DNA of 64,000 nucleotides, taken from contig NZ_AP024452.1 of assembly GCF_016865485.1 (NCBI RefSeq), positions 5,044,501 through 5,108,500 on the forward strand, given 5' to 3'. This document shows, one piece after another, positions 1 to 64,000 of this stretch. The notes beneath the pieces are model-generated. The model saw only the letters and a list, made by a program, of their open reading frames with translations. It had not been told where the DNA came from and did not search any database. The first letter of the stretch is position 1. Each line of letters starts with the position of its first letter. A program made the position numbers and the translations under genes. The stretch comes from Luteitalea sp. TBR-22 (GTDB lineage Bacteria; Acidobacteriota; Vicinamibacteria; Vicinamibacterales; Vicinamibacteraceae).

Positions 1-207
1 TCAATCAGCCGCAGCAAGCCACTTCGACGACATGTCGCTCCGAAGCTTTCGCACCGTGTAGATACGCGCCAACACCTTGAACTCCAGGCACTTGGAGCCA
101 TGTGGCGTGAGCAAGCCGCCAGCGTCGACCCAGTCGAACGCGTGTTCGACGGGGACAACGGTCGCAGCTGCCAACACTGCCTTGCAAGTGCCTGATTTTA
201 ATGGAGT
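1..207 (-). other. unassigned stretch with a possible C-terminal coding fragment
   Basis: No complete gene is visible. On the minus strand an open frame leaves the outermost tRNA-tail repeat and runs to a TGA at 1-3, encoding about 65 residues that end in SSKWLAAAD. It has no convincing start codon or ribosome binding site and I do not recognise it. It may be the remnant of something once inserted beside the tRNA, or chance reading. Confidence 0.3.
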
Positions 208-395
208 TGGTACGCCCGAGAGGATTTGAGCCCGGTGGCGAGCCCGGAGGCGGAGTCACTGGCCTGAAGGCTCTCGTGGCCGTACCACCCCGCGAAGCGA
301 GGTGGTACGCCCGAGAGGATTCGAGCCCGGTGGCGAGCCGGAGGCGGAGCCACGGGCCTGAAGGCTCTCGTGGCCGTACCACCCGCGAAGCGAGG
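208..395 (-). repeat. two tandem copies of the tRNA-Arg(CCG) 3' tail with linkers
   Basis: The last 22 nt of the neighbouring tRNA (T-arm 3' half, acceptor 3' strand and CCA) recur downstream of it in the tRNA direction. The copy at 303-324 is exact and the copy at 208-229 has one mismatch. The linkers are 71 nt (325-395) and 73 nt (230-302) and are closely similar to each other. In tRNA orientation each linker has a short GC hairpin followed by a GGCTCCG-rich box (complement of 338-351). The same layout follows the tRNAs near 30.4 kb and 46 kb. Resemblance to the E. coli tyrT repeats is in organisation only. Confidence 0.85.
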
Positions 396-472
<77 letters not shown>

Positions 473-559
473 ACTGATGGCTGCGACGCCAGCACTCCGG
501 GGGCCCGGAGAGCGATCCGCCTACGCCAAGGCTTCGGCGGACGGGGTCACGACCGTCGG

Positions 560-1945
560 TCAGTGTACCACCGCCCCCGCTGCCCCGCGCGGGTTGACGC
601 CGCTGGCCTTCCACTCCGCGTCCACGTCGGCCTCCCACGCCGCCACCAGCGCCCGCAGCCGCCGGGCCACGTCCTGGCGCTGACGCGTGAGGTCCTGACG
701 CTCCCCCGGGTCGGCCCGCACGTCGAACACGAACGCGTTGTTGCCGTCGAGCATCAACTTCCAGTCGCCGCTCCGGACCGCCACCTGCGACCGCCCACCC
801 ACGGCGGTGCGCCAGAAGAGCGTCCGCGTCACCGGGGCCACCGTGCCCCGGAGCATCGGCAACAGGTCGAGGCCCTCGTATCGCGCCTCGGCCGGCGCGG
901 CGCCGCCGGTGGCCGCCACGATGGTCGCGCTGAGGTCCATGGTGATCCCCACCTGCGGCGACACCGTGCCTGCCGGAATCCGTCCGGGCCACCGGATCAG
1001 GGCCGGCACGCGAATCCCTCCCTCCCACACCGACGACTTGCGGTTGAAGAACGGGCGGTTGTCGGCAAGCCACTCGCCGCCGTTGTCGTTGGTGAAGATG
1101 ACGATCGTGTCCGGCGCGAGCCTCAGGCGTTCGAGGGTGTCCAGCACACGGCCGACACCGCGGTCCACCTGCTCCACCATCGCCACGTAGTCGGCCCGCG
1201 TGCCGGTGGCCTCGTCCCACGGACGCACGTGCCGCGCGTTGTCGATCGCCACCGACGGCCTGCCGGGCGGCTGGTACGGCCAGTGCGGCGCGTTGTACGC
1301 AATCTCGAGGAAGAACCGGCGCGACGCGTGATCCTCGAGGAACCGCACCGCGCGATCGGTGATCAGGTCGGTGGTGTAGCCCTCCATCACGACGGGGCGG
1401 TCGTCCTCCCAGAGATCCGGCTTCCCATCGCCTCCCGTGTGCGCGTAGAAGTCGTGATACCCGCTCTTGAGCCCGAAGAACGAGCCGAACCCGTGCGCGC
1501 GTGGGCTGAACTCCGCGCGATACCCGAGGTGCCACTTCCCCACCAGCGCGGTCACGTATCCGCGCTGCGCCAGCAGGTTCGGCAAGGAGTACGGACTGCC
1601 GGGCAGCCCGACGTCACCACCCGGGCGCCCCGCCGATGGCATCGGCTCCTCGAGCCCGTAGCGTTGCTGGTACCGGCCCGAGATGAGGCCCGCCCGCGTC
1701 GGCGTGCACACCGGCGCATTGGCGTAGAACGCCGTCATCCGGACCCCGTCGCGCGCCAGGCTGTCGATGCGCGGCGTGCGGATGTCGGTGGCGCCGTAAC
1801 TCGAGAGATCGGCGCTCCCCATGTCGTCGGTGATGATGAGCACCACGTTGGGCAGCGCCCCTCTTCCTGCCTCCTGGGCCGGCGACACGCCCCCGCCGAC
1901 GCTCCAGCACGCACACGCGAACAGCAGCCTCGTTTGCCAGGTCAT
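560..1945 (-). CDS. secreted sulfatase (formylglycine type)
   Basis: A 461-residue sulfatase expected to hydrolyse sulfate esters outside the cytoplasm. A signal peptide (about 1-25, ending near SPAQ) precedes the metal-binding DD at residues 40-41 and the C-T-P-T-R motif at 80-84, whose Cys is the residue normally converted to formylglycine. Downstream GKWHLGY and the asparagine-rich metal site FTNDNGGE fit the alkaline phosphatase superfamily. The ATG at 1945 is preferred over the GTG two codons upstream because GGGGAG lies 5 nt before it. It is divergent from the hydrolase at 2041. The natural substrate cannot be told from sequence. No sulfatase-modifying enzyme is visible in the window. 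Confidence 0.9.
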   Translation of the reverse strand: MTWQTRLLFACACWSVGGGVSPAQEAGRGALPNVVLIITDDMGSADLSSYGATDIRTPRIDSLARDGVRMTAFYANAPVCTPTRAGLISGRYQQRYGLEEPMPSAGRPGGDVGLPGSPYSLPNLLAQRGYVTALVGKWHLGYRAEFSPRAHGFGSFFGLKSGYHDFYAHTGGDGKPDLWEDDRPVVMEGYTTDLITDRAVRFLEDHASRRFFLEIAYNAPHWPYQPPGRPSVAIDNARHVRPWDEATGTRADYVAMVEQVDRGVGRVLDTLERLRLAPDTIVIFTNDNGGEWLADNRPFFNRKSSVWEGGIRVPALIRWPGRIPAGTVSPQVGITMDLSATIVAATGGAAPAEARYEGLDLLPMLRGTVAPVTRTLFWRTAVGGRSQVAVRSGDWKLMLDGNNAFVFDVRADPGERQDLTRQRQDVARRLRALVAAWEADVDAEWKASGVNPRGAAGAVVH

Positions 1946-2040
1946 GCCCACTCCCCTTCGGCCAGTCGCGCCCAGTCTATGCGACGGGGCATACTGCCGA
2001 GCGACTCCCGAACCCTCAGCCCCTGTCTACGCTCGCTGAC

Positions 2041-3573
2041 ATGCCCCAGCCCCACCTCGCCACGCGCATCCTCGTCGGAGCTTCCCGATTCACCGGTCGA
2101 TGGGTCGTCCGCGCGCTGCTGCTCGCCGCGGGACTGCTCCTCGCGGTCACCGCCGGCTTCGCCGCCTACGCGGTGCTGATGCTGCCCGACGTGGAGCCCT
2201 GGCACACCACACGGCTGCGCGGCGAGTTCACCGAGTTCGACGCGCCGGGCATGGACTTTGCCGGCTACCAGGCCAGGGAAGCGAGGCTCTTCGAGGAAAT
2301 GGCGGAGGCCGTCGCCGCGATGCCGAGGGACGCGGCCTACTTCGCCGGCAGCCGCTACGACCCCAACGGCCTCGGCCGCCGGCTCGCCGGCGGCCAGCCG
2401 TACAACCGCACCACGCGTCGCACGCCGGCCGGCCCGCTCAAGGGCGCCGCACTCCTCATACACGGCCTGTCCGACGGCCCCTACTCGATGCAGAACCTCG
2501 GCGACGTACTGCTCGCCCAGGGCTTCGAGGTGACCATCCTGCGCCTGCCCGGCCACGGCACGCTGCCGAGCGCGATGGTGCACATGGAATACGACGACTG
2601 GGTCGCCGCGATGACCATCGCCGCGCGCGACATCAGCAGCCGCCTGCCGAAGGATCTGCCCTTCTACCTGGCGGGCTACTCCACCGGCGGCTCGCTGGCG
2701 ATGACCTACGCGCTCGACCGCATCACGCCCGGCGCCGATCCGTCGCTACGCACGCCGACCCGCGTGCTGCTCTTCTCGGCCGCCATCGAGCTGACGCCCG
2801 CCGCCGCACTGACGCCAATCCTCGACCTGTTCGCGCGCCTGCCCGTGCAGGCCTTCGAGAAGGTGAACTGGCAGTCGATCGGCCCCGAGTACGACCCGTA
2901 CAAGTTCGTGTCCTTCCCGGTCAACGCGTCGCGCCAGGTCTACAAGGCCACGCGCAAGCTGCAGCGCCAGCTGCTCGAGGCCGAGCAGGCGGGGCGCCTC
3001 GGCCAACTGCCGTCGGTGGTCGCCTTCCAGTCGGCCGTCGACTCCACCACCGGCGCGAACGGCGTGTCGACGACCGTGTTCGGGCGATTGAAGGGCGCGC
3101 AGCATCGCCTGGTGCTGTTCGACGTCAATCGCCACGCCAAGTACGACATCGTCCGCCAGCCTTCGCCGGGCACGCTCGTGACGTCGGTGGTGGACGGCTA
3201 CGCCAACGGCACGCGCCAGCACACGCTGCTCCTCGTGACCAATCGCTCGCGCGAGACCGAGGAGGTCGAAGTCCGCGAGTACGCTCCCGGACGCCGCGAT
3301 CCCGTCGTCACGACGCCCGGCCTGAGCTGGCCCCTGCACCTCGTGTCGGTGGGCCACGTGTCGGTGCCCTTCCCGCCGAAGGACCCGCTGTACGGCTATG
3401 AGGAAGGGTCCGGCGCCAACGGCATCCCGTCGATCGGCAGCTGGCGCGTGCGCGGCGAGGAGGGCGCGATCGTGCTGCCACTCGGCGCGCTGGGTCGCAT
3501 CCGCGCCAACCCGTTCTGGCTGGTGCTGCAGCAGCAGGTGGAGATGCTGGCGGCGGCCGACACGACCCACTGA
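2041..3573 (+). CDS. membrane-anchored alpha/beta hydrolase
   Basis: A 510-residue protein with one N-terminal membrane segment (about 23-49) and an alpha/beta-hydrolase domain. HGLSDG (141-146) fits the oxyanion-hole region, GHGTLP follows at 171-176, and GYSTGG (212-217) is the nucleophile elbow with Ser214. The family includes lipases and esterases, and the substrate is unknown. The last 120 residues form a beta-rich tail after the expected catalytic His. The anchor suggests action at the periplasmic face of the inner membrane. The gene converges on the PagL-like gene, with 14 bp between stops. Confidence 0.75.
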   Translation: MPQPHLATRILVGASRFTGRWVVRALLLAAGLLLAVTAGFAAYAVLMLPDVEPWHTTRLRGEFTEFDAPGMDFAGYQAREARLFEEMAEAVAAMPRDAAYFAGSRYDPNGLGRRLAGGQPYNRTTRRTPAGPLKGAALLIHGLSDGPYSMQNLGDVLLAQGFEVTILRLPGHGTLPSAMVHMEYDDWVAAMTIAARDISSRLPKDLPFYLAGYSTGGSLAMTYALDRITPGADPSLRTPTRVLLFSAAIELTPAAALTPILDLFARLPVQAFEKVNWQSIGPEYDPYKFVSFPVNASRQVYKATRKLQRQLLEAEQAGRLGQLPSVVAFQSAVDSTTGANGVSTTVFGRLKGAQHRLVLFDVNRHAKYDIVRQPSPGTLVTSVVDGYANGTRQHTLLLVTNRSRETEEVEVREYAPGRRDPVVTTPGLSWPLHLVSVGHVSVPFPPKDPLYGYEEGSGANGIPSIGSWRVRGEEGAIVLPLGALGRIRANPFWLVLQQQVEMLAAADTTH

Positions 3574-3587
3574 GGGCGTACTCGTCG

Positions 3588-4211
3588 TCAGTGGATCCAG
3601 GTCAGCGCGGCAACCAGCGCGTTGGAATTCGCGCCCGGGTTGTACTCGGTCAGCACGCCGTCGGACATGTGGTGGATGCGGTACTCGACCGAGAAGACAC
3701 CGCGGCTGTGAATCGACACCGCGATGCCGCCCCCGCCCTGCGGGGTGAAGTTGATGTTGGAGATGTCGCGCGGGATCCGCCCGCTCGAGTACACGACCCC
3801 GGCGCCCGCCGACAGGAAGGGCCGCACCGTCGATCCAGGCGAGAAGTAGTGGCGGAACACGAGCGCCGCCGACCCTGCATAGCGGGTGCTGGCGGCATCG
3901 TGGAACAGGTACAGGGGACTCAGTTCGGCGGAGATGACGAAGTTGCCGCGCAGGATGCCCGGCGCCACCGGATCGGTCAGGACATGGCTCAGGCGAACGC
4001 CGAACGCGATGAACTCGCTGTCGGGAAGGCCACCCCAGACGTCCATCGCGGCGCCGGCGCCGAGCAGCAGTCCGAACTCGCTGTTGCCCTTGCGGAAGGC
4101 GTCGCCGGTCGGCCGATCCGACTCCTCCCCGGCGGCCGAGGGCACCAGCCCCCCCATCGTCATGGCCGTGACGATGACCGCGATCGACAAGGCACGTTGC
4201 GTAAGTCGCAT
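3588..4211 (-). CDS. PagL-like lipid A 3-O-deacylase
   Basis: A 207-residue outer-membrane barrel candidate with a signal peptide (about 1-27). Alternating hydrophobic strands lead to a C-terminal EYRIHHMSDG block, where His181 and Ser183 match the PagL His-x-Ser catalytic pair, with Glu189 and NPG (191-193) close behind. PagL enzymes remove the 3-O acyl chain of lipid A in the outer membrane. The protein ends in an aromatic-containing strand, as barrels do. The start at 4211 is chosen because the signal peptide begins there; the open frame upstream is antisense to the next gene's leader. Family assignment is probable, activity inferred. Confidence 0.7.
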   Translation of the reverse strand: MRLTQRALSIAVIVTAMTMGGLVPSAAGEESDRPTGDAFRKGNSEFGLLLGAGAAMDVWGGLPDSEFIAFGVRLSHVLTDPVAPGILRGNFVISAELSPLYLFHDAASTRYAGSAALVFRHYFSPGSTVRPFLSAGAGVVYSSGRIPRDISNINFTPQGGGGIAVSIHSRGVFSVEYRIHHMSDGVLTEYNPGANSNALVAALTWIH

Positions 4212-4297
4212 ACGACGCTCCGCAGGCGTATGATAACGCTGTCCGGTCGAGCTGTCGCGTGATTTCGCGCGGCTCGCCGGCGCCCGGAGGCGAGCCC

Positions 4298-5704
4298 ATG
4301 TCCCGCGGCTCCACTGTCGCTCCGCTTGACGTCCTGGCGGCACTCCTCATCGCCACCTGCACGCCGGCCCAGGCCTTCGGCCAGCCGACGGGCGCCGACC
4401 CGCCCCCACTCTCGACGCCTCCTGCCGTAGCGGCCGCACGCGACCCCAGGATCCACGTCCCGGAAGCGTCCACCCTCGCCACGACCGGCGGAACCGGGTT
4501 GATTCGCCTGGGCTCACCCTACCCGTTGAAGGCTGGAAACATCGCGGTCGGGGCGACCGTCATGAACTGCGATCGCAATCCCGGCGACGTGGACTTCTTC
4601 GACTACGGCGCGCAGTTCGCGGTGGGGGTGGGCGCACGCACCGAGCTGTTCGTGCGCGCGTCGCCGGTGGTGCGCACCAACAGCGTGGGCCAGGATCCGG
4701 TGGGCTTCCCCGTGCCGCCGCTCGACCTGTTCGTGGATACCTACCCGACCAACGCGCTGCGACCAGGGCCCCTCTTCCTGCTGGCGCAGGAGGTTCCCTA
4801 CAAGTCCTACGATGCGGCGACCGAGGTCATCGATCCGCCCGGACATGGTGCCTTCGCGTCCTCATCGGGATCGGTCGTCCTGGGCGCCAAGGTGAACCTG
4901 GCGTCGGAGGATCGCGGGGCGTGGCTGGGCCTCGGCGTGCGCGGGTACGTGGACATCCCCACCGAGACGCCCGAATACAACTCGCCACGGTGGGGTCGCC
5001 TGAACGGTGTGTCCGGGAAGGTGGACGTGGGGCTCGACGTGCTCGCCGCCAAGCGATTCGCGCTCACCGAGCTGATGGTCAACGTCGGCTATCGCCGGGT
5101 CGGCGACCCGGACCGGGGCATCCGGCTGCAGTACATCGACTCGTCGAAATCGGCGGGGGCGGGCTTCCTGGTGGGCTCGCCAGTCGAGATCGCCCTCGAC
5201 CTGCACGATCGGCTCGAAGTCGGCGCCGGCGCGGCGATTCCGCTGTTCGCGATCCAGCGTGGGCAGGTGTGGATGGTGAGCGAGTTCAGCTACCTGCGCT
5301 ACGTCGGTGGTGGCACCCCGGTGGAGCGCCTCGTGCACCCGGCGGAGATGCGCCTCGGCCTGCAGTGGGACCTGCCGTGGTACAAGGCCCTGTCGCTCGG
5401 CGCGGCGTGGCAGCTGCTGTTCAACGATGGCGGCGACGGCGACCTGCGCACCACCTTCCTCCGCGGCGATGCCGGTGGCGACGTGAACTTCAGCGAGCTC
5501 GTCGACGGCGAGCTCTCGTCGGAAGTCCAGGCCTATCTCGCCAGCCGCGGCGCGACGTTCTCGCCCAACAGCTCGAAGGTGCTCTCCACCGACAACCCGG
5601 CGTTCGACGCGTGGCGCAACATCGCGCCGGTGCCCCAGCGCGTCATCTCGCAAGGAGGCGGCAACATCCTGGCGTTCATCACGTGGCGCATCAATCAGCG
5701 GTGA
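4298..5704 (+). CDS. putative outer-membrane beta-barrel protein
   Basis: A 468-residue exported protein with a signal peptide (about 1-27, ending TPAQAFG). The body has repeated amphipathic strands rich in Gly, aromatic residues and turns, such as FAVGVGARTELFVRA, and ends in a strand reading AFITWRINQR, typical of outer-membrane barrels. No specific family was recognised, so transport or adhesion roles are guesses. The start at 4298 is chosen because GGAGG lies 7 nt upstream and the signal peptide begins there. Confidence 0.6.
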   Translation: MSRGSTVAPLDVLAALLIATCTPAQAFGQPTGADPPPLSTPPAVAAARDPRIHVPEASTLATTGGTGLIRLGSPYPLKAGNIAVGATVMNCDRNPGDVDFFDYGAQFAVGVGARTELFVRASPVVRTNSVGQDPVGFPVPPLDLFVDTYPTNALRPGPLFLLAQEVPYKSYDAATEVIDPPGHGAFASSSGSVVLGAKVNLASEDRGAWLGLGVRGYVDIPTETPEYNSPRWGRLNGVSGKVDVGLDVLAAKRFALTELMVNVGYRRVGDPDRGIRLQYIDSSKSAGAGFLVGSPVEIALDLHDRLEVGAGAAIPLFAIQRGQVWMVSEFSYLRYVGGGTPVERLVHPAEMRLGLQWDLPWYKALSLGAAWQLLFNDGGDGDLRTTFLRGDAGGDVNFSELVDGELSSEVQAYLASRGATFSPNSSKVLSTDNPAFDAWRNIAPVPQRVISQGGGNILAFITWRINQR

Positions 5705-5802
5705 CCACCACGGGCAGCGGCGCAGCGGCGCCCGCCGACGCCTGCAAATCTCCAGTTTCGAATCGCCACCACTGACGCTAGACTCCGGGGCGACTCGACC
5801 GC

Positions 5803-8487
5803 ATGTCGCTCCCTGCCGGCACCGCCATCGGCCCGTACACGATCGTCGCCCCGCTCGGCACGGGCGGCATGGGTGAGGTGTATCGCGCCCACGATGCCAC
5901 ACTGCACCGCGACGTCGCGATCAAGCTCCTGCCGGACGCCTTTGCCAACGACAACGACCGCGTCGCGCGCGTGCTGCGCGAGGCGCAGGTGCTGGCGTCG
6001 CTGAATCATCCTGGCATCGCCGGCATCTACGGCATCGAGTCGTTCCGCGGCACGCACGCCCTGGTGATGGAGTTGGTCGCCGGCGACGACCTCGCGACGC
6101 TCCTCGAACGCGGCCCGCTCGCCCCCGAGGACGCGCTGCCCATCGCGCGGCAGGTGGCCGCCGCCCTCGAGGCCGCGCACGAGCAGGGCGTCGTCCATCG
6201 CGACCTCAAGCCCGGCAACATCAAGGTGCGCGCCGACGGCTCCGCGAAGGTGCTCGACTTCGGCCTCGCGAAGGCGCAGGCCCCGGGCTCCGCGCCCGGC
6301 CGCGACGGGCTCGCCGCCACGCTCACCTCGCCGACGCTCACGGCGCAGGGCCTCCTGCTCGGCACGCCGGCGTACATGGCCCCCGAACAGGCGCGCGGTC
6401 GCGCCGTCGACAAGCGCGCCGACATCTGGGCCTTCGGCGTCGTCCTCTACGAGATGCTGACGGGCGTGTGCCCGTTCCGCGAGGACTCGGTCGCCGCCAC
6501 GCTCGCCGCGGTGCTCACAAAGGAGGTGGACCTCGGCGCGATCCCGGAGACCGTGCCGGCCAGCGTGACCGCACTGATCGCGCGCTGCCTCGAGCGCGAT
6601 CCGCAGGTCCGCCTGCGCGACATCGGCGAGGCGCGGGTGGCGCTGGCGGCGCCCGCGCCGTCGAACGGGCCACTCGTCCGCGCTCCGCAGCCGACGAGTG
6701 CGCCAGCCGCCCCGTCGCGCAGCTACACGCGTCGCGAACTGATCGCCATGGCCGCGGGCGGCACCGCACTGTTCGGCGGCGGCCTGGCCGCGGGCCTCAT
6801 CGTGCCGCGGCGCGGCTCTGAGCCGGTGGCGCCACTGCTCGTGCGTCCACTGACCGCGTCGGGCCTGGTGATCAGCGCGTCGATCTCGCCCGACGGCCGC
6901 TACCTCGCGTATGTGGAGTCCGAGCACGGGCAGCAGAGCCTGTGGGTGCGCCAGGTGGCCACTGGGCAGACGTTGCGCCTCATGCCCGAGGACTCGGTCG
7001 CGTACTGGAGCCACACCTTCACGCCCGACGGCAACGCGATCGTCTTCGGCCAGAAGTCCCGGACGCAGCCCACCGGCGCACTCTTCTCCATCTCGCCGCT
7101 CGGCGGCACGCCACGGCTGCTCGTCGAGGGGATGGACACGCCCCCGACCTTCTCTCCCGATGGAGCCCGCATGGCGTTCGTGCGGGCGCGCACGCCCGAC
7201 CCGGAGCACTCGGCGCTGATGGTGTGCAATCGCGATGGCAGCGCTGAACGGGTCCTGGCGGCGGTGAAGCTCCCGGAGTCGATGGCCGACGTGTTCTTCG
7301 GGGCGCCGTCCTGGTCGCCGGACGGGACCACCATCGCCGTGGCGGTCGGCACCGGCCTCAGCTCACGCGCCCTCGCCGTGCGCGGTGCGCGGCTCGCCCT
7401 CGTGGATGCGACGAGCGGCGCGATGCGCACGCTCGGTCCGGTCGACTGGCTGCACGTGGGCCAGTGTGCGTGGCTGCCGGACGGGCGCTCCCTGCTCGCG
7501 ATCGCGCGGCCCCCCAGCGACCCGTGGTCGCAGGTGTGGAGCATCGATGCCTCGACCGGGGCGACGCGCCGCGTCACAACGGGCACCGACGAGTTCCGCA
7601 TCGTGTCCCTCACGGCCGACGGGCGCACGCTGGTATCGGTGCAGTCCACCATCGTGTCGACGATGAGCACGATGCCGATGGCCGGCGGCGCCCTCCGGCG
7701 CCTCGGGAGAACGAGCCTCGAGGGCGGCGGTGGGCTCGCCTGCCTGCCCGATGGGCGCCTGGCGTTCGCCTCCCTCATCGACCAGGCCTCCTCCATCTGG
7801 ACGACCACGCCGGACGGCGCGACGCGGAGCGTGCTGGTCGATGCGCGGGCCGGCGAGTTCCTCTCGTTTCCAGCGGCGAGCGACGACGGCGGGCTGGCGT
7901 TCGTGGCCATGGCGAACGCCCAGCTCGAGCTGCGGTGGCTGCCGGCCGGCGCATCACGGGCCCGCGTGGTGACGCGCGATCTGCTGGCCGACGGCATCGC
8001 CGTGTCGCCCGACGGGCGCACCCTGGTGTTCAGCGCCTCGATCAAGGGCGAGCCGCGCCTGTTCCGCTGCGCCACCGATGGATCGGACCGCCGCCAGATC
8101 TCGTCGGGCTGGGCGAGCACGCCGGCCATCGGTCCCGACGGCAGGACGGTCGCCTACTTCGGCACTGGCAATGGCGGGTTCCGGATCAAGGTGGCGTCAC
8201 TCGACACGGGCGATGTGCTCTCCGATCTGCCGAGCGAGCCACCGCCCTCCGGGTTCAGCACGCTGGCCCTCACCGGCGACGGCGTGCTGACCGCGGTGAT
8301 GCCGGGCGACCGGGGCAACGTGTGGCTGCGTCCGCTCGATGGCAGCCCGGCCCGAAAGCTCACGCCCTTCGCCGAACAGGAGATCTTCCGCTTCGCCGTG
8401 TCGCGCGACGGCGCGACGCTGGTCATCGTCCGCGGGTCGCGGCTGCGCGACGCGCAGATGATCACCGGCTTCGACCCGGCAACTTGA
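5803..8487 (+). CDS. Ser/Thr protein kinase with transmembrane segment and TolB-like propeller
   Basis: An 894-residue PknB-type kinase. The cytoplasmic catalytic domain (about 10-275) has the Gly loop LGTGGMGEVY (18-27), Lys41 in VAIK, HRDLKPGN (132-139) and DFG (152-154), so it looks active. A Pro/Ala-rich juxtamembrane linker precedes a membrane helix near 314-333. The outer part (about 345-894) is made of repeats such as ISPDGRYLAY and FSPDGARMAF, typical of a WD40/TolB-like propeller. This architecture is common in Acidobacteriota. The propeller presumably senses a periplasmic ligand or partner. It is transcribed alone; partners are unknown. Confidence 0.9.
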   Translation: MSLPAGTAIGPYTIVAPLGTGGMGEVYRAHDATLHRDVAIKLLPDAFANDNDRVARVLREAQVLASLNHPGIAGIYGIESFRGTHALVMELVAGDDLATLLERGPLAPEDALPIARQVAAALEAAHEQGVVHRDLKPGNIKVRADGSAKVLDFGLAKAQAPGSAPGRDGLAATLTSPTLTAQGLLLGTPAYMAPEQARGRAVDKRADIWAFGVVLYEMLTGVCPFREDSVAATLAAVLTKEVDLGAIPETVPASVTALIARCLERDPQVRLRDIGEARVALAAPAPSNGPLVRAPQPTSAPAAPSRSYTRRELIAMAAGGTALFGGGLAAGLIVPRRGSEPVAPLLVRPLTASGLVISASISPDGRYLAYVESEHGQQSLWVRQVATGQTLRLMPEDSVAYWSHTFTPDGNAIVFGQKSRTQPTGALFSISPLGGTPRLLVEGMDTPPTFSPDGARMAFVRARTPDPEHSALMVCNRDGSAERVLAAVKLPESMADVFFGAPSWSPDGTTIAVAVGTGLSSRALAVRGARLALVDATSGAMRTLGPVDWLHVGQCAWLPDGRSLLAIARPPSDPWSQVWSIDASTGATRRVTTGTDEFRIVSLTADGRTLVSVQSTIVSTMSTMPMAGGALRRLGRTSLEGGGGLACLPDGRLAFASLIDQASSIWTTTPDGATRSVLVDARAGEFLSFPAASDDGGLAFVAMANAQLELRWLPAGASRARVVTRDLLADGIAVSPDGRTLVFSASIKGEPRLFRCATDGSDRRQISSGWASTPAIGPDGRTVAYFGTGNGGFRIKVASLDTGDVLSDLPSEPPPSGFSTLALTGDGVLTAVMPGDRGNVWLRPLDGSPARKLTPFAEQEIFRFAVSRDGATLVIVRGSRLRDAQMITGFDPAT

Positions 8488-8650
8488 AATTCGAAATTCG
8501 AGATTGATCGGCGGCCGGCCCTTCGTCCCTCGACTTCGCTCGGGACGGCCTGAGCGGCAGTCGAAGGCCGGCCTTGCCGCTCGAGGCATCCCGACGGGCG
8601 CCGGCGCAGCCGCGCCCCGCGAGAATTTCAGATTTCCAATTTCGAATTAC
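8483..8650. repeat. intergenic repeat block: AT-rich inverted motif around a GC hairpin
   Basis: Between two genes of 67-70% GC, an AT-rich motif (8483-8506, TTGAAATTCGAAATTCG) and an inverted, diverged copy (8621-8648, containing CAATTTCGAATT) bracket a palindromic segment at 8522-8568. That segment has complementary arms, CGACTTCGCTC and CCTGAGCGGCAGTCGAAGG, near its ends. Base composition and symmetry suggest a dispersed intergenic repeat, not coding sequence. A terminator role for the kinase gene is possible. Confidence 0.5.
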
Positions 8651-8661
8651 AGTGAGCCCCC

Positions 8662-10566
8662 ATGAGGCTCACCGTACTCCCCCTCCTGCTGCTCTCGGCC
8701 GTCACCGTGGCCGCGCAGCAGTCGTCCACCCAGGTCGACGAGGCGCTGGCGCGCCCGATTCTGGCCGCCGACCAGACGCGCATCGACACGCAGGTGTGGC
8801 TCGCGTCGCAGGTGCCCGTCCTGCAGGTACCGGCGACGCGCGCCGCGTGGGACGCCAAGGCGCGTGAGCTGCGGCAGCGCGTGCTCGACGAGGTCGTCTA
8901 TCGCGGGCAGGCAAAGGCGTGGCGCACGCAGAAGGCGAAGGTCGAGGAGTTCGGCGTCATCGAGGCCGACGGCTACCGCGTGCGCAAGATCCGGTTCGAG
9001 GCGGTGCCGGGGCTGCACGTGCCGGCCCTGATCTACGAGCCCGCCAGGGCGCTGGACCAGAAGATCCCGCTGGTCCTGAACTTCAACGGGCACGAAGGCA
9101 CCGGGATGGCCAACAGCTATCACCAGGCGCGCTGCATCAACCTGGCGAAGAAGGGGCTGTACGCGATCAACGTCGAGTGGATCGGCCAGACGCAGCTCGC
9201 GGTGCCAGGCCTGCAGCACTACCGGATGAACCAGCTCGATCTCGTCGGCACGCCTGGGCTGGCCGTGTTCTACGAGTCGCTGCGGCGCACACTGGACATC
9301 GGCCTCGCGCTGCCGCGGGTCGACGCGACGAAGGTCGCCGTCACCGGCCTGTCGGGCGGCGGGTGGCAGACCATCATGCTGAGCGCGCTCGACACGAGGG
9401 TGACGCTGGCCAACCCGGTCGCCGGCTTCTCCAGCTACGTCACACGCACGCAGTGGCCCGACAAGGACCTCGGCGACTCGGAGCAGACGCCGTCGGACCT
9501 GGCCTCGGTGGCCGACTACACGCACCTGGCCGCGCTGGTGGCGCCGCGGCCGCTGCAGCTCACGCACAACGCCCTCGACAGCTGCTGTTACCGCGCCGAC
9601 TACGCCGTCGGCCCGCTCCTGCAGCAGGCGGGCCAGGTGTTCTCGCTGCTCGGCGTGCGGGACCGGCTCGCCTTCCACGTCAACTACGACAAGGGCCACA
9701 ACTACGAGCAGGACAACCGCGAGGCCTTCTACCGCTTCCTCCACAAGAACCTGCTCGGCAACCGCGCCGACTTCGACCCGCGAGAGGTCGACGTGACGAA
9801 GGACCTGCGCGACGTCGAGGGCCTGCGCGTGCCGGTGCCGGCCGACAACGCGACGTTCACCTCGCTGGCCCGCGGCATCCTTGCCTCGCTGCCCGCCCCG
9901 ACGGCGCCGACGCGGGCCCGCTTGCAGCAGCTGGTGAAGGCGCCGACGCTGACCGCCAGGGCGCAGTCGATCGGCAAGGCCGACGGCGCCGAGTTCTGGC
10001 AGCTGCACCTCGACAACTGGACCGTGCCGGTGACCGAGCTGTCGCCTGCGTCGGTCAACGGACGGCCCGGAGAGCCGTCCCCTTCCACCACGATCCTGCT
10101 GTCGGACGGCGGCCGGGCGAAGGCGGCAGGCGACGCGAAGCGGCTCCTCGGTGAGGGGACGCGCGTGGCGGCCATGGACCCCTGGTACTTCGGCGAGTCG
10201 AGCCTCGGCCGCATCGACTTCCTGTACGGCCTGTTGATGGCTGGCGTCGGCGAGCGCCCGCTCGGCCTCGAGACCGGTCAGGTGATCGCCACGGCGAAGT
10301 GGCTGAAGGCGCGCGACGGCCGGCCGGTGACCATCACCGCGCGCGGGCCGCGCACGAGCCTGATCGCGCTGGTCGCAGCAGCGCTCGAGCCCGAGGCGAT
10401 TGCCGGCGTGCAGCTGCACGAGAGCTGGTCGACCCTGCGCGAGGTGCTGGATCGCGACATCACCGCAAAGGACATGCCCGAGATGTTCGCGTTCGGGCTG
10501 CTCGCGGAGTTCGACGTGGCGCAGATCAAGGCGCTCGTCGCGCCGCGGAAGGTCGAGGGCCGGTAG
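8662..10566 (+). CDS. secreted alpha/beta hydrolase of the acetyl-xylan-esterase/dienelactone type
   Basis: A 634-residue exported hydrolase with a signal peptide (about 1-18). The lid and core are followed by the nucleophile elbow GLSGGG (229-234, Ser231). A His candidate lies in DKGHNYEQ near residue 345. The last 250 residues form a second, diverged hydrolase-like region lacking a clear nucleophile motif. Proteins of this build often deacetylate plant polysaccharides, which would suit the sulfatases and feruloyl-esterase-like neighbour, but substrate is inferred. The start follows the AT-rich repeat block. Confidence 0.7.
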   Translation: MRLTVLPLLLLSAVTVAAQQSSTQVDEALARPILAADQTRIDTQVWLASQVPVLQVPATRAAWDAKARELRQRVLDEVVYRGQAKAWRTQKAKVEEFGVIEADGYRVRKIRFEAVPGLHVPALIYEPARALDQKIPLVLNFNGHEGTGMANSYHQARCINLAKKGLYAINVEWIGQTQLAVPGLQHYRMNQLDLVGTPGLAVFYESLRRTLDIGLALPRVDATKVAVTGLSGGGWQTIMLSALDTRVTLANPVAGFSSYVTRTQWPDKDLGDSEQTPSDLASVADYTHLAALVAPRPLQLTHNALDSCCYRADYAVGPLLQQAGQVFSLLGVRDRLAFHVNYDKGHNYEQDNREAFYRFLHKNLLGNRADFDPREVDVTKDLRDVEGLRVPVPADNATFTSLARGILASLPAPTAPTRARLQQLVKAPTLTARAQSIGKADGAEFWQLHLDNWTVPVTELSPASVNGRPGEPSPSTTILLSDGGRAKAAGDAKRLLGEGTRVAAMDPWYFGESSLGRIDFLYGLLMAGVGERPLGLETGQVIATAKWLKARDGRPVTITARGPRTSLIALVAAALEPEAIAGVQLHESWSTLREVLDRDITAKDMPEMFAFGLLAEFDVAQIKALVAPRKVEGR

Positions 10567-10576
10567 GGCGGTCCGC

Positions 10577-10636
10577 GCGCGTCGACCTGAAGGTCGACGC
10601 CTACGTATCGTAGCGGCCGACCTTCAGGTCGGCCGT
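10577..10636. repeat. BIME-like palindrome pair, copy 1
   Basis: Two adjoining palindromes, CGTCGACCTGAAGGTCGACG followed by GGCCGACCTTCAGGTCGGCC, are separated by CTACGTATCGTAG-type spacer sequence. A second copy with the same order lies at 12097-12163, so the pair brackets the gene at 10651. The structure resembles bacterial interspersed mosaic elements built from REP units. Confidence 0.75.
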
Positions 10637-10650
10637 CCATTGGAGTCGCC

Positions 10651-12093
10651 ATGGTTCTCAACCGCACTCGCACGAGCGTCGCCTCCATCGCACTCGCTGC
10701 GACATTCCTCGGCAGTCTCGGCGACACGCCGCTGCGCGCGCAGCAACCACAGGTCGGGGGCGTCTTCCCGCATCTGTCCGTCGTGTCCGAGCATGTGCCC
10801 CGCTCCGAGGCCGGCATCGGGGCGCTGGTGCCGTGGGCCGATCGCCTCTGGATGGTCGGGTACGTCGCGCACATCACCGGCGCGGGGCTCGGGTTGTACG
10901 AGATCGGCGCCGACCTGCAGATGAAGAAGCATCCGGCGAGCGTCACGGGCACGTTCGCCAACCGGATGATTCACAACGAGTCGAACCAGGCGATCATCGG
11001 CCCCTACGCCATCGACCCGGCTGGCCACGTCCGCGTCTTCCCCGAGATGGCGAAGCATCGCCTCGCGGCGACGATGGAGCACCTGACCGACAAGGCCAAC
11101 CAGGTGTACTTCCTGACCATGGAAGGCCTGCTGTTCGAGGCCGACGTGAAGACGCTGCAGTCGCGCCAGCTCTTCGACCTCGTGAAGACGCTCGAGCTGC
11201 CCACCGGCGTCCGTCCGCACTTCAAGAGCGCCTTCACCGAGGCCGGCCGCGTCGTCGTCGCCAACAACAGCTACGACGAGCGCGACTTCACGGGGAAGCT
11301 CGCGGGCGGTCGCCTGGCCGAGTGGGACGGCAGTGCGTGGACCATCCTCGAGCGCAAGCCGTTCGTGGAGGTGTCGGGCAAGGCATGGGCCCCCGACGAG
11401 TACGGGCGGCCAATCTACGCCGCCGGATGGGATCGCGCGTCAGCCATCCTGAAGGTGTTCCTCAAGGGCGCCTGGCGCACGTACCGGCTGCCGAAGGGCG
11501 GGCAGACGTTCGATCACGCGTGGAACACCGAGTGGATGCGCATCCGGGAGGCGCAGACCGAGCGCTTCCTCATGGACCTGCACGGCCTGTTCTACGAGTT
11601 GCCGTCGCTGTCGTACGAGGGCCAGGTGTGGGGCATCCTGCCGATCGCCCGGCACCTGCGCATGGTGCCCGACTTCACCACGTATCGCGGCCTGCTCGTG
11701 CTCGGCGGCGACCAGACCGATCGCAGCCTCGGGCAACCGCAGTCGGGCCTGTGGTTCGGGCACCACGACGACCTGTGGCAGTGGGGCAAGCCGCAGGGCT
11801 GGGGCGGGCCGTGGTGGGAGGACTCGGTGGCCGCGGGCGCGATGTCGGACCCGTTCCTCATGACGGGGTTCGACAAGAAGGTGCTGCACCTGTCGCAGAA
11901 GGGCGGCACGCCGCTCACGGTGACGGTCGAGATCGACTTCCAGGGCAACGGGCGCTGGCAGACGTACGGCCGCGTGGTGGTGCCTGCCGACGGCTATGCG
12001 CACCACGAGTTCCCCGCGGGGTTCTCCGCGCACTGGGTGCGCCTCACGGTGGACGAGGGCGCGACCGTGACGGCGCAGTTCGTGTACTCGTAG
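10651..12093 (+). CDS. secreted protein of unknown function, probably beta-propeller
   Basis: A 480-residue exported protein with a signal peptide (about 1-31, ending LRAQ). The body alternates short strands with W/G-rich turns (RLWMVGYVAH, LWQWGKPQGWGG), consistent with a beta-propeller or related all-beta fold, and the last 75 residues look like a separate beta-sandwich. I see no catalytic motif and do not recognise the family. BIME-like repeats flank it on both sides, so it is probably monocistronic. Confidence 0.6.
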   Translation: MVLNRTRTSVASIALAATFLGSLGDTPLRAQQPQVGGVFPHLSVVSEHVPRSEAGIGALVPWADRLWMVGYVAHITGAGLGLYEIGADLQMKKHPASVTGTFANRMIHNESNQAIIGPYAIDPAGHVRVFPEMAKHRLAATMEHLTDKANQVYFLTMEGLLFEADVKTLQSRQLFDLVKTLELPTGVRPHFKSAFTEAGRVVVANNSYDERDFTGKLAGGRLAEWDGSAWTILERKPFVEVSGKAWAPDEYGRPIYAAGWDRASAILKVFLKGAWRTYRLPKGGQTFDHAWNTEWMRIREAQTERFLMDLHGLFYELPSLSYEGQVWGILPIARHLRMVPDFTTYRGLLVLGGDQTDRSLGQPQSGLWFGHHDDLWQWGKPQGWGGPWWEDSVAAGAMSDPFLMTGFDKKVLHLSQKGGTPLTVTVEIDFQGNGRWQTYGRVVVPADGYAHHEFPAGFSAHWVRLTVDEGATVTAQFVYS

Positions 12094-12096
12094 TCG

Positions 12097-12163
12097 GCGC
12101 GTCGACCTGAAGGTCGACGCCTACGACCGCTCGACACGTAGCCGCCGACCTTCAGGTCGGCGG
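12097..12163. repeat. BIME-like palindrome pair, copy 2
   Basis: Same arrangement as the pair before the upstream gene: GCGTCGACCTGAAGGTCGACGC, then a spacer, then GCCGACCTTCAGGTCGGC. The two palindromes differ at outer positions but share the CGACCTGAAGGTCG core. It begins 3 bp after the stop codon and could act as a transcript-end hairpin. Confidence 0.75.
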
Positions 12164-12173
12164 TTGCCGGAAC

Positions 12174-12191
12174 GGCAGCCTGCAGGCTGCC
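12174..12191. repeat. 18-bp perfect palindrome
   Basis: GGCAGCCTGCAGGCTGCC is perfectly self-complementary, and TGTAGCCTGCAG follows at once as a partial second copy. It lies 69 bp before the next start codon, directly after the BIME-like pair. It may be another unit of the same intergenic repeat system. Confidence 0.6.
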
Positions 12192-12259
12192 TGTAGCCTG
12201 CAGCCCCCGGCCCTGTTAACATCCGGCCTCACCTCGACATCGCACATCAGGAGGCCGTG

Positions 12260-13492
12260 ATGAGTTCCCACCGGGTCGCCGCTCTCGTGTTGGTCGCCGG
12301 CCTGGCGATCGTGCCGTTCGCCCGCGCGCAGGCACCCGCAGCGCCTGCCGCGCCGGCTGCCCAGCCGCGACCGCCGCAGTACGTGTCGCCCGAGGTCCAC
12401 GCCGATGGACGGGTCACCTTCCGCATCCACGCGCCGAACGCGCAGGCCGTCCGCGTGTCGGCGGGCGACATCGTCGGCCTCACGCCGCAGGCTGCGCAGA
12501 TGACCAGGGGCGAGAACGGGATCTGGGAGGTGACCGTGCCGACGCCCGAGCCCGGCGCCTACCGCTACAACTTCAACGTCGACGGCGTGGCGACGATCGA
12601 TCCGCGCAACCACGCGACGAGCGAGTCCTTCCAGAACACGTGGAGCGTCGTCACCGTGCCCGGGTCGCAGCCGTGGGATGTGGCCGACGTGCCGCACGGC
12701 GCGCTGGCGCGGGTCACGTACAAGTCGGCGTCGCTCGGGCAGTTCCGGCGCATGCACGTGTACACGCCTCCCGGCTACGAGACGAGCACCGCGAGCTACC
12801 CGGTGTTCTACCTGCTGCACGGCGCCGGCGACAGCGACGATGCGTGGACGTCGGTGGGCCGGGCCAACTTCATCCTCGACTCGCTGATCGCCAACGACAA
12901 GGCGGTGCCGATGATCGTCGTGATGCCGGCCGGGCACATCCGCGGCGGGGCGCAGGGCATGATGGCCACGCAGGCCGTGGTGGACGACATCATGAAGGAC
13001 ATCAAGCCGTACATCGAGTCGCACTACCGGGTGAAGAAGGGGCGTGCGAACACCGCGATGGCGGGGCTCTCGATGGGCGGCCACCAGACGCTCAACGCCG
13101 CGATCCCGAACCTCGAGCAGTTCGCCTACATCGGCGTGTACAGCTCGGGGCTGATCGGCGCGTTCCCCGACCTGATGCCGCGGCCCCAGGGCGCCACCGC
13201 GCCGGCGCAGCGCATGGGGCCGACCGCCGAGGAATGGTCAGCCACCCATGCCGCCAGGCTGTCGGATGCCTCGCTGAAGAAGGACCTGCGGCTGCTCTGG
13301 TTCGCGACGGGCAAGGACGACTTCCTGCTCGGCACGACCAAGGCGACCGTGGCGCTGCTCGAGAAGCACGGCTTCGCGGTGGTGTACCGCGAGACCGACG
13401 GCGGGCACACGTGGCTCAACTGGCGTCACTACCTCACCGAGTTCACGCCGCAGTTGTTCCAGCCCGCGGCGCGAGCCACGTCGTCGCGGTGA
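12260..13492 (+). CDS. secreted esterase with N-terminal E-set/CBM48-like domain (feruloyl-esterase-like)
   Basis: A 410-residue exported enzyme. A signal peptide (about 1-24) is followed by a Pro/Ala linker, an immunoglobulin-like E-set domain (about 42-135) of the type found in front of CE1 esterases, and an esterase-D-like domain. The nucleophile elbow is GLSMGG (269-274, Ser271) and the catalytic His is probably in GGHTW near 379. Family members release ferulate from xylan or hydrolyse siderophore esters; the E-set domain favours the former. The ATG at 12260 is chosen over the overlapping GTG because AGGAGG lies 5 nt before it. Confidence 0.8.
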   Translation: MSSHRVAALVLVAGLAIVPFARAQAPAAPAAPAAQPRPPQYVSPEVHADGRVTFRIHAPNAQAVRVSAGDIVGLTPQAAQMTRGENGIWEVTVPTPEPGAYRYNFNVDGVATIDPRNHATSESFQNTWSVVTVPGSQPWDVADVPHGALARVTYKSASLGQFRRMHVYTPPGYETSTASYPVFYLLHGAGDSDDAWTSVGRANFILDSLIANDKAVPMIVVMPAGHIRGGAQGMMATQAVVDDIMKDIKPYIESHYRVKKGRANTAMAGLSMGGHQTLNAAIPNLEQFAYIGVYSSGLIGAFPDLMPRPQGATAPAQRMGPTAEEWSATHAARLSDASLKKDLRLLWFATGKDDFLLGTTKATVALLEKHGFAVVYRETDGGHTWLNWRHYLTEFTPQLFQPAARATSSR

Positions 13493-13610
13493 ACGACACC
13501 GGAGCCATGGCGCGCGCGACTGCGCGATGTGTCGCTGGCTGATCCTCGAGGGCTGCTGCCGAACCGAGCGAGGGCGCGGCTCCCCCTCGCTGGGCGCGCC
13601 CTGACGGCCG

Positions 13611-14201
13611 TCAGCGGGCCGTGGTGGCGAAGGCCACGCTCGCGGCCGCGAGCCGCTGCAACAGGCGGCCTGAGGCGGCCGCCAGCGTCCTGGGCAGGTC
13701 GGTGGAGATCGGCTCCCGGTCGGTGTTCACGTGGGTTCGCACCACCCTGTCCCTGTCGACCACGATCACTTCGACCGTGCCGACCAGCACCGGCTGGGTC
13801 TCGGAACCGGCCAGGTGCCAGGCCAGGAGCGTCACCGACAGTTCCGTCGCGGCGGCGGCATCCACCAGCCGAACGCCGGGAGTCGACGACAGTGCCATCC
13901 GCAGTGCCGTGTCCAGGTAGCCATGCGGCGAGTTGGCCCACCGCCAGACGGGATCTTCCGTCAGTTCTCCCTCCGGCCGCTGGCGAATGAGCCGTCGGGC
14001 GATGTGCCCGCGGGACTCGGTCTGCAGCAGCCGTATCGGGATCGCCTCCGCGCTGGTCCCGGACGTTGGCGGCGGGGTCACGAGCTCGGGCTCGAGGGCG
14101 CGGACAGCCGTCGTGCGGGGCCGAGGAAGCTGGCAACCGATGGAGGCGGCGGCTACCAGGACTGCCAGAAGGCAGCCGGTCACGCGGGCTCCCTGCGTCA
14201 T
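13611..14201 (-). CDS. ABC-type transport auxiliary lipoprotein (PqiC/MlaB-auxiliary type)
   Basis: A 196-residue lipoprotein whose signal peptide ends in the lipobox ASIGC (Cys23). The C-terminal part has the strand pattern of the ABC_trans_aux family that accompanies MCE transporters, including ELSVTLLAWHLAGS and a conserved-looking closing helix. It is the last gene of the Mla-like operon, and its start overlaps the MCE gene's stop by 4 bp, implying coupled translation. The gene ends in a palindrome (13601-13614) between convergent genes, a possible terminator. It probably bridges the MCE complex to the outer membrane. Confidence 0.8.
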   Translation of the reverse strand: MTQGARVTGCLLAVLVAAASIGCQLPRPRTTAVRALEPELVTPPPTSGTSAEAIPIRLLQTESRGHIARRLIRQRPEGELTEDPVWRWANSPHGYLDTALRMALSSTPGVRLVDAAAATELSVTLLAWHLAGSETQPVLVGTVEVIVVDRDRVVRTHVNTDREPISTDLPRTLAAASGRLLQRLAAASVAFATTAR

Positions 14202-15160
14202 GGCTTCTTCCCTTCGACGGGTCGCGGCCCGTAGATCACCGACTCGGGCTCGTCGTCGAGCCTGCGCGCCAACTCCTTGAGGCGATCGAGGGACTCACGC
14301 ATCGCCGGAAGTGCGCGGCGCAGGTCGTCGGCCGCCAGGCTGGTTCGTTCCATCGCATCGCGGGCCGCCTTCGAGGAGCCGGGGAGGTCGGCGGCATCGA
14401 TGGACGCGCGAGCTTCCTCCGCGAACTGCACGAGCGTACCGCCTGTCCCGATGAGGCGATCCATGTTCTCGGTGATCTGCGCGATCTGGGCGCTCGTCGT
14501 CCCGAAGAACGTGCGCGTGTCTTCGCTCAGTTGCGGGAGCTGGCTTTCCCGGACCACGCGCTCCACGCTGGTGAAGAAGGCATCGCTGCGATCGAGGCTC
14601 GTCGGGATCCTCTCGATGATCTCCCTGATGGTCTGGAGCGTGGCCTCTGCGCGCGCGAGGACTTCGGGCAGCCGGTCCTGTACCGTGGTGAGAGGCGAGG
14701 GCACGGAGGGCACGTACCCACGCGTGGGCGTGAACTTCAACGCGAGGGGCGGCGGCGGATTCGCCGGCCGGTCGAGCAGGAGGTAGGCCTCGCCGGTCAC
14801 CGGGTTGCCCACGACCTGGGCGCGCAGCTTCGGAATCAGGGAATGCTGTTCCACCTGCCGGATGCGATCCAGGTCGGCGCCAATCTGGCTGAGCCTGTCG
14901 TAATAGAGGTCGAAGTCGATCTCCACCGTGTTGCCCGCCGGGTCGACGCGAATGGCCGTCACCTGCCCCACGGGCACGCCGCGGTAGCGCACCGCGCTCG
15001 ACACGTCCAGGCCGCTGACGTTCTCGGTGGTGTAGGTCACCAACTCGATGGCCTTCCGGCTCCTCATGCGCTGCACGAAGAACGCCGTGGTCGCGACCGC
15101 CACGACGAGCATGATGACGAGGAAGGCTCCGAGCCGCGCGTAGTTCTTCTCGACGGCCAT
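14198..15160 (-). CDS. mlaD: MCE-domain lipid-binding protein (MlaD-like)
   Basis: A 320-residue substrate-binding subunit of a lipid ABC transporter. One N-terminal membrane helix (about 10-30) anchors it to the inner membrane. The MCE domain follows (about 40-120), recognised by VRYRGVPVGQVTAIRVD. A long helical region (about 165-310) of the type that forms a periplasmic tunnel or needle comes next. The protein is longer than E. coli MlaD (about 180 residues), closer to PqiB/Mce-type proteins. It lies 3 bp after the ATPase gene and overlaps the lipoprotein gene. Confidence 0.85.
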   Translation of the reverse strand: MAVEKNYARLGAFLVIMLVVAVATTAFFVQRMRSRKAIELVTYTTENVSGLDVSSAVRYRGVPVGQVTAIRVDPAGNTVEIDFDLYYDRLSQIGADLDRIRQVEQHSLIPKLRAQVVGNPVTGEAYLLLDRPANPPPPLALKFTPTRGYVPSVPSPLTTVQDRLPEVLARAEATLQTIREIIERIPTSLDRSDAFFTSVERVVRESQLPQLSEDTRTFFGTTSAQIAQITENMDRLIGTGGTLVQFAEEARASIDAADLPGSSKAARDAMERTSLAADDLRRALPAMRESLDRLKELARRLDDEPESVIYGPRPVEGKKP

Positions 15161-15163
15161 TGC

Positions 15164-15928
15164 TCACGCTCCAGGGGATGCGGGCGGCCCTGACGGCGCC
15201 CGCGAGAAGAAGTTGCGCACGAACGGCACGGCCGACGTGTCGCGAAGGTCGCGAGGATTGCCCGCGGCGACGATGCCCTTCGCTTCCCGATCCAGCACGA
15301 TGCAACTGTCGGCCACGAGGAAGATGCTGGGCAGTTCGTGGGTCACGATCACGATGGTGATGCCGAGGTCCCGGCTGAGGGTCAGCATCAACTGATCGAG
15401 ATCGGCAGCCATGATGGGGTCCAGTCCCGCCGAGGGCTCGTCGAAGAAGAGCAGGTCCGGCTCCAGCATCAGCGCGCGCGCGATCCCGGCGCGCTTCTTC
15501 ATCCCCCCGGAGATTTCGCCAGGCAGATGATCGGCGAACGCACCGAGCCCGACAAGTTCGAGCTTGGCCTGCACGAGGTCGCGCGCCACGGCTCCACGGA
15601 GCGACGTCCACATGGTGAGCGGCAAGGCCAGGTTCTCGGCCAGTGTCATCGAGCCGAACAGCGCGCCAGACTGGAACAGCACCCCGAATGGCGGCGCCCC
15701 TTCATGCCGATGCGGCTCCCCGACACCGGCGATGTCGATGCGCCCGGCCTGGGGGACCTCGAGACCGATCAGGTAGCGCAGCAGGGTGCTCTTGCCACAG
15801 CCCGACCCACCGAGGATGCAGAACGTCGAGCCACGATCGACGGTGAAGGCCACATGCTCCATGAGGACATGCGTGCCCCACGCAATGCGCAGGCCCTCGA
15901 CCGTCACGTGCGGCGATCCCGTCGACAT
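15164..15928 (-). CDS. mlaF: ABC transporter ATPase (MlaF-like)
   Basis: A 254-residue ATPase with Walker A GGSGCGKS (about 38-45), signature SGGMKKR (about 139-145), Walker B DLLFFDEPSAGLDP and switch His in VTHEL. The SGGM variant of the signature is normal for MlaF. It would power lipid movement between inner membrane and periplasm with the permease one base upstream and the MCE protein downstream. Translation of the three genes is probably linked by the 1-3 bp spacings. Confidence 0.9.
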   Translation of the reverse strand: MSTGSPHVTVEGLRIAWGTHVLMEHVAFTVDRGSTFCILGGSGCGKSTLLRYLIGLEVPQAGRIDIAGVGEPHRHEGAPPFGVLFQSGALFGSMTLAENLALPLTMWTSLRGAVARDLVQAKLELVGLGAFADHLPGEISGGMKKRAGIARALMLEPDLLFFDEPSAGLDPIMAADLDQLMLTLSRDLGITIVIVTHELPSIFLVADSCIVLDREAKGIVAAGNPRDLRDTSAVPFVRNFFSRAPSGPPASPGA

Positions 15929-15929
15929 C

Positions 15930-17051
15930 TCAGATCCCGGCCAGGGCGTAGACCACGGTGAAGACGGCGCTGACGACGATCACGCCGAAGATGGCCAGGA
16001 CGACCGCCGAAGTCGTCCTGGCGCCGACGGCAGCTGCTCCCCCGCGCGCGGCCAGCCCCTGACCGCAGGCGACCAGTCCGATCGCCAGGGCGAGCGCCGG
16101 CGTCTTCACCAGGCCCGCCAGGAAATCGGTCGCCGTGATCGCCCCGGCGGTGGCGAGCACATAGGCCCGGCCGGTCATGTCCGTGACGACGGTCGTGGCA
16201 GCGAGCCCCCCGGCCAGGGCGAGCACGTCGCCAATCCACGCCAGCAGCGGCAGCGTGAGGACCAGCGCCAGGCACCTCGGCACCACCAGCCAGGCCACCG
16301 GAGCGAATCCCATCGAGCGCAGCGCGTCCACCTCCTCGGACACCTTCATGGTCGCCAGTTCGGATGCCAGGCCGGCGCCAGAACGACCGGCGACCACGAT
16401 CGCCGTGACCAGCGGCCCGAGCTCGCGGAAGTGCGCGACGACGACCAGTTCCGGCACGTACGCCAGGGCCCCGAAGCGACCCAGCTGCGACACGCCCAGG
16501 AACCCGATGATGACGCCGACCAGGAGGTTGGCGGCACTGGTGACCGGCAGGGCGTCCGCGCCGACCTCCTGCACCAGGCGCGGAAGCGAGCGCCAGTCGA
16601 TCGACCGCGGGGCGACGACCACCTTCGGCAGCGCCGCGGCGACGCTGCCGAGGAAGTGGAGCGCCACGACGGCCTCCCCTGGCAGCGACGCCGCGGCGGC
16701 CCCGATCCGGGAGAGCGCTCCAGGCACGGGTCGCGGCTGTGACGACGACGAGCGCCGGCGGCGGTTCAGCGCGATCAGCCGGGCGGCATCGGGCGCCGCT
16801 CCCGACACCGCAACGGTGTGCGCCCCCGTGGCCTCCAGGTCGTCGAGCCAGCGCGCCAAAAAGGCGGCGCCGCTGCCATCGACGCGCGTGAGGCCGGACA
16901 GGTCGACGTCGACGTGTCGGGCGCCCGAGAGCGGCGTAGCGACGTCGGCAATCGTTCGCGCGATCTCGGCCGCGCGCGGCAGGTCGAAGGCACCGATGGG
17001 CGCCACCCGTGCCCGAGGGCCGTCGAGATCGAGGCGAATGTCGATGTTCAT
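15930..17051 (-). CDS. mlaE: MlaE-family permease with N-terminal STAS domain
   Basis: A 373-residue inner-membrane permease. Residues 1-100 form a STAS-like domain (VDLSGLTRVDGSGAAFL), and the MlaE fold follows (about 110-373) with the conserved block ELGPLVTAIVVAGRSGAG. In E. coli the STAS protein MlaB is separate; here it is fused to the permease, which is also known in other Proteobacteria and Acidobacteriota. It is the first gene of the operon mlaE-F-D-lipoprotein. The direction of lipid transport cannot be deduced. Confidence 0.9.
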   Translation of the reverse strand: MNIDIRLDLDGPRARVAPIGAFDLPRAAEIARTIADVATPLSGARHVDVDLSGLTRVDGSGAAFLARWLDDLEATGAHTVAVSGAAPDAARLIALNRRRRSSSSQPRPVPGALSRIGAAAASLPGEAVVALHFLGSVAAALPKVVVAPRSIDWRSLPRLVQEVGADALPVTSAANLLVGVIIGFLGVSQLGRFGALAYVPELVVVAHFRELGPLVTAIVVAGRSGAGLASELATMKVSEEVDALRSMGFAPVAWLVVPRCLALVLTLPLLAWIGDVLALAGGLAATTVVTDMTGRAYVLATAGAITATDFLAGLVKTPALALAIGLVACGQGLAARGGAAAVGARTTSAVVLAIFGVIVVSAVFTVVYALAGI

Positions 17052-17139
17052 GCGCTCGCCGGCCAGGGCTCTCCGGCCATCACGATGGCGTGGGCATGCG
17101 GCGACCTCGTCGAGGCTCCGCGGCTGTCACCAGCGCGCC

Positions 17140-19767
17140 TCATGGCCGCAGATCCGTGAAGGCCGCGGCCGACGAGGCTCCAGGGGTGGGACGCCTGATG
17201 CCGAGCTTCTGCATGCGACTGCGCAACGTGCTGGCGTTGATCCCCAGGGCCTCGGCCGCGCCACCCTGACCGGCAATCTGCCAGTGCTTCCTTTCCAGTG
17301 TCGCCAGGATGTAATCGCGTTCCAGTTGCTCCAGCGTGCGTGTGCCTGGATCGGCAACCGGGTCGGCCGGCAGCGGCAACGGCGGCCCGCCCACGTCCAC
17401 CAGGTCGAATTGCGCCCCCCTGGTCGCAATCAGCGCCCGCTCGACGACGTTCTCGAGTTCGCGGATGTTGCCCGGCCAGGGCTGCGACTGCAAGGCGCGC
17501 ATCGTCGCGCGCGAGACCTGCGGGGGCGGCACCGCGAGCTTCCGGCAGTGCTTCTGGATGAAATGGGTGACGAGCAGGGGGATGTCCTCCGGGCGCTGTC
17601 GCAGCGGAGGCACCGTGATCGGGAACACGTTGAGCCGGTACAGCAGGTCCTGCCGGAAGCGCCCCGCCCGCACGTCGTCGTCCAGCCTGCGGTTGGTCGC
17701 TGCGATGAGGCGAACGTCGGTCTTGCGCGTGACGTTGGAACCCACGCGTTCGAACTCGCCCATCTGAACGGCGCGCAACAACTTGCCCTGCAGTTCGATG
17801 GGCAGTTCTCCGACCTCGTCGAGGAACAGGGTGCCGCCATGGGCAATCTCGAAGCGCCCGAGGCGCGTCGCCTGTGCCCCGGTGAAGGCGCCCTTCTCGT
17901 GCCCGAACAGCTCGCTCTCCACAAGCGACGGCGGCAGGACCGCGCAGTCGAGCGTGATGAGCGGACGAGCTCGGCGGGAACTGAGGTCGTGGATCGCCTG
18001 CGCGAGCAGACTCTTGCCTACTCCCGTCTCGCCGAGCAGCAGAACGGAACTGCTCGTGGGGGCCACCTGTCGCACGCGGGCTGCCACCTGCCTCATGGCG
18101 TCGCTGGCGCCGAGGATGCCCTCGATGTCGTCGGGAGCCATGAGTTGCTCGCGCATGTAGCTGTTGTCGATCTCCAGGCGCTCGCGCAGGTCCTCGATCT
18201 CGCGGAGCGCCTGGCGCAGTTGGGTCTCGGCCCGTCGGCGGTCCTCCTCGGCCTGCTTGCGCGACGTCACGTCCCGGTTCGAGCCGCGTATGCCCAGGTC
18301 GGCGCCGTTTGCCCCGCTCACCGGTGCGCAAATGTGCTCCACCCAGCGGACCTCACCGTCCCGCCTGCGAATCCGGAACTCGATGGACCGGCGGTCGCCG
18401 GGTGTGGACGCGGCCCGGCAGTGTTGGCGCCAGGCCGCCCGGTCCTCTTCATGGATGATGTCGTCCATGAGGTGAGGCCGACCGATGAAGTCCGCCGCCG
18501 CGTAGCCCGTGACCACCTCGCAGGCAGGCGACACGTACCGCAGCGATCCATCCGGAAGTGCCCAATAGTCCCAATCCGCACCGAACTCGGCCACCGTCCG
18601 GTACCGGTGCTCTGCCTCCACCAGACGGGCCATCGTCCGTTGACGGTGACGACGCTGCATCACCAGGCCGCCGATCAGGAGCGCCTGCACCCCGAGGATT
18701 CCGAGCCCGCCGAGGGCCTGCCACCGATACGTGGTCCACAGCGTGGGTTGCCGGAAGCGAATGATGCTGTTGGCGGGCAGGCGCCGCTCGGCGATGTTCC
18801 ATCGGGCCAGTTGTCGGGCGTCGAAGGCCACCTCGGTCGAGGGTTCACTCTGCGGCCTGACGGCCGACGGCGCTTCCCCGTTCAGGATGCGGGCGGCCAA
18901 TGTGGCCGCGCGAGCGGCGACCACGTCGAGCCGGACGAGGTCGCCACCCACGATGCCGAAACCGAGGTGATGCGCCTGAAATCCGAACATGGGGGCGTTG
19001 GCCGACTGCGAGAGCGCTTCGAGCGCCTCGACCGTCGGCATCGACCGTCTGGAGGAGTCGCCCCGATACGTCGTGAACAGGATGAGGCTGTGGGGCGGCA
19101 GGGTCGCGAGGCGGGCGCGCTGGTCGTCGAGCGACTTGCCGTCGAGCCGCACGATCTCGAGCTTCGGCCACCCCGCATGGACGTGCTGCTCGGCGGCGTC
19201 GGCGTAGAGCCGGTCGACCGCCGTGCCTCCGGCGACGATGACGACCCGACGCGTCTCCGGCAGCAGATCGAGCGCGATCGGCACGGTCGCCGGAACCCCG
19301 GAGATCACCGCGCCGGTGACGTCGCTGGGCAGCTGGACCTGCGCGAGTTCGTCGGTCCGGAGCTCGGTGAACACGATAGGGACACCCGGAAACAGCGCGG
19401 CTCGGTGGCGAAGCAGGAAGTCGAGCGCCTCCTTCCGCTGCACGAACACGAGGTCGATGCGCGTGCCCGCGTACTTCCCGGCGAGCACGGTGGTGAGCGC
19501 CTCTTCCTGGGGGCCGGCGACGCTGCCGAGCAGGTCCAGGTGGGCGGACATGAAATCGACCGGTCGCGCCAGCTGTTGCGCGAGCGTGCGCTCGAAGCTG
19601 GCCTGCACTCCGGGGGTGGACGCGCCCCCGGAGAAGACCATCAGGACCACCGGCCGCCGACCTGGACTCTGGGCACCGCTTGCCACCGGCCACAGAAGGG
19701 CCAGCAGGGCGAAAGCGATGGCATGCCCGTATCGAAACGGGATCTCTCTGGAGAGCGCGCGAATCAC
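17140..19767 (-). CDS. membrane-bound sigma-54 activator with ABC_sub_bind sensor and PAS domain
   Basis: An 875-residue transcription activator (from the GTG at 19767). A signal/anchor segment (12-33) is followed by a periplasmic substrate-binding domain of the ABC_sub_bind type (about 38-305), a membrane helix (352-370), a PAS domain (about 388-505), a coiled coil, and an AAA+ domain. The AAA+ domain has Walker A GETGVGKS (579-586), the sigma-54 contact motif GAFTGA (626-631) and Walker B LFLDE (647-651). A Fis-type helix-turn-helix ends the protein. An AGGA lies 9 nt before the GTG; the frame stays open upstream, so the start is uncertain. It is divergent from the PEP-CTERM gene, which has a matching sigma-54 promoter. 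A one-piece sensor plus activator is unusual. Confidence 0.85.
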   Translation of the reverse strand: MIRALSREIPFRYGHAIAFALLALLWPVASGAQSPGRRPVVLMVFSGGASTPGVQASFERTLAQQLARPVDFMSAHLDLLGSVAGPQEEALTTVLAGKYAGTRIDLVFVQRKEALDFLLRHRAALFPGVPIVFTELRTDELAQVQLPSDVTGAVISGVPATVPIALDLLPETRRVVIVAGGTAVDRLYADAAEQHVHAGWPKLEIVRLDGKSLDDQRARLATLPPHSLILFTTYRGDSSRRSMPTVEALEALSQSANAPMFGFQAHHLGFGIVGGDLVRLDVVAARAATLAARILNGEAPSAVRPQSEPSTEVAFDARQLARWNIAERRLPANSIIRFRQPTLWTTYRWQALGGLGILGVQALLIGGLVMQRRHRQRTMARLVEAEHRYRTVAEFGADWDYWALPDGSLRYVSPACEVVTGYAAADFIGRPHLMDDIIHEEDRAAWRQHCRAASTPGDRRSIEFRIRRRDGEVRWVEHICAPVSGANGADLGIRGSNRDVTSRKQAEEDRRRAETQLRQALREIEDLRERLEIDNSYMREQLMAPDDIEGILGASDAMRQVAARVRQVAPTSSSVLLLGETGVGKSLLAQAIHDLSSRRARPLITLDCAVLPPSLVESELFGHEKGAFTGAQATRLGRFEIAHGGTLFLDEVGELPIELQGKLLRAVQMGEFERVGSNVTRKTDVRLIAATNRRLDDDVRAGRFRQDLLYRLNVFPITVPPLRQRPEDIPLLVTHFIQKHCRKLAVPPPQVSRATMRALQSQPWPGNIRELENVVERALIATRGAQFDLVDVGGPPLPLPADPVADPGTRTLEQLERDYILATLERKHWQIAGQGGAAEALGINASTLRSRMQKLGIRRPTPGASSAAAFTDLRP

Positions 19768-19979
19768 AGCGGGTATTCCTGAGCTTGGGTAGCAGGGTAC
19801 CACTACCCGAACGGCCCCGTCTGGCTCCTGCCCTTGACGCGACATTTCGCGTCCGCCGCGACCAATCGCGTCTCGCCCTGAGTCACTTGAGAGGCGACGG
19901 CCCTCTCGGTTCCCCACAAGACATTGAGGGCGAAGACCTTGAGACGAACCGGCGCGGGAAGGCCGCCCTCGAACCCGCC

Positions 19980-19996
19980 CAGGCCTAGCCCTTGCT
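19980..19996 (+). promoter_or_regulatory. sigma-54 (-24/-12) promoter of the PEP-CTERM gene
   Basis: The site reads CAGGCCTAGCCCTTGCT. It has the invariant GG (19982-19983) and GC (19994-19995) at the required 10-nt spacing and a perfect TTGCT -12 box. The -24 half is weaker than consensus. Transcription would start near 20007, giving a leader of about 34 nt with the ribosome binding site GGGGAAGAGG at 20026-20035. A 6-bp inverted repeat, GTGGCC/GGCCAC (20001-20021), lies over the start region. Confidence 0.7.
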
Positions 19997-20040
19997 CACT
20001 GTGGCCGTGGCACTTGGCCACCAAAGGGGAAGAGGTATTC

Positions 20041-20742
20041 ATGAGGAAGTTCGCGATGGGTTCGTCGAAGTTGGTCACGTCGGTACTGGCTGGAGCGGTG
20101 TTCCTCTGCTCGGCCGCGAGCGCGCAGGCCGCGTCGTACACGATCTTCAACAGCCAGGCGCCGTGGCTGGCGAGTGTGCAAGCGATGGGGCCAACCACGT
20201 TCGGCACCGGCACCTTCGTCGGCGTGGGCTGCGCTCCCGGTGTCGCCTGCCCGGGCGTGACCGTCAACGGCCTGGCTGGAGTCGGCTTGACGCAGAACGG
20301 ACCGGGCTCGGCCTCCTTCGACGGCGGTCTGCTCAACAACCTCGGCCCCGGCGGGTACCTGGAGTGGACCTTCGCGACCGGCCAGAACGGCTGGGGCGGT
20401 ACATTCCGGATGGCGCCGAACAACGGGCTGGCCATTCAGGTCCTCGACCTGCCTGAAGGCAGCGAGAGCCTGGGCTGGGTCGACGCCACGACCGTCCTCG
20501 CGGGGCAGTCGCTGGATGGCTTCCTGGGCCTGACGAGCACGGAGCGCTTTGGTGGCGTGCGCGTGTCCGCGCTGGCGCCGGTTCCGGGCGCGGCGCAACC
20601 GGCGACTGCGGTCGCCTCGAGCTATCGGATGACCGACGTCAGCATCGCCAGGGCCGGCAGCACCGCCGTGCCGGAGCCGACGTCGGTGACGCTGCTGGCG
20701 CTGAGCCTCGTCGGCCTCGTCGTGAGGCGGGCGCGCGCCTGA
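20041..20742 (+). CDS. PEP-CTERM sorting-domain protein
   Basis: A 233-residue exported protein. A signal peptide (about 1-31) precedes a Gly/Thr-rich body of unknown function. The C-terminus is a PEP-CTERM tail: VPEPTS, a hydrophobic helix (LLALSLVGLVV) and a basic end RRARA. The tail directs processing by an exosortase, which is not in this window. Such proteins are usually tied to extracellular polysaccharide, and a sigma-54 promoter is typical of the family. Control by the divergent activator is inferred from position and promoter type. Confidence 0.9.
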   Translation: MRKFAMGSSKLVTSVLAGAVFLCSAASAQAASYTIFNSQAPWLASVQAMGPTTFGTGTFVGVGCAPGVACPGVTVNGLAGVGLTQNGPGSASFDGGLLNNLGPGGYLEWTFATGQNGWGGTFRMAPNNGLAIQVLDLPEGSESLGWVDATTVLAGQSLDGFLGLTSTERFGGVRVSALAPVPGAAQPATAVASSYRMTDVSIARAGSTAVPEPTSVTLLALSLVGLVVRRARA

Positions 20743-20765
20743 GCGGCGTTCGCGCTGATGAAGTG

Positions 20766-20808
20766 GCGGCGGGTCGTCCTTCGGGGATGTGGAGGACCGA
20801 CCCGCCGC
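20766..20808 (+). terminator. hairpin after the PEP-CTERM gene
   Basis: Perfect 11-bp arms, GCGGCGGGTCG and CGACCCGCCGC (20766-20776 and 20798-20808), are extended inward by TCCT/AGGA across a one-base bulge. It begins 23 bp after the stop codon. There is no U tract, so termination by this hairpin alone is uncertain. Confidence 0.55.
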
Positions 20809-20975
20809 TCTACTCGGCGACCCGCGTGACGAGCCAATGGACGCGAAGGATGACGCCGACGCTTCCCGTCGTGTCGACTGCCCCCTCTCCTGCCGACATC
20901 GGTCGGAGACAGTTCGCCAAGTCGAATCAGGGCAGTCACTTGAACGACTCGGCTTGCGCGGCCTGTTCGGACTGA

Positions 20976-21254
20976 ATTCGTTCCTGCCGGCAAACACACC
21001 ATTGCTTTCCACTCCACGACAAGTCCTTCTTCCTCCCGCGGGGCCTGCCCATGGGCCGGCACGTGCGCAACCGCATGAGCGGCCAAACGCTGAGCGCCGA
21101 TGGCTCGCTGGTGGTCTATCTGCAGCCAGGCAGCCCGGGCTCAGGCAAGGAAGACAACTGGCTGCCGACACCGCGCGATGCCTGCTTCGTCGTCATGCGG
21201 GTCTTCGGGCCCGAAGGCGGCATCCTCACAGGCAAGTGGCAGCAGCCATGGTCA
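20976..21254 (+). pseudogene. C-terminal relic of a DUF1254/DUF1214 protein
   Basis: The translated stretch contains SADGSLVVYLQPGSPG, then GKEDNWLPTP, then RVFGPEGGILTGKWQQP, the closing pattern of DUF1214 proteins (NADGS..Y..P, NW.P, R.YGP, W). Only about 70 of the usual several hundred residues remain, no start or signal is visible, and the frame then runs on into unrelated sequence. I read it as a decayed gene end left between the PEP-CTERM gene and the small protein at 21377. Confidence 0.5.
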
Positions 21255-21376
21255 GGATGTCGCGGTGCCCCGTTGGTATCGAAGCGTTCCAGGAGGAGGC
21301 CGGCCTCATCCCTCCTGCCCCATCCGCGACGCCGAAGAAGTAGGCCTCGCTCAACTCACGCGGAAGGTGGAGTGCG

Positions 21377-21805
21377 ATGACACACGGAAGACGAACGCTG
21401 GCCGGGCTGACGGCCATCACGCTGGCGCTGGCGGCAGGTGACCTCCACGCACAGCGCTGGAAGGACAGGGCGGCGAGGAAGGTGATGAGCGAGATGGCCG
21501 AGAAGGCCATGCAGGAGGCGATCGAGGAGGGCATCGAGGAGGCCGTCGAGGAGGTCGCCGAGGACGCGGTCGGCCGCGCCACGACACGGGCACTGAAGGG
21601 GACGTTCGACCCCGACTGGCTCGGCGATCGCCCCGACTACTCGCGGGTGGGGGTGATCACCGGCGCCGCGATCGGCGCAGCCGCCGGCGGCGGGCTCGAC
21701 GACGCGATCGACGGTGCAGGCATCGGCGCCACCTTGGGCGCGGCGGCCAACGTGGCCGATCGCGCCCACCAGATCAACAAGGCCGTGAAGGTCATCAAGC
21801 GCTAG
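21377..21805 (+). CDS. small exported protein with glycine-zipper-like region
   Basis: A 142-residue protein with a signal peptide (about 1-25, ending DLHAQ). A strongly acidic amphipathic helix (about 37-66, EEGIEEAVEEVAEDAV) is followed by a Gly/Ala-rich segment ITGAAIGAAAGGGLDDA resembling a glycine zipper. No family was recognised. It is 11 bp upstream of the next gene and probably cotranscribed with it. Confidence 0.55.
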   Translation: MTHGRRTLAGLTAITLALAAGDLHAQRWKDRAARKVMSEMAEKAMQEAIEEGIEEAVEEVAEDAVGRATTRALKGTFDPDWLGDRPDYSRVGVITGAAIGAAAGGGLDDAIDGAGIGATLGAAANVADRAHQINKAVKVIKR

Positions 21806-21816
21806 CGGAGAGTCCC

Positions 21817-22194
21817 ATGAAACCCAGTGTCACCGCGGTGCTGTTCGCCCTGGCCATCGCAACCCCGGCTGGATTCACCGACGGGTCGACAGGGCAGCAG
21901 GCGCGGCCAACGCCCGCGGCACGCGAGTGGAAGGCCGCCGACGTCCTTCCGCTCAGTTGCGTGCAGGCGTGGGTGGTAGCCGGCAGGAGCGAGAAGGTGT
22001 TCGTCGAACTCCTGTTGGTGCTCGGAAGCGTGTCACTCGAGAACCGCCGCCTCACGCTTCCGGACCTCCACGAGGTCGGCGACGAGGCGGGGCGCGGGAT
22101 CGCCGCCGACTGTGCCGCCGATCCCGACGCGCTGCTCTTCTCCGTCGTCGACCGTCAGGTGCGGCGGCTGGGGAAGCCTTCGCCGTCGAAGTAG
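21817..22194 (+). CDS. small exported protein, HdeA-like pattern
   Basis: A 125-residue exported protein with a signal peptide (about 1-27). The mature part has one Cys early (LSCVQAW) and one late (AADCAADP) with helical sequence between, including SLENRRLTLPD. This two-Cys, all-helical layout resembles HdeA-type periplasmic acid-stress chaperones, but similarity is weak and function is unproven. Close spacing to the glycine-zipper gene suggests a shared transcript. Confidence 0.5.
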   Translation: MKPSVTAVLFALAIATPAGFTDGSTGQQARPTPAAREWKAADVLPLSCVQAWVVAGRSEKVFVELLLVLGSVSLENRRLTLPDLHEVGDEAGRGIAADCAADPDALLFSVVDRQVRRLGKPSPSK

Positions 22195-22347
22195 CACGAC
22201 AGGCGCGGTTCCATGGTGCCGGAGCACATGCGCGAGAGGTGCTCCCGGACGTGCAGCGGTCGCCGTGAACTGACGTCCGGGACCGTCGGCCAGCTCCCCT
22301 CCAGGCGACGGTCCTGGCAATCCGATGGAGGGCAGGGAGTTGAAGAC

Positions 22348-22929
22348 GTGTATCGACTGATCGAAGGAACGACCCGGGTGTTCGGCGCCGCGATTCTCGT
22401 CCTGGGAGTCGCGGCCGGGGCCGCCGCGCAGCCCAGCCAGACCACGCAGAAGGTGGTGACCGGCCCGGCGAAGGTCACCAAGCAGATGTTGAAGGGCGAG
22501 GTGGTCGCCATCAAGGGCAACCAGATGGTGGCCAGCATGATCCCGGGGGGCGCGTATCGGCTCTTCAGCATCAAGCCTGGCAAGACGGCCACGGTCGACG
22601 GGGTCGTCATGCCCCTCGTCAGCGTCAAGCCCGGGACGGTGCTGACCGCCGACGTGTACACGGCGGAGGTGCCCATGGTCCAGCGGACGGTGACGACGCT
22701 CAAGGGGACGGTGTGGCATGCCTCTCCCACGACGGTCATCCTCACGCTGGAGAACGGACACAACAAGCAGTACGAGGTGCCCAACGGCCTCAAGTTCAAC
22801 GTCGACGGGCAGATGAAGCAGGCGATGGAGCTCAGGCCCGGCATGATCGTCACCGCCACCAAGATCGTGGAGGTCCCCGAGACGGTCTTCACCCAGGACT
22901 CGGTCGTCACCGGCACCACGAAGAAGTAG
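22348..22929 (+). CDS. exported protein of unknown function
   Basis: A 193-residue protein from the GTG at 22348, which directly precedes the signal sequence (RVFGAAILVLGVAAGAAAQ); AGGGAG lies about 9 nt upstream. The mature part consists of three similar beta-rich segments with alternating V/T strands (KGEVVAIKGNQMV, LKGTVWHASPTTV), probably an OB- or SH3-like fold. No motif or family was recognised. It precedes the phospholipase D gene by 35 bp, in the same direction. Confidence 0.5.
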   Translation: MYRLIEGTTRVFGAAILVLGVAAGAAAQPSQTTQKVVTGPAKVTKQMLKGEVVAIKGNQMVASMIPGGAYRLFSIKPGKTATVDGVVMPLVSVKPGTVLTADVYTAEVPMVQRTVTTLKGTVWHASPTTVILTLENGHNKQYEVPNGLKFNVDGQMKQAMELRPGMIVTATKIVEVPETVFTQDSVVTGTTKK

Positions 22930-22964
22930 GGCACGCGGGGCGAGCCGAGAACGGAAGACCGACC

Positions 22965-24587
22965 ATGTCACGACCTGCACCACCAGGATCGACTCGCCCT
23001 GCCGCCGCCCTCCGGGCGATGCGCGCGCTCGCGCTGCTCGCCCTGTCCGCGTCGGTCACCGCCTGCGCGTCGCTGCCGACGGTGCGCACCATCGAGCCGT
23101 CGTTCGTCATCGAGGACACGGAAGACACGGCGGTGGCGCGCAGCGCCGCGCGATCGCTCGGGGCATTGGCCGGTCCCTCGGGCATCCACCTGCTGCCCCG
23201 CGGACCGGGCGCCTTCCTCGCGCGCCTGGTGCTCGCCGAGGCCGCGCAGCGCAGCATCGACGCGCAGTACTACATCTGGGAGGACGACACGGTCGGCAAG
23301 GCCCTGATGGGCGCGCTCGTGAGGGCCGCCGACCGGGGCGTGCGCGTCCGCCTGCTGATCGACGACATCGGCTCGCTGCCCGACGACCAGACGCTGCTGG
23401 TCATCGACGCACACCCGAACATCGACGTCCGCCTGTTCAATCCCGCCTCGACGCGCTCGGCACGCGGGATGTGGATGGTGACCGACTTCGCCCGCGTCAA
23501 CCGCCGCATGCACAACAAGTCCTTCACGGTGGACAACCGGATGACCATCGTCGGCGGACGCAACATCGGCGACGCGTACTTCGAGGCGGCCTCCTCGCTC
23601 AACTACGGCGACATGGACGCCATCGCGATCGGCGCCGCCGTGCCCGAGGTCTCGTCGCGGTTCGATCGTTACTGGAACAGCCCGGTCGTCTACGGCATCG
23701 GCGAACTGCACCGCCACCGGGCCGGCCCCGCCGACGCGGCGCGCCTGCGCGCATCGCTGGACGCATTCCTCGCGGCGCATCGCGACAACGCCTACGCGCA
23801 GGACGTGCGCGACAGCCCGCTCGCGCAGGAACTCCGGCAGGGCGCGGTGAGCTTCACGTCCGCCGACATCCGCGTGATGGCCGACGACATCGCCAAGGTG
23901 GAGCGCCCGGGAGAGGCGCCCGAGGCCAACCTCCTGCCGCAACTGCTCCCGGAAATCACACGGGCGCGCGAGGCACTGGTGCTCGTCTCACCGTACTTCG
24001 TGCCCGGCAAGGGCGGCGTGCGCACACTCGCCGAACTGCGAGCGCGCGGCGTGGCGGTAAAGGTCCTCACCAACGGCATCGCCTCGACCGACGAGTTGCC
24101 GGTGTTCGCGAAGTACCGGAAGTACCGCCGCGCCCTGCTGGAGGCCGGCGTCGAGCTCTATGAGGTGAACCCCCAGGGCCCGCACGACCCCGGAGCCGTC
24201 CTGCAGACGACCGGCCGGCCGGCGGCGCCTGGCGGGCGCCCGCCATCGGTGGCGCTGCACGGCAAGCTCCTCGTGTTCGACTGCCGCGAGTTCTTCGTCG
24301 GGTCCATGAACCTCGACCCGCGCTCGGCAAGCATCAACACGGAGGTCGGGTTCGTCGTGGATGCGCCACCGGTGGCGACCACGTTGTGCTCGGGTCTCGA
24401 CGAGTCGCTCACGCGGGGCGCCTATCGCCTGGTGCTCGAGGACGGCGACACCGGCTCGTCGCGCCTCGAGTGGATCGGACTCGACGAAGGAAAGGAACAC
24501 CGGTTGACGCGAGAACCCCACAGTTCGCGCTGGCTCCGCGTCAAGGCGTGGTTCTTCGGGTTGCTGCCGATCGAGAGGCAATTGTGA
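22965..24587 (+). CDS. phospholipase D/cardiolipin-synthase-like lipoprotein
   Basis: A 540-residue lipoprotein: the signal peptide ends in the lipobox SVTAC (Cys34). Two complete HKD motifs are present, MHNKSFTVDNRM near residue 183 and LHGKLLVFDC near 430, each followed by a G-G/S-x-N box, so both halves of the PLD active site look intact. Family members make or remodel cardiolipin or hydrolyse phosphodiesters. A lipid anchor puts it at a periplasmic membrane face. Its stop overlaps the AsmA-like gene's GTG by 4 bp, implying a joint envelope-lipid role. Confidence 0.85.
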   Translation: MSRPAPPGSTRPAAALRAMRALALLALSASVTACASLPTVRTIEPSFVIEDTEDTAVARSAARSLGALAGPSGIHLLPRGPGAFLARLVLAEAAQRSIDAQYYIWEDDTVGKALMGALVRAADRGVRVRLLIDDIGSLPDDQTLLVIDAHPNIDVRLFNPASTRSARGMWMVTDFARVNRRMHNKSFTVDNRMTIVGGRNIGDAYFEAASSLNYGDMDAIAIGAAVPEVSSRFDRYWNSPVVYGIGELHRHRAGPADAARLRASLDAFLAAHRDNAYAQDVRDSPLAQELRQGAVSFTSADIRVMADDIAKVERPGEAPEANLLPQLLPEITRAREALVLVSPYFVPGKGGVRTLAELRARGVAVKVLTNGIASTDELPVFAKYRKYRRALLEAGVELYEVNPQGPHDPGAVLQTTGRPAAPGGRPPSVALHGKLLVFDCREFFVGSMNLDPRSASINTEVGFVVDAPPVATTLCSGLDESLTRGAYRLVLEDGDTGSSRLEWIGLDEGKEHRLTREPHSSRWLRVKAWFFGLLPIERQL

Positions 24588-26122
24588 GCGGGGCCGCAGG
24601 GACGTCACCGACCGGGCTGCGCCCGACTCGCCGCCTCGTGATCGTTGCGGCGCTCGTCCTCATGGCGCTGGCCCTTCCGGGCTGGTTGGTCAGGCACCTC
24701 ATCGACCCGGAGACCGTCCGCGCCGCCATCGAGCAGCAGGCGTCGGCAGCCCTCGGCCAGCCAGTGAGGGTGGGCGCCGTGGCCTGGGCACTGTCAGCGC
24801 GCCCTCGGGTCGTGCTGACCGACGTGCAGATCGGCGCGCCCGCGGCAGTGACGCTGCATCGGGTGGAGGTGACGACCGGGCTGCGAGCGCTGCTGTCCAG
24901 GCGTGTCGAGGGTGGAGGACTCGAGATCTCCGGCAGTCGGATCGTGCTCCCGTTGCCTTTCACGCTCGGCGCCGACACGACGAAGGCGCCCCCAGCCAGT
25001 GGCGACGCCGGAGGCCTGACGATCGCGTCCATCGATCGGATCTCGCTCCGAGACGTCGTCCTCTCCGTCGGCAGCGCGCAGGTGGCGCTGGATCTCGAGT
25101 CGTCACTCTCGGGCGAGCGACTGACCGTGTCGCGCCTGCGCCTGCGATCGGCTCGAACGACCCTCGAGGGGACAGGCAACGTGACGGGCCTCTCGGCACC
25201 GACGGGCCAATTCACCGTGACGGCCGATCCGCTCGACCTCGACGAACTGCTCGCGATCGCGTCTGGCCTCACCGGATCGGCGCCCAGCACGAACGACGCG
25301 CCCCAACGCACGCCGGCTGCGATCGACCTGCGCACGACCGTCACCGCCCCGAAAGGACGCCTGCTGGGCATCGACTTCACCCGGCTCCAGGCGACGCTGC
25401 AGGTCACGCCGCGCGGCGTCTCCCTGGAACCGCTCGGGATGAGCCTGCTCGGGGGCACGCTGACTGGGCGTGCCGTCGTCGACACCACGCGTGCAACGGC
25501 GGCCATGACGCTGTCGATGCGCGTCGAGGCCGTTGACGCGGCGAAGGCCGCCAGTCTCGCGGGATCGCCAGGACTGATCACCGGCCGGCTCGGGGCGCAG
25601 GTGGAGGCCACCGCGGAGGCCGGCGCCCCGGACGTCGTCTTCGGCACGGCGCGCGGACGGGCGACGCTCACGATCGACAACGGCACGCTGCCGTACCTCG
25701 ATCTGATCGGCCCCGTAATCGTGGCGTTCGGTACCTCGACGGCCCACACGGCGTGGGATCGCAGCAATGCATTCAAGACGCTGGGTGGGACATTCGCGTT
25801 TGCCGACGGGGTACTTCACTCCGAGGAGCTCTCGCTGACGTCCCGCGACCTCGACGTCGCGGCTCGCGAATTCCGCCTCACGCAGGCCGCGATCAACATG
25901 AAGGCGGACCTCGTCCTTTCGGAGAGCCTCTCGGCCCAGGCCGGCAGCGACCTTCGCAAGTTCGCCCGTGAGGGGTCGCGCATCGTCCTGCCAGCCAAGA
26001 TCACCGGGCCGATCAGGTCACCGAAGGTCTCCATCGACCTGGGCGCAGCTGCCGGTCGCGCGGTCAGCAACGCGGCACGCGATGAAGTGAAGAAGGGACT
26101 GGGACGCCTGTTCCGACGCTGA
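24584..26122 (+). CDS. AsmA-family protein
   Basis: A 512-residue protein starting at a GTG inside the preceding stop (GTGA overlap). A single membrane helix (about 18-38) precedes DPETVRAAIEQQASAALGQPVRVG, split here as the typical AsmA opening, and a long beta-rich periplasmic region ends in ITGPIRSPKVSIDLG, the usual AsmA_2 close. AsmA-like proteins are elongated periplasmic lipid-transfer or membrane-assembly factors. Coupling to a phospholipase D suggests phospholipid handling, which is inference. Confidence 0.75.
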   Translation: MSGAAGTSPTGLRPTRRLVIVAALVLMALALPGWLVRHLIDPETVRAAIEQQASAALGQPVRVGAVAWALSARPRVVLTDVQIGAPAAVTLHRVEVTTGLRALLSRRVEGGGLEISGSRIVLPLPFTLGADTTKAPPASGDAGGLTIASIDRISLRDVVLSVGSAQVALDLESSLSGERLTVSRLRLRSARTTLEGTGNVTGLSAPTGQFTVTADPLDLDELLAIASGLTGSAPSTNDAPQRTPAAIDLRTTVTAPKGRLLGIDFTRLQATLQVTPRGVSLEPLGMSLLGGTLTGRAVVDTTRATAAMTLSMRVEAVDAAKAASLAGSPGLITGRLGAQVEATAEAGAPDVVFGTARGRATLTIDNGTLPYLDLIGPVIVAFGTSTAHTAWDRSNAFKTLGGTFAFADGVLHSEELSLTSRDLDVAAREFRLTQAAINMKADLVLSESLSAQAGSDLRKFAREGSRIVLPAKITGPIRSPKVSIDLGAAAGRAVSNAARDEVKKGLGRLFRR

Positions 26123-26181
26123 CCCGGTTCCCACGGCGACCGGGCAACAACCCACGCACCATCCTCGAAGGAGACACGCAC

Positions 26182-26427
26182 ATGGGCCTGCTCATCACCC
26201 TCGTCATCGGCGCCATCGTCGGCTGGCTCGGCAGCATCGTCATGAAGACGAACGCGCAGATGGGCCTCATCGCCAACATCGTGGTGGGCATCGTTGGGGC
26301 AGCGATCGGCAACTGGCTGGCGGCGCAGCTCGGGCTGGTCACGGCCGGCGTCGGCGGCTGGGTGGTCGCGGTGGTCGGGGCGATGATCTTCATCGGCCTC
26401 CTGAAGGTGCTGGGCGTGTTCAGCTAG
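26182..26427 (+). CDS. GlsB/YeaQ/YmgE family small membrane protein
   Basis: An 81-residue hydrophobic protein with three membrane segments and Gly-rich faces (VGIVGAAIGNWLAAQLG). The opening IGAIVGWLGSIVMK and length match the family formerly called transglycosylase-associated, linked to stress response but with no proven activity. AAGGAGA lies 8-9 nt before the ATG. Confidence 0.85.
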   Translation: MGLLITLVIGAIVGWLGSIVMKTNAQMGLIANIVVGIVGAAIGNWLAAQLGLVTAGVGGWVVAVVGAMIFIGLLKVLGVFS

Positions 26428-26614
26428 TCGAACGGTGCGCTTCGGGGAACACGGACCAGGCCGTTCGAGGCCGAAGGCTACCCAGCCGAGTCCGGGTCGC
26501 CGCGCGCGGTGATGCGCGCGAGGTCGAGCGGCTGTCGGCCGGCCGTGGCATGATGTCGCTCGTTTCCGACAGGTGTCCGGCCGGTAGTCCCCTCGCGCAG
26601 GCGATGCGAACTCG
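26428..26614. other. intergenic region without visible gene
   Basis: 187 bp of GC-rich sequence before the RhaT-like gene. I see no ribosome binding site for a small gene and no strong hairpin. Confidence 0.5.
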
Positions 26615-27766
26615 ATGACCCCGAACCCGTTCCTCGGCGTGTTCCTCCATTGGCTCGGAGGCCTGGCCTCCGGCAGCTTCGTCGTCCCTTACCGGTTCGT
26701 GCGGCGCTGGTCCTGGGAGACCTACTGGCTGGCCGGCGGCTTCTTCAGCTGGATCATCATGCCGTGGGTGATGGCGCTGCTGAACACGCACGACCTGCTC
26801 GCCGTGCTCGGCGAGACGCCCTCCTCCACCCTGTTCTACTGCGCGTTCTTCGGCATGCTGTGGGGCGTCGGCAACCTGACGTTCGGCCTCTCGGTGCGAT
26901 ACCTCGGCGTCGGCCTCGGCATGGCGATGGTGCTCGGGTGGTGTGCGGTGGTGGGCACGCTCGCCGAGCCGTGGTACCTGGGCGAGTTCAGCGAGAAGCT
27001 GATCGTGCCCTTCCACGGCAACATCATCCTGCTGGGAGTGGCCGCCTGCCTCGCCGGCGTCTTCATCACCGGGCTGGCGGGTCGCACCAAGGAGCTCGAG
27101 CTGCCAGCCGACCAGAAGCTCGGGCAGGTGGTGGAGTTCGACTTCCGCAAGGGCGTGATGGTCGCTGCCGTGTCGGGCGTGTTCAGCGCGTGCTTCGCGT
27201 TCGGCCTGGCGAGCGGCAACCCGATCAAGGCGATCACGTTGCAGCACGGCACCGACACGATCTGGCAGGGCCTGCCGGTGCTGGTCGTGGTGCTGGCCGG
27301 CGGCTTCGTCACCAACGCGGCCTGGTGCCTGTACCTGAACGTGAGGAACGGGACGGGCTTCCAGTACGCCAGCAGCGAGATCCGCCAAGCCTCGCCACCC
27401 GCGGCGCTGTCGGCCGGCTTCGGCGAGGGCGGCCCGGTGGCGCACGTGCCCGCCGACGGACGCAAGGACCCGACGCCGGTGCCGCTGGTCTGGAACTACG
27501 TGTTCAGCGCGGCGGCCGGGATCCTGTGGTACCTGCAGTTCTTCTTCTACTCGATGGGCGAGACGCAGATGGGCGCGTACAAGTTCTCGAGCTGGACGCT
27601 GCACATGGCGAGCATCATCATCTTCGCCACCATCTGGGGCGTGCTGCTGAAGGAATGGCGCGGCGCGAGCCCGAAGGCGATGCGCCTGCTGCGGCTCGGG
27701 GTCGCCACCCTCCTGCTCTCCACCATCATCGTCGGCTACGGCAACTACCTCGGCGCCACCCCGTAG
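26615..27766 (+). CDS. RhaT-family sugar/proton symporter
   Basis: A 383-residue inner-membrane protein with about ten hydrophobic segments. The opening GVFLHWLGGLASGSFVVPY and the YLGVGLGMAMVLGWCAVVGT block match the L-rhamnose/H+ symporter RhaT. Substrate is probably a deoxysugar or other sugar, but no rhamnose catabolic genes are nearby, so rhamnose is not assured. The neighbouring arylsulfatase may belong to the same polysaccharide-use program. Confidence 0.8.
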   Translation: MTPNPFLGVFLHWLGGLASGSFVVPYRFVRRWSWETYWLAGGFFSWIIMPWVMALLNTHDLLAVLGETPSSTLFYCAFFGMLWGVGNLTFGLSVRYLGVGLGMAMVLGWCAVVGTLAEPWYLGEFSEKLIVPFHGNIILLGVAACLAGVFITGLAGRTKELELPADQKLGQVVEFDFRKGVMVAAVSGVFSACFAFGLASGNPIKAITLQHGTDTIWQGLPVLVVVLAGGFVTNAAWCLYLNVRNGTGFQYASSEIRQASPPAALSAGFGEGGPVAHVPADGRKDPTPVPLVWNYVFSAAAGILWYLQFFFYSMGETQMGAYKFSSWTLHMASIIIFATIWGVLLKEWRGASPKAMRLLRLGVATLLLSTIIVGYGNYLGATP

Positions 27767-27909
27767 CTGCCGGCCGGCGACACGCACTGTCATTTCTGCC
27801 AGTAGTGCCCCTGTCTCGCTCCCGCTAGCCTCGTCACCGGAACGCCAGGTCCGCGTGGCCACCCCGTCGTCGCGACGGGACGGACCGGGCCTGCAGGAGG
27901 AGTGGAGAC

Positions 27910-30291
27910 GTGACGCGCTCGACACGGTGGTACCTGGGCCTCGCGCTGTGCGCCGTGAGCGCCTGCGCCGCCCCACCCGCGCCGCAAGGACCGGCGGCCT
28001 CGTCCACGCCGGCCGCCGGCAGCGCGCTGGATCGCACGACCCTGCCGATCGCGGACCCGGCATATCCCGCGAGCAGCGTCCTCGAGGCCAGCAAGGCCAC
28101 GCCGCCGGCGCGGTTCGAGGTGAAGGCCCCGAAGGACGCGCCCAACGTGGTCGTGGTGCTGCTCGACGACTTCGGCTTCGGGCAGTCGAGCACGTTCGGC
28201 GGCGCCATCGAGATGCCGAACCTCGATCGCCTCGCCGGTGACGGCCTCCGGTACAACAACTTCCATGTGGCGGCGCTCTGCTCGCCGACCCGCGTCGCGC
28301 TGCAGACCGGACGCAACCACCACTCGGCCAATGCCGGCGCGGTGATGGACATCGCGACGGCGTTCCCCGGCAACACCGGCAACCGCCCGAACAGCATCAC
28401 GCCGCTGGCCGAGATCCTGCGCCTGAACGGCTACAGCACCGGCGCCTTCGGCAAGTACCACGAGACGGCGCCGTGGGAGGTCAGCCCGTCCGGGCCGACC
28501 GACCGGTGGCCGACGCGCTCCGGGTTCGACAAGTTCTACGGGTTCATCGGCGGCGAGACCAACCAGTGGGCGCCGACGCTCTACGACGGCCTCACGCGCA
28601 TCGAGGCGCCGGCCGATCCGAACTACCACTTCATGACCGACATGACCACCCAGGCCATCTCCTGGGTGCGCCAGCAGCAGGGCCTCACGCCGGATCGGCC
28701 GTTCTTCCTGTACTTCGCGCCGGGCGCCACGCACGCGCCGCACCACGTGCCCGCCTCGTACATCAGGAAGTACAAGGGTCGCTTCGACAAGGGCTGGGAT
28801 GCCTACCGCGAGGAGACGCTGGCGCGGCAGAAGAAGCTGGGCGTCGTGCCCGAGAACACGCAACTGGCGCCCAAGCCCGCGGCCATCAAGGACTGGAATG
28901 CGCTGACGCCCGACGAGCAGCGCCTGTTCGCGCGGCAGATGGAAGTGTTCGCCGGCTTCGGCGAACAGACCGACGCGGAGATCGGGAGGCTGATCGCGGC
29001 CATCGACGAACTCGGCGAGACCGACAACACGCTGGTCGTCTACATCGTCGGCGACAACGGCGCCAGCCCCGAGGGCGGCCTCGGCGGCGTGGTCAACGAG
29101 ATGGCGTTCTTCAATGCCGTGCCCGAGACGCTCGGCGAGCAGCTGAAGATGATCGACCAGCTCGGTGGGCCGAACACCTACGCACACTATGCGGCCGGCT
29201 GGGCCATCGCCGGCAACACGCCGTTCCAGTACGGCAAGCAGGTGGCGTCGACGTTCGGTGGCAACCAGAACCCGATGGTCATCAAGTGGCCGAAGCGGAT
29301 CACGGACAAGGGCGGCGTGCGCTCGCAGTTCCACCACGTGATCGACATCGCCCCGACCATCCTCGAGGCGGCCGGCCTGCCGCAGCCGACGCGCGTCAAC
29401 GGCATCGCGCAGCGCCCGATGGAAGGCACGAGCCTGCTGTACACGTTCGCCGACGCGAAGGCGCCGAGCACGCACACGACGCAGTACTTCGAGATCGGCG
29501 GCAACCGCGGCATCTACCACGATGGCTGGTTCGCCGGCACGGTGCATCGCGCCCCCTGGGAGCAGAAGCCGCGGGCGCCGCTGGCCGACGACAAGTGGGA
29601 GCTCTATCGCGTGACCGAGGACTTCAGCGCCTCGCGCGATCTCGCCGCGAGCAACCCGGCCAGGCTGAAGGAACTGCAGGCCCTCTTCTTGACCGAGGCC
29701 GCGAAGTATCAGGTGCTGCCCATCGACGACCGCAGCGTCGAGCGCATGGATCCGGCCGTCGCCGGCCGGCCCGACCTGATGGGTGGCCGCACGTCGCTGA
29801 CGCTGTATCCGGGCGCGGTGGCGATGGCCGAGAACGCGTTCATCAACGTGAAGAACCGGTCGCACTCGATCACGGCCACCATCGACGTGGCCGGCGGCAA
29901 GGGCGACGGCGTCATCCTCGCGCAGGGAGGCCGCTTCTCGGGCTGGAGCCTGTACGTGAAGGACGGCCGCCCGATGTACGCCTACAACTGGCTGGGACGC
30001 GAGATCTACCGCGTGGCGGGCACCGAGCGACTGCCGGCCGGACCGGCGACGATCCGCTACGACTTCGCGTACGACGGCGGCGGCCGCGGCAAGGGCGGCA
30101 CGGGCACGCTGACCGTCAACGGCAAGAAGGTCGGCGAAGGACGCATCGAGAAGACGATCCCGAACACGTTCTCGCCGGACGAAGGCGCGACCGTCGGCGT
30201 CGACGACGAGACGGTGGTGACCGACGACTACAAGCCGATCACCAACCGGTTCACCGGCACGCTGCGCAAGATCGTCGTCGAGGTGAAGTAG
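27910..30291 (+). CDS. arylsulfatase lipoprotein
   Basis: A 793-residue sulfatase from a GTG preceded by AGGAGGAG. The signal peptide ends in lipobox AVSAC (Cys19). The catalytic domain has LLDDFGFG and the formylglycine site C-S-P-T-R near residue 123, followed by GRNHH and GKYHE, all expected in large arylsulfatases. The domain is followed by about 200 residues of beta-sandwich-like sequence (ITATIDVAGGKGDGVILAQG), also normal for this subfamily. It is larger than the sulfatase at 560 and not closely related. Substrate is unknown. Confidence 0.9.
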   Translation: MTRSTRWYLGLALCAVSACAAPPAPQGPAASSTPAAGSALDRTTLPIADPAYPASSVLEASKATPPARFEVKAPKDAPNVVVVLLDDFGFGQSSTFGGAIEMPNLDRLAGDGLRYNNFHVAALCSPTRVALQTGRNHHSANAGAVMDIATAFPGNTGNRPNSITPLAEILRLNGYSTGAFGKYHETAPWEVSPSGPTDRWPTRSGFDKFYGFIGGETNQWAPTLYDGLTRIEAPADPNYHFMTDMTTQAISWVRQQQGLTPDRPFFLYFAPGATHAPHHVPASYIRKYKGRFDKGWDAYREETLARQKKLGVVPENTQLAPKPAAIKDWNALTPDEQRLFARQMEVFAGFGEQTDAEIGRLIAAIDELGETDNTLVVYIVGDNGASPEGGLGGVVNEMAFFNAVPETLGEQLKMIDQLGGPNTYAHYAAGWAIAGNTPFQYGKQVASTFGGNQNPMVIKWPKRITDKGGVRSQFHHVIDIAPTILEAAGLPQPTRVNGIAQRPMEGTSLLYTFADAKAPSTHTTQYFEIGGNRGIYHDGWFAGTVHRAPWEQKPRAPLADDKWELYRVTEDFSASRDLAASNPARLKELQALFLTEAAKYQVLPIDDRSVERMDPAVAGRPDLMGGRTSLTLYPGAVAMAENAFINVKNRSHSITATIDVAGGKGDGVILAQGGRFSGWSLYVKDGRPMYAYNWLGREIYRVAGTERLPAGPATIRYDFAYDGGGRGKGGTGTLTVNGKKVGEGRIEKTIPNTFSPDEGATVGVDDETVVTDDYKPITNRFTGTLRKIVVEVK

Positions 30292-30329
30292 AGCGACGGG
30301 GTGACGCGTGCTACGATCCCGATCCGCGC

Positions 30330-30406
<77 letters not shown>

Positions 30407-30557
30407 ACTCGCCACGCGAGTTGGCCGCGCCCGGAGCACGTCAGGCACTCGGCTCCGGTCTGCGACCTCGCCGTCGTGCTCGACTCCCTCCGGGCGCGTC
30501 AGGCCCTCTGCTCCGGGTCTGCCACTTCGCCATCGTGCTCGACTGCCTCCGGGGTCG
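30407..30557 (+). repeat. tRNA-Arg(TCG) 3'-tail repeats with linkers
   Basis: A 73-nt linker (30407-30479) after the CCA leads to an exact 19-nt copy of the tRNA tail (30480-30498), then a second, degenerate copy at 30539-30557. The linker starts with a hairpin, AACTCGCCACGCGAGTT, continued from the CCA, and carries the box GGCTCCGGTCTGCGACCTCG (30451-30470). The layout and linker sequence match those at tRNA-Arg(CCG) and tRNA-Lys(CTT). The next gene ends at 30681; the 123 bp between show nothing else. Confidence 0.85.
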
Positions 30558-30680
30558 TCCGGGTCCTGAAGTGAGCATCTTCGGCTGGGCCCGACCGGCT
30601 GGCGTGTGCGGGCTCGTTCCTTGTCCCTGTGCGCCCGGTCCCTTGTCCCTGGCCGCCCTTGTCACTTGCGTACTCGTCCC

Positions 30681-31061
30681 TCATCCCTTGCCCGTGGCGC
30701 CCGTCAGCACCATCAGTCCGGGCACGATGAAGACCAGCGCGAACGGCTCGCGCGACAGGAACCAGGCCCACACGCCGAACAACGTGTAGGCCAGCCCCAC
30801 CAGCCGTGCCGCACGCATGTGCGGCGCATGGCCGCGCAGCACCTGCACGAACGCGATCGCGGCGATGAGGCCGAACGTGACGATCGCCACGCCGCCGAAC
30901 TGCCACCCGATCTGCAGGCCGCGGATCGTCTGGGCCGGGACGTGCGCCTGCTCGAGCACCTGCCGTTGCGCCGGCCACCCGAGCAGCGTGTGGGGGATGG
31001 CGCTCAGCAGCATCACGATCGAGCCGACGAGACCGACGAGGAGGCGGGGCCGGGCGGGCAT
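30681..31061 (-). CDS. small integral membrane protein of unknown function
   Basis: A 126-residue protein with four hydrophobic segments (about 8-26, 48-70, 82-100, 105-122). No motif allows a function. It follows the Tricorn-like gene by 42 bp on the same strand and may share its transcript. Confidence 0.6.
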   Translation of the reverse strand: MPARPRLLVGLVGSIVMLLSAIPHTLLGWPAQRQVLEQAHVPAQTIRGLQIGWQFGGVAIVTFGLIAAIAFVQVLRGHAPHMRAARLVGLAYTLFGVWAWFLSREPFALVFIVPGLMVLTGATGKG

Positions 31062-31103
31062 GCGCGCGATTGTAGACGAAGGTTCACGGCCCGCATCGCG
31101 GCG

Positions 31104-34100
31104 TCAACGTGACGTGCTCTTCGACACCACCGGCGCGCGCTTGTCGGGATACGGCGGCACGACCACCGGTGGCACCGGCGCGGCGGCCATGCGATCGCGC
31201 AGCCAGGCGATGGCGGCGTCGAGCTGCGCATCCGCGCCGTTCCACGTCGCCCGCGGCAGGTTGTCGACGACCACGTCCGGTTCGACGCCGTGCCCCTCGA
31301 TCAGCCAGTTGCCGTCGGCGCCGAACACGCCGGTGTCGGGCACCGACGCGATGCCGCGATCGAGCAGGCCGCTGCCACCGGAGCCCCAGATCTCGCCGCC
31401 CCAGGTGCGCGTGCCGATCACCACGCCCAGCCCGAGTCGACGCACGCCCTCGGCGAAGGCCTCGCCATCGGAGGCGGTCTCCTGATCCACCAGCACCGCG
31501 ATGTGCCCCCGGTACGCATACGGCATGTTGGCCTGGGGCGCGCCGACCCGCGGCTGCCAGTAGAACCACGCCTGTCGCAGCAATCGCGACAGGATCCAGC
31601 TGTCGATGTTGCCCCCCGTGTTGCGTCGCAGGTCGATCACGAGTCCCTCGCGGCCGTGCACCGGGTAGAACGCCCGCTGCCACTCGGCCATGTCGGCCGC
31701 GCTCATCGCGCGCAGGTGCACGTACCCGATGCGGTCGCCTGACGCCTCCTCGACGCGATGGCGACGCTCGAGCTCCCAGGCGCGATAGCGGAGTTCGGCC
31801 TCGCGCTTGAGGGAGATCGGGCGTACCACCACGTCGCGCACCAGGCCGGTGTCGCCGGCGACGACGCGGAGGCGGACGTCCTTGTCGACCGCGTCCCGCA
31901 GGAGCAACGTGATGTCGTCGGGCACGAGGACGCTGACGCCGTCCACCGCGGTGATCACGTCGCCCTCGCGGACGTCGGCCTGCGGCAGCGCGAGCGGGCT
32001 GCGCTCGCCGGGCAGATCGGGGTCGCCCACGTGGAGGCGCGTCACACGGTAGCCGCCGCGGGCCTCGTCGCGCTCGAGGACGGCCCCGAGCGACGCGAAG
32101 GTCACGTCGGCGGCCTTGGGCAGGTCGCCGCCACGCACGAACATGTGCAGGGCCGAGAGTTCGCCGACCATCTGCCCGATGACGTCGCCGAGCTCGGCGC
32201 GGTCGGTCACGCGCGCCACCAGCGGCTCGTAGCGCTCGCGCATGCCCGCCCAGTCGACGCCGTGCATCCGGCGATCGTAGAAGCCATCCCGCTGCTGCCG
32301 CCACGCGTCGACGAAGATCTGCCGCCACTCGGCGCGCGGCTCGACCGTCATCGTCCAGTCGGCCAGCGACACGGCCGCGCGCGGCAGGTCGGCCGGGATC
32401 GAGCCGTCGGCCGGCACCACGCAGTGCTCGTCGCCCTTGACCACCAGCAGCGTCGAGCGATCGAGCGACAGCTCGAATCGATCGACGCCGGTCGCGATTG
32501 TCTCGAGCGTGCGGCGGTCGTCGATCGGCATCATCCGCAGCGACTTGCGCGCGCTCGCGCCTGCCTCCCAGGAGAGGAAGTAGAGGCGCTGCCCGTCGGT
32601 GTCGAGGCTCGCGTAGTTGCCGGGCACCAGCGGCACGTCCGAGACGCGCGTCGCCAGGCCCTCCAGGTCGATGCGCCCGTCGTTCGGGCCGGCGATGGCC
32701 AGCGGATCACGGCCGGGCACGGCGCGCTCCTCGCGCGTCGCGAAGCGCGAGCGGGCGTCACGGCGCAGCGCCAGCTGGTAGACGCGCGTCTGCCGGTCGA
32801 AGAACGGCTCCGGCTGCCGCGGTCCCCAGGGCGAGACGACCAGGCTGTCGAACGTGCGGTCCGAGAGGAAGTAGAGCCACGCGCCGTCGGGACTCCACGC
32901 CGGGCTGTAGCTGTCGAAGCGATCGGTGGTGACCACGTGCGCGCGCCCGTCGGCGACGCCGTAGATCCAGATGCGGCTCATGCCGTTGGCGCCGGGCTGC
33001 ACGTACGCCAGCCAGCGGCCGTCGGCCGACCACCGCAGGTCGCGGAACGCGCCCATCGTGCCCGTGGCCACCAGCCGACCGGCACCGGTGGCAATCTCGT
33101 GGACCCACAGCTGCTGGTCGGCGTCCTGGTGGGCCACGAACCGTCCGTCCGGCGACGGGGTGACGTCGCGTCGCGTCGTGGCACCCTCGCGGGTCACGGC
33201 CGTGAACGTGGGCTGGGCGGCGGTGGACGCGGCGGCGGCCCCCGCCGATGACGTCGCGGCGGGTCCCGAGTGGAGGCGAGGCACGCTCCACGTCCACACC
33301 TCCACCTCGCCGGCGCGGTCGGCGGCGGCGATCAGCGTCTTGCCGTCGGGCAGCAGCCGCGCGTCGCGGTAGCGCACGCCGGGCTCCCGGGCAACGCTCG
33401 TCACGGCCCCCTTCTTCACCGGCGCGGTGAACACCTGTCCGCGGGCCGTGATGACGAGGCGGTCGCCGCTGGGCGACAGGTGCGTCGACGAGATCCACTC
33501 GGCCGGGGCCGCGATGGTCCTGACGCGGTCGCGAGCCCGGGCGCCGGGCAGGCGCACCGGCACGAGCACGTCCTCGCCGTTGGTGACGTCGAGGACCCGC
33601 AGGTCGGCGCCGAGCTGGTAGACGACGCGGCCGTTGCGCATCGACGGCGACAGCACATCGAAGTCGAGGTGGTGGGTGTGCTGGCGAGGGTCGGTGCCGT
33701 CGGGGCGCATCGACCAGACGTTCATGGTGCCGTCGCGGTCGCTCACGAAGTACACGCGTCCGCGCCACGGCATCGGCGCGCGGCTCGTGCCGGCGTGGTC
33801 GGCGGTGAGCGGCGTGGCTTCCGGATCGCCGGGACGCAGGCGCCAGATGGACTGCGCGCCGCCGCCCTCGTACCGCTTGGTGAAGCTGCCCTGGAAGGCG
33901 TATCGCGTGAAGTAGAAGGTGCCGCCGAGGTCCCACTCGCCGTCGCTGGCCAGGGCGAGCGGCACGGGCGCGACGGCCCGCGACTCGGGGTCGATGCGCA
34001 TCAACTGCACGCCGGGCAGGGCCGAGTGCCGACGCGTCGCGTAGAGCACGTCGCCGTCGGCCGTCCAGCCGACGACCAGCGCCTGCTCGCCCTCGTAGGT

Positions 34101-34424
34101 CAGGCGCCGGGGGGTGGCGCCGGATTCGAGGCCCATGACGTACACTTCAGTTGGCCCGTCGACGGTCGCCGAGTACGCCACGCGCGTGCCATCGGGCGAC
34201 ACGGCGGGGTGCGATTCCTCGCCGGGCGCGCTGGTCACCTTGACGGCGTCGCCGCCGCGCAGTGGCACGCGCCACACGTCCCCCTCCGCCGTGAACAGCA
34301 CCCCATCGTCGGACAGCGTTGGGAACCGGGCGTAGGTGCGCTCGTCGACCGCCGCGGCCACGCCTGCCCGGGCCAGCAGCAGGGCAAGGAGGAGGGCGGG
34401 GCCGAAGGAGGGATGTCGACGCAT
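31104..34424 (-). CDS. Tricorn-like S41 peptidase with beta-propeller domains
   Basis: A 1,106-residue exported protease. After a signal peptide (about 1-26) come propeller repeats (SPDGTRVAYSA, SADGRWLAYV) filling roughly residues 30-650, then a Tricorn-type C1 region, a PDZ domain with REGDVITAVDGVSV near 880, and the S41 catalytic core with ETASDGEAF near 980, where Ser is the nucleophile. The order matches archaeal Tricorn and bacterial homologues that trim peptides. With its signal peptide it should act outside the cytoplasm. The start at 34424 is chosen for the signal peptide; upstream frame has no ribosome binding site. Confidence 0.88.
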   Translation of the reverse strand: MRRHPSFGPALLLALLLARAGVAAAVDERTYARFPTLSDDGVLFTAEGDVWRVPLRGGDAVKVTSAPGEESHPAVSPDGTRVAYSATVDGPTEVYVMGLESGATPRRLTYEGEQALVVGWTADGDVLYATRRHSALPGVQLMRIDPESRAVAPVPLALASDGEWDLGGTFYFTRYAFQGSFTKRYEGGGAQSIWRLRPGDPEATPLTADHAGTSRAPMPWRGRVYFVSDRDGTMNVWSMRPDGTDPRQHTHHLDFDVLSPSMRNGRVVYQLGADLRVLDVTNGEDVLVPVRLPGARARDRVRTIAAPAEWISSTHLSPSGDRLVITARGQVFTAPVKKGAVTSVAREPGVRYRDARLLPDGKTLIAAADRAGEVEVWTWSVPRLHSGPAATSSAGAAAASTAAQPTFTAVTREGATTRRDVTPSPDGRFVAHQDADQQLWVHEIATGAGRLVATGTMGAFRDLRWSADGRWLAYVQPGANGMSRIWIYGVADGRAHVVTTDRFDSYSPAWSPDGAWLYFLSDRTFDSLVVSPWGPRQPEPFFDRQTRVYQLALRRDARSRFATREERAVPGRDPLAIAGPNDGRIDLEGLATRVSDVPLVPGNYASLDTDGQRLYFLSWEAGASARKSLRMMPIDDRRTLETIATGVDRFELSLDRSTLLVVKGDEHCVVPADGSIPADLPRAAVSLADWTMTVEPRAEWRQIFVDAWRQQRDGFYDRRMHGVDWAGMRERYEPLVARVTDRAELGDVIGQMVGELSALHMFVRGGDLPKAADVTFASLGAVLERDEARGGYRVTRLHVGDPDLPGERSPLALPQADVREGDVITAVDGVSVLVPDDITLLLRDAVDKDVRLRVVAGDTGLVRDVVVRPISLKREAELRYRAWELERRHRVEEASGDRIGYVHLRAMSAADMAEWQRAFYPVHGREGLVIDLRRNTGGNIDSWILSRLLRQAWFYWQPRVGAPQANMPYAYRGHIAVLVDQETASDGEAFAEGVRRLGLGVVIGTRTWGGEIWGSGGSGLLDRGIASVPDTGVFGADGNWLIEGHGVEPDVVVDNLPRATWNGADAQLDAAIAWLRDRMAAAPVPPVVVPPYPDKRAPVVSKSTSR

Positions 34425-34735
34425 GACGCCTGCGCGACAGGCCATTGCAAGGATGGGCGCAGGCCGGCCGGCGGGAGCGGCGGGCCAGACGCCAGGGAGC
34501 ACAGCGCCGGCCGCGAGCCGAGCGCGGCTGCAAAAAAGCCTTTGATTCGCTTCAAGAAGTCACGATTGGACGTCGATTCGCCACTCATGGCTGGGGTGGG
34601 TGGACGCCTCGCCGGAGCGGCCAGGGATGTGAGCGGGGTGCCGGCCGTTCGTCGCGGGTGTCGGCCAGTTGGCTCAGCCGTATCACGCGATTCGGGTCAC
34701 CACAGCCCAACGGCTAGCTGTACAGGTCCGGTGCC
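34425..34735. other. intergenic region between divergent genes
   Basis: About 310 bp separates the Tricorn-like gene from the plus-strand gene at 34736. It should hold both promoters. I see no convincing -35/-10 pair, palindrome or small coding sequence. Confidence 0.5.
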
Positions 34736-35668
34736 ATGACGGATGCTCACGGCGGAGTGACTGGGTCGAACCGTGGCAGGTGGGTCAGGTGGGTCGGGGC
34801 GTTGGTCGTGTCGTGCCTGGTGGCGTCGGGCGAGGTCCACGGCCAGGAGTCGACGGGCACGCTCGCAGAAGCGATGGCCGAGCACATGGACGGCGCCCAG
34901 CCGTCCCGCGATCAGTTCACCAACCCGGCGCCGCGGCGCGGCGCCAACGTGCTCGGCGCGGTGGGCGACTCCTTCCGGTTGCTCACCATGCAGCACGCCA
35001 TTCGCATCGGGTTCCAGGAGAAGACCCGCCGCGAGCTCGACGGCCCGTTCTTCAAGGACTACGCGAACTCCGTCCGCGTGCCCCACACCTGGGGCGATGG
35101 CGACGGGTGGGTGGTGAACTACCTGGGCCACCCGGCGCAGGGCGCGACCTCCGGCTGGGTGTGGATCAACAACGATCCCGGCGCCGAGCAGGCCACGCTG
35201 GGCCTCTCCAGGCGCTACTGGACGAGCCGCGCCCGGGCGCTCGCCTGGAGCGCCGCCTACAGCACGCAGTTCGAGATCGGTCCCTACAGCGAGGCGTCGA
35301 TCGGCAACGTCGGACTCGACCCGAAGACCACGGGGTGGACCGACTACGTGGCGACGCCGCTCGGCGGCTTCGCGATGATCATCGCCGAAGACGCCATCGA
35401 CCAGCACTTCCTGGTGTGGCTCGAACGGCGCACGCGCCAGAAGCCGTTGCGGGCGATCGTCCGATCGTTTGCCACCCCCAACCGCTCGATGGCCAACCTG
35501 GCGAGCGGCCGCTGGCCGTGGCATCGCGAGGGCCGTCCACTCGGTGAGCTGGGCCGGCGCCCGCGCAACGAGTTCATCACCACGCAGGCCGAGCCGGTCG
35601 CCCCCCGCGGCACCGCCGTGGCCATCGGCGCGCCGGCGCCCGAAGGCCTCGTCATTCCGGAAAGGTAG
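34736..35668 (+). CDS. exported protein of unknown function, probably envelope-associated
   Basis: A 310-residue protein with a signal peptide (about 15-37, ending EVHGQ). The central part is rich in W, Y, H and G (PHTWGDGDGW, NYLGHPAQGATSG, SGWVWINND) and has short putative barrel strands and loops. I do not recognise a characterised family. The pattern is like large-loop outer-membrane proteins of the DUF3943 type, but this is only a suggestion. It converges on the PQQ dehydrogenase gene with 23 bp between stops. Confidence 0.55.
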   Translation: MTDAHGGVTGSNRGRWVRWVGALVVSCLVASGEVHGQESTGTLAEAMAEHMDGAQPSRDQFTNPAPRRGANVLGAVGDSFRLLTMQHAIRIGFQEKTRRELDGPFFKDYANSVRVPHTWGDGDGWVVNYLGHPAQGATSGWVWINNDPGAEQATLGLSRRYWTSRARALAWSAAYSTQFEIGPYSEASIGNVGLDPKTTGWTDYVATPLGGFAMIIAEDAIDQHFLVWLERRTRQKPLRAIVRSFATPNRSMANLASGRWPWHREGRPLGELGRRPRNEFITTQAEPVAPRGTAVAIGAPAPEGLVIPER

Positions 35669-35691
35669 GGCGCGGTGTCCCACCGCGCCGT

Positions 35692-37590
35692 TCACGGCAA
35701 CGCGAAGGCCACGAAGGCATCCGAGATCGCCTTCGAGAACTTGCCACCGCCGCCGGCGGCGATCACCACGTACTGCTTCCCTGTCTTCGGGCCACGGTAG
35801 CTGACCGGCGCGCCGTGGCCGCTGGCCGGCAGCTGCGCCCGCCAGACCTCCTGGCCGGTGCGGATGTCGAAGGCCCGCAGGCGGCTGTCGATGGCGCCGC
35901 CGATGAACACCAGGCCGCCCGCCGTGACCATCGGGCCACCGAGGTTCAACGATCCCGTTCCCGTGATCCCCTGCGCCTCGAGCACGGGCACGTTGCCGAG
36001 GGGCACCTGCCAGGCGATCTTCCCCGTCGACAGATCGATGGCGTTGAGCTTGCCCCAGGGCGGCGCCTGGCAGGGCAACTGCTGGCTGTCCCAGAAGCGC
36101 CCGTAGGCGCCGAGCGCGCCCCCACGGACCCACGGCAGCGGCGCCCCGGCCGGCGCCGGCACCATCTGGGCGATCGCGCCGATCTCGTTGGTGTTCACGA
36201 CCAGGTAGGACGACACCGGATCGACGGCCCCGCCCGACCACGTGGCGCCGCCCATGGTGCCCGGGAACAGCAGCGTCGGCGACAGCCCCGGCGGCGTGTA
36301 GAGGCCGCCTGCGGTCACCCTGGCGAACAGGGCCTCGCACTCGGCGCGCGACTGCGGCGTGACGCTGGTGAGCTGGTCGCGCGTCACCGGCGTGGTGCGC
36401 GCGAGCGGCGCGGGCGCGATCGGGATCGGCTGCGTCGGCGACGTCTCCTCGCCCGGCACTTCGCTCACCGGCACCCTGCGTTCCTCGATCCCGAACACGG
36501 GCAGGCCGGTGGCGCGCTCGAAGACGAACACCAGGCCCATCTTCGTGAGCTGGATGACCACCGGCACGGTCCGCCCGTTGCGCGGGATGTCGGCCAGGAT
36601 CGGCTGCGACGGCGGGTCGTAGTCCCACACGTCGTGATGCACCAGTTGCTGGTGCCAGCGGCGCGTCCCGGTCGCCGCGTCGAGCGCCACGAGCGAATTG
36701 CCGAACAGGTTGCGGCCCTTGCGATCGCCGCCGTAGAAGTCATAGGACGGCGACCCGATCGGCAGGAACACGAGCCCGCGCTCGTGGTCCACCGTCATCG
36801 ACGACCACACGTTGGCGCCGGTGCGGCGTTGCCAGCCGTCGCGCGGCCACGTCTCGTGCCCGTGCTCGCCAGGTCGGGGCACCGTGTGGAACCGCCACGC
36901 CTCCCGGCCGGTGCGCACGTCGAAGGCGCGCACGTCGCCGGCAGGTCCGCGCGGCTTTCCCTCCGGCACCAACGCCCCCGTGATCACGAGGTCCTTGAAG
37001 ATGGCGGGCGCGGAGGTGACGGCGAAGTCGTCGCCGGGCTGCACGTCGGCGCCCGGGCGCAGGTCGATGGCGCCATTGGCGCCGAACCCCTTGCGCGGGC
37101 GGCCGGTGTCGGCGTCGAGGGCGATCAACCGGCCGTCGCACGTCCCCGACAGCACGGTGCGCGAGCTGGCCTGCTCGTGATCGACGGGCCACAACGCGAC
37201 GCCACGATGCGGCTGGTGGCACCGCTTCGTCGCGCCCTGCTGCGGGTCGTGCCGCCAGCGCTCCTTGCCCGTCTCGGCGTCGAGCGCGATGACGATGCTG
37301 GAGGGCGTGGTGACGTAGAGGGTGCCGCGCGAGTAGACGGGTCGCGACTGCAGGCCGGGCACCGCGCCCTTCGGCTCGGGGCCCTGACCGCCGGCGAAGT
37401 CGCCCGAGTGGAAGGTCCAGGCTGGCACCAGCGTGGTCACGTTCTGGCGCGTGATGTCGGCCAGGGGAGCGAACCGTGCGCTGTCGTGGACCGACGAGGG
37501 CGCCTGCGTCGAGACGTGGGTGGAGAGGACGCCCGCGACGACGAGGGTCGCGGCGAGGAGATGCCAGGCGGAGGCGCGCACGGGGGCCAT
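35692..37590 (-). CDS. PQQ-dependent dehydrogenase (quinoprotein glucose-dehydrogenase type)
   Basis: A 632-residue periplasmic quinoprotein with a signal peptide (about 1-29). Propeller W-motif repeats are clear (IVIALDAETGKERWRHD, DVRAFDVRTGREAWRF, LVALDAATGTRRWH), giving the eight-bladed fold that holds pyrroloquinoline quinone. LVHHDVWDYDPPSQP is typical of the membrane-bound glucose/quinate group. It lacks the N-terminal membrane domain of E. coli Gcd, so it is soluble or peripherally bound. Substrate is a sugar or alcohol; no PQQ synthesis genes are in the window. Confidence 0.85.
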   Translation of the reverse strand: MAPVRASAWHLLAATLVVAGVLSTHVSTQAPSSVHDSARFAPLADITRQNVTTLVPAWTFHSGDFAGGQGPEPKGAVPGLQSRPVYSRGTLYVTTPSSIVIALDAETGKERWRHDPQQGATKRCHQPHRGVALWPVDHEQASSRTVLSGTCDGRLIALDADTGRPRKGFGANGAIDLRPGADVQPGDDFAVTSAPAIFKDLVITGALVPEGKPRGPAGDVRAFDVRTGREAWRFHTVPRPGEHGHETWPRDGWQRRTGANVWSSMTVDHERGLVFLPIGSPSYDFYGGDRKGRNLFGNSLVALDAATGTRRWHQQLVHHDVWDYDPPSQPILADIPRNGRTVPVVIQLTKMGLVFVFERATGLPVFGIEERRVPVSEVPGEETSPTQPIPIAPAPLARTTPVTRDQLTSVTPQSRAECEALFARVTAGGLYTPPGLSPTLLFPGTMGGATWSGGAVDPVSSYLVVNTNEIGAIAQMVPAPAGAPLPWVRGGALGAYGRFWDSQQLPCQAPPWGKLNAIDLSTGKIAWQVPLGNVPVLEAQGITGTGSLNLGGPMVTAGGLVFIGGAIDSRLRAFDIRTGQEVWRAQLPASGHGAPVSYRGPKTGKQYVVIAAGGGGKFSKAISDAFVAFALP

Positions 37591-37626
37591 GGTACTGCCG
37601 CGATGCCGAATGCCGAAGATCGGCCC

Positions 37627-38985
37627 CTACGCTGCCCGCGGCGCGGCGATGAGGTCGACGCTGCACGCATCGACACACCGGGAGCAGAAGTGGCTCCCGG
37701 CATCGGTCCGCAGGATCTCGAGGACGCGTTCCGGCGGCATGCCGGCCCGGTAGGGGCGGTCGGCCGCCAGGGCATCCATCACGTCGGACACGGCCAGGAT
37801 GCGCGCCGTGGTCGAGAGGCGCTCGCCGGGGAGGCCGCGATGGTAGCCGCGACCGTCGACCCGTTCGTGGTGGCTGGCGGCGTCGAGCGCCAGCTCCTCG
37901 AGGATCGGCACGCGGGCGAGGACGTCGAATGTGTACGACGGGTGCTGCCGCACCACCTTCCACTGATCATCGTCGAGCTTGCCGGGATGCTCGAGGATGC
38001 TGTTGGGCACGGTGAGCTTGCCGAGGTCGTGCACGAGTCCGGCGCGATGCAGGCGGCGGAGTTCCTCGTGGTCGAGCCCGAGGCGCGTGCCGATTTCCAC
38101 GGCGTAGGCGGCCACTCGCGCCGAATGATCGTGGGTGTACGGCGACTTGCCGTCGATGACGAGCGCGAAGGCCTCCGAGACCTGGTCGAGCCGCGGCGCG
38201 TCGACGTGCACGCGCTCGTCGGCGGGCATCTGCGCGAGGAGGCGGCCCACGAGGTCGGGGGCGAACATGTCCTCCCACACGGAGGTCTCGGCGGCGAGCG
38301 CCTCGGCGGCGCTCACCAGGTCGGGAGAGAACCACGTGCCGCGCCGCGTCCGCGCCACGTCGATGGCGGCGATCGGCCCGCCGAGGCCCCAGAAGATCTC
38401 CATCACCTGCGCGAGCCCCATGATGCGGGCCAGCAGCGGGATGTCCTCGCCGCGCAGGCCGCGCGGGTGTCCGCCACCGTCCCAGTGCTCGTCCATGTCG
38501 TGGACGGCCTGCGCCACGTGTGGCGCGCACCCGATCCGGCGGGCAATCTCGGCGCCTCGCGAGCACCGGATCTGGAAGATCTCGCGAGCGCCGCCGGGGT
38601 CGGTGGCCAGCTGCGCCAGCTTGCGGAAGCGTGCCACGGGCGAGCCGCCGCGTTCGGTCCACGCCAGTGCGTACCGCAACCGCTGGCCGAAGCGGCGCCA
38701 GTCGCGCTCCCACACGGCGCGCTTCACGCCGTGCTCGGGACCGCCGAACAGCTCGTACACGCGCAGCGCGTTGCTCGAGCACCCGGCGTCCTTGAGCAGG
38801 GTCGCGTGAACCAGGTCGCGACGCAGGTCCTCGTCCAGGCCGATCACCGCTGCCAGGCCGAGGGCGATGCGGCATGCCCGCTCGGCGTGGCCGCGCGGGT
38901 GGCCCTCGGTGAGGTCGAGGGCGTGCGACAGGCCGGCATAGATCGCCGTCAGGGAGTACGAGGTCTGGGCGACTCGCAGCGTCAT
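37627..38985 (-). CDS. tandem HD-GYP-like domain protein
   Basis: A 452-residue protein with two HD-type halves. The first (about 20-225) has HAERACR and a closing EHWDGGGHPRGLRG. The second (about 285-440) has HDHSARVA, HDLGKL, and SHHERVDGRGYHRGLPG, ending in a C-terminal Cys-rich segment CSRCVDAC. HD-GYP enzymes degrade cyclic di-GMP; here the GYP signature is GGHP in one half and GYHRG in the other, so activity is uncertain. No receiver or membrane segment is present. The start at 38985 removes an N-terminal extension lacking domain sequence. Confidence 0.75.
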   Translation of the reverse strand: MTLRVAQTSYSLTAIYAGLSHALDLTEGHPRGHAERACRIALGLAAVIGLDEDLRRDLVHATLLKDAGCSSNALRVYELFGGPEHGVKRAVWERDWRRFGQRLRYALAWTERGGSPVARFRKLAQLATDPGGAREIFQIRCSRGAEIARRIGCAPHVAQAVHDMDEHWDGGGHPRGLRGEDIPLLARIMGLAQVMEIFWGLGGPIAAIDVARTRRGTWFSPDLVSAAEALAAETSVWEDMFAPDLVGRLLAQMPADERVHVDAPRLDQVSEAFALVIDGKSPYTHDHSARVAAYAVEIGTRLGLDHEELRRLHRAGLVHDLGKLTVPNSILEHPGKLDDDQWKVVRQHPSYTFDVLARVPILEELALDAASHHERVDGRGYHRGLPGERLSTTARILAVSDVMDALAADRPYRAGMPPERVLEILRTDAGSHFCSRCVDACSVDLIAAPRAA

Positions 38986-39085
38986 GGGCACGCAGTCGGC
39001 AGCGCGCCGGCCAACTTGAGGCAGGGCGCCACACTGTAGCGAAACGCTTCGGTCGGCACTCGGTCTGGGTGGCCGTTCAGCCTTC

Positions 39086-39778
39086 CTACGCCGTGATGGC
39101 CATCCTGAGGCCCGTCCCGTCAAGATCGGGCGGCTCGGGCCGGCGCACGGCCTCCCCGGCAGCGATGCGGTGCGCCGTCCAGAGGACGGCGAAGGCGTCG
39201 AGCAGGTCGTCGGCTGCCCAGGCTCCTGGCGGGAGCGCAGGCGTGAGCCGATCCACGGCGCCGGGCCACCGCGCCTCGATCAGCGCGCGACGCTCGACCC
39301 GTCCCTCGGGGGTGCGCTTGCCGTGGCGCAACGGCACACCGTGGTTCCAGGTCGCGAACGACAGCTCGGGATGGCCCTCGTGCACCGGCCCCCGCCACTC
39401 CGGACGACGCTGCAGCAGGGCGTCGACCTCGGCAATCTTCGGCAGGATGCACCAGGCCTGCTTGCTCAGGGCGCGGCCATCGATCGCCCGGTGCGCCGCG
39501 CATGTCGCCTCGTATGTCGGGTGTCCCAGCGCGCCACGCACCGGCGCCGGAAAGACGCTGCTCGCGCGTGTCGGGGCGAGCGCGCGGCGCGCGAGCGCAT
39601 CGCACCGCCGTGGCCCGCGCTCGGCCAGCCCGATCGGGATGTCGATCACGACGACCCGTGGACGATGCGCGTCGAGGATCGCGGCGAGCGTCGGCACGAT
39701 CGCCGCCCCGAGCACGCCATCGGTGTCGGCGACGCACAACCAGCCGCCGCGGCAGCCGTCGATGCCGATGAGGCTCAT
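39086..39778 (-). CDS. DUF429 family protein
   Basis: A 230-residue protein starting MSLIGIDGCRGGW, the actin/RNase-H-like opening of DUF429, with VVVIDIPIGL as the second strand and acidic site and a closing ADDLLDAFAVLW. Family members are thought to be nuclease-like or phosphotransferase-like but have no firm function. It lies downstream of hoxW in the same direction, across a heptad repeat. Membership of the hydrogenase transcript is possible, without functional evidence. Confidence 0.8.
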   Translation of the reverse strand: MSLIGIDGCRGGWLCVADTDGVLGAAIVPTLAAILDAHRPRVVVIDIPIGLAERGPRRCDALARRALAPTRASSVFPAPVRGALGHPTYEATCAAHRAIDGRALSKQAWCILPKIAEVDALLQRRPEWRGPVHEGHPELSFATWNHGVPLRHGKRTPEGRVERRALIEARWPGAVDRLTPALPPGAWAADDLLDAFAVLWTAHRIAAGEAVRRPEPPDLDGTGLRMAITA

Positions 39779-39783
39779 GAGCA

Positions 39784-39811
39784 GGGTTCAGGGCTCGGGG
39801 CTCAGGGCTCA
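39784..39811. repeat. four tandem heptads of GGGYTCR
   Basis: GGGTTCA, GGGCTCG, GGGCTCA, GGGCTCA follow without gaps, covering the hoxW stop codon (39802-39804) and the start-side spacer of the DUF429 gene. The array could slip and change the last residues of the maturation protease. Confidence 0.7.
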
Positions 39812-40326
39812 GAACCCACGACGTGCGGCTCCAGGCTCATGAGCCAGGTGCGGACATCGTCGCACGCGCAGGCGAGGTTGGCGGCGGCCTGCGAGGTGAG
39901 GACGTCGTTGATCTCGAAGCCGTATGCCGGGATCGCCATCGTCCAGGCCTGCGGCACGCGGCCGCTGAGTTGCCTGGCGAGCGCGAGCACCGAGCCGATG
40001 CTCATCGCGTGCGTCGAGAACGTCGGCGTGTCCGCGGTGTCGGCCAGCGTCAGCGTGTAGGGCGTCGGCGCATCGGGCGCCACGGTCGCATCCGCGAACA
40101 CCACGACGTCGTGTTCGGCGATCGTCAATGCGTCTTCCGGGGTGAGCTGGTAGTTGGCGTCGAGGGTCACGCCCGGCGGCAGGCCTGCGTCCTCGAGCGC
40201 CTCCACCAACCGGCACCCGAGCGCGTCGTCGCCGCGCCCGGGGTTGCCGATGCCGAACACGAGCACACGTGTCCCGGCCGCGAGGCGAGGCAGCGCGCGA
40301 GCCGTGAGCTCAGCCGGCATGGTCAT
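39802..40326 (-). CDS. hoxW: hydrogenase maturation endopeptidase
   Basis: A 174-residue HycI/HoxW-type peptidase. It has VFGIGNPGRGDDALG (glycine-rich opening with the first nickel-sensing acidic residue), a second acidic site in LDANYQL and a His near STHAMSIG. It would clip the C-terminal extension of HoxH after nickel insertion. The ATG overlaps the hoxH stop (ATGA), which supports this start and coupled translation despite no clear ribosome binding site. Confidence 0.85.
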   Translation of the reverse strand: MTMPAELTARALPRLAAGTRVLVFGIGNPGRGDDALGCRLVEALEDAGLPPGVTLDANYQLTPEDALTIAEHDVVVFADATVAPDAPTPYTLTLADTADTPTFSTHAMSIGSVLALARQLSGRVPQAWTMAIPAYGFEINDVLTSQAAANLACACDDVRTWLMSLEPHVVGSEP

Positions 40327-41792
40327 GCCGGGCGAGTCGAGGAGTCGCGGACGAACTCACGCAGCAGTTCGCCCTTCGTGTTCTCGACGCGCAGCCTGAG
40401 CGGCATCTGGCCGAGCGCGTGGGTGGCGCAACTGAGGCACGGATCGTAGGCGCGGATTGCCACCTCCACCTGGTTGAGCATGCCCTCGGTGACGTCCTCG
40501 TGGCCGCTGATCACGTGGTCGGCCACCCAGTGCACTGCACGGTTCATCGCCTCGTTGTTGCTCGTGGTCGAGACGATCAGGTTGCACATCGTCACGAGGT
40601 CGTGCTCGTCCACCTGGTAGTGATGGAACAGCGTGCCGCGCGGCGCCTCGATCACGCCGACGCCCTCGCCCCGGCGCACGCCCGTGGTCATCAACTCGCC
40701 GGAGAGCAGGTCGGGGTCCTTCAGCAGGTCGCGGATCACCTCGGCGGCGTGGAGCGCCTCGATGAGGCGCGCCCAGTGCATGTGCATCGACATGCCGTTG
40801 GGGCGTCCCATCGTGTAGGCCTTGTAGATCTCGAACTCGGCCTGCGCAAGCGGGCTCGGGATGAAGTCGCAGGTGTTCAGGCGCGCGAGCGGGCCGACGC
40901 GATACCAGCCCTTCTCGCGCCCGAGGCTGCGGATGAACGGGAACTTCATGTAGGTCCAGCTGCGCGTCTCCTCGGCGATGTAGCTGGCGTACTCCTCGTA
41001 GTCGACGTGATCGAAGATCTTCTGGCCGAACTCGTCGACCGCGCGCAGCCCGCCGTGGTACAGGTCGAGCGCGCCGTCCTTGCGGACCAGGCTCAGGTAG
41101 TTGGACGGGAACGCCGCGAAGCCGTCGATCAGGTCCTTGTGGGCCTTCTGGTGGGCCTTGAACAGCTCGAGGCCTTCCTGCGCCCACTCCACCATGCGGT
41201 CGGCGTTGAACTCGAAGGTGCCCACCAGCAACGCGTCGCGCTCCTCGGCCGACAGGTGCTTGTTGATGCCGCCCGGCAGCGCGCCGGTGCCGTGGATCTT
41301 CTTGCCGGCGGTGACGCGGATCACTTCCTGGCCGAACTTGCGCATCAGCACGGCCTTGCGCGCCAGCTCGGGGTAGGCGCCGAGCACGCCGACGATGTTG
41401 CGCTGCGCGGGATCGGAGTCCATCCCGAACAGGAGGTCGGGCGAGGCCAGGTGGAAGAAGTGCAGGACGTGCGACTGGAACATCTGCCCGTAGTGCATCA
41501 GCCGCCGCATCTTCTCGGCGGTGGGCGTGAGCTGGTCGGATCGCACGCCGCTCACCACGTCCATGGCCTTGGCGGCGCACAGGTGGTGGCTCACGGGACA
41601 GATGCCGCACAGCCGCTGCACCAGGACCACCACCTCCCACAGCGGACGGCCCTGGACAAAGCGCTCGAAGCCGCGGAACTCGACGATGTGCAGCCGCGTG
41701 TCGGTGACGCGGTTGTCGTCGTCGATGCGGATGGTGACCTTGCCGTGGCCCTCGACGCGGGTGACCGGCTCGATGGTGATCTTGCGGGACAT
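40323..41792 (-). CDS. hoxH: [NiFe] hydrogenase large subunit
   Basis: A 489-residue catalytic subunit of an NAD-linked (group 3d) hydrogenase. Both nickel-binding motifs are intact: RLCGICPVSHH (about 61-71) and DPCLSCATH near the C-terminus. About 30 residues follow the final His, the extension removed by HoxW. It pairs with HoxY and receives electrons through HoxFU in H2 oxidation or evolution. MSRKITIEPVTRVEGHGK is a normal large-subunit opening, which sets the start at 41792. No hyp maturation genes are in the window. Confidence 0.95.
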   Translation of the reverse strand: MSRKITIEPVTRVEGHGKVTIRIDDDNRVTDTRLHIVEFRGFERFVQGRPLWEVVVLVQRLCGICPVSHHLCAAKAMDVVSGVRSDQLTPTAEKMRRLMHYGQMFQSHVLHFFHLASPDLLFGMDSDPAQRNIVGVLGAYPELARKAVLMRKFGQEVIRVTAGKKIHGTGALPGGINKHLSAEERDALLVGTFEFNADRMVEWAQEGLELFKAHQKAHKDLIDGFAAFPSNYLSLVRKDGALDLYHGGLRAVDEFGQKIFDHVDYEEYASYIAEETRSWTYMKFPFIRSLGREKGWYRVGPLARLNTCDFIPSPLAQAEFEIYKAYTMGRPNGMSMHMHWARLIEALHAAEVIRDLLKDPDLLSGELMTTGVRRGEGVGVIEAPRGTLFHHYQVDEHDLVTMCNLIVSTTSNNEAMNRAVHWVADHVISGHEDVTEGMLNQVEVAIRAYDPCLSCATHALGQMPLRLRVENTKGELLREFVRDSSTRPA

Positions 41793-41803
41793 CGGGCGCC
41801 TCG

Positions 41804-42346
41804 TCAGTCGAACTTGAAGTGCTCGTACGGGATGGCGGTGAGCGGCTTGCCCCTGGCGATGGCGCTCAGCGTCTCCCAGATGATCTCGGGATGCGGCGGG
41901 CAGCCGGGGAGGAAGGCGTCGACCTTCACCACCTCGTGGCACGGGTAGATGCGATCGAGGATGGCGGGGATGTCCTCGTCGTGCGGGATGATCTGCGAGT
42001 CGCAGGTCGGGCCCTTCAGGTACGACTCGGTGAACAGCTCCGCCATCGGGATGCCGTTGCGCATCGCCGGCAGGCCGCCGGTGATGGCGCACTGCCCCAC
42101 CGACACCAGGATGCGGCAGTGCTTGCGGAACTCGCGCAGCACGTGGACGTTGTGGGTGTTGCAGCAGCCGCCCTCGACCAGCCCGACGTCGCAGGGTTCG
42201 GTGAGCTTCTTGAAGTCGTCGATCGGCGAGGCGCGGAAGTCGTAGAGCTGCACGAGTTCGAGGATCTTCTCGTCGATGTCGAGGAACGACATGTGGCAGC
42301 CGAAGCAGCCGGCCAGCGACGTCGTCGCGAGGGTGAGCTTCTTCAT
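41804..42346 (-). CDS. hoxY: [NiFe] hydrogenase small subunit
   Basis: A 180-residue cytoplasmic small subunit without TAT signal. AGCFGCHMSFLD supplies the first two Cys ligands of the proximal [4Fe-4S] cluster, with the others in VEGGCCN and LPGCPPHP. The short size is characteristic of group 3 HoxY, which keeps one cluster. Its start overlaps the hoxU stop by 4 bp and hoxH begins 11 bp downstream. Confidence 0.93.
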   Translation of the reverse strand: MKKLTLATTSLAGCFGCHMSFLDIDEKILELVQLYDFRASPIDDFKKLTEPCDVGLVEGGCCNTHNVHVLREFRKHCRILVSVGQCAITGGLPAMRNGIPMAELFTESYLKGPTCDSQIIPHDEDIPAILDRIYPCHEVVKVDAFLPGCPPHPEIIWETLSAIARGKPLTAIPYEHFKFD

Positions 42347-43056
42347 GCGTCTTCCCCGCCCTTCTCGACGTCGGTGCCGATTGGCGTGAGGTCGAAGCGC
42401 CGCTGGCCGACCGGCGTCGTGTAGTGCGGCCCCTTGCGGATCAGGGCGCCCACCGGGCAGATCGCCTCGGCCTTCCTCGCGACCTCGTCGGACATCGACT
42501 CGGGGTGCGTGGTGTCGACGGTGATGCGGATCTCGCGGCCGCGGTCGGTGAAGCCGAAGATGTCCTGCCCGCCGCGCGCCTTGACGCCACGGACGCAGCG
42601 CAGGCACTGGATGCAGCGGTTGTGCTCGAGGATCAGGTGCGGCAGCGAGGCGTCGATGCTGCGGTTGGTGAACGAGAACGGGAACCTCGGCACGTCCATG
42701 CGGTAGCGGTAGGCGAGCGCCTGCAACTCGCAGTCGCCGCTCTTCTCGCAGCTCGGGCACATGTGGTTGCCCTCCACGAACAGCATCTCGATGATGCCCT
42801 TGCGGAGGTCGCTGAGCTCGGGGCTCTCGCTCTCCACCACCATGCCGTTGGCCACCGGCGTCGTGCAGCCGGAGATGATGCGGTTGCCCACCTTCACCAT
42901 GCACATGCGGCAGGTGCCGGCCGGCGGCAGGCTCTTGTAGTCGCACAGCGTGGGAATGTAGATGCCGTTGTCGCGCGCCGCCTCGACGATGCTCTGCCCG
43001 TCCTTGGCGCGGACGATGGTGCCGTTCAGCGTGAGTTCGACGAGGCCCTGTTCCAT
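42343..43056 (-). CDS. hoxU: NAD-reducing hydrogenase diaphorase small subunit
   Basis: A 237-residue NuoG-like subunit. The N-terminal [2Fe-2S] site is CDYKSLPPAGTCRMC plus a later Cys in SGCTTP. A His/Cys3 site follows in EGNHMCPSCEKSGDC, and a [4Fe-4S] site in NRCIQCLRC with AICPVGA. It passes electrons between HoxF and HoxY. The start at 43056 lies one base from the hoxF stop. The upstream frame reads antisense-like sequence and was left out. Confidence 0.93.
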   Translation of the reverse strand: MEQGLVELTLNGTIVRAKDGQSIVEAARDNGIYIPTLCDYKSLPPAGTCRMCMVKVGNRIISGCTTPVANGMVVESESPELSDLRKGIIEMLFVEGNHMCPSCEKSGDCELQALAYRYRMDVPRFPFSFTNRSIDASLPHLILEHNRCIQCLRCVRGVKARGGQDIFGFTDRGREIRITVDTTHPESMSDEVARKAEAICPVGALIRKGPHYTTPVGQRRFDLTPIGTDVEKGGEDA

Positions 43057-43057
43057 G

Positions 43058-44857
43058 TCACGCCTGCTCGGTGACCGGCGCGTGGCCGGAGACGGCAATG
43101 GATTCCGCCGTGGCGGCCTCCAGGTTGAACTGCGAGATGAAGTCGACGTCGCTGCGCACCACCTGCAGGTACGTGTCGCGGAAGTGCGTGAGGGTGCTGA
43201 GCAGCGGGTTGGGCGACGTCTGCCCGAGGCCGCAGCGCGACGTCTTGATCACCATGGCGCCGAGGTGCTCGATGGCGTCGAGATCGGCGGTCGTGCCGAG
43301 GCCGGCGCGGATCTTGTCGAGAGCCTTGAGCAGCAGCGTGTTGCCGGCGCGGCACGGCACGCAGAACCCGCAGCTCTCGTTGGCGAAGAACTGCATGTGG
43401 TTGCGGACGATCTGCAGCAGGTCGCGGTGCTGGCCGAACACGGTCACCGCGCCGCCCGTGTCGAGGTCCTCGTAGGCGATGCGCCTTCCGAACTGCGACG
43501 GCGGCACGTAGGCGCGCGACGGTCCGCCCACCTGGACGCACATGGTGGCGCCGGCGCCGCAGCGCTCGAGCACGTCGTTGACCGTGGTGCCCCACGGCAC
43601 CTCGTAGACGCCCGGGCGCTCGCAGTCGCCCGAGACGCTGAGCAGCTTCACGCCGGCGGAGGCGGCCGTCCCCATCGCGCGGAACCACTGCCACCCGTGC
43701 TCGGCAATGCGCGCCGCGCAACCGAACGTCTCGACGTTGTTGACGATGGTCGGGCGGTGCCGGTAGCCGGACACGGTGGGGAACGGCGGGCGGTTGCGGG
43801 GCGTGCCGCGCTTGCCCTCGGCCGACTCGATCAGCGCCGACTCCTCGCCGCAGATGTAGGCGCCGGCGCCGACGCGCAGGGCGATGTCGAAGCTGAAATG
43901 CGTGCCGAGGATGCGCTTGCCGAGCAGGTGGCGATCGCGCATCCGCTGCAGCACCGCCTCGAGGTGCGGCACGAGGTACGCGTACTCGCCGCGCAGGTAC
44001 AGCAGCCCGCGCTTGGCCTCGACGGCGTAGCCGGCGACGGCCATGCCCTCGAACATCAACTCGGCGCACTCGGTGAGGATGACGCGGTCCTTGAAGGTGC
44101 CGGGCTCGCCCTCGTCGGCGTTGCAGATCACGTAGCGCGACTCGCCCTCGGTGGCGCGGCACGACGCCCACTTCTGCCCCGTCGAGAATCCTGCGCCGCC
44201 GCGGCCGCGCAGCCCCGACTTCTTCACGCCGTCGATCACCTCGAGGGAGGCCATCTCGAGCGCCTGCGACAGCGCCGCGCCCGGCGTGAACGGCGCGAAG
44301 AACACCGACCCGGTGTGGCGGATGTTGTTGTGGACCTCGGCGTGGATGAGCGGCGTCGCGTTCCGGCCGTCGCCGAGCGGCCCCACCAGGTCGCGCACGG
44401 CCTTGCCGGCCCTGAGGCCGGCGACGATCTCGCGCACCCGCGCCGGGGTGAGGCGCGTGAAGGGCACGTCGTTGATGAGCGCGGCCGGCTCCTGGTCCGA
44501 CATCCCGATGCACGACGTGGTGTAGAGCCCGATCGAGCGATCGGCAGTCGTGGTGCCGAACCGGGTGCCGACCTCCTGCTCGAAGGCGGCCGCCACCTCG
44601 GGGCCGCCCGAGAGCTCGGACATCGCGCTGGTGTTGAGGTAGACGGTGACGTCGCCGCGATGCTCGCGCGAGAAGAAGTGGTAGAAGGTCGCGGTGCCCT
44701 CGACCTGGACGCGGGGCAGGTCGAGATCCTCGGCAAGGAAGGTGATCGCGTCGGCAGGGATGTGTCGGAAGGTCGCCTGCACCTCCCGCAACATGGCGAG
44801 GAGTTGTCGCCGTTCGCCCTTGTGCTTGTCGACAATGGCCCGGATCGCGCCGCGCAT
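43058..44857 (-). CDS. hoxF: NAD-reducing hydrogenase diaphorase large subunit with NuoE-like N-terminus
   Basis: A 599-residue flavoprotein where NAD+ is reduced. Residues about 1-130 resemble NuoE/HoxE, but three of the four Cys that bind the usual [2Fe-2S] cluster are replaced (VYLNTSAMSEL and TTSCIGMSDQ). Residues about 190-560 are the NuoF core with GLRGRGGAGFSTGQKW (FMN/NAD site), CNADEGEPGTFKDR and ESCGFCVPCRAG plus SRCGLG for the N3-type [4Fe-4S] cluster. It is the first gene of hoxFUYHW, with 1-4 bp gaps or overlaps throughout. No separate hoxE or hoxI is present. Confidence 0.93.
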   Translation of the reverse strand: MRGAIRAIVDKHKGERRQLLAMLREVQATFRHIPADAITFLAEDLDLPRVQVEGTATFYHFFSREHRGDVTVYLNTSAMSELSGGPEVAAAFEQEVGTRFGTTTADRSIGLYTTSCIGMSDQEPAALINDVPFTRLTPARVREIVAGLRAGKAVRDLVGPLGDGRNATPLIHAEVHNNIRHTGSVFFAPFTPGAALSQALEMASLEVIDGVKKSGLRGRGGAGFSTGQKWASCRATEGESRYVICNADEGEPGTFKDRVILTECAELMFEGMAVAGYAVEAKRGLLYLRGEYAYLVPHLEAVLQRMRDRHLLGKRILGTHFSFDIALRVGAGAYICGEESALIESAEGKRGTPRNRPPFPTVSGYRHRPTIVNNVETFGCAARIAEHGWQWFRAMGTAASAGVKLLSVSGDCERPGVYEVPWGTTVNDVLERCGAGATMCVQVGGPSRAYVPPSQFGRRIAYEDLDTGGAVTVFGQHRDLLQIVRNHMQFFANESCGFCVPCRAGNTLLLKALDKIRAGLGTTADLDAIEHLGAMVIKTSRCGLGQTSPNPLLSTLTHFRDTYLQVVRSDVDFISQFNLEAATAESIAVSGHAPVTEQA

Positions 44858-44968
44858 GGGCTGGATCGTACGTCCGGGCCCCTGGCGGTGCACGCAACGC
44901 GGCGTCACCACATCCACATGCGTAGGACCGGCGATCGCGGGTGGCATGCGTGTCGCAGGGATGACCGC

Positions 44969-45208
44969 ATGGCAATCACACGACAGGTGGTGCAGTACGG
45001 CGGGGCGCGGCTGGCGCGTCGGCTCGGGAAGGCTGTGCCGGTGCTCGGCGCGCTGGTCGCCCTGTTCACGTTGCGGTCCGCGATCAGGCGGAAGGGCATG
45101 CGGCGAGGGGTGGTCGACACCGCGCTGGACGCGACGCCGGTGGTGGGCACGGCCAAGGCGGTGTACGAGATGGCGCGGGGGGACATCATCCCGGACCGGC
45201 GCATGTGA
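44969..45208 (+). CDS. small protein of unknown function with one membrane segment
   Basis: A 79-residue basic protein with a hydrophobic stretch (VPVLGALVALFTL, about 23-36) and a C-terminal TALDATPVVGTAKAVYEM motif. Such small proteins are common near Acidobacteriota stress genes but unassigned. It is divergent from hoxF, with 111 bp between starts that must hold both promoters. Confidence 0.55.
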   Translation: MAITRQVVQYGGARLARRLGKAVPVLGALVALFTLRSAIRRKGMRRGVVDTALDATPVVGTAKAVYEMARGDIIPDRRM

Positions 45209-45306
45209 GGCCGGGAGGCGGCGACGCCCGGAATGTGGCGACTGTCGGACACGGCAGGCTCACGTGCGACGCGTCCTGTGCGCGCCGCGCGTGAGCGGCT
45301 CTTGCG

Positions 45307-45762
45307 TCACACCACGGGCCAGGTGGTGTTGGACGGGGCGGGCGAGGTCGCCCCCGGGCCCGACTCGGCGGGCGCGACGGGTGCCGGCGTGTACGTGGCC
45401 TCGCCGACGACATCGCTGATGACGCGCGAGGGATCTGCGGATCGCTCGTGGGTGTGGCCGGCAACCAGCGTCGCGTGTCCCGGTTCGCCGTTGCGTCCCG
45501 AGGGGTCGTGACGGGGCGCGGCGGGGCGGGAGGCGAGGTTGCGGGCGCCGCGGCGGGCCTGGGCGGCTACGGAGCTGTAGGCGTCGCTGATGCGGCGGCC
45601 GGCCTGCTGGCCGCGCGTGGCGAGGGCCTGGCGTGTGTCGGCGCCCTCCTGCGGGGCGAAGAGGAGCGCGAGGCCGCCACCGACGGCGGCGCCGGCGAGG
45701 AGGCCGAGCAGGAACCCGCCGTCGGGGCGCGGGCTGCGGGTGTCGAGAGTCGACAGGGTCAT
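45307..45762 (-). CDS. YtxH-like small envelope protein
   Basis: A 151-residue protein with one Gly-rich membrane helix, GFLLGLLAGAAVGGGLALLFAP (21 residues apart from its first G at about 18-38), followed by QEGADTRQ, the YtxH hallmark of a LFAP..G...R motif. The C-terminal half is low-complexity, rich in A, R, P and T. YtxH proteins are general-stress-linked membrane proteins of unknown mechanism. The start at 45762 gives the normal short N-terminus. Confidence 0.7.
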   Translation of the reverse strand: MTLSTLDTRSPRPDGGFLLGLLAGAAVGGGLALLFAPQEGADTRQALATRGQQAGRRISDAYSSVAAQARRGARNLASRPAAPRHDPSGRNGEPGHATLVAGHTHERSADPSRVISDVVGEATYTPAPVAPAESGPGATSPAPSNTTWPVV

Positions 45763-45989
45763 GGCGTGAGTTCTCCGGGAAAGTGGGCGCAAGGACGCGC
45801 CCGAATCAGCGTGGAGACTGCGAACCCCGTGCCGGCGGGCCAGTTCGCCCTGACGCGCGGCGGGCCGACCGAGGCCCCCCGGGGTGGGTCGGCGGGTGAC
45901 CATTCCCGCGACACGTCGTCGCGATTTGCACGACGGGCGACCTGTGGTATCGTTCTGGGTCGGCGTTGCGCTCTCGGCGCACGTTGTGT

Positions 45990-46065
45990 GGGCCGGTAGC
46001 TCAATTGGCAGAGCAGCAGACTCTTAATCTGCGGGTTGAAGGTTCGATTCCTTCCCGGCTCACCA
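45990..46065 (+). tRNA. tRNA-Lys (anticodon CTT), host gene of the integrated element
   Basis: A 76-nt cloverleaf: acceptor GGGCCGG/CCGGCTC with one G-U pair, D-arm GCTC/GAGC, anticodon loop CTCTTAA giving CTT, T-arm AAGG/CCTT around TTCGATT, discriminator A, encoded CCA. The element's left repeat lies over its last 9 nt and leaves the sequence unchanged, so the tRNA should stay functional. Confidence 0.96.
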
Positions 46066-47542
46066 CCTTTTCTTCAGCACCTTCAGATCTCGCCAAGTAG
46101 CTGAAAAGCGGTGCGGTTACGGCGGTTCGATTGAATCGATTCCCGTCGTACGCGATCCCTTCCGGAAAGAACAGCGCCTGCAGCCGCTGCTTGTAGTCGA
46201 GCGACGCCTGCACCCACAGGTCTGACGCGCGCGGCAGAATGCGTTCTGCGAACGCCAGGATGCCCTGTACGTCGAGTTCGTCGGTGGCGTCGGCGTGGTG
46301 GTCGATCTGCCCCAGCGTGAGCTCCTCGCGCAGCCGGTCGCGCTGCCGCTCGTAGCTGGTGCGGTCGATGGACTGCGCGAACAGGAACGCATCGTCAAGC
46401 CGATCGAGCTTCTGCTGGATGGCCTTCACCCGCCGGTCCTGCTCCGCCGTTCTGTCCTTCGCCTCCGCCCGCCGCTGCTCCCACACGTAGAGAATCCGGT
46501 CTGCGACCAGGCGCATGTAGCCGGCGGAAGGTTGCAGGAGCGCGAGTTCGTCCGCGAAGGCGCCCTCGAGTGCAGCCTTGCTGATGTTGACGGCCCGGCA
46601 CTGGCGCTGGCAGTGGTAGTACGCGTAGTAGCCGTTCCTGCCCTTCGACCAGCTGCCGGTCAGCGGTCGTCCACAGGTCTCGCAACGCACGAAGCCGCGC
46701 AGCGGGAAGTCAGGATGGTTGCGCTGCCGTGGGCCGGCCACGACGACCCGGCCATCGAGCACCGCCTGGGCGCGGTAGAACGTGGCCTCCTCCACGAGCG
46801 GTTCGAAGTCGCCGCGAGTGGATACGCCGTAGTCCGGGCTCTCGACCTTACCGGCGTAGATCGGGTTCCGCACCATCTGGCCGAAGCTCTGAGGCGAGAT
46901 CCGGAGCCCCTTCCTACTGCGAAGCCCGGCCTCGGTCGCGCGGGCGATCACTTCCTGCTTCGTGTACTGCCCAGTCGCCAGTTCCTCGAACGCCCGGCGG
47001 ACGAGCGGACCGCGGTCTGGATCGTGAACCAGGCTCGTTGTCGACCACTTCGGCGCGTTCAAGTATCCGAGCGGCGCCGGGAATGTCCAGCGCCCGAGCT
47101 CCAGCGCCGCACGCATGCCGGCGCGAGTGCGTTCTGAGCGCACGTCGTTGTCGAACTGCGCGAACGCGGCCAGCACGCCTTCCATCAGTTTCCCGGTGGA
47201 CGTGTCGTCGATCGGCTCGGTGACCGACCGCAACGAGATGCCCAGGGACTTCAGGTGTGCCCGCAGCGCAAAGTGGTCGTACTTCTCCCGCGCGAAACGC
47301 GTGAGGTTGTAGACCACGACGAAATGCACCTTGCCCTTGTGCGTGCGGCAGAACGTCAGCAGGGCCTGGAGCTGCGTGCGGTCGGTGGTCTTGGCGCTCT
47401 CGCCTTCCTCGTGAAACCGTTCGAGGACCTCGTAGCCTTGCCGGCGACAGTAGTCCTCACAGGCGCGCACCTGCGTCGGGAGACTCAGGTTCTCCGTCTG
47501 CTCCTTCGTGCTGACGCGTACGTAGATCACCGCGCCGACCAT
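46001..47542 (-). CDS. large serine recombinase (integrase of the tRNA-Lys element)
   Basis: A 513-residue serine recombinase. YVRVSTKEQ near the start carries the catalytic Ser11; NLTRFAREK and RSERTRAGM complete the resolvase domain (1-150). The recombinase domain follows (about 165-270), then a zinc ribbon with CETCG and CQRQC (about 300-335) and a long coiled coil (about 365-430). Its frame runs through the left attachment repeat and stops inside the tRNA on the opposite strand, so the last 18 residues are encoded by the tRNA complement. The ATG at 47542 precedes VGAVIYVRVS; upstream residues are extraneous. It should integrate and excise the element at the tRNA 3' end. Confidence 0.92.
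   Translation of the reverse strand: MVGAVIYVRVSTKEQTENLSLPTQVRACEDYCRRQGYEVLERFHEEGESAKTTDRTQLQALLTFCRTHKGKVHFVVVYNLTRFAREKYDHFALRAHLKSLGISLRSVTEPIDDTSTGKLMEGVLAAFAQFDNDVRSERTRAGMRAALELGRWTFPAPLGYLNAPKWSTTSLVHDPDRGPLVRRAFEELATGQYTKQEVIARATEAGLRSRKGLRISPQSFGQMVRNPIYAGKVESPDYGVSTRGDFEPLVEEATFYRAQAVLDGRVVVAGPRQRNHPDFPLRGFVRCETCGRPLTGSWSKGRNGYYAYYHCQRQCRAVNISKAALEGAFADELALLQPSAGYMRLVADRILYVWEQRRAEAKDRTAEQDRRVKAIQQKLDRLDDAFLFAQSIDRTSYERQRDRLREELTLGQIDHHADATDELDVQGILAFAERILPRASDLWVQASLDYKQRLQALFFPEGIAYDGNRFNRTAVTAPLFSYLARSEGAEEKVVSREGIEPSTRRLRVCCSAN
46057..46067 (+). other. left attachment repeat (attL core)
   Basis: GGCTCACCACC spans the last 9 nt of tRNA-Lys(CTT) plus CC. The same 11 bases occur at 53083-53093. 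The flanks differ at both ends, so 11 bp is the exact match length. Confidence 0.75.
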
Positions 47543-47601
47543 GTCGGTCAGCGTAGCCCCGTCACAGGTCGCTGGCAAGCCGCGTCCTCGTGGCATGACC
47601 G

Positions 47602-47784
47602 TCAGTGGACGCGGCGGTCCCGCGTCGCGAGGGCCATCAGGATGCGCGCCATGGCATCGGCGTGACGGACGAGTTCGCGCACGTCGTCGTCAGACAGCGT
47701 CGTGGCCTCGTCGCCGAGCAGTTGGCGGCAACGCGCGATTGCGATCGGTTCCGGCGCGGACTCGAGACGTTCAGCGGCATCCAT
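47602..47784 (-). CDS. small accessory protein of the element
   Basis: A 60-residue acidic/helical protein (MDAAERLESAPEPIAIARC...), with LGDEATTLSDDDVRELVRHAD as its core (split here at 20 residues: GDEATTLSDDDVRELVRHAD). It ends 59 bp before the recombinase start on the same strand, the position of excisionase or control genes in many serine-recombinase elements. No DNA-binding motif is obvious, so the role is inferred from position. Confidence 0.55.
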   Translation of the reverse strand: MDAAERLESAPEPIAIARCRQLLGDEATTLSDDDVRELVRHADAMARILMALATRDRRVH

Positions 47785-47835
47785 CGCGGTCCCCCCAGGT
47801 GCACGAGCGTGCGTGTTGAATGGGTGGCGCGCTCC

Positions 47836-47863
47836 GGCGCGTCGATGTGGCAGTCGACGCGCC
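47836..47863. repeat. perfect 10-bp inverted repeat upstream of the accessory gene
   Basis: GGCGCGTCGA and TCGACGCGCC face each other across 8 bp (TGTGGCAG). It lies 52 bp upstream of the accessory protein start and could be an operator or a transcript hairpin. Confidence 0.65.
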
Positions 47864-48563
47864 ATTGGTCAGGAGCGCGGATGCGGCGTTGCGCCGGCAT
47901 CCCCCGCGGGACGATAGGTCCGCGCGGCGACGGTCAGGCCTGAGGCGGCGACCGTCTGGTGGCGTGTTTCAGTCCTGCAGACTCTCCGAGTCGTTGGCGT
48001 TCGCGCGGCTGTGATGCGATACGTGCTCCTGGGAACACGCACCGCGAGACACCGCCGAACCGTCTATCGCGTTGCTGAGGGTGCGTCCGCACCGTGCTGC
48101 TGGCAGCAGGGCCGGTTGCGCGCTCCGGAGGCCGTTGTGGCGAACCGGAGGAGTGCCGTGCGGAACTTGGACGATGGGGCCACGTTACGCCTGCGCGATC
48201 GCCGCGTCAATACCCTCTCGGACGCTCGTCACCCCCGCGACCATCGCGTACCGGCGAGCTGTGCCGCGCGCAGGCGTCGTCATGCCCGCAGGCCCGGCCA
48301 CCGGCCGGGTCGACGCGGAGCGGAGAGCATTGACGACGACGAGCACGGCGCCAGGATCGAAGACGCGATGGTCCCTGCGGAGCGATCTGGACGCACGCAC
48401 CCTGCGCCTGCTTCCGCATCCTGCTGCCACGCCGGTGGTCTTGTTCGCACGCAAGCGTGACACGCGCGCGGGACCACGACCAGGGCTCCGATTTGGGCGC
48501 GGGTGTGGCGCTGTTGTCCTGCAGCATCTGGGCACGCATGCCGCTGGGTGCGGCACGGGCAGT

Positions 48564-48639
48564 CGATGGCGTGAACGACCCTCTGTTGGCGCGCTGGGGT
48601 CGGAGGCCAGGCACGAGGGTGGGGTCGTTCACGCCATCG
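48564..48639. repeat. 18-bp perfect inverted repeat with 40-bp centre
   Basis: CGATGGCGTGAACGACCC (48564-48581) and its exact reverse complement (48622-48639) flank 40 bp. Each arm is followed on its right by CTGTTGG (48583-48589 and 48643-48649), so a direct repeat is superimposed. It lies 89 bp beyond the end of the replication-relaxation-like gene. Stem length without coding context suggests a functional hairpin or protein-binding site. Confidence 0.7.
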
Positions 48640-48727
48640 TCTCTGTTGGGGCATGCACAGCGGCATGTTCCGGCGAGGCGGCAGACAGCGCCGCCTGCCC
48701 TTGCCTTGTGCGCCAATCGTCGCTGCG

Positions 48728-49885
48728 TCAAGCGTTTGCGGATGCACTATCGGCGTGGCTTTCCAAGGGAGAGAGAGGGCTGGGTGAGGCCTCCGGAACC
48801 GGGGGGCCAACCTGACGCGATTTTCGCTTGGCCCCTCGCCTGGCCCACGCATCGCGGTCCATGGCAGGGGTGAGCTGCAAGTACTGGCGGTCGAGCACGA
48901 CCACCTCCACGCGCGCGCAGCCGTGTATCCGATCGTCGGCGAGGACCGGCGACGGTGCTTCCCAGAGCACCCGATCCCCCCGCACGCGCCAGGCCCGATA
49001 CAGCGCCTGGATCTTCGCGCTGCCCTGCCTGGTGAACTCGCGTCGGAGGTACGGATCATCGGGCTCGCCGACGTGTGCTCCCCGTGTGTGGCAGTCAGCG
49101 AAGTACGTCTCGAGTGACCTGCTCACGCTCGGGTTCATCGGCGTCCAGAGCTCCTCGCGGACGGCGGCCCTGTACAGGGCGACGGCGGTGCGGAATCGAC
49201 GCGGCACGAGCAGCCGAAGCGTCCACCGATGGACCATCCGAAGCAGGCCGACGTGGCGGAGGAGGAACTGGCGGAAGTCCACCGGCACGCGCCGGTTCAC
49301 CAGGTACAGGAACACCAGGTGCTCCATGCTGTCCTTCTCGATGCCGATGGGCAGCTTGTCGGGGAAGCACCGGAGGGTCCGCTGGCGACCGGCCCCGAAC
49401 GCAATGTGAGGGTAGTCCTCCCGCTGCATGCGGTTGTCACGCATCTGCGAGAAGAACTGCAGCTTGTCATCGGCCGGGCTCAGCCACCAGCACCGACGGT
49501 CCTCCAGGAGGGCGTCGAGGATCATCACGCGCTCGACAATGCGGCCGAGGGTGTGGAGTCGACGGTTCCGGTTGTCGGACTGGCCTATCGCCTCGTAGAG
49601 GGGCTTGTGGTGGACGTGGTACAGGCGTCCGCGGCGCGCGGGTCCCGGCTCGATGACACGGATGAATCCGCGGGCCACCAGCCGCCCGATGAACTCGCGG
49701 CTGTTGTGGCCGCGCACGGTGCCGGTGAACGTGCAGTACTGCCGTTCGAGGAAGCACCCGGCGTGCACCATCACGGTCACCAGGAATCGGCATTGCCGCT
49801 CGGTGAAGCCGAAGGCCGAGACGGCCTGCACGCGCGCTCTGGTCACGCTGTCCCACGTGTCGCTGGGCGGATACGCGGGCGTCAC
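48728..49885 (-). CDS. replication-relaxation-like protein of the element
   Basis: A 385-residue protein starting at a GTG that overlaps the preceding stop (GTGA). Residues about 20-100 form a winged-helix-like region (FGFTERQCRFLVTVMVHAG, then REFIGRLVARGFIRV), as in replication-relaxation proteins of mobile elements. The middle is helical with many charged residues (YRAWRVRGDRVLWEAPS) and the C-terminus is low-complexity Ser/Pro. No nuclease or helicase motif is clear. Coupled translation with the next-upstream gene suggests a two-protein complex acting on DNA. Confidence 0.55.
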   Translation of the reverse strand: MTPAYPPSDTWDSVTRARVQAVSAFGFTERQCRFLVTVMVHAGCFLERQYCTFTGTVRGHNSREFIGRLVARGFIRVIEPGPARRGRLYHVHHKPLYEAIGQSDNRNRRLHTLGRIVERVMILDALLEDRRCWWLSPADDKLQFFSQMRDNRMQREDYPHIAFGAGRQRTLRCFPDKLPIGIEKDSMEHLVFLYLVNRRVPVDFRQFLLRHVGLLRMVHRWTLRLLVPRRFRTAVALYRAAVREELWTPMNPSVSRSLETYFADCHTRGAHVGEPDDPYLRREFTRQGSAKIQALYRAWRVRGDRVLWEAPSPVLADDRIHGCARVEVVVLDRQYLQLTPAMDRDAWARRGAKRKSRQVGPPVPEASPSPLSPLESHADSASANA

Positions 49886-50751
49886 AGGAACTCCTCCATG
49901 CCGCGCGCGCGTGGTGCGGATCGTCCCCCGCCGCGGCCGCCGGTGACGTACACCCGGAACCCGGCCTTGCTATGGCTCGCGGCGTGTGCGCCGCGGTAGT
50001 GCGGCGTGAACAGCTCGACGTCCTGGTGCAGTGCGCGCCCGTCGACCTCGTACTCGATCCGATAGTCCGGGAAGTGCACCTGGCCGTCGAAGTACGGCAG
50101 GTCGTGGTCGCGGGCCCAGCCCCGGATCTCGTGCTCGTCACGGTCGGGCCGCCCATCGCTGTCGGCACGTCCACGATTGGGGGCCTGGAGGAACTCCTGG
50201 TACTCGCGCTTGAGGTCCTGCTCGAGTACGACGCGCCGCACCTCGAGCCCACCCTGCTGGTCGCGGAGCCGCTCCTCCTCCTGGCGGTACGTCGCGTACA
50301 GCTGCGAGTCGTGCTCCAGCTCCCGCTCCCGGCTGACGCCGGCGTAGAAGGTCTGAGACGGGCCGTCATCACGCTCCGGGGCGTGCGCGTCGAGCAGCTC
50401 GCGGCCGTCGCGCGTCAGCGTCAGCCCACGCTCATCGTCGCCGAGGTCGACGCTGGCGACCAGACCTTCGTCGCGCAGGTGCGCGAGGGTGTCGCGGTCG
50501 GCGTCCAGGTCGTGCTCGGGCACGACTCTGAACGCGCCGACGGCCGCCAGCGTGCGGCTGTCCTCGCCGTTCAGTTCGTACATCCGGTCGCGGTCGACCA
50601 CCAGTTCGCGCTCCTCGCCGCGTGGCAGGTCAAGGTCGCGCCCCAACCCGTCCCGCGGGTCCAGGTCGTCGCGGTCGCCGATGTCGTACACGCGGGCGCG
50701 GTCATCACCGGTGCGCTCACGATCACGTGCGTCATCTCGCCGATCGAACAT
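49882..50751 (-). CDS. element protein with winged-helix and possible nuclease-like C-terminus
   Basis: A 289-residue protein with an Asp/Arg-rich N-terminus (FDRRDDARDRERTGDDRAR), a winged-helix-like region (about 55-115), a helical linker rich in Glu and Arg, and a C-terminal block FPDYRIEYEVDGR...DVELFTPHYRGAHAAS. The last part resembles the PD-(D/E)xK-like ends of replication-relaxation proteins, without the usual Lys. The ATG at 50751 is preceded by GGAGG 6 nt away. It is probably the partner of the downstream gene. Function is unproven. Confidence 0.5.
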   Translation of the reverse strand: MFDRRDDARDRERTGDDRARVYDIGDRDDLDPRDGLGRDLDLPRGEERELVVDRDRMYELNGEDSRTLAAVGAFRVVPEHDLDADRDTLAHLRDEGLVASVDLGDDERGLTLTRDGRELLDAHAPERDDGPSQTFYAGVSRERELEHDSQLYATYRQEEERLRDQQGGLEVRRVVLEQDLKREYQEFLQAPNRGRADSDGRPDRDEHEIRGWARDHDLPYFDGQVHFPDYRIEYEVDGRALHQDVELFTPHYRGAHAASHSKAGFRVYVTGGRGGGRSAPRARGMEEFL

Positions 50752-51153
50752 GACTGTCCTCCAGCCTTGGCTCGGCCTCGCCGCGCTACGGCCAGGCAAG
50801 CCAGCAAGGGGTTGCGTTGGGGTGTTCGTGAAGGCGCCCGGGCAAATGCCGCGAGGGCGCTTCAGGAAGGCGCTGACCGTCCGGGGCGGTGTGCCGCAGG
50901 GACGGTCAGGGCTCGGTCGCTGGGGAACTCACTGCCTCTTGGGCACACGAAACGAGGCGTGGCGACACTGCTGGTACCCAGCAATGAACGCATCGAGCAA
51001 GAGCCGTTGCAGCCCTGAGGCCTGGCGCCTACGCCGTCAAGAGGCTTCTCGCGAGAGCAGGCGAATGCGGCTCCGGGGCTCCGACTATCCCTTTGCCTGA
51101 GCTTTCGTCACAAACGGGCGGCACTGTCCAATGCCGCCCGTCCAACCTGATCT
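50752..51153. other. element intergenic region with a strong hairpin
   Basis: About 400 bp between the DNA-protein pair and the cargo pair. Perfect 10-bp arms CTGACCGTCC and GGACGGTCAG (50873-50882, 50900-50909) enclose 17 bp. The hairpin is downstream of the cargo genes and upstream of the pair, so it could terminate the first or control the second. GC content falls from about 50950 towards the cargo genes. Confidence 0.5.
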
Positions 51154-52254
51154 TTAGTGCTCGTGAGCTAGGGCGATGTAGACGTCATAAGTGAAGGGAG
51201 CGCGCTGCCCCCTCATGTCATCCTGGTAGCGCACCCTCGCACGGTAGCGGAACAGATTGCCATGTCGATCGCGCTTCTGCGACTCCTCGAAATCCAGCGA
51301 TATGCGTGTGACACCAGCTTGCGTGAGGGTCATCAGTTCAGTGGGCTCCGCGGCTCCGTCATGGTTCCAGTCGACCCATATCCGCAACTTTGGGTAAACG
51401 GCATCAGCCGAGTCGATCCAGCGGTCAGCGTTCCCTCCGGCCTGAGTCCGGTCGTACTCGGCCAACGCCAAGTAGCCATTCGGTTCGGCGGACGCGCTTT
51501 GTGGTGTCGCATTGCCAAACAGTTCGCGCCCGTCATCGATGATCCCGTTGCCGTTGCGGTCGAGTGCCAGCCAGCCGTCACCAGAACTGGCGGACGTCCA
51601 CGCTACTTGCTCAGGTGTGCCTGATGCGCGGACGTCGAAGAGAACGCCCTCATCGTGAGCGGTCAACTTAAAGCCAGCACCATCGAGGTCGATTAGAATC
51701 GGCGACCCCAAGCCACATTCGGTCGCGTCGTTCATCCCGTCGCAGTCGTAGTCAGCGGAGCCGGTATCGCAGTTGTGAGCAGCATTAGGATGGATGTTGT
51801 AGTCGCCATCGGCGCAATCGCCATCCGCAATAGCGTAGCCATCGCCATCATGATCGCCAGTCGAGACGCTCGACGAACTCTTGCTCTCTTCAACCGTTCC
51901 ACCAAACGAGTGCGTGGAATTCGTATACCACCCACCATCAGACAGATTGCTGCAGCTCTTCGAGACATTGGCGAACGAGTGAAAACCAGTGACGCTGTGG
52001 CTACACCCATTCGGCGGCCCATTTCCGTTCACACCGGCCAAGTCGACGGACGCGGCGCAATTCCCGTCACAACCATTATGTGTCGTGACGTGCACGATGC
52101 TTGTTGATGCGGTCATGGTGACTGACGACGAACTGTCGCGCGTGATGCCAACGGCGGCGGACCACGCCGTGTCACCCGGGCAGCCTTTGGCAGCATAGAT
52201 CCTGACGCCCAAGCAGCACACAAGAATGGTAAGGGAAACAATGAACTCTCGCAT
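51154..52254 (-). CDS. secreted protein with metal-binding repeats and EF-hand-like motifs
   Basis: A 366-residue exported protein with a signal peptide (about 1-22). The N-terminal third is Ser/Thr/His-rich with paired Cys (HNGCDGNCAAS, NGCSHS). The middle carries a MopE-type putative metal-binding run: DGDGYAIADGDCADGD, CDTGSADYDCDG. The C-terminal part has calcium-loop-like DRNGNGIIDDGRELFGN and DWNHDGAAEPTEL. Base composition is clearly lower in GC than flanking chromosome. It follows the other cargo gene by 7 bp. A calcium-stabilised surface or secreted protein is likely. Confidence 0.65.
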   Translation of the reverse strand: MREFIVSLTILVCCLGVRIYAAKGCPGDTAWSAAVGITRDSSSSVTMTASTSIVHVTTHNGCDGNCAASVDLAGVNGNGPPNGCSHSVTGFHSFANVSKSCSNLSDGGWYTNSTHSFGGTVEESKSSSSVSTGDHDGDGYAIADGDCADGDYNIHPNAAHNCDTGSADYDCDGMNDATECGLGSPILIDLDGAGFKLTAHDEGVLFDVRASGTPEQVAWTSASSGDGWLALDRNGNGIIDDGRELFGNATPQSASAEPNGYLALAEYDRTQAGGNADRWIDSADAVYPKLRIWVDWNHDGAAEPTELMTLTQAGVTRISLDFEESQKRDRHGNLFRYRARVRYQDDMRGQRAPFTYDVYIALAHEH

Positions 52255-52261
52255 GACCACC

Positions 52262-52792
52262 TCACTGATTCGGCCGATGGTGGTACGACACGCCAGGCAC
52301 GACGTGCTTCTGCACATAAGTGCTGACCGCCTGAAATGCACTGGGCGATAAGCGGTCCGCGCAATCAGATCTGGCTCGTAGGAACACATCCTGCGAAGCC
52401 TTCACTTGGGCTAGGCGCTTGCTCAGCGACCAATCAAGTTGCCGTTTACCTTCGTGCTCATCGTTGAGTGGTGCGCGCATAGCATCTGATTCGGCGATTG
52501 CGCGCTGCCCAATCGTGAGGATCTGGCGCATGTCGTCCTCGGTCACATGAAGGTTCAGATCGGCAAGTGCCTTGACCTTGACCGGGTCCGCTTCATGCGC
52601 CCCTTCGGGATAGGCAACCAGCACCACATTTCGGAAGAAGTGCTCCCACGCGATGTGAACAGGGATCTTTTCCGGATTCTTCTTCCCGTCGATAGTGATG
52701 TATTCAGGATCCTGCCCTATGGATGGGCTTGTTGCATTCCCGAGCACCACGACGCTCAGTACGAGCGCGGTTACCGAAGCGTACTTCCACAT
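52262..52792 (-). CDS. small exported protein, first gene of the cargo pair
   Basis: A 176-residue exported protein with a signal peptide (about 1-26). The mature part starts with EYITIDGKKNPEKIP and is then mostly helical and charged (EDDMRQILTIGQRAIAES, LSKRLAQVKASQDVFLRAR). GGAGGAG lies 4 nt before the ATG. No characterised family was recognised. Low GC and position next to the metal-binding protein mark the two as one cargo unit. Confidence 0.6.
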   Translation of the reverse strand: MWKYASVTALVLSVVVLGNATSPSIGQDPEYITIDGKKNPEKIPVHIAWEHFFRNVVLVAYPEGAHEADPVKVKALADLNLHVTEDDMRQILTIGQRAIAESDAMRAPLNDEHEGKRQLDWSLSKRLAQVKASQDVFLRARSDCADRLSPSAFQAVSTYVQKHVVPGVSYHHRPNQ

Positions 52793-53082
52793 GCCTCTCC
52801 TCCTCACGCGCGTGATGAGACAGACCAAGTCGTGGCGGCTTGCGTTACCGCAGCGCCACAAGCAGGGCTCTCGTTGGGTGTGCAATCCAGGATAACGATG
52901 GAGTAGCAGGAAACGAACATTCACACGATGCGGCAGTGCGTTCTGGAGCATACCGGCCGCAATCGCACCTCGGTCAGCCCGGTTCGTGAGCAATCATCGT
53001 CGCGACACACGTCAGGCAACGTGCCGCAGACCGTTCACCTGGCGCAGGCAACTCTCGAGCTGGTTCCAACTCGCGCAAGTTA
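52793..53082. other. element right-end region without gene
   Basis: 290 bp containing the cargo promoter region and the right terminus. On the minus strand a frame entering from the right attachment repeat stays open to a TGA at 53012-53014; in a circular form this would be the end of the recombinase gene. Confidence 0.5.
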
Positions 53083-53093
53083 GGCTCACCACC
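53083..53093 (+). other. right attachment repeat (attR core)
   Basis: The 11 bases match the left repeat exactly. The following sequence, CTCACTCCGTTCGGGTGA (53094-53111), makes a hairpin-like start of the 73-nt linker, as seen right after the other two tRNA genes. Confidence 0.72.
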
Positions 53094-53188
53094 CTCACTC
53101 CGTTCGGGTGATTCGCCCGGAAATCATCAGCCACTCGGCTCCGGTCTTCGACCTCGCCTCGTGGTCGATTCCTTCCCGGCTCACCACC
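53092..53188 (+). repeat. displaced tRNA-Lys linker and 3'-tail repeat
   Basis: The linker (53092-53164, 73 nt) contains GGCTCCGGTCTTCGACCTCG (53137-53156), nearly identical to the box after tRNA-Arg(TCG). It is followed by an exact 24-nt copy of tRNA-Lys positions 46044-46067. It therefore looks like the native tail array of tRNA-Lys, pushed 7 kb away by the element. Confidence 0.82.
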
Positions 53189-53559
53189 ACACATCCTTCC
53201 TGTTCAACAACTTAGGGCCACCTCGAGGGGCTCGGCGCCCGTCGTCTCAACAATATCTCCACGCGTAAGCGCCTCGTAGCGTGTGTTCATGCTCGTGAAC
53301 CCGCAGATTCGGGCGCATTCCCGCACACGTGGGCAACCGCGAATGTACGGTTCCTTCCCGGTTGCCGGCGGGACGGTCGCCGAGCATGTCACCGCCTGGA
53401 TGCGGCTGACCTTGACGGCCGTTGAGCGGCGATCGACCCTCGACGCATCTGTCCGCCTACTGTGGTGAGTGCTGCAGTGCGGTCCCGGCGCCTCTCGGCC
53501 AGGTCGGTCCGGCCGGTAGCGCCTGCCGTCCCTTCGGTATCCGGAAACGGGGAACTCTG
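53189..53559. other. region without recognised gene before the VWFA gene
   Basis: About 370 bp. Short open frames exist on both strands but lack ribosome binding sites and motifs. It presumably carries the promoter of the VWFA-related gene. Confidence 0.45.
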
Positions 53560-54894
53560 ATGCCCCGAGCGCTTCTGCCGTCCCTGGTTCTCGCCGCGGG
53601 CCTTGCCCTGACCGACGACGCGATTGCCCAGCAAGCGGATCTGCGAACATCGACCACCACCGTGCTCTTCGACGTCGTCGTTCGCGATGGCCGAGGTGAG
53701 CCGATCCGCGACTTGACCCTGAACGACTTCGAGCTGCGCGAGGACGGCGCGCCTCAAGCCTTGAAGGTGCTGTTCCAGCGTGGCGCTCCGGCGCCGGCAG
53801 GCAGTTCCTCGGCACCCGGGGGCGCCTCGCCCGGCAGTGCTGCGGGAGCGGGCGTCACGCTTCCGATCGACGACCCGGCGGCCGTGGCGCTGGTGTTTCA
53901 TGAACTCTCACCAGAGGCTCGCGCACTTGCCGCACGGGTGGCCGACGCACTCGTGCCTCGCCTGCAGGACGGCACGTGGCTGGGCGTGTTCGGCCTCGAG
54001 CAGTCGCTTGTGGTGGCGCAGCCATTCACGACGAGCAAGCAGGCGGCCTTGGAAGGGCTACGCTCCTTGGCACTCCGCCCGGCCGCGAGTCGCGAACCGA
54101 CGAGCGGCATAGCCACCTCCTCTGGTAGGGGTGACCTCCGCGCTGGTGTGTCGCCGACGGCCGCCGCTGAGTCCGAGGGCGGCGTGGCGACGGTCGCGCA
54201 GCGCACGAGACGACTAGACGACGCGCCGCAACAGGGCCCGGAGTATTGGCTCGCGAGGATGGAGGCGCGGATGGTCGCCAACTACGATCGGGCTCTGCGC
54301 GATCAGCAGGGTCGGACCGCGGTCGACGGCTTGCGGGCCCTGGTGTCGGCGATGGCGCGTGGTACGGCGCGCAAGTCGCTCGTGCTGTTCTCCGAAGGCC
54401 TGCAGACCTCCGACCAGGCTCGCGCGATGCTGGACACGCTCATCGCCACGGCCAACCGCGCTGGCGTGACGTTCTACGCGGTCGATGCGGCCGGGCTACG
54501 GGCCCACAGCACGCTGGCCTCCACGGGCCGTGAGTTGGAAGTCGCTGGCCGTGAGGGGCTGGGAGACGTGCGTCGCAATGACGGCGCCTGGACGAAGGAC
54601 CTCGAGCGCCAGAGTGATCTCCTGCGGTCCGACGGCACGTCCACACTGGGGCGACTCGCCAAGGATACCGGGGGCTTCTTGCTGGAGAACTCCAATGCCG
54701 TGGACGCGATGGCCGCACGCCTCGAGCAGGACCAACGAGCGCAGTACGTTCTGGCCTACACGTCGAGCAAGCCAGCACTGGACGGTACGTATCGAAAGGT
54801 CAGCGTGAAGGTGAAGCGCAAGGGCGCGCGACCGACCGCGCGTACCGGGTACTGGGCGGTCGCGGTCCCGTCCGACGAACAGCCGCAGCGATGA
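53560..54894 (+). CDS. VWFA-related exported protein of the acidobacterial type
   Basis: A 444-residue exported protein with a signal peptide (about 1-24). VRDGRGEPIRDLTLNDFEL, then REDGAPQ, is the opening of the acidobacterial VWFA-related family. The von Willebrand A core has RKSLVLFSEG and a closing TGGFLLENSN. The first MIDAS Asp motif (usually DxSxS) is not obvious, so metal-dependent adhesion is uncertain. The start is the ATG preceding the signal peptide, with GGGGAA 6 nt upstream. Confidence 0.82.
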   Translation: MPRALLPSLVLAAGLALTDDAIAQQADLRTSTTTVLFDVVVRDGRGEPIRDLTLNDFELREDGAPQALKVLFQRGAPAPAGSSSAPGGASPGSAAGAGVTLPIDDPAAVALVFHELSPEARALAARVADALVPRLQDGTWLGVFGLEQSLVVAQPFTTSKQAALEGLRSLALRPAASREPTSGIATSSGRGDLRAGVSPTAAAESEGGVATVAQRTRRLDDAPQQGPEYWLARMEARMVANYDRALRDQQGRTAVDGLRALVSAMARGTARKSLVLFSEGLQTSDQARAMLDTLIATANRAGVTFYAVDAAGLRAHSTLASTGRELEVAGREGLGDVRRNDGAWTKDLERQSDLLRSDGTSTLGRLAKDTGGFLLENSNAVDAMAARLEQDQRAQYVLAYTSSKPALDGTYRKVSVKVKRKGARPTARTGYWAVAVPSDEQPQR

Positions 54895-54947
54895 CAGGAT
54901 CCTGAGTGTTGCTTCCGGGTGCTCGAGCGGAACGGCGGGCGGTGCCT

Positions 54948-54967
54948 GTGCCACCTGATGGTGGTAC
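54948..54967. promoter_or_regulatory. candidate operator of the toxin-antitoxin cluster
   Basis: GTGCCACC and GGTGGTAC face each other across TGAT with one mismatch, ending 15 bp before the DUF433 start codon. Autoregulated antitoxins bind inverted repeats in this position. Confidence 0.4.
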
Positions 54968-54982
54968 GCTGAACGGACGGTT

Positions 54983-55207
54983 ATGACGACGCTGGCTGAG
55001 CGCATCACCGTCGATCCCGCGCAGTGTGGCGGACGCCCCTGTGTGCGTGGCTTGCGCATCCGGGTCACCGACGTGCTCGACCTGCTCGCCTCGGGCTTGA
55101 GTGCCGCTCAGGTCATCGAGGAACTGCCCGACCTCGAGCTCGAGGACGTCACCGCCTGCCTCCGGTTCGCCAGCCGTCGCCTGGCGCATCCTATCGTCGC
55201 CGCGTGA
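54983..55207 (+). CDS. DUF433 antitoxin-like protein
   Basis: A 74-residue DUF433 protein: ITVDPAQCGGRPCVRGLRI and a predicted winged-helix (VTDVLDLLASGLSAAQVIEE). These small proteins pair with DUF5615 PIN-like toxins. Here the partner gene overlaps region 55209 and is truncated, so the antitoxin may be orphaned or still act as a repressor at the candidate operator. Confidence 0.85.
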   Translation: MTTLAERITVDPAQCGGRPCVRGLRIRVTDVLDLLASGLSAAQVIEELPDLELEDVTACLRFASRRLAHPIVAA

Positions 55208-55208
55208 T

Positions 55209-55430
55209 GTGACCATCTGGCTCGACAACCAGCTCCCGCCCGCGCTCGGCTCGTGGGTGCGCGAGCATCTGGGTCTCGAGTGCACCAGCGTCCCCGAACT
55301 TGCGCTGCAGCGCGCCTAGGACCTGCTCAAGCACCCCGTCACAGGCAAGGAAGTATGGGTGGCGGTGCACACCAAGAAGGATGCCGGTCGCCTCGGCGCG
55401 CGCAGCCTGCGCGAGGCAGGTGTTTCATGA
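55209..55430 (+). pseudogene. truncated DUF5615-like toxin joined in frame to a HicA-like end
   Basis: From the GTG at 55209 the frame gives MTIWLDNQLPPALGSWVREH, the opening of DUF5615 toxins, but stops at a TAG (55317-55319) after 36 residues instead of about 110. The same frame then continues for 36 residues (DLLKHPVTGKEVWVAVHTKK...REAGVS) with the HP...VH...L..AG pattern of HicA C-termini, ending in a TGA that overlaps the hicB ATG. It looks like a recombination scar between two toxin genes plus a nonsense change. The HicA reading is moderately supported. Confidence 0.6.
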
Positions 55431-55780
55431 CCATGCTCTATCCGATCGTGCTCGAGACCGAAGACGACGGCGCGGTCAGCGCCTATGTCCCGGGTTTGCC
55501 CGTGTATGCGGCCGCCGATTCGCATGCCAAGGCCGAGCGGGCGATTCGTGCCTTGCTCGAGGCCTACCTCCAGGAACACCCGTCGACCAAGCCCGGAGCC
55601 CGCGTGCGTGTGGCTCGTCGTTCAGATGGTGGCGCGAGGCGCGTGGAGATCGTCGGGGTGGCCGCCCTGGTCGGTGCCAAGCGCACGGCCGCGAAAGCGA
55701 AGGCCGCACGCGCCAATGGCCGTCTCGGCGGACGACCGCGCAAGGTGGTCGGCGCGACGACGACTCCGAAGAAGGCCTGA
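55427..55780 (+). CDS. hicB: HicB-like antitoxin
   Basis: A 117-residue protein opening with YPIVLETEDDGAVSAYVPGL, the HicB partial RNase-H-like fold, with AKAERAIRALLEAYLQE as the second half. The C-terminal third is Ala/Lys/Arg-rich (AAKAKAARANGRLGGRPRK), probably a DNA-binding or disordered tail. Its ATG overlaps the stop of the HicA-like relic. With the toxin broken, it is probably an orphan antitoxin. Confidence 0.8.
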   Translation: MTMLYPIVLETEDDGAVSAYVPGLPVYAAADSHAKAERAIRALLEAYLQEHPSTKPGARVRVARRSDGGARRVEIVGVAALVGAKRTAAKAKAARANGRLGGRPRKVVGATTTPKKA

Positions 55781-55870
55781 GGCCGAGAGAACGCATCGCC
55801 TTGATGGCGGTCGTGAACCGACCACCGCGGGCGGCGGCTCAGTCCGTAAAGGGCGTCGGCACGCGCGCGG

Positions 55871-56461
55871 TCAGCGTGGCGCCGGTGGGAGGCTCACGGC
55901 GCCGGACTCGAGTGTGCCGCGCCAGAAGGGCATCAGCCGCATCCCCTGCATGTCCAGATTGGTGGAGAGAGCAGGACCTCCGCGGAAACGCGCGACCACC
56001 TCCAGCGTCTCGACTGGCCATGGCATCGGGTACTGCTTGCGAGCCGCGCACGAGAAATCCCGGACCGGCAGTCTGACGACGTACCGAGCCGCCCGCGGAA
56101 GGCCGACGACCAGATCGTCTATCCGTCCTCCGACATGCGAGAAACGACGATCGGCGTACTCGAGCTCGCACGTGCCGAACGATGCGCCACGCACGCTGAG
56201 TCGTATGGCTTGAGGCACCATCATTGGGCCATTCCCGAGCATGAACCCGAGATTGAGCAGGGCATCGCGTTGGCCGCCGTTCTCGAACGTGACCTCGATG
56301 ACCGGCGCGGGCTTCACGTCGTCGACGAGCGACAGTCCGAGCCGAAGGCCCTCCACTGAGGCGCCCCACGCGGGTGCGGACACACCTTGCGCTGATGCCG
56401 GCATCGGCAGCATCGCAAGCCCAGCAAGCAGAGCCACTGCCGGCAGATTGACCAGGCCCAT
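55871..56461 (-). CDS. exported protein of unknown function
   Basis: A 196-residue exported protein with a signal peptide (about 1-25, ending PASAQG). The mature part is a beta-sandwich-like sequence ([26 protein letters not shown], here cut at 20: [20 protein letters not shown]) with two Cys (FGTCELEY and DFSCAARK) that may form a disulfide. No family was recognised. It is divergent from uvrA2 and convergent with hicB. Confidence 0.55.
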
Positions 56462-56679
56462 GCGACCTTGGACACCGCGCACCCGGCATCTGGCTATCGG
56501 CGCGCGCCGCTGAGTCTCGATCGACGCTCCAGTTCGGGGGCGAGCGCCCGCCGCGGCCAGCTCGACGATGCAACCACGTCCGTCCATCACAGCGTGACGG
56601 CGTCCTGACGCGACCCGACCACGCGGCCACGCCGATGGCCGCGCTTGCGACGGCTCCGCTGCGATGCAACCGTGGATGC

Positions 56680-59274
56680 ATGCGATCGCCCGCGCCCGTT
56701 GTCCACGTTGCTCGCTCCGGGGTCGTCCGCGTCCGCGGCGCACGCACCCACAACCTCCGCAGCGTCGACGTCGACATCCCGCGCGACGCGCTGGTCGTGT
56801 TCACCGGCGTCTCCGGATCGGGCAAGTCCTCTCTTGCCTTCGGCACGCTCTACGCCGAGGCGCAGCGTCGCTACCTCGAGTCGGTGTCGCCTTACGCGCG
56901 CCGGCTGTTTCACCAACTGGGCGTCCCGGACGTCGACGAGATCGACGGCCTGCCGCCCGCCGTCGCGCTGCAGCAGCAACGGGGCGCGCCGACGACGCGA
57001 TCGTCGGTGGGCAGCGTGACGACCCTGTCCAACCTGCTGCGGATGCTGTTCTCGCGCGCCGGCAGGTATCCGGCCGGCGCGCCGATGCGACACGCCGAGG
57101 ACTTCTCGCCCAACACGCCGCAGGGCGCGTGTCCGGAGTGCCATGGCCTCGGGCGCATCTACGACGCCACCGAGGCGTCGATGGTGCCCGACGATCGGCT
57201 CACGATTCGGGAGCGCGCGATCGCCGCCTGGCCGCCGGCCTGGCACGGCCAGAACCTCCGCGACATCGCGGTGACGCTCGGCTACGACGTCGACACGCCC
57301 TGGCGCGACCTGCCGCGCGCCGATCGCGACTGGCTGCTGTTCACCGACGAGACGCCGACGGTGCCCGTGTATGCCGGCTTCACGCCGGCCGAGACGCGGC
57401 GGGCCATCAAGCGCAAGGACGAGCCCAGCTACATGGGCACGTTCTCGGGCGCGCGTCGTTATCTCCTGCAGACGCTGGCGACCACCGAAAGCGCGGCGAT
57501 GAAGCGGCGGGTCGCCCGCTACCTGATCGGGGCCGACTGCCCGGCCTGTGGTGGGCGGCGCCTGCGGCCGGAGGCCCTGGCGGTCACGTTCGCCGGCTTC
57601 GACATCGCGGAGATCTCGCGCCTGCCCCTGGCGTCGCTCCTGCAGACGCTGCGTCCATACGCGACGGGCGATCCCTCAGCGGCCGTGCTCGCGGTGGAGC
57701 ATCCCGAGAAGGCGATCGTCGCCCAGCGCATCGCCGAGGACGCCGTCGCGCGCCTCGAGGTGCTGCTCGATCTCGGTCTCGGCTACCTGACGCTGGAGCG
57801 CAGCACGCCGACGTTGTCTCCAGGCGAGTTGCAGCGCCTGCGGCTCGCGACGCAGGTCCGTTCCAACCTGTTCGGCGTCGTCTACGTGCTCGACGAGCCG
57901 TCGGCGGGCCTGCATCCGGCAGACACCGAAGCGTTGCTGCGTGCCCTCGATCGCCTGCGCGAGGCGGGCAACTCGCTGTTCGTCATCGAGCACGAGCTCG
58001 ACGTGATCCGTCACGCCGACTGGATCGTCGACGTCGGCCCCGACGCCGGGACCGGCGGTGGGCACGTGCTCTACAGCGGTCCGCTCGACGGACTGACGAC
58101 GGTGACCGCGTCGCACACACGGCGGTATCTGGAGCCGGCGCGCGTGCAGGCCCGACCGTCGCGGACGCCGAACGGATGGCTCAGGCTGGCCGGCGTCACG
58201 CGCAACAACCTCCGCGATCTCGAGGCGGCCTTTCCGCTCGGCGTGATGACGGCGGTGACCGGCGTGTCAGGGTCGGGCAAATCGAGCCTGGTGAGCCAGG
58301 CCCTGCTGGAGTTGATGACGGACCGCCTGGGCGAAGGCGAGGCGGCAGCGACGATGGGCGAGGAGGCCGACGACCGGCTCGACCTCGAGCGAACTCCAGA
58401 CCAGCCCACCGCCGGCCGCATCGTCGAGGGTGGCGAGCGCATCAAGCGGCTCGTCTGCGTCGACCAGAAACCGATTGGTCGGACCCCACGATCGAACCTG
58501 GCGACCTACACCGGCCTGTTCGACCACGTGCGCAAGCTGTTTGCGGCGACGCGACCGGCGCGGGCGCGCAAGTACGGCCCCGGCCGCTTCTCCTTCAATG
58601 TCGCCGCAGGCCGGTGTGCACAATGCGCGGGCGAAGGCTTCGTGATGGTCGAGCTGCTGTTCCTGCCCAGCGTGTACACGCCGTGTCCGACGTGCCATGG
58701 CGCGCGCTACAACGCGAAGACCCTGGAGATACGCCTGCGTGACAAGACGATCGCCGACGTGCTCGAGATGACCGTCGATGAGGCGGCCGCATTCTTCACC
58801 GACCACGCCGCGCTGCGGAGCTCCCTCGAGGTGCTGCGCCGCGTGGGCGTGGGCTACCTGCGGCTTGGCCAATCGGCCACCGAGCTCTCCGGCGGCGAGG
58901 CGCAACGGATCAAGCTGGCCACCGAGCTCCAGCGCAGCGGCCGTGGCGAGACGCTCTACGTGCTGGACGAGCCGACCACGGGCCTGCATCCGGCCGACGT
59001 CGAGCGCCTCCTGTTGCAGCTCGAAGGCCTCGTCGAGGCCGGCCACACGGTCGTGGTCGTCGAGCATGACATGCAGGTCATCGCCGCCAGCGACTGGGTC
59101 ATCGACATCGGCCCTGGTGCTGGCGCCGAGGGCGGCCGCGTTGTCGCGGCAGGCGTGCCGGCTGACGTGGCCAGATCGAGCGACAGCCGCACCGCTCCTT
59201 ACCTGGCGCGGACACTGGCGCCGTCGGCGACGCACCGCGGCACGCACCAGGCCGAGAGATCGAGCGGGAGGTAG
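56680..59274 (+). CDS. UvrA-like ABC ATPase (UvrA2 group)
   Basis: An 864-residue paralogue of excinuclease subunit A. Both Walker A motifs are GVSGSGKSS, with signatures [13 protein letters not shown] in the first half and [13 protein letters not shown] in the second, and Walker [12 protein letters not shown] and [11 protein letters not shown]. Zinc motifs include [15 protein letters not shown] and CAQCAGEG...CPTCHG. It is shorter than UvrA (about 940), and the UvrB-interaction region appears reduced, as in UvrA2 proteins linked to resistance or damage tolerance. The ATG at 56680 gives a normal N-terminus; 56635 is an alternative. No uvrB is nearby. Confidence 0.87.
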
Positions 59275-59313
59275 GGACCTGCCCTGACGGGACCTCAACG
59301 CCGAGGTGTCGCG

Positions 59314-62300
59314 TCACCGCAGCCTTGTGGCGAGCGCGTCCGTCCCCGCCGCCCAGGTGACACCCTCGGCATTCGAGTACATGGCTCGTTCGACGACCAG
59401 TTGCGCGGGGGTGGCCCCGATGCTCTCGATCACGGCTCCGAACCGCCGGCCACGCGCGACCGGGAAGTCCGTGAAGACGTCGACGTTGAGCCGGCTGGTG
59501 GGCGCGAGCGGGAACGAGCGATCGGCGGTGGTGCCGTCCTCGAAGTAGAGGGTGACCCGCGCCAGTCCCGGCGTCGGCGAGGTGTTGGCCACGAGGATGT
59601 ACGTGCTGGTATCGGTCGCTCCCCCGAGTGCGCCTTCAGCCAGCGCCCAACGGGTCCCGGTCGACGGTGCGCCAGCACTGTTGTGTCCCTCGTGCCAGGT
59701 GAGGGCGCTCCCCGGCCACCACATCGATCGCTCGACGATCAGCGGTACGCCATTGGTCGAAGCGATCGTCGTCGACACGGCGGTGTTGGCCAGCGGCCGC
59801 TGGCCGGACCCCGCGGGCAGTTCCTCTTCGTCGACCCAGATCGTGAAGCGACTGCGGGCCGGGACCACGAACGACTTCAGTCGCGTGGTCCCATCGGGGA
59901 GCAGGAACGTCGCCGTGACGTCGGCATCGACCGCGCCGGGGTTGGCAATCAGCACGAAGAGATCGAAGTAGGGCCCGGTGCTCCCTTCGGCAAGGAACCA
60001 CGTCGGCGAGGGCGCCGTGATGCCGGCGCTGGCGTGGCCCGCGGCAAACGTCTGGCCCGTCCCGTCCCGATACATCGCCCGCTCCGCGATGATTGGCACG
60101 CCGTTCTGCACCTCGACGACCGCCGAGACTTCGGCCGCCGCCAGCGCCGCGTCCTCGACGTTGACCCACACGTTGAAGCGGCTGGCCGGCGGGACGACGT
60201 ATTGACGCTCGATCGCCACGGCAGGCGCTGGGCGCAGGTAGGTGATCTTGACCATCGACGCAGATGCCGAGGGATTCTGCAGCAAGTAGAAGAGACTGAA
60301 GCCGCCGATCGTGGCGCCCTCGGCGAGGTACCACGTCAACGCTGGGTCGACGGTACTGGTCTCGGCGTGACTGCCATACGCGGTCGCTCCCCAGTACATC
60401 GTCCGGTCGGCCACCACGGGGACGTCGGACTCGACGACGGTCGAGAACTCCGTCGATTCCAGCCCGGCCAGCGTTCGCGGGGCGACGGTCTGCCGCGACT
60501 GCGGCAGCATCGTCAGCGTGTGCGTGACGGTCGAGCCCGTGCCCTTGAGGAACCGCATCGTGACGTTGGCCGGCGCCTCGGTCGCATTGAGCAGTGCCAA
60601 CGACGTGTCGAAGAATCCCGTCGCGCCCTCGGCGAAGTACCGCTTGAACGCGCCGAGTGTCGCGGTGAACGATGCCGCCGACTCGGTGACGTCGGCCTGC
60701 AGGTTGGCAAACCGGCGACTGGCCGGTGCGAACGTGAAGCCGGACCTGGCCACGCCAACATCGTAGGTCGCACCCGGGGCGAGGGCGTCGAACGTGTAGC
60801 GGCCCTCGGCGTCACTCATCGTCGTCTCGGCTCGGTCGCCGCTGAGCGTCACGGTGACCCCCGCCAACGGCGACCCGTTGAGATCGCGTACCCGCCCCGT
60901 CACCTGCATCGCGCGCGTCGCGGCGAAGCCGGCCGCCGCGTTGCCTGACGGCGTCAGCGTCGTCGATGTCGGCGTGAAGAGGTATCCGGCCAGCGTCGGC
61001 GTGATCGTATAGCTCTTCCCGGCCGTCAGATTGCCGAACGCGTACCGGCCATCACTCCCTGTCGTCCTTGTGCCCCACGAGTAGCCGCCGAGCACGACAT
61101 CCACGCCGGCCTGTGGCTGCCCGTTGAACGTGACCATTCCGGTGAGTTCGACCAGAAGTGGCTGCACGAAGCCGCACTCCGAGTACTCCGAAGAATCCCC
61201 GGAGGAAGACGTCGCCGTGGCCGAGACCAGCTGGTACTCGTCCCCCGGTGTGGTGATGGACCCGCTGAACTCGGCCAGGCCAGCACTGTCGGTCATGATC
61301 TCGAAGGACCCGGCATAGACCTCGCCGCCGCCGTGCGACGATGTGCGACAGCCGCGAGCGTTGAAGAACTCGAGGCGGACGCTCGTGTTCGGCGTGCTTT
61401 CGAGCGTGCCGCTCACGCGTAGCCTGTCCAGAGCGACGGCAACGACGTGCGTGAGCACCGGGAAGTTCTGCTTCCCGTTGGGGCCGGTGTCGCCGTCGCC
61501 CGGGTCGTTGGCGGTCGGTCCATCGCCCGACAGGTCGATGTCGAGACCGCCGTTCCAGAACACCGTGTTCCGCTGCAGGCGGGTGCCGGTGCCGTCCATG
61601 ACACGAATGCCGTCGAGCCGGTTGTTGCGAACCAGGTTGCCGACGATCTCGTGGCCGGACGATGACACGCCGTTGGCAGCCTCGATCAGGATCCCATGGC
61701 CGCCCGAGGCCCATCCGCTGTAATGAGCTGTGCCGACCAAAGAGACCCTGTCCGCGGCAGCACCGATGAGGTTGGCAGCCACGTAGGTCGGCGCCGCTCC
61801 ACTGAGCACGATGCCGTGTCCGAGATTGCCGGAGACGACATTGCCGAAGGACATCGGGGATCCGATCTGGTTGTTACCGGCCGTTGCCCCTGCCGTTTCC
61901 CCTCCAGGTCCGTGGAAACGGATGCCGACGGCGTTTCCCAGTGCGAACGTTCCTGCCGGATTGGTGCCGATGTAGTTGTTGACGATCCGCAGAGAACGCG
62001 CGTCGTTGGCCACGACGATGCCCTCCTGCACGTTGGCGGAGATGACGTTCCGATCCCGCACGGAGGGTCCACCGATGACGCCGCCACCGAACGCTCCGCC
62101 GGCATTGCCAATCACGACGCCCGCGCCGTTGCCGGAGGGCCCGCCGGCGGGGGTCAGGCCGATGAAGTTGCCGGCGATCGACACGGAGCTGCTGCCTCCG
62201 CCGGTGAGCATGACGCCAGCCGTGGTGAAACGCGTGACCGACAGGCCGCTCACGGTGACTCCCGAGCTCGACACCCGCAGGCCGACAGGAAGCACCCCGC

Positions 62301-62664
62301 CACCGTCGATCTGGACGACGATGGCTGCGTCGTTGCCGATCTCACGTGTATTGGCCTGCGCACCTGTCTGTGAGTACCCGTCGATGAACACGGGGCCGGG
62401 AATCGGTGGCAGTTCCGTGGCCAACTGGATCACGTGAGGGCCGGGGCCGGGAAGCGAGAAGAGGATGTAGTCGTACGGGCCGGCGCCATTGGCCGCCGCG
62501 TCCAGGAGGGCTTGCCGGAAGGAGCCCGGCCCGCTGTCGGCCGCCGACGTCACGACGAACGTCGCCGCGGCGGCAACCGCACCGCTCGCCACCCAAGCGG
62601 CGATGGCCAGCCCCACACGTCGCCACACGCCGCGCCTGCCGTCCAGTGTGCTCACCAGTGTCAT
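59314..62664 (-). CDS. large exported beta-helix protein with tandem C-terminal repeats
   Basis: An 1,116-residue exported protein. A signal peptide (about 15-36) is followed by a right-handed beta-helix (about 40-410) with typical NRNVISANVQEGIVV rungs and an opening SAADSGPGSFRQAL. Two carboxypeptidase-regulatory-like domains follow (GYSWGTRTTGSDGRYAFGN, about 510-680). The last 440 residues hold four repeats of about 105-115 residues, each opening with an AEGA block (YFAEGAT, WYLAEGAT, WFLAEGST, WALAEGA) and closing with P.[IV]ERAMY. A surface or extracellular glycan-binding protein is likely. Confidence 0.82.
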   Translation of the reverse strand: MTLVSTLDGRRGVWRRVGLAIAAWVASGAVAAAATFVVTSAADSGPGSFRQALLDAAANGAGPYDYILFSLPGPGPHVIQLATELPPIPGPVFIDGYSQTGAQANTREIGNDAAIVVQIDGGGVLPVGLRVSSSGVTVSGLSVTRFTTAGVMLTGGGSSSVSIAGNFIGLTPAGGPSGNGAGVVIGNAGGAFGGGVIGGPSVRDRNVISANVQEGIVVANDARSLRIVNNYIGTNPAGTFALGNAVGIRFHGPGGETAGATAGNNQIGSPMSFGNVVSGNLGHGIVLSGAAPTYVAANLIGAAADRVSLVGTAHYSGWASGGHGILIEAANGVSSSGHEIVGNLVRNNRLDGIRVMDGTGTRLQRNTVFWNGGLDIDLSGDGPTANDPGDGDTGPNGKQNFPVLTHVVAVALDRLRVSGTLESTPNTSVRLEFFNARGCRTSSHGGGEVYAGSFEIMTDSAGLAEFSGSITTPGDEYQLVSATATSSSGDSSEYSECGFVQPLLVELTGMVTFNGQPQAGVDVVLGGYSWGTRTTGSDGRYAFGNLTAGKSYTITPTLAGYLFTPTSTTLTPSGNAAAGFAATRAMQVTGRVRDLNGSPLAGVTVTLSGDRAETTMSDAEGRYTFDALAPGATYDVGVARSGFTFAPASRRFANLQADVTESAASFTATLGAFKRYFAEGATGFFDTSLALLNATEAPANVTMRFLKGTGSTVTHTLTMLPQSRQTVAPRTLAGLESTEFSTVVESDVPVVADRTMYWGATAYGSHAETSTVDPALTWYLAEGATIGGFSLFYLLQNPSASASMVKITYLRPAPAVAIERQYVVPPASRFNVWVNVEDAALAAAEVSAVVEVQNGVPIIAERAMYRDGTGQTFAAGHASAGITAPSPTWFLAEGSTGPYFDLFVLIANPGAVDADVTATFLLPDGTTRLKSFVVPARSRFTIWVDEEELPAGSGQRPLANTAVSTTIASTNGVPLIVERSMWWPGSALTWHEGHNSAGAPSTGTRWALAEGALGGATDTSTYILVANTSPTPGLARVTLYFEDGTTADRSFPLAPTSRLNVDVFTDFPVARGRRFGAVIESIGATPAQLVVERAMYSNAEGVTWAAGTDALATRLR

Positions 62665-62904
62665 GTGCCTGATATCTCCACGGAGCGGCGAGGACACTCC
62701 TGCTGGCCGCCCGACTACCTCATCCGCATCATCCGTCCTTCGGCCATGGTTGCCGCGTTGTTATCCGGACTTATCGGAGTCATGACGCGTGACTTAGTTA
62801 CGAGCGAGGGTGCCGACGCATCGTAGCATCATGCCGAGATGGTGCACCCCGCATCCTGACTGCCGCCGTGATTGCGTGGAATCTGGCTGCGCAAGGAGCC
62901 TTTG

Positions 62905-63140
62905 ATGAGCCACGTCTCGAGACGCACGTTCCTCACCACCACCGCCGCTGGCGCCGGCCTGACGATAGGCCCCGGCACGTGTGGGTCGCGGGTACGGCGA
63001 CAGCAGGATTCACTACGACGCGGCGAACATGCGCGTCACCAACACCATCTAGGGTCCGCACGGGACGGTCACCGATCCCAACGAGTTCCTGCGACGCGAA
63101 TACCGTGCGGCGTGCAGGCTGGCCCAGGAGTCGGACGTGT
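62905..63140 (+). pseudogene. collapsed TAT-exported Gfo/Idh/MocA-type oxidoreductase
   Basis: The ATG opens a twin-arginine signal, SRRTFLTTTAAGAGLTI, but the frame then shifts near 62990. In another frame the C-terminal pattern of this family appears: IHYDAANMRVTNT, a TAG, and NEFLRREYRAA. The central 300 or more residues are missing. The two ends of one gene therefore remain after an internal deletion. Confidence 0.55.
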
Positions 63141-63149
63141 CGCGGCGGG

Positions 63150-64000
63150 TCAGGCTCCCGCTGCGACGGGTGACAGCACGCCGCCGCCGATGACGACCTG
63201 CCGCACCTTCAGGCGCGGGCTCAGCACGAGGACGTCGGCGCGCTTGCCCGGCGCGAGGCTGCCGATCTCGTCGGCCAGGCCCGTGCGCTCGGCGGGCGTG
63301 AGGCTCGCCATGCGGACGACGTCCCACAGCGGCGCCTTCGTCGCCGCCGCCATCGTCCGCACCATGTGGTCCATCCCCATCGAGGAACTCGCGAGTCCGC
63401 CACCTGGCGCCCGACCGACCCGGCCGTCGTGCTCGAAGTCGGTGCCCGTCCCCGCATGCCCGAACCGGTAGCGCCCAGGCGGCATGTCCACCGCACGGCT
63501 TGCATCGGTGACCAGCAGCAGGCGGCGCGGGCCGAGCATCCGATGGGCAAAGCGAAGGAGTTCCGGCGCGAGGTGCTGCCCGTCGGCGATCACCTCGGTG
63601 CTCATGTCCTCGTTCACGAGCACGTACTGCTCCATGCTGCCCTGCATCGGCGTGCCGAGCCGCGCACGGACCGACGCGACGCTGCTCATCGCGCACCAGA
63701 AGTGATCCACGTGGCGCATGCCTGCCGCGAACGCGCGCGCCATCTCCGCCCACGAGGCGTTCGAGTGCCCGCACGTCACCAGGCAGCCTTCCCGCGCCGC
63801 CTGGCGGAAGAACCTGTCGGCGCCGGGGAGTTCCGCGGCACAGGTTGCGATCCGCACCATCCCGGTCGCGAAGTAGCGCGCGAACTCCGCGCGTGTGGGG
63901 TCGCGACGCCCTGCCTCCGAGTGGCACCCCACCTTGTCGGGCGCGAAGAACGGGCCGTACAGGTGGATGCCCGCGATGCGCGCGCCCCGCGGCGGACCCG
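63150..64000 (-). CDS. N-acetylglucosamine-6-phosphate deacetylase-like amidohydrolase (5' end beyond window)
   Basis: At least 283 residues of an amidohydrolase whose N-terminus lies past 64000. IHLYGPFFAPDKVGCH corresponds to the NagA GIHLEGPF block with its metal/catalytic region. VTCGHSNASWAEM and HVDHFWCAMSS correspond to the GHS and HLFNAM metal motifs, the second altered. LLVTDAS holds the catalytic Asp, and the closing LAPGKRADVLVL is normal. It should deacetylate amino-sugar phosphates or a related amide. The altered HxxHxFxxM and YGP suggest a substrate shift from NagA. Confidence 0.8.
   Translation of the reverse strand, partial: GPPRGARIAGIHLYGPFFAPDKVGCHSEAGRRDPTRAEFARYFATGMVRIATCAAELPGADRFFRQAAREGCLVTCGHSNASWAEMARAFAAGMRHVDHFWCAMSSVASVRARLGTPMQGSMEQYVLVNEDMSTEVIADGQHLAPELLRFAHRMLGPRRLLLVTDASRAVDMPPGRYRFGHAGTGTDFEHDGRVGRAPGGGLASSSMGMDHMVRTMAAATKAPLWDVVRMASLTPAERTGLADEIGSLAPGKRADVLVLSPRLKVRQVVIGGGVLSPVAAGA

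Follow-up and report, generated by a model that had tools for sequence, protein, structure and literature searches.

The 64-kb stretch of DNA that we analyzed as a whole (the window) contains a 7,026-bp element, at 46068-53093, inside a tRNA-Lys(CTT) gene of a soil acidobacterium. Judged from sequence comparison, it very probably is an integrative element of an acidobacterial large serine recombinase family, and its circular form would carry attP 25 codons upstream of the stop codon of the recombinase gene, inside the coding sequence. Our comparisons further indicate that integration would replace the native C-terminal tail of the enzyme with residues encoded by antisense tRNA (GIEPSTRRLRVCC, GIEPVTS). 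Table 1 lists the features of the window.

Table 1. Features of the element, its insertion site, and tRNA trailer units, in window coordinates
Feature	Position	Strand	Remarks
Two tandem trailer units after tRNA-Arg(CCG) (396-472)	214-370	-	R1 matches 309-370 and 214-276, both in training set
Two trailer units after tRNA-Arg(TCG) (30330-30406)	30432-30554	+	R1 matches 30432-30495 (in training set) and 30491-30554 (outside training set)
tRNA-Lys(CTT)	45990-46065	+	Regenerated at left end
Integrated 531-aa form of large serine recombinase	46001-47596	-	Antisense tRNA-Lys makes up its 19 final codons (SREGIEPSTRRLRVCCSAN)
attL core GGCTCACCACC	46057-46067	+	
orf87	47602-47865	-	Recurs beside related recombinases; no convincing family match
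orf385	48728-49885	-	Recurs in related elements
orf305	49882-50799	-	Recurs in related elements; no family match
orf411, probable cargo	51154-52389	-	Partial match to phrog_3677 "protease," E = 2.4e-10
orf243, probable cargo	52262-52993	-	No family match
Native recombinase C-terminal end, 25 codons plus stop (VSLTCASWNQLESCLRQVNGLRHVA)	53012-53089	-	Predicted to be split off by integration
attP right-arm motif GGTTCCAACTCGCGCAAGTTA	53062-53082	+	Adjoins core
attR core GGCTCACCACC	53083-53093	+	Right end of element
A', inverted copy of tRNA-Lys tail in displaced native trailer unit	53107-53122	+	
Core hairpin of trailer unit	53118-53180	+	R1 match, 58.4 bits; in R1 training set
T', direct 24-nt copy of tRNA-Lys tail	53165-53188	+	In G002, a related element is inserted in the homologous copy

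Ends of the element and its insertion sites

The core of the element, GGCTCACCACC, is an 11-bp sequence with exactly three copies in the window, at 46057, 53083, and 53178, and none was found on the opposite strand of the 64 kb; base composition predicts 0.005 chance copies per 7 kb of one strand. Comparison shows that the core consists of the acceptor stem's 3' strand in the tRNA, together with CCA. A sequence-only reading of this DNA had proposed an integrative element of about 7.0 kb in tRNA-Lys(CTT), with 11-bp direct repeats at 46057-46067 and 53083-53093 enclosing a serine recombinase module and the tRNA regenerated at the left end. The repeats are exact, a protein with Resolvase, Recombinase, and Zn_ribbon_recom domains lies between them, an intact tRNA is called at the left end, and both the comparison with a same-genus genome (G002) and the attR arm at other sites support these ends. 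With a regenerated tRNA at one end and a tRNA fragment at the other, the element has the arrangement of a tRNA-targeted island.

In related elements inserted in tRNA genes for Lys, Ala, and Glu, the right end likewise has the attP arm, GGTTCCAACTnGCGC, next to the tail of the tRNA. A search with the DNA motif TTCnAAC before the core, which itself spans the SWN codons, located the attR arm immediately left of a tRNA tail 15 times across 10 genomes, once in the window and 14 further times in nine genomes. At the 53083 copy of the core, CCA ends at 53091 and is followed by a 73-nt linker (53092-53164).

A perfect 24-bp repeat (46044-46067 and 53165-53188) offers a longer match, and the right end could have been placed at 53165, with the linker as part of the element. 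We consider this placement extremely improbable. The linker lies directly after tRNA-Lys in G002, and its first part does likewise in G001; the attP arm is 82 bp away from 53165; a circle closed there would lose the conserved tail; and the linker is a covarying trailer hairpin. Furthermore, the window flanks joined at 53083 aligned to G002 with 162 identities and a score of 290, compared with 124 identities and a score of 128 when joined at 53165. The arm position, G002 alignment, and join scores led us to reject 53165 in favor of 53083, which the sequence-only reading had also chosen. We could link a weak third copy near 53341 to no other feature.

In G002, tRNA-Lys is followed by a homologous linker and then by a tail copy that holds a related, decayed element. 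G002 273-378 matches window 53083-53187 at 88.7% identity, and G002 4222-4280 matches window 53176-53233 at 79.7% identity. These alignments trace both loci to a single ancestral site, with insertion into the tRNA in the window and into the tail copy in G002. The order of tRNA, CCA, linker, and tail copy expected of a relative's empty site was present in G002 except that CCA is not encoded and an element fills the tail copy, which makes this less than a true empty site. The homologous linker and tail copy support the earlier proposal of a displaced native tail array. Insertion at the tRNA would push the native trailer unit (tail, inverted tail, hairpin, and direct tail copy) to the right, which would explain why the 24-bp repeat lies outside the element. 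A synteny search via the right-flank protein failed because this protein belongs to a large family, with matches in 60 of 60 genomes.

Among 38 distinct recombinase 3' ends, half (19) were at intact tRNAs (Ala, 10; Lys, 6; Glu, 3), with the others at tRNA fragments (9), T' copies (3), or the native tail (5), and two (L037 and L058) outside every class. Comparison shows the sites of the family to be tRNA-Lys(CTT), tRNA-Ala(GGC), tRNA-Glu(TTC), tRNA fragments, or the T' tail copy of a host trailer. No plasmid or phage homologue at 60% identity or above, and hence similar enough to represent the element itself, was found; each of the 2,184 plasmid and 714 phage records that matched had its best place below 60%.

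attP within the recombinase gene

The protein is a large serine recombinase by its Pfam domains (Resolvase, E = 8.7e-35; Recombinase, 1e-9; zinc ribbon, 6e-10) and matches the phrog_95 integrase (E = 1.2e-85). The catalytic serine, Ser29 in the motif YVRVSTKEQ, is invariant in all 12 rows of our recombinase alignment. Comparison with related elements places attP within the coding sequence of the gene, an att-in-integrase design; a recombinase gene crossing attP was not part of the sequence-only reading. The circle would make a 536-aa enzyme ending in ...ASWNQLESCLRQVNGLRHVA, and integration would yield the 531-aa enzyme with antisense-tRNA residues at its end, the two ends marking the "circular" and "integrated" states. 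All three recognized domains are kept in the integrated ORF. The tail swap would probably alter how active or stable the enzyme is, or its direction.

Genes continuous across attP with the conserved tail exist, two of them in viral contigs. One IMG/VR contig has an intact 520-aa ORF (L243), and another, with phage tail genes, has a gene continuous across attP and frameshifted further upstream (L242). Two partial genes (L234 and L238) and tandem junctions (L187 and L225/L199) are also continuous across attP.

Among the other genes of the element, part of the AF2 model of orf385 weakly matches a MarR-like winged helix (Foldseek E = 0.035). We did not class the element as an ICE or IME, as no Pfam, PHROG, or NCBIfam match to relaxase or conjugation genes was found among its six proteins, of which orf87, orf305, and orf385 stay without family assignment. 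A defense system was also rejected, with no PADLOC match of note (best E = 0.038).

A conserved C-terminal tail

Read in the recombinase frame, the right arm is shown by comparison to encode a conserved C-terminal peptide, VSxxxASWNQLxxWLRxxxxLRRAA. We collected 26 distinct tail-coding arms, 25 by a peptide pattern, which favors the motif in this set, and one (L200) from the DNA-motif set. Exactly 25 codons separate the anchor from the stop in 18 of the 26, and in 10 of 15 arms of the DNA-motif set alone. The remaining eight tails have 23, 24, 27, 28, 29, or 30 codons, 13 in L200, or, in L229, the motif with no stop within 140 codons. The 18 standard tails end in TGA (10), TAG (6), or TAA (2). 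Over codons 10 to 25 of these standard-length copies only, pN/pS was 0.49 (bootstrap, 0.45 to 0.52), versus 1.14 and 1.72 in the other frames, and third positions of these codons were the most variable (0.48 versus 0.28 and 0.23). By these measures, the predicted tail is under purifying selection.

Constraint on the recombinase-bound attP arm as DNA only, rather than on a coding sequence, is a very unlikely source of this conservation. The first codons do lie about 24 bp or less from the crossover, in the expected attP binding zone, and the search motifs overlap the SWN codons. However, constraint goes on through codons 10 to 25 with the third positions varying most, all three stop codons occur at one position, pN/pS exceeds 1 in the other frames, and ORFs run continuously across attP.

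The exchange of the tail could also be incidental, with a dispensable tail and attP in the gene only for packing int and att together. That all three recognized domains stay in the integrated form is consistent with this view, as is an AF2 model that predicts the tail, behind a disordered stretch, only as a moderately confident helix (pLDDT, 67 to 76; pTM, 0.42). Purifying selection on the tail argues otherwise, and we regard an incidental swap as possible but doubtful.

Ala is the last residue in 22 of 25 stop-reaching tails (21 of 24 plus L200), most copies end in -AA or -VA, and one viral-contig copy ends in LAA. Mycobacteriophage integration-dependent systems have ssrA-like tags, with which these ends can be compared. 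By this analogy, the tail could be a degradation or stability signal, and integration would stabilize or destabilize the enzyme. We find such a signal rather unlikely, since it is read from ClpXP preferences and the helix ASWNxLxxWLR suggests a further role.

Trailer units behind tRNA genes

The 73-nt linker had been noted to resemble that of another tRNA locus, and we found its core, TCAGnCACTCGGCTCCGGTCT...CGACCTCGCC, in common with the unit after tRNA-Arg(TCG) at 30330. The "linker" belongs to a covarying hairpin behind many tRNAs of this bacterial family; that the "tail array" is such a structured trailer was not part of the sequence-only reading. Our hairpin model, R1, was built from 14 sequences, and its matches on the tRNA-Lys linker and the tRNA-Arg(TCG) unit are not independent because both are among them. 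Compensatory changes occur in the hairpin across 64 distinct sequences, R1 matches outside the window's own genome lie 24 to 35 nt from a tRNA in 31 of 55 cases, and the inverted tail copy in the units tracks each tRNA. When all 44 tails were scored against the sequence downstream of each tRNA, the own tail ranked first for the direct copy in 9 of 44 cases and for the inverted copy in 6 of 44, a modest result; most tRNAs lack a unit, and related tRNAs have common tails. The mean z score of the tail/anti-tail duplex was -2.65 in the unit group (16 entries, grouped by eye and including two Met tRNAs without a unit that were caught by name) versus 0.01 in 29 others.

These observations bear on whether the units are functional trailers or just scars left at tRNA ends by elements that integrated and excised repeatedly. 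The units do contain tRNA tails, and three units are used as insertion sites, but the units inspected have no attP arm, and the tracking inverted copy, the regular spacing, and the compensatory changes all argue against scars, which we consider unlikely. The insertions at T' copies indicate that these copies serve as alternative attB sites.

With the stricter filters of Infernal, R1 matched 6 of 297 genomes of the phylum at E ≤ 0.001 and, among the matches listed, 2 of 7 genomes of the family; the hairpin as modelled therefore looks like mostly a one-family feature. Against Rfam, only three tRNAs of the window reached the gathering score, and there was no RtT match, by which we rejected rtT/tyrT repeats. 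The E. coli tyrT repeats (rtT RNA) lie in tandem behind a tRNA gene and carry a copy of its 3' end. The trailers likewise repeat the tRNA 3' end, but they accompany many tRNAs, and an inverted tail copy as well as a conserved hairpin core goes with each. Our literature search found no description of such tRNA trailers, and the hairpin, which follows many tRNAs in a single bacterial family, may be a structured element that is new to the literature.

Discussion

Serine integrases are genome-engineering tools, and choice of direction is a central question for them. The element belongs to a natural family in which integration itself would edit the C terminus of the enzyme, with a conserved tail that could be removed or grafted in tests. 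Recombinase C termini such as GIEPVTS or GIEPSTRRLR are explained as antisense tRNA. Read jointly, the trailer and the recombinase tail may tentatively form a two-sided host-element arrangement, a reading of low probability. On the host side, the trailer (tail, inverted tail, hairpin, and direct tail copy) would offer spare attB sites and, through alternative pairing, could also hide or expose the 3' end of the tRNA. On the element side, the recombinase would have its tail attached only while the element is circular or arrayed in tandem, and the enzyme itself would report integration and set direction or lifetime with no directionality factor besides.

Integration-dependent immunity of the mycobacteriophage BPs type, with attP in the repressor gene, does not apply, as attP here is in the recombinase gene. 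Archaeal SSV-type suicidal integrases also have an attP-bearing recombinase gene that is split by integration; they are described as tyrosine enzymes whose two halves are thought inactive (PMC8371274), whereas in the Luteitalea element only the last 24 codons would be lost. We ruled out this type from the serine recombinase and the three domains that stay in the integrated ORF. Serine recombinases that target tRNA genes, a use that has been called rare, include those of phiRSM1 (tRNA-Ser) and mycobacterial AICEs (tRNA-Leu), in other hosts and other tRNAs, and the account in PMC3218068 that concerns them does not mention an att site in the gene. A literature search found no tRNA-targeting serine integrase with attP in its own gene.

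The closest designs are those of Myxococcus phage Mx8 and of streptococcal ICEs and IMEs in rumA. As described in PMC4701971 and PMC6070905, Mx8 has attP inside int, a prophage integrase with a new C terminus, and two neighboring attB sites, all as here, but its enzyme is an unrelated tyrosine integrase. The rumA elements share a single serine integrase with the att site in its gene and a C terminus altered by integration; these elements insert into a protein gene and disrupt it, both proteins undergo a change of frame, and the portion of PMC4701971 on these elements does not describe a conserved tail, a feature of the Luteitalea element family. The att-in-integrase design itself is thus known from Mx8 and the rumA serine ICEs. 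New compared with these systems are the combination of att in the gene with a tRNA target, the conserved tail, and the trailer hairpins, with their inverted and direct tail copies, as alternative attB sites.

Position of the right end and ancestral target site

The tail of tRNA-Lys(CTT) is repeated at 53083 (11-bp copy) and 53165 (24-bp copy), and its 11-mer has three copies in 64 kb, all on the plus strand, relative to an expectation of 0.005 per 7 kb on one strand. A Resolvase, Recombinase, and zinc-ribbon protein lies between the tRNA and these copies, confirming the sequence-only reading that the direct repeat encloses a serine recombinase. The window lies on a single contig of 6.47 Mb, on which 44 matches to tRNAs were counted. 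In a search of 60 genomes, including that of Luteitalea sp. TBR-22 itself, we detected recombinase matches (E<=0.001) in 39, many of them weak. A related arm, the element DNA left of the attR core, was found left of a tRNA-tail core at 15 places in 10 genomes, counting the window. The window arm (53062-53082; GGTTCCAACTCGCGCAAGTTA) directly adjoins the 11-bp copy, and the cores adjoining the arms are GGCTCACC (Lys), GGTCCACC (Ala), and GGGGACGCC (Glu).

We fetched 30 tRNA-Lys loci, our own included, and downstream sequence was readable in 29. In the same-genus genome G002, a homologous linker separates tRNA-Lys from a tail copy, and a related decayed element begins at this copy. Positions 273-378 of this locus align with 53083-53187 of the window (88.7%, BLASTN), and positions 4222-4280, after its second attR, align with 53176-53233 (79.7%, BLASTN). 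These alignments indicate that both genomes shared one ancestral site of tRNA, linker, tail copy, and flank, which the TBR-22 element entered at the tRNA and the related G002 element at its tail copy. When the window flanks were joined at 53083, we counted 162 identities to G002, as opposed to 124 when joined at 53165. Together with the arm adjoining the 53083 copy, this comparison upholds the earlier choice of 53083 over 53165 as the right end. Of the arrangement predicted for an empty-site relative, G002 retains the tRNA, linker, and tail copy, but its tail copy is occupied and its tRNA lacks an encoded CCA, which leaves it short of a true empty site. In G044 (Lys) and G005 (Ala), too, the tail copy is where the recombinase is located.

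Continuity of the recombinase gene across attP

The integrated recombinase ORF enters the tRNA antisense, reading VVSREGIEPSTRRLRVCCSAN at Lys, LVDLTGIEPVTS at Ala, and LASPSGIEPESRP at Glu. Read through the core in the other direction, the arm at the element's right end encodes VSLTCASWNQLESCLRQVNGLRHVA in the same frame and then a stop, and a circle closed at 53083 is computed to encode a 536-aa protein. Tail-like residues, 25 to 30 in number, occur in 14 of the 15 arms (exactly 25 codons in 10), with L200 stopping after 13; because the DNA motif used to find arms overlaps the SWN codons, the start of the peptide was partly selected for. A peptide search of the fetched loci yielded 25 matches, 14 of them among the 15 DNA-motif arms, which with L200 make 26 distinct tail copies. 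Eighteen of these have 25 codons and one stop position (TGA 10, TAG 6, TAA 2), with the consensus VSxxxASWNQLxxWLRxxxxLRRAA, and terminal Ala is present in 22 of the 25 tails that reach a stop. Over codons 10-25 of the 18 standard-length tails, pN/pS was 0.49 in frame (bootstrap 0.45-0.52) versus 1.14 and 1.72 when the frame was shifted; L229, which has the motif and no stop within 140 codons, was omitted.

Scans gave 29 loci from genome contigs and 2 from viral contigs. Of the viral loci, L243 contains an intact 520-aa ORF ending in PSWNSVRTWLSSFQAYRAA, and L242, whose contig has tail-fibre and tail-lysozyme matches, carries the tail behind a frameshifted gene. Partial genes carrying the tail were found in L234 and L238. 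In L187 and L225/L199, the right arm of a first element is followed by a second recombinase, itself decayed, which thereby regains a tail. By tblastn with residues 401-512 against 243 fetched loci, we obtained 38 distinct recombinase 3' ends, L243 not among them. They lie at intact tRNAs (19: Ala 10, Lys 6, Glu 3) or tRNA fragments (9), carry the native tail (5), or belong to a class scripted as other (5), three of which (L110, L151, L046) were read as lying at tail copies in trailer units (structured repeats behind tRNAs); L037 and L058 fit no class. Comparison across loci shows the ends and core, an attP within the gene, and the use of tRNAs, their fragments, and direct trailer tail copies (T') as sites. 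Some recombinase elements (L214, L215, L228) are in tRNA-Lys-like fragments ending in the anticodon loop (ATTAAGAG), of a kind that other islands might leave.

These observations suggest a model in which the circular form would produce a tailed recombinase and integration would give one with an antisense-tRNA end, an exchange of C termini that may change activity, lifetime, or direction. Under the rule by which Ala-ended tails are read as degrons, the tails suggest a putative degron. AlphaFold2 modelled the L243 tail as a helix (504-519, pLDDT 67-76) behind a disordered stretch, and the WLR helix suggests a putative protein contact.

Trailer units behind tRNAs

By eye, trailer units follow about 15 of the 44 tRNAs of TBR-22, in the order of a short loop, an inverted copy of the tail of the same tRNA (A'), a hairpin core (TTCAGGC...GCTCGA), and T'. 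Units are sometimes tandem, with five successive matches to our covariance model R1 after one tRNA-Met (contig 5877216-5877654).

Trailer-associated features in the window and other loci
Feature	Place	Coordinates
tRNA-Lys(CTT)	window	45990-46065
Trailer-bearing region	window	214-472
Trailer-bearing region	window	30330-30554
Trailer-bearing region	window	53092-53188
Second trailer type	after tRNA-Lys in L107 (G004), L112, L117, L122	
Second trailer type	TBR-22 tRNA-Val(TAC), Tyr, Gly(TCC), Ser(GCT)	

R1 was built from 14 chosen units (12 from TBR-22, one each from G005 and G044). Its units show compensatory change, with both sides altered in 12 of 24 pairs and a covariation score of 0.268, compared with 0.088 after shuffling and no more than 0.117 after sliding. 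A larger alignment of 70 matches (64 distinct), which was fitted to R1 and includes the training sequences, gave 17 of 24 pairs and 0.271 versus 0.096. At E<=0.01, R1 matched 19 places in TBR-22, 12 of them training sequences, and 18 of the 19 were tRNA-following arrays or the displaced Lys unit when compared with the tRNA list. Outside TBR-22, R1 matched 55 places, including two training sequences. An intact same-strand tRNA lies within 560 nt upstream of 41, and in 31 of these the distance is 24-35 nt; the other 14 have a tRNA tail or fragment directly upstream (9, by eye), a contig edge (1), or neither (4). Matches occurred in all seven family genomes (G000-G006), in 14 of 60 searched genomes overall, and in 6 of 297 genomes across the phylum. 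The only match beyond the order is in G227, a distant member of the phylum, behind tRNA-Glu(TTC) (L204). The units there are tandem, their inverted and direct copies of the tail are long, and their core differs somewhat.

For A', two pairing partners are possible, the tRNA tail and T'. The mean z score of the tail/anti-tail duplex was -2.65 in the unit group versus 0.01 in the others, a result that agrees with A' pairing and does not extend to function. In L110 (G002 C16), tRNA-Lys ends in GGCTCATAT without an encoded CCA, which is kept in its T' copy. A second tRNA-adjacent trailer type, distinct from the R1 unit, opens with GCCTTCG immediately behind CCA and often includes a stretch resembling GGCTGGCAAG, with the potential to base-pair with the CCA end. 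After tRNA-Lys in G001 (6110700-6134000; L166, L167), two near-identical sequences end in a tRNA-Lys tail and trailer unit, as if the unit travelled with an island.

Related elements and probable cargo

The element ORFs orf87, orf385, and orf305 also occur near recombinases in G044 (tRNA-Glu), G048 (tRNA-Lys), and G059 (tRNA-Ala), with orf385 and orf305 some 10 kb from the recombinase in G059. TBR-22 itself has a decayed, frameshifted recombinase copy adjoining tRNA-Ala(GGC) (L075, locus 2413-3949). We recognised no conjugation genes among the six element proteins. The probable cargo protein at 51154-52389, which has Asp/Gly-rich stretches, partially matched a PHROG labelled protease (E 2.4e-10).

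Comparison with known systems

Self-disrupting recombinases are termed exclusively archaeal in a passage of one paper (PMC8371274), a statement already qualified by streptococcal ICEs in rumA, described as having att inside the serine integrase gene, and by Mx8, given in the same account as a tyrosine precedent for att inside an integrase gene (PMC4701971). A 2015 database issue text still states that tyrosine recombinases alone are known to target tRNA genes (PMC4383910), whereas a 2011 text terms serine recombinases at tRNA genes rare, naming phiRSM1 and mycobacterial AICEs (PMC3218068). The window element resembles the rumA ICEs in having att within a serine integrase gene, and phiRSM1 and the mycobacterial AICEs in having a serine recombinase at a tRNA gene.
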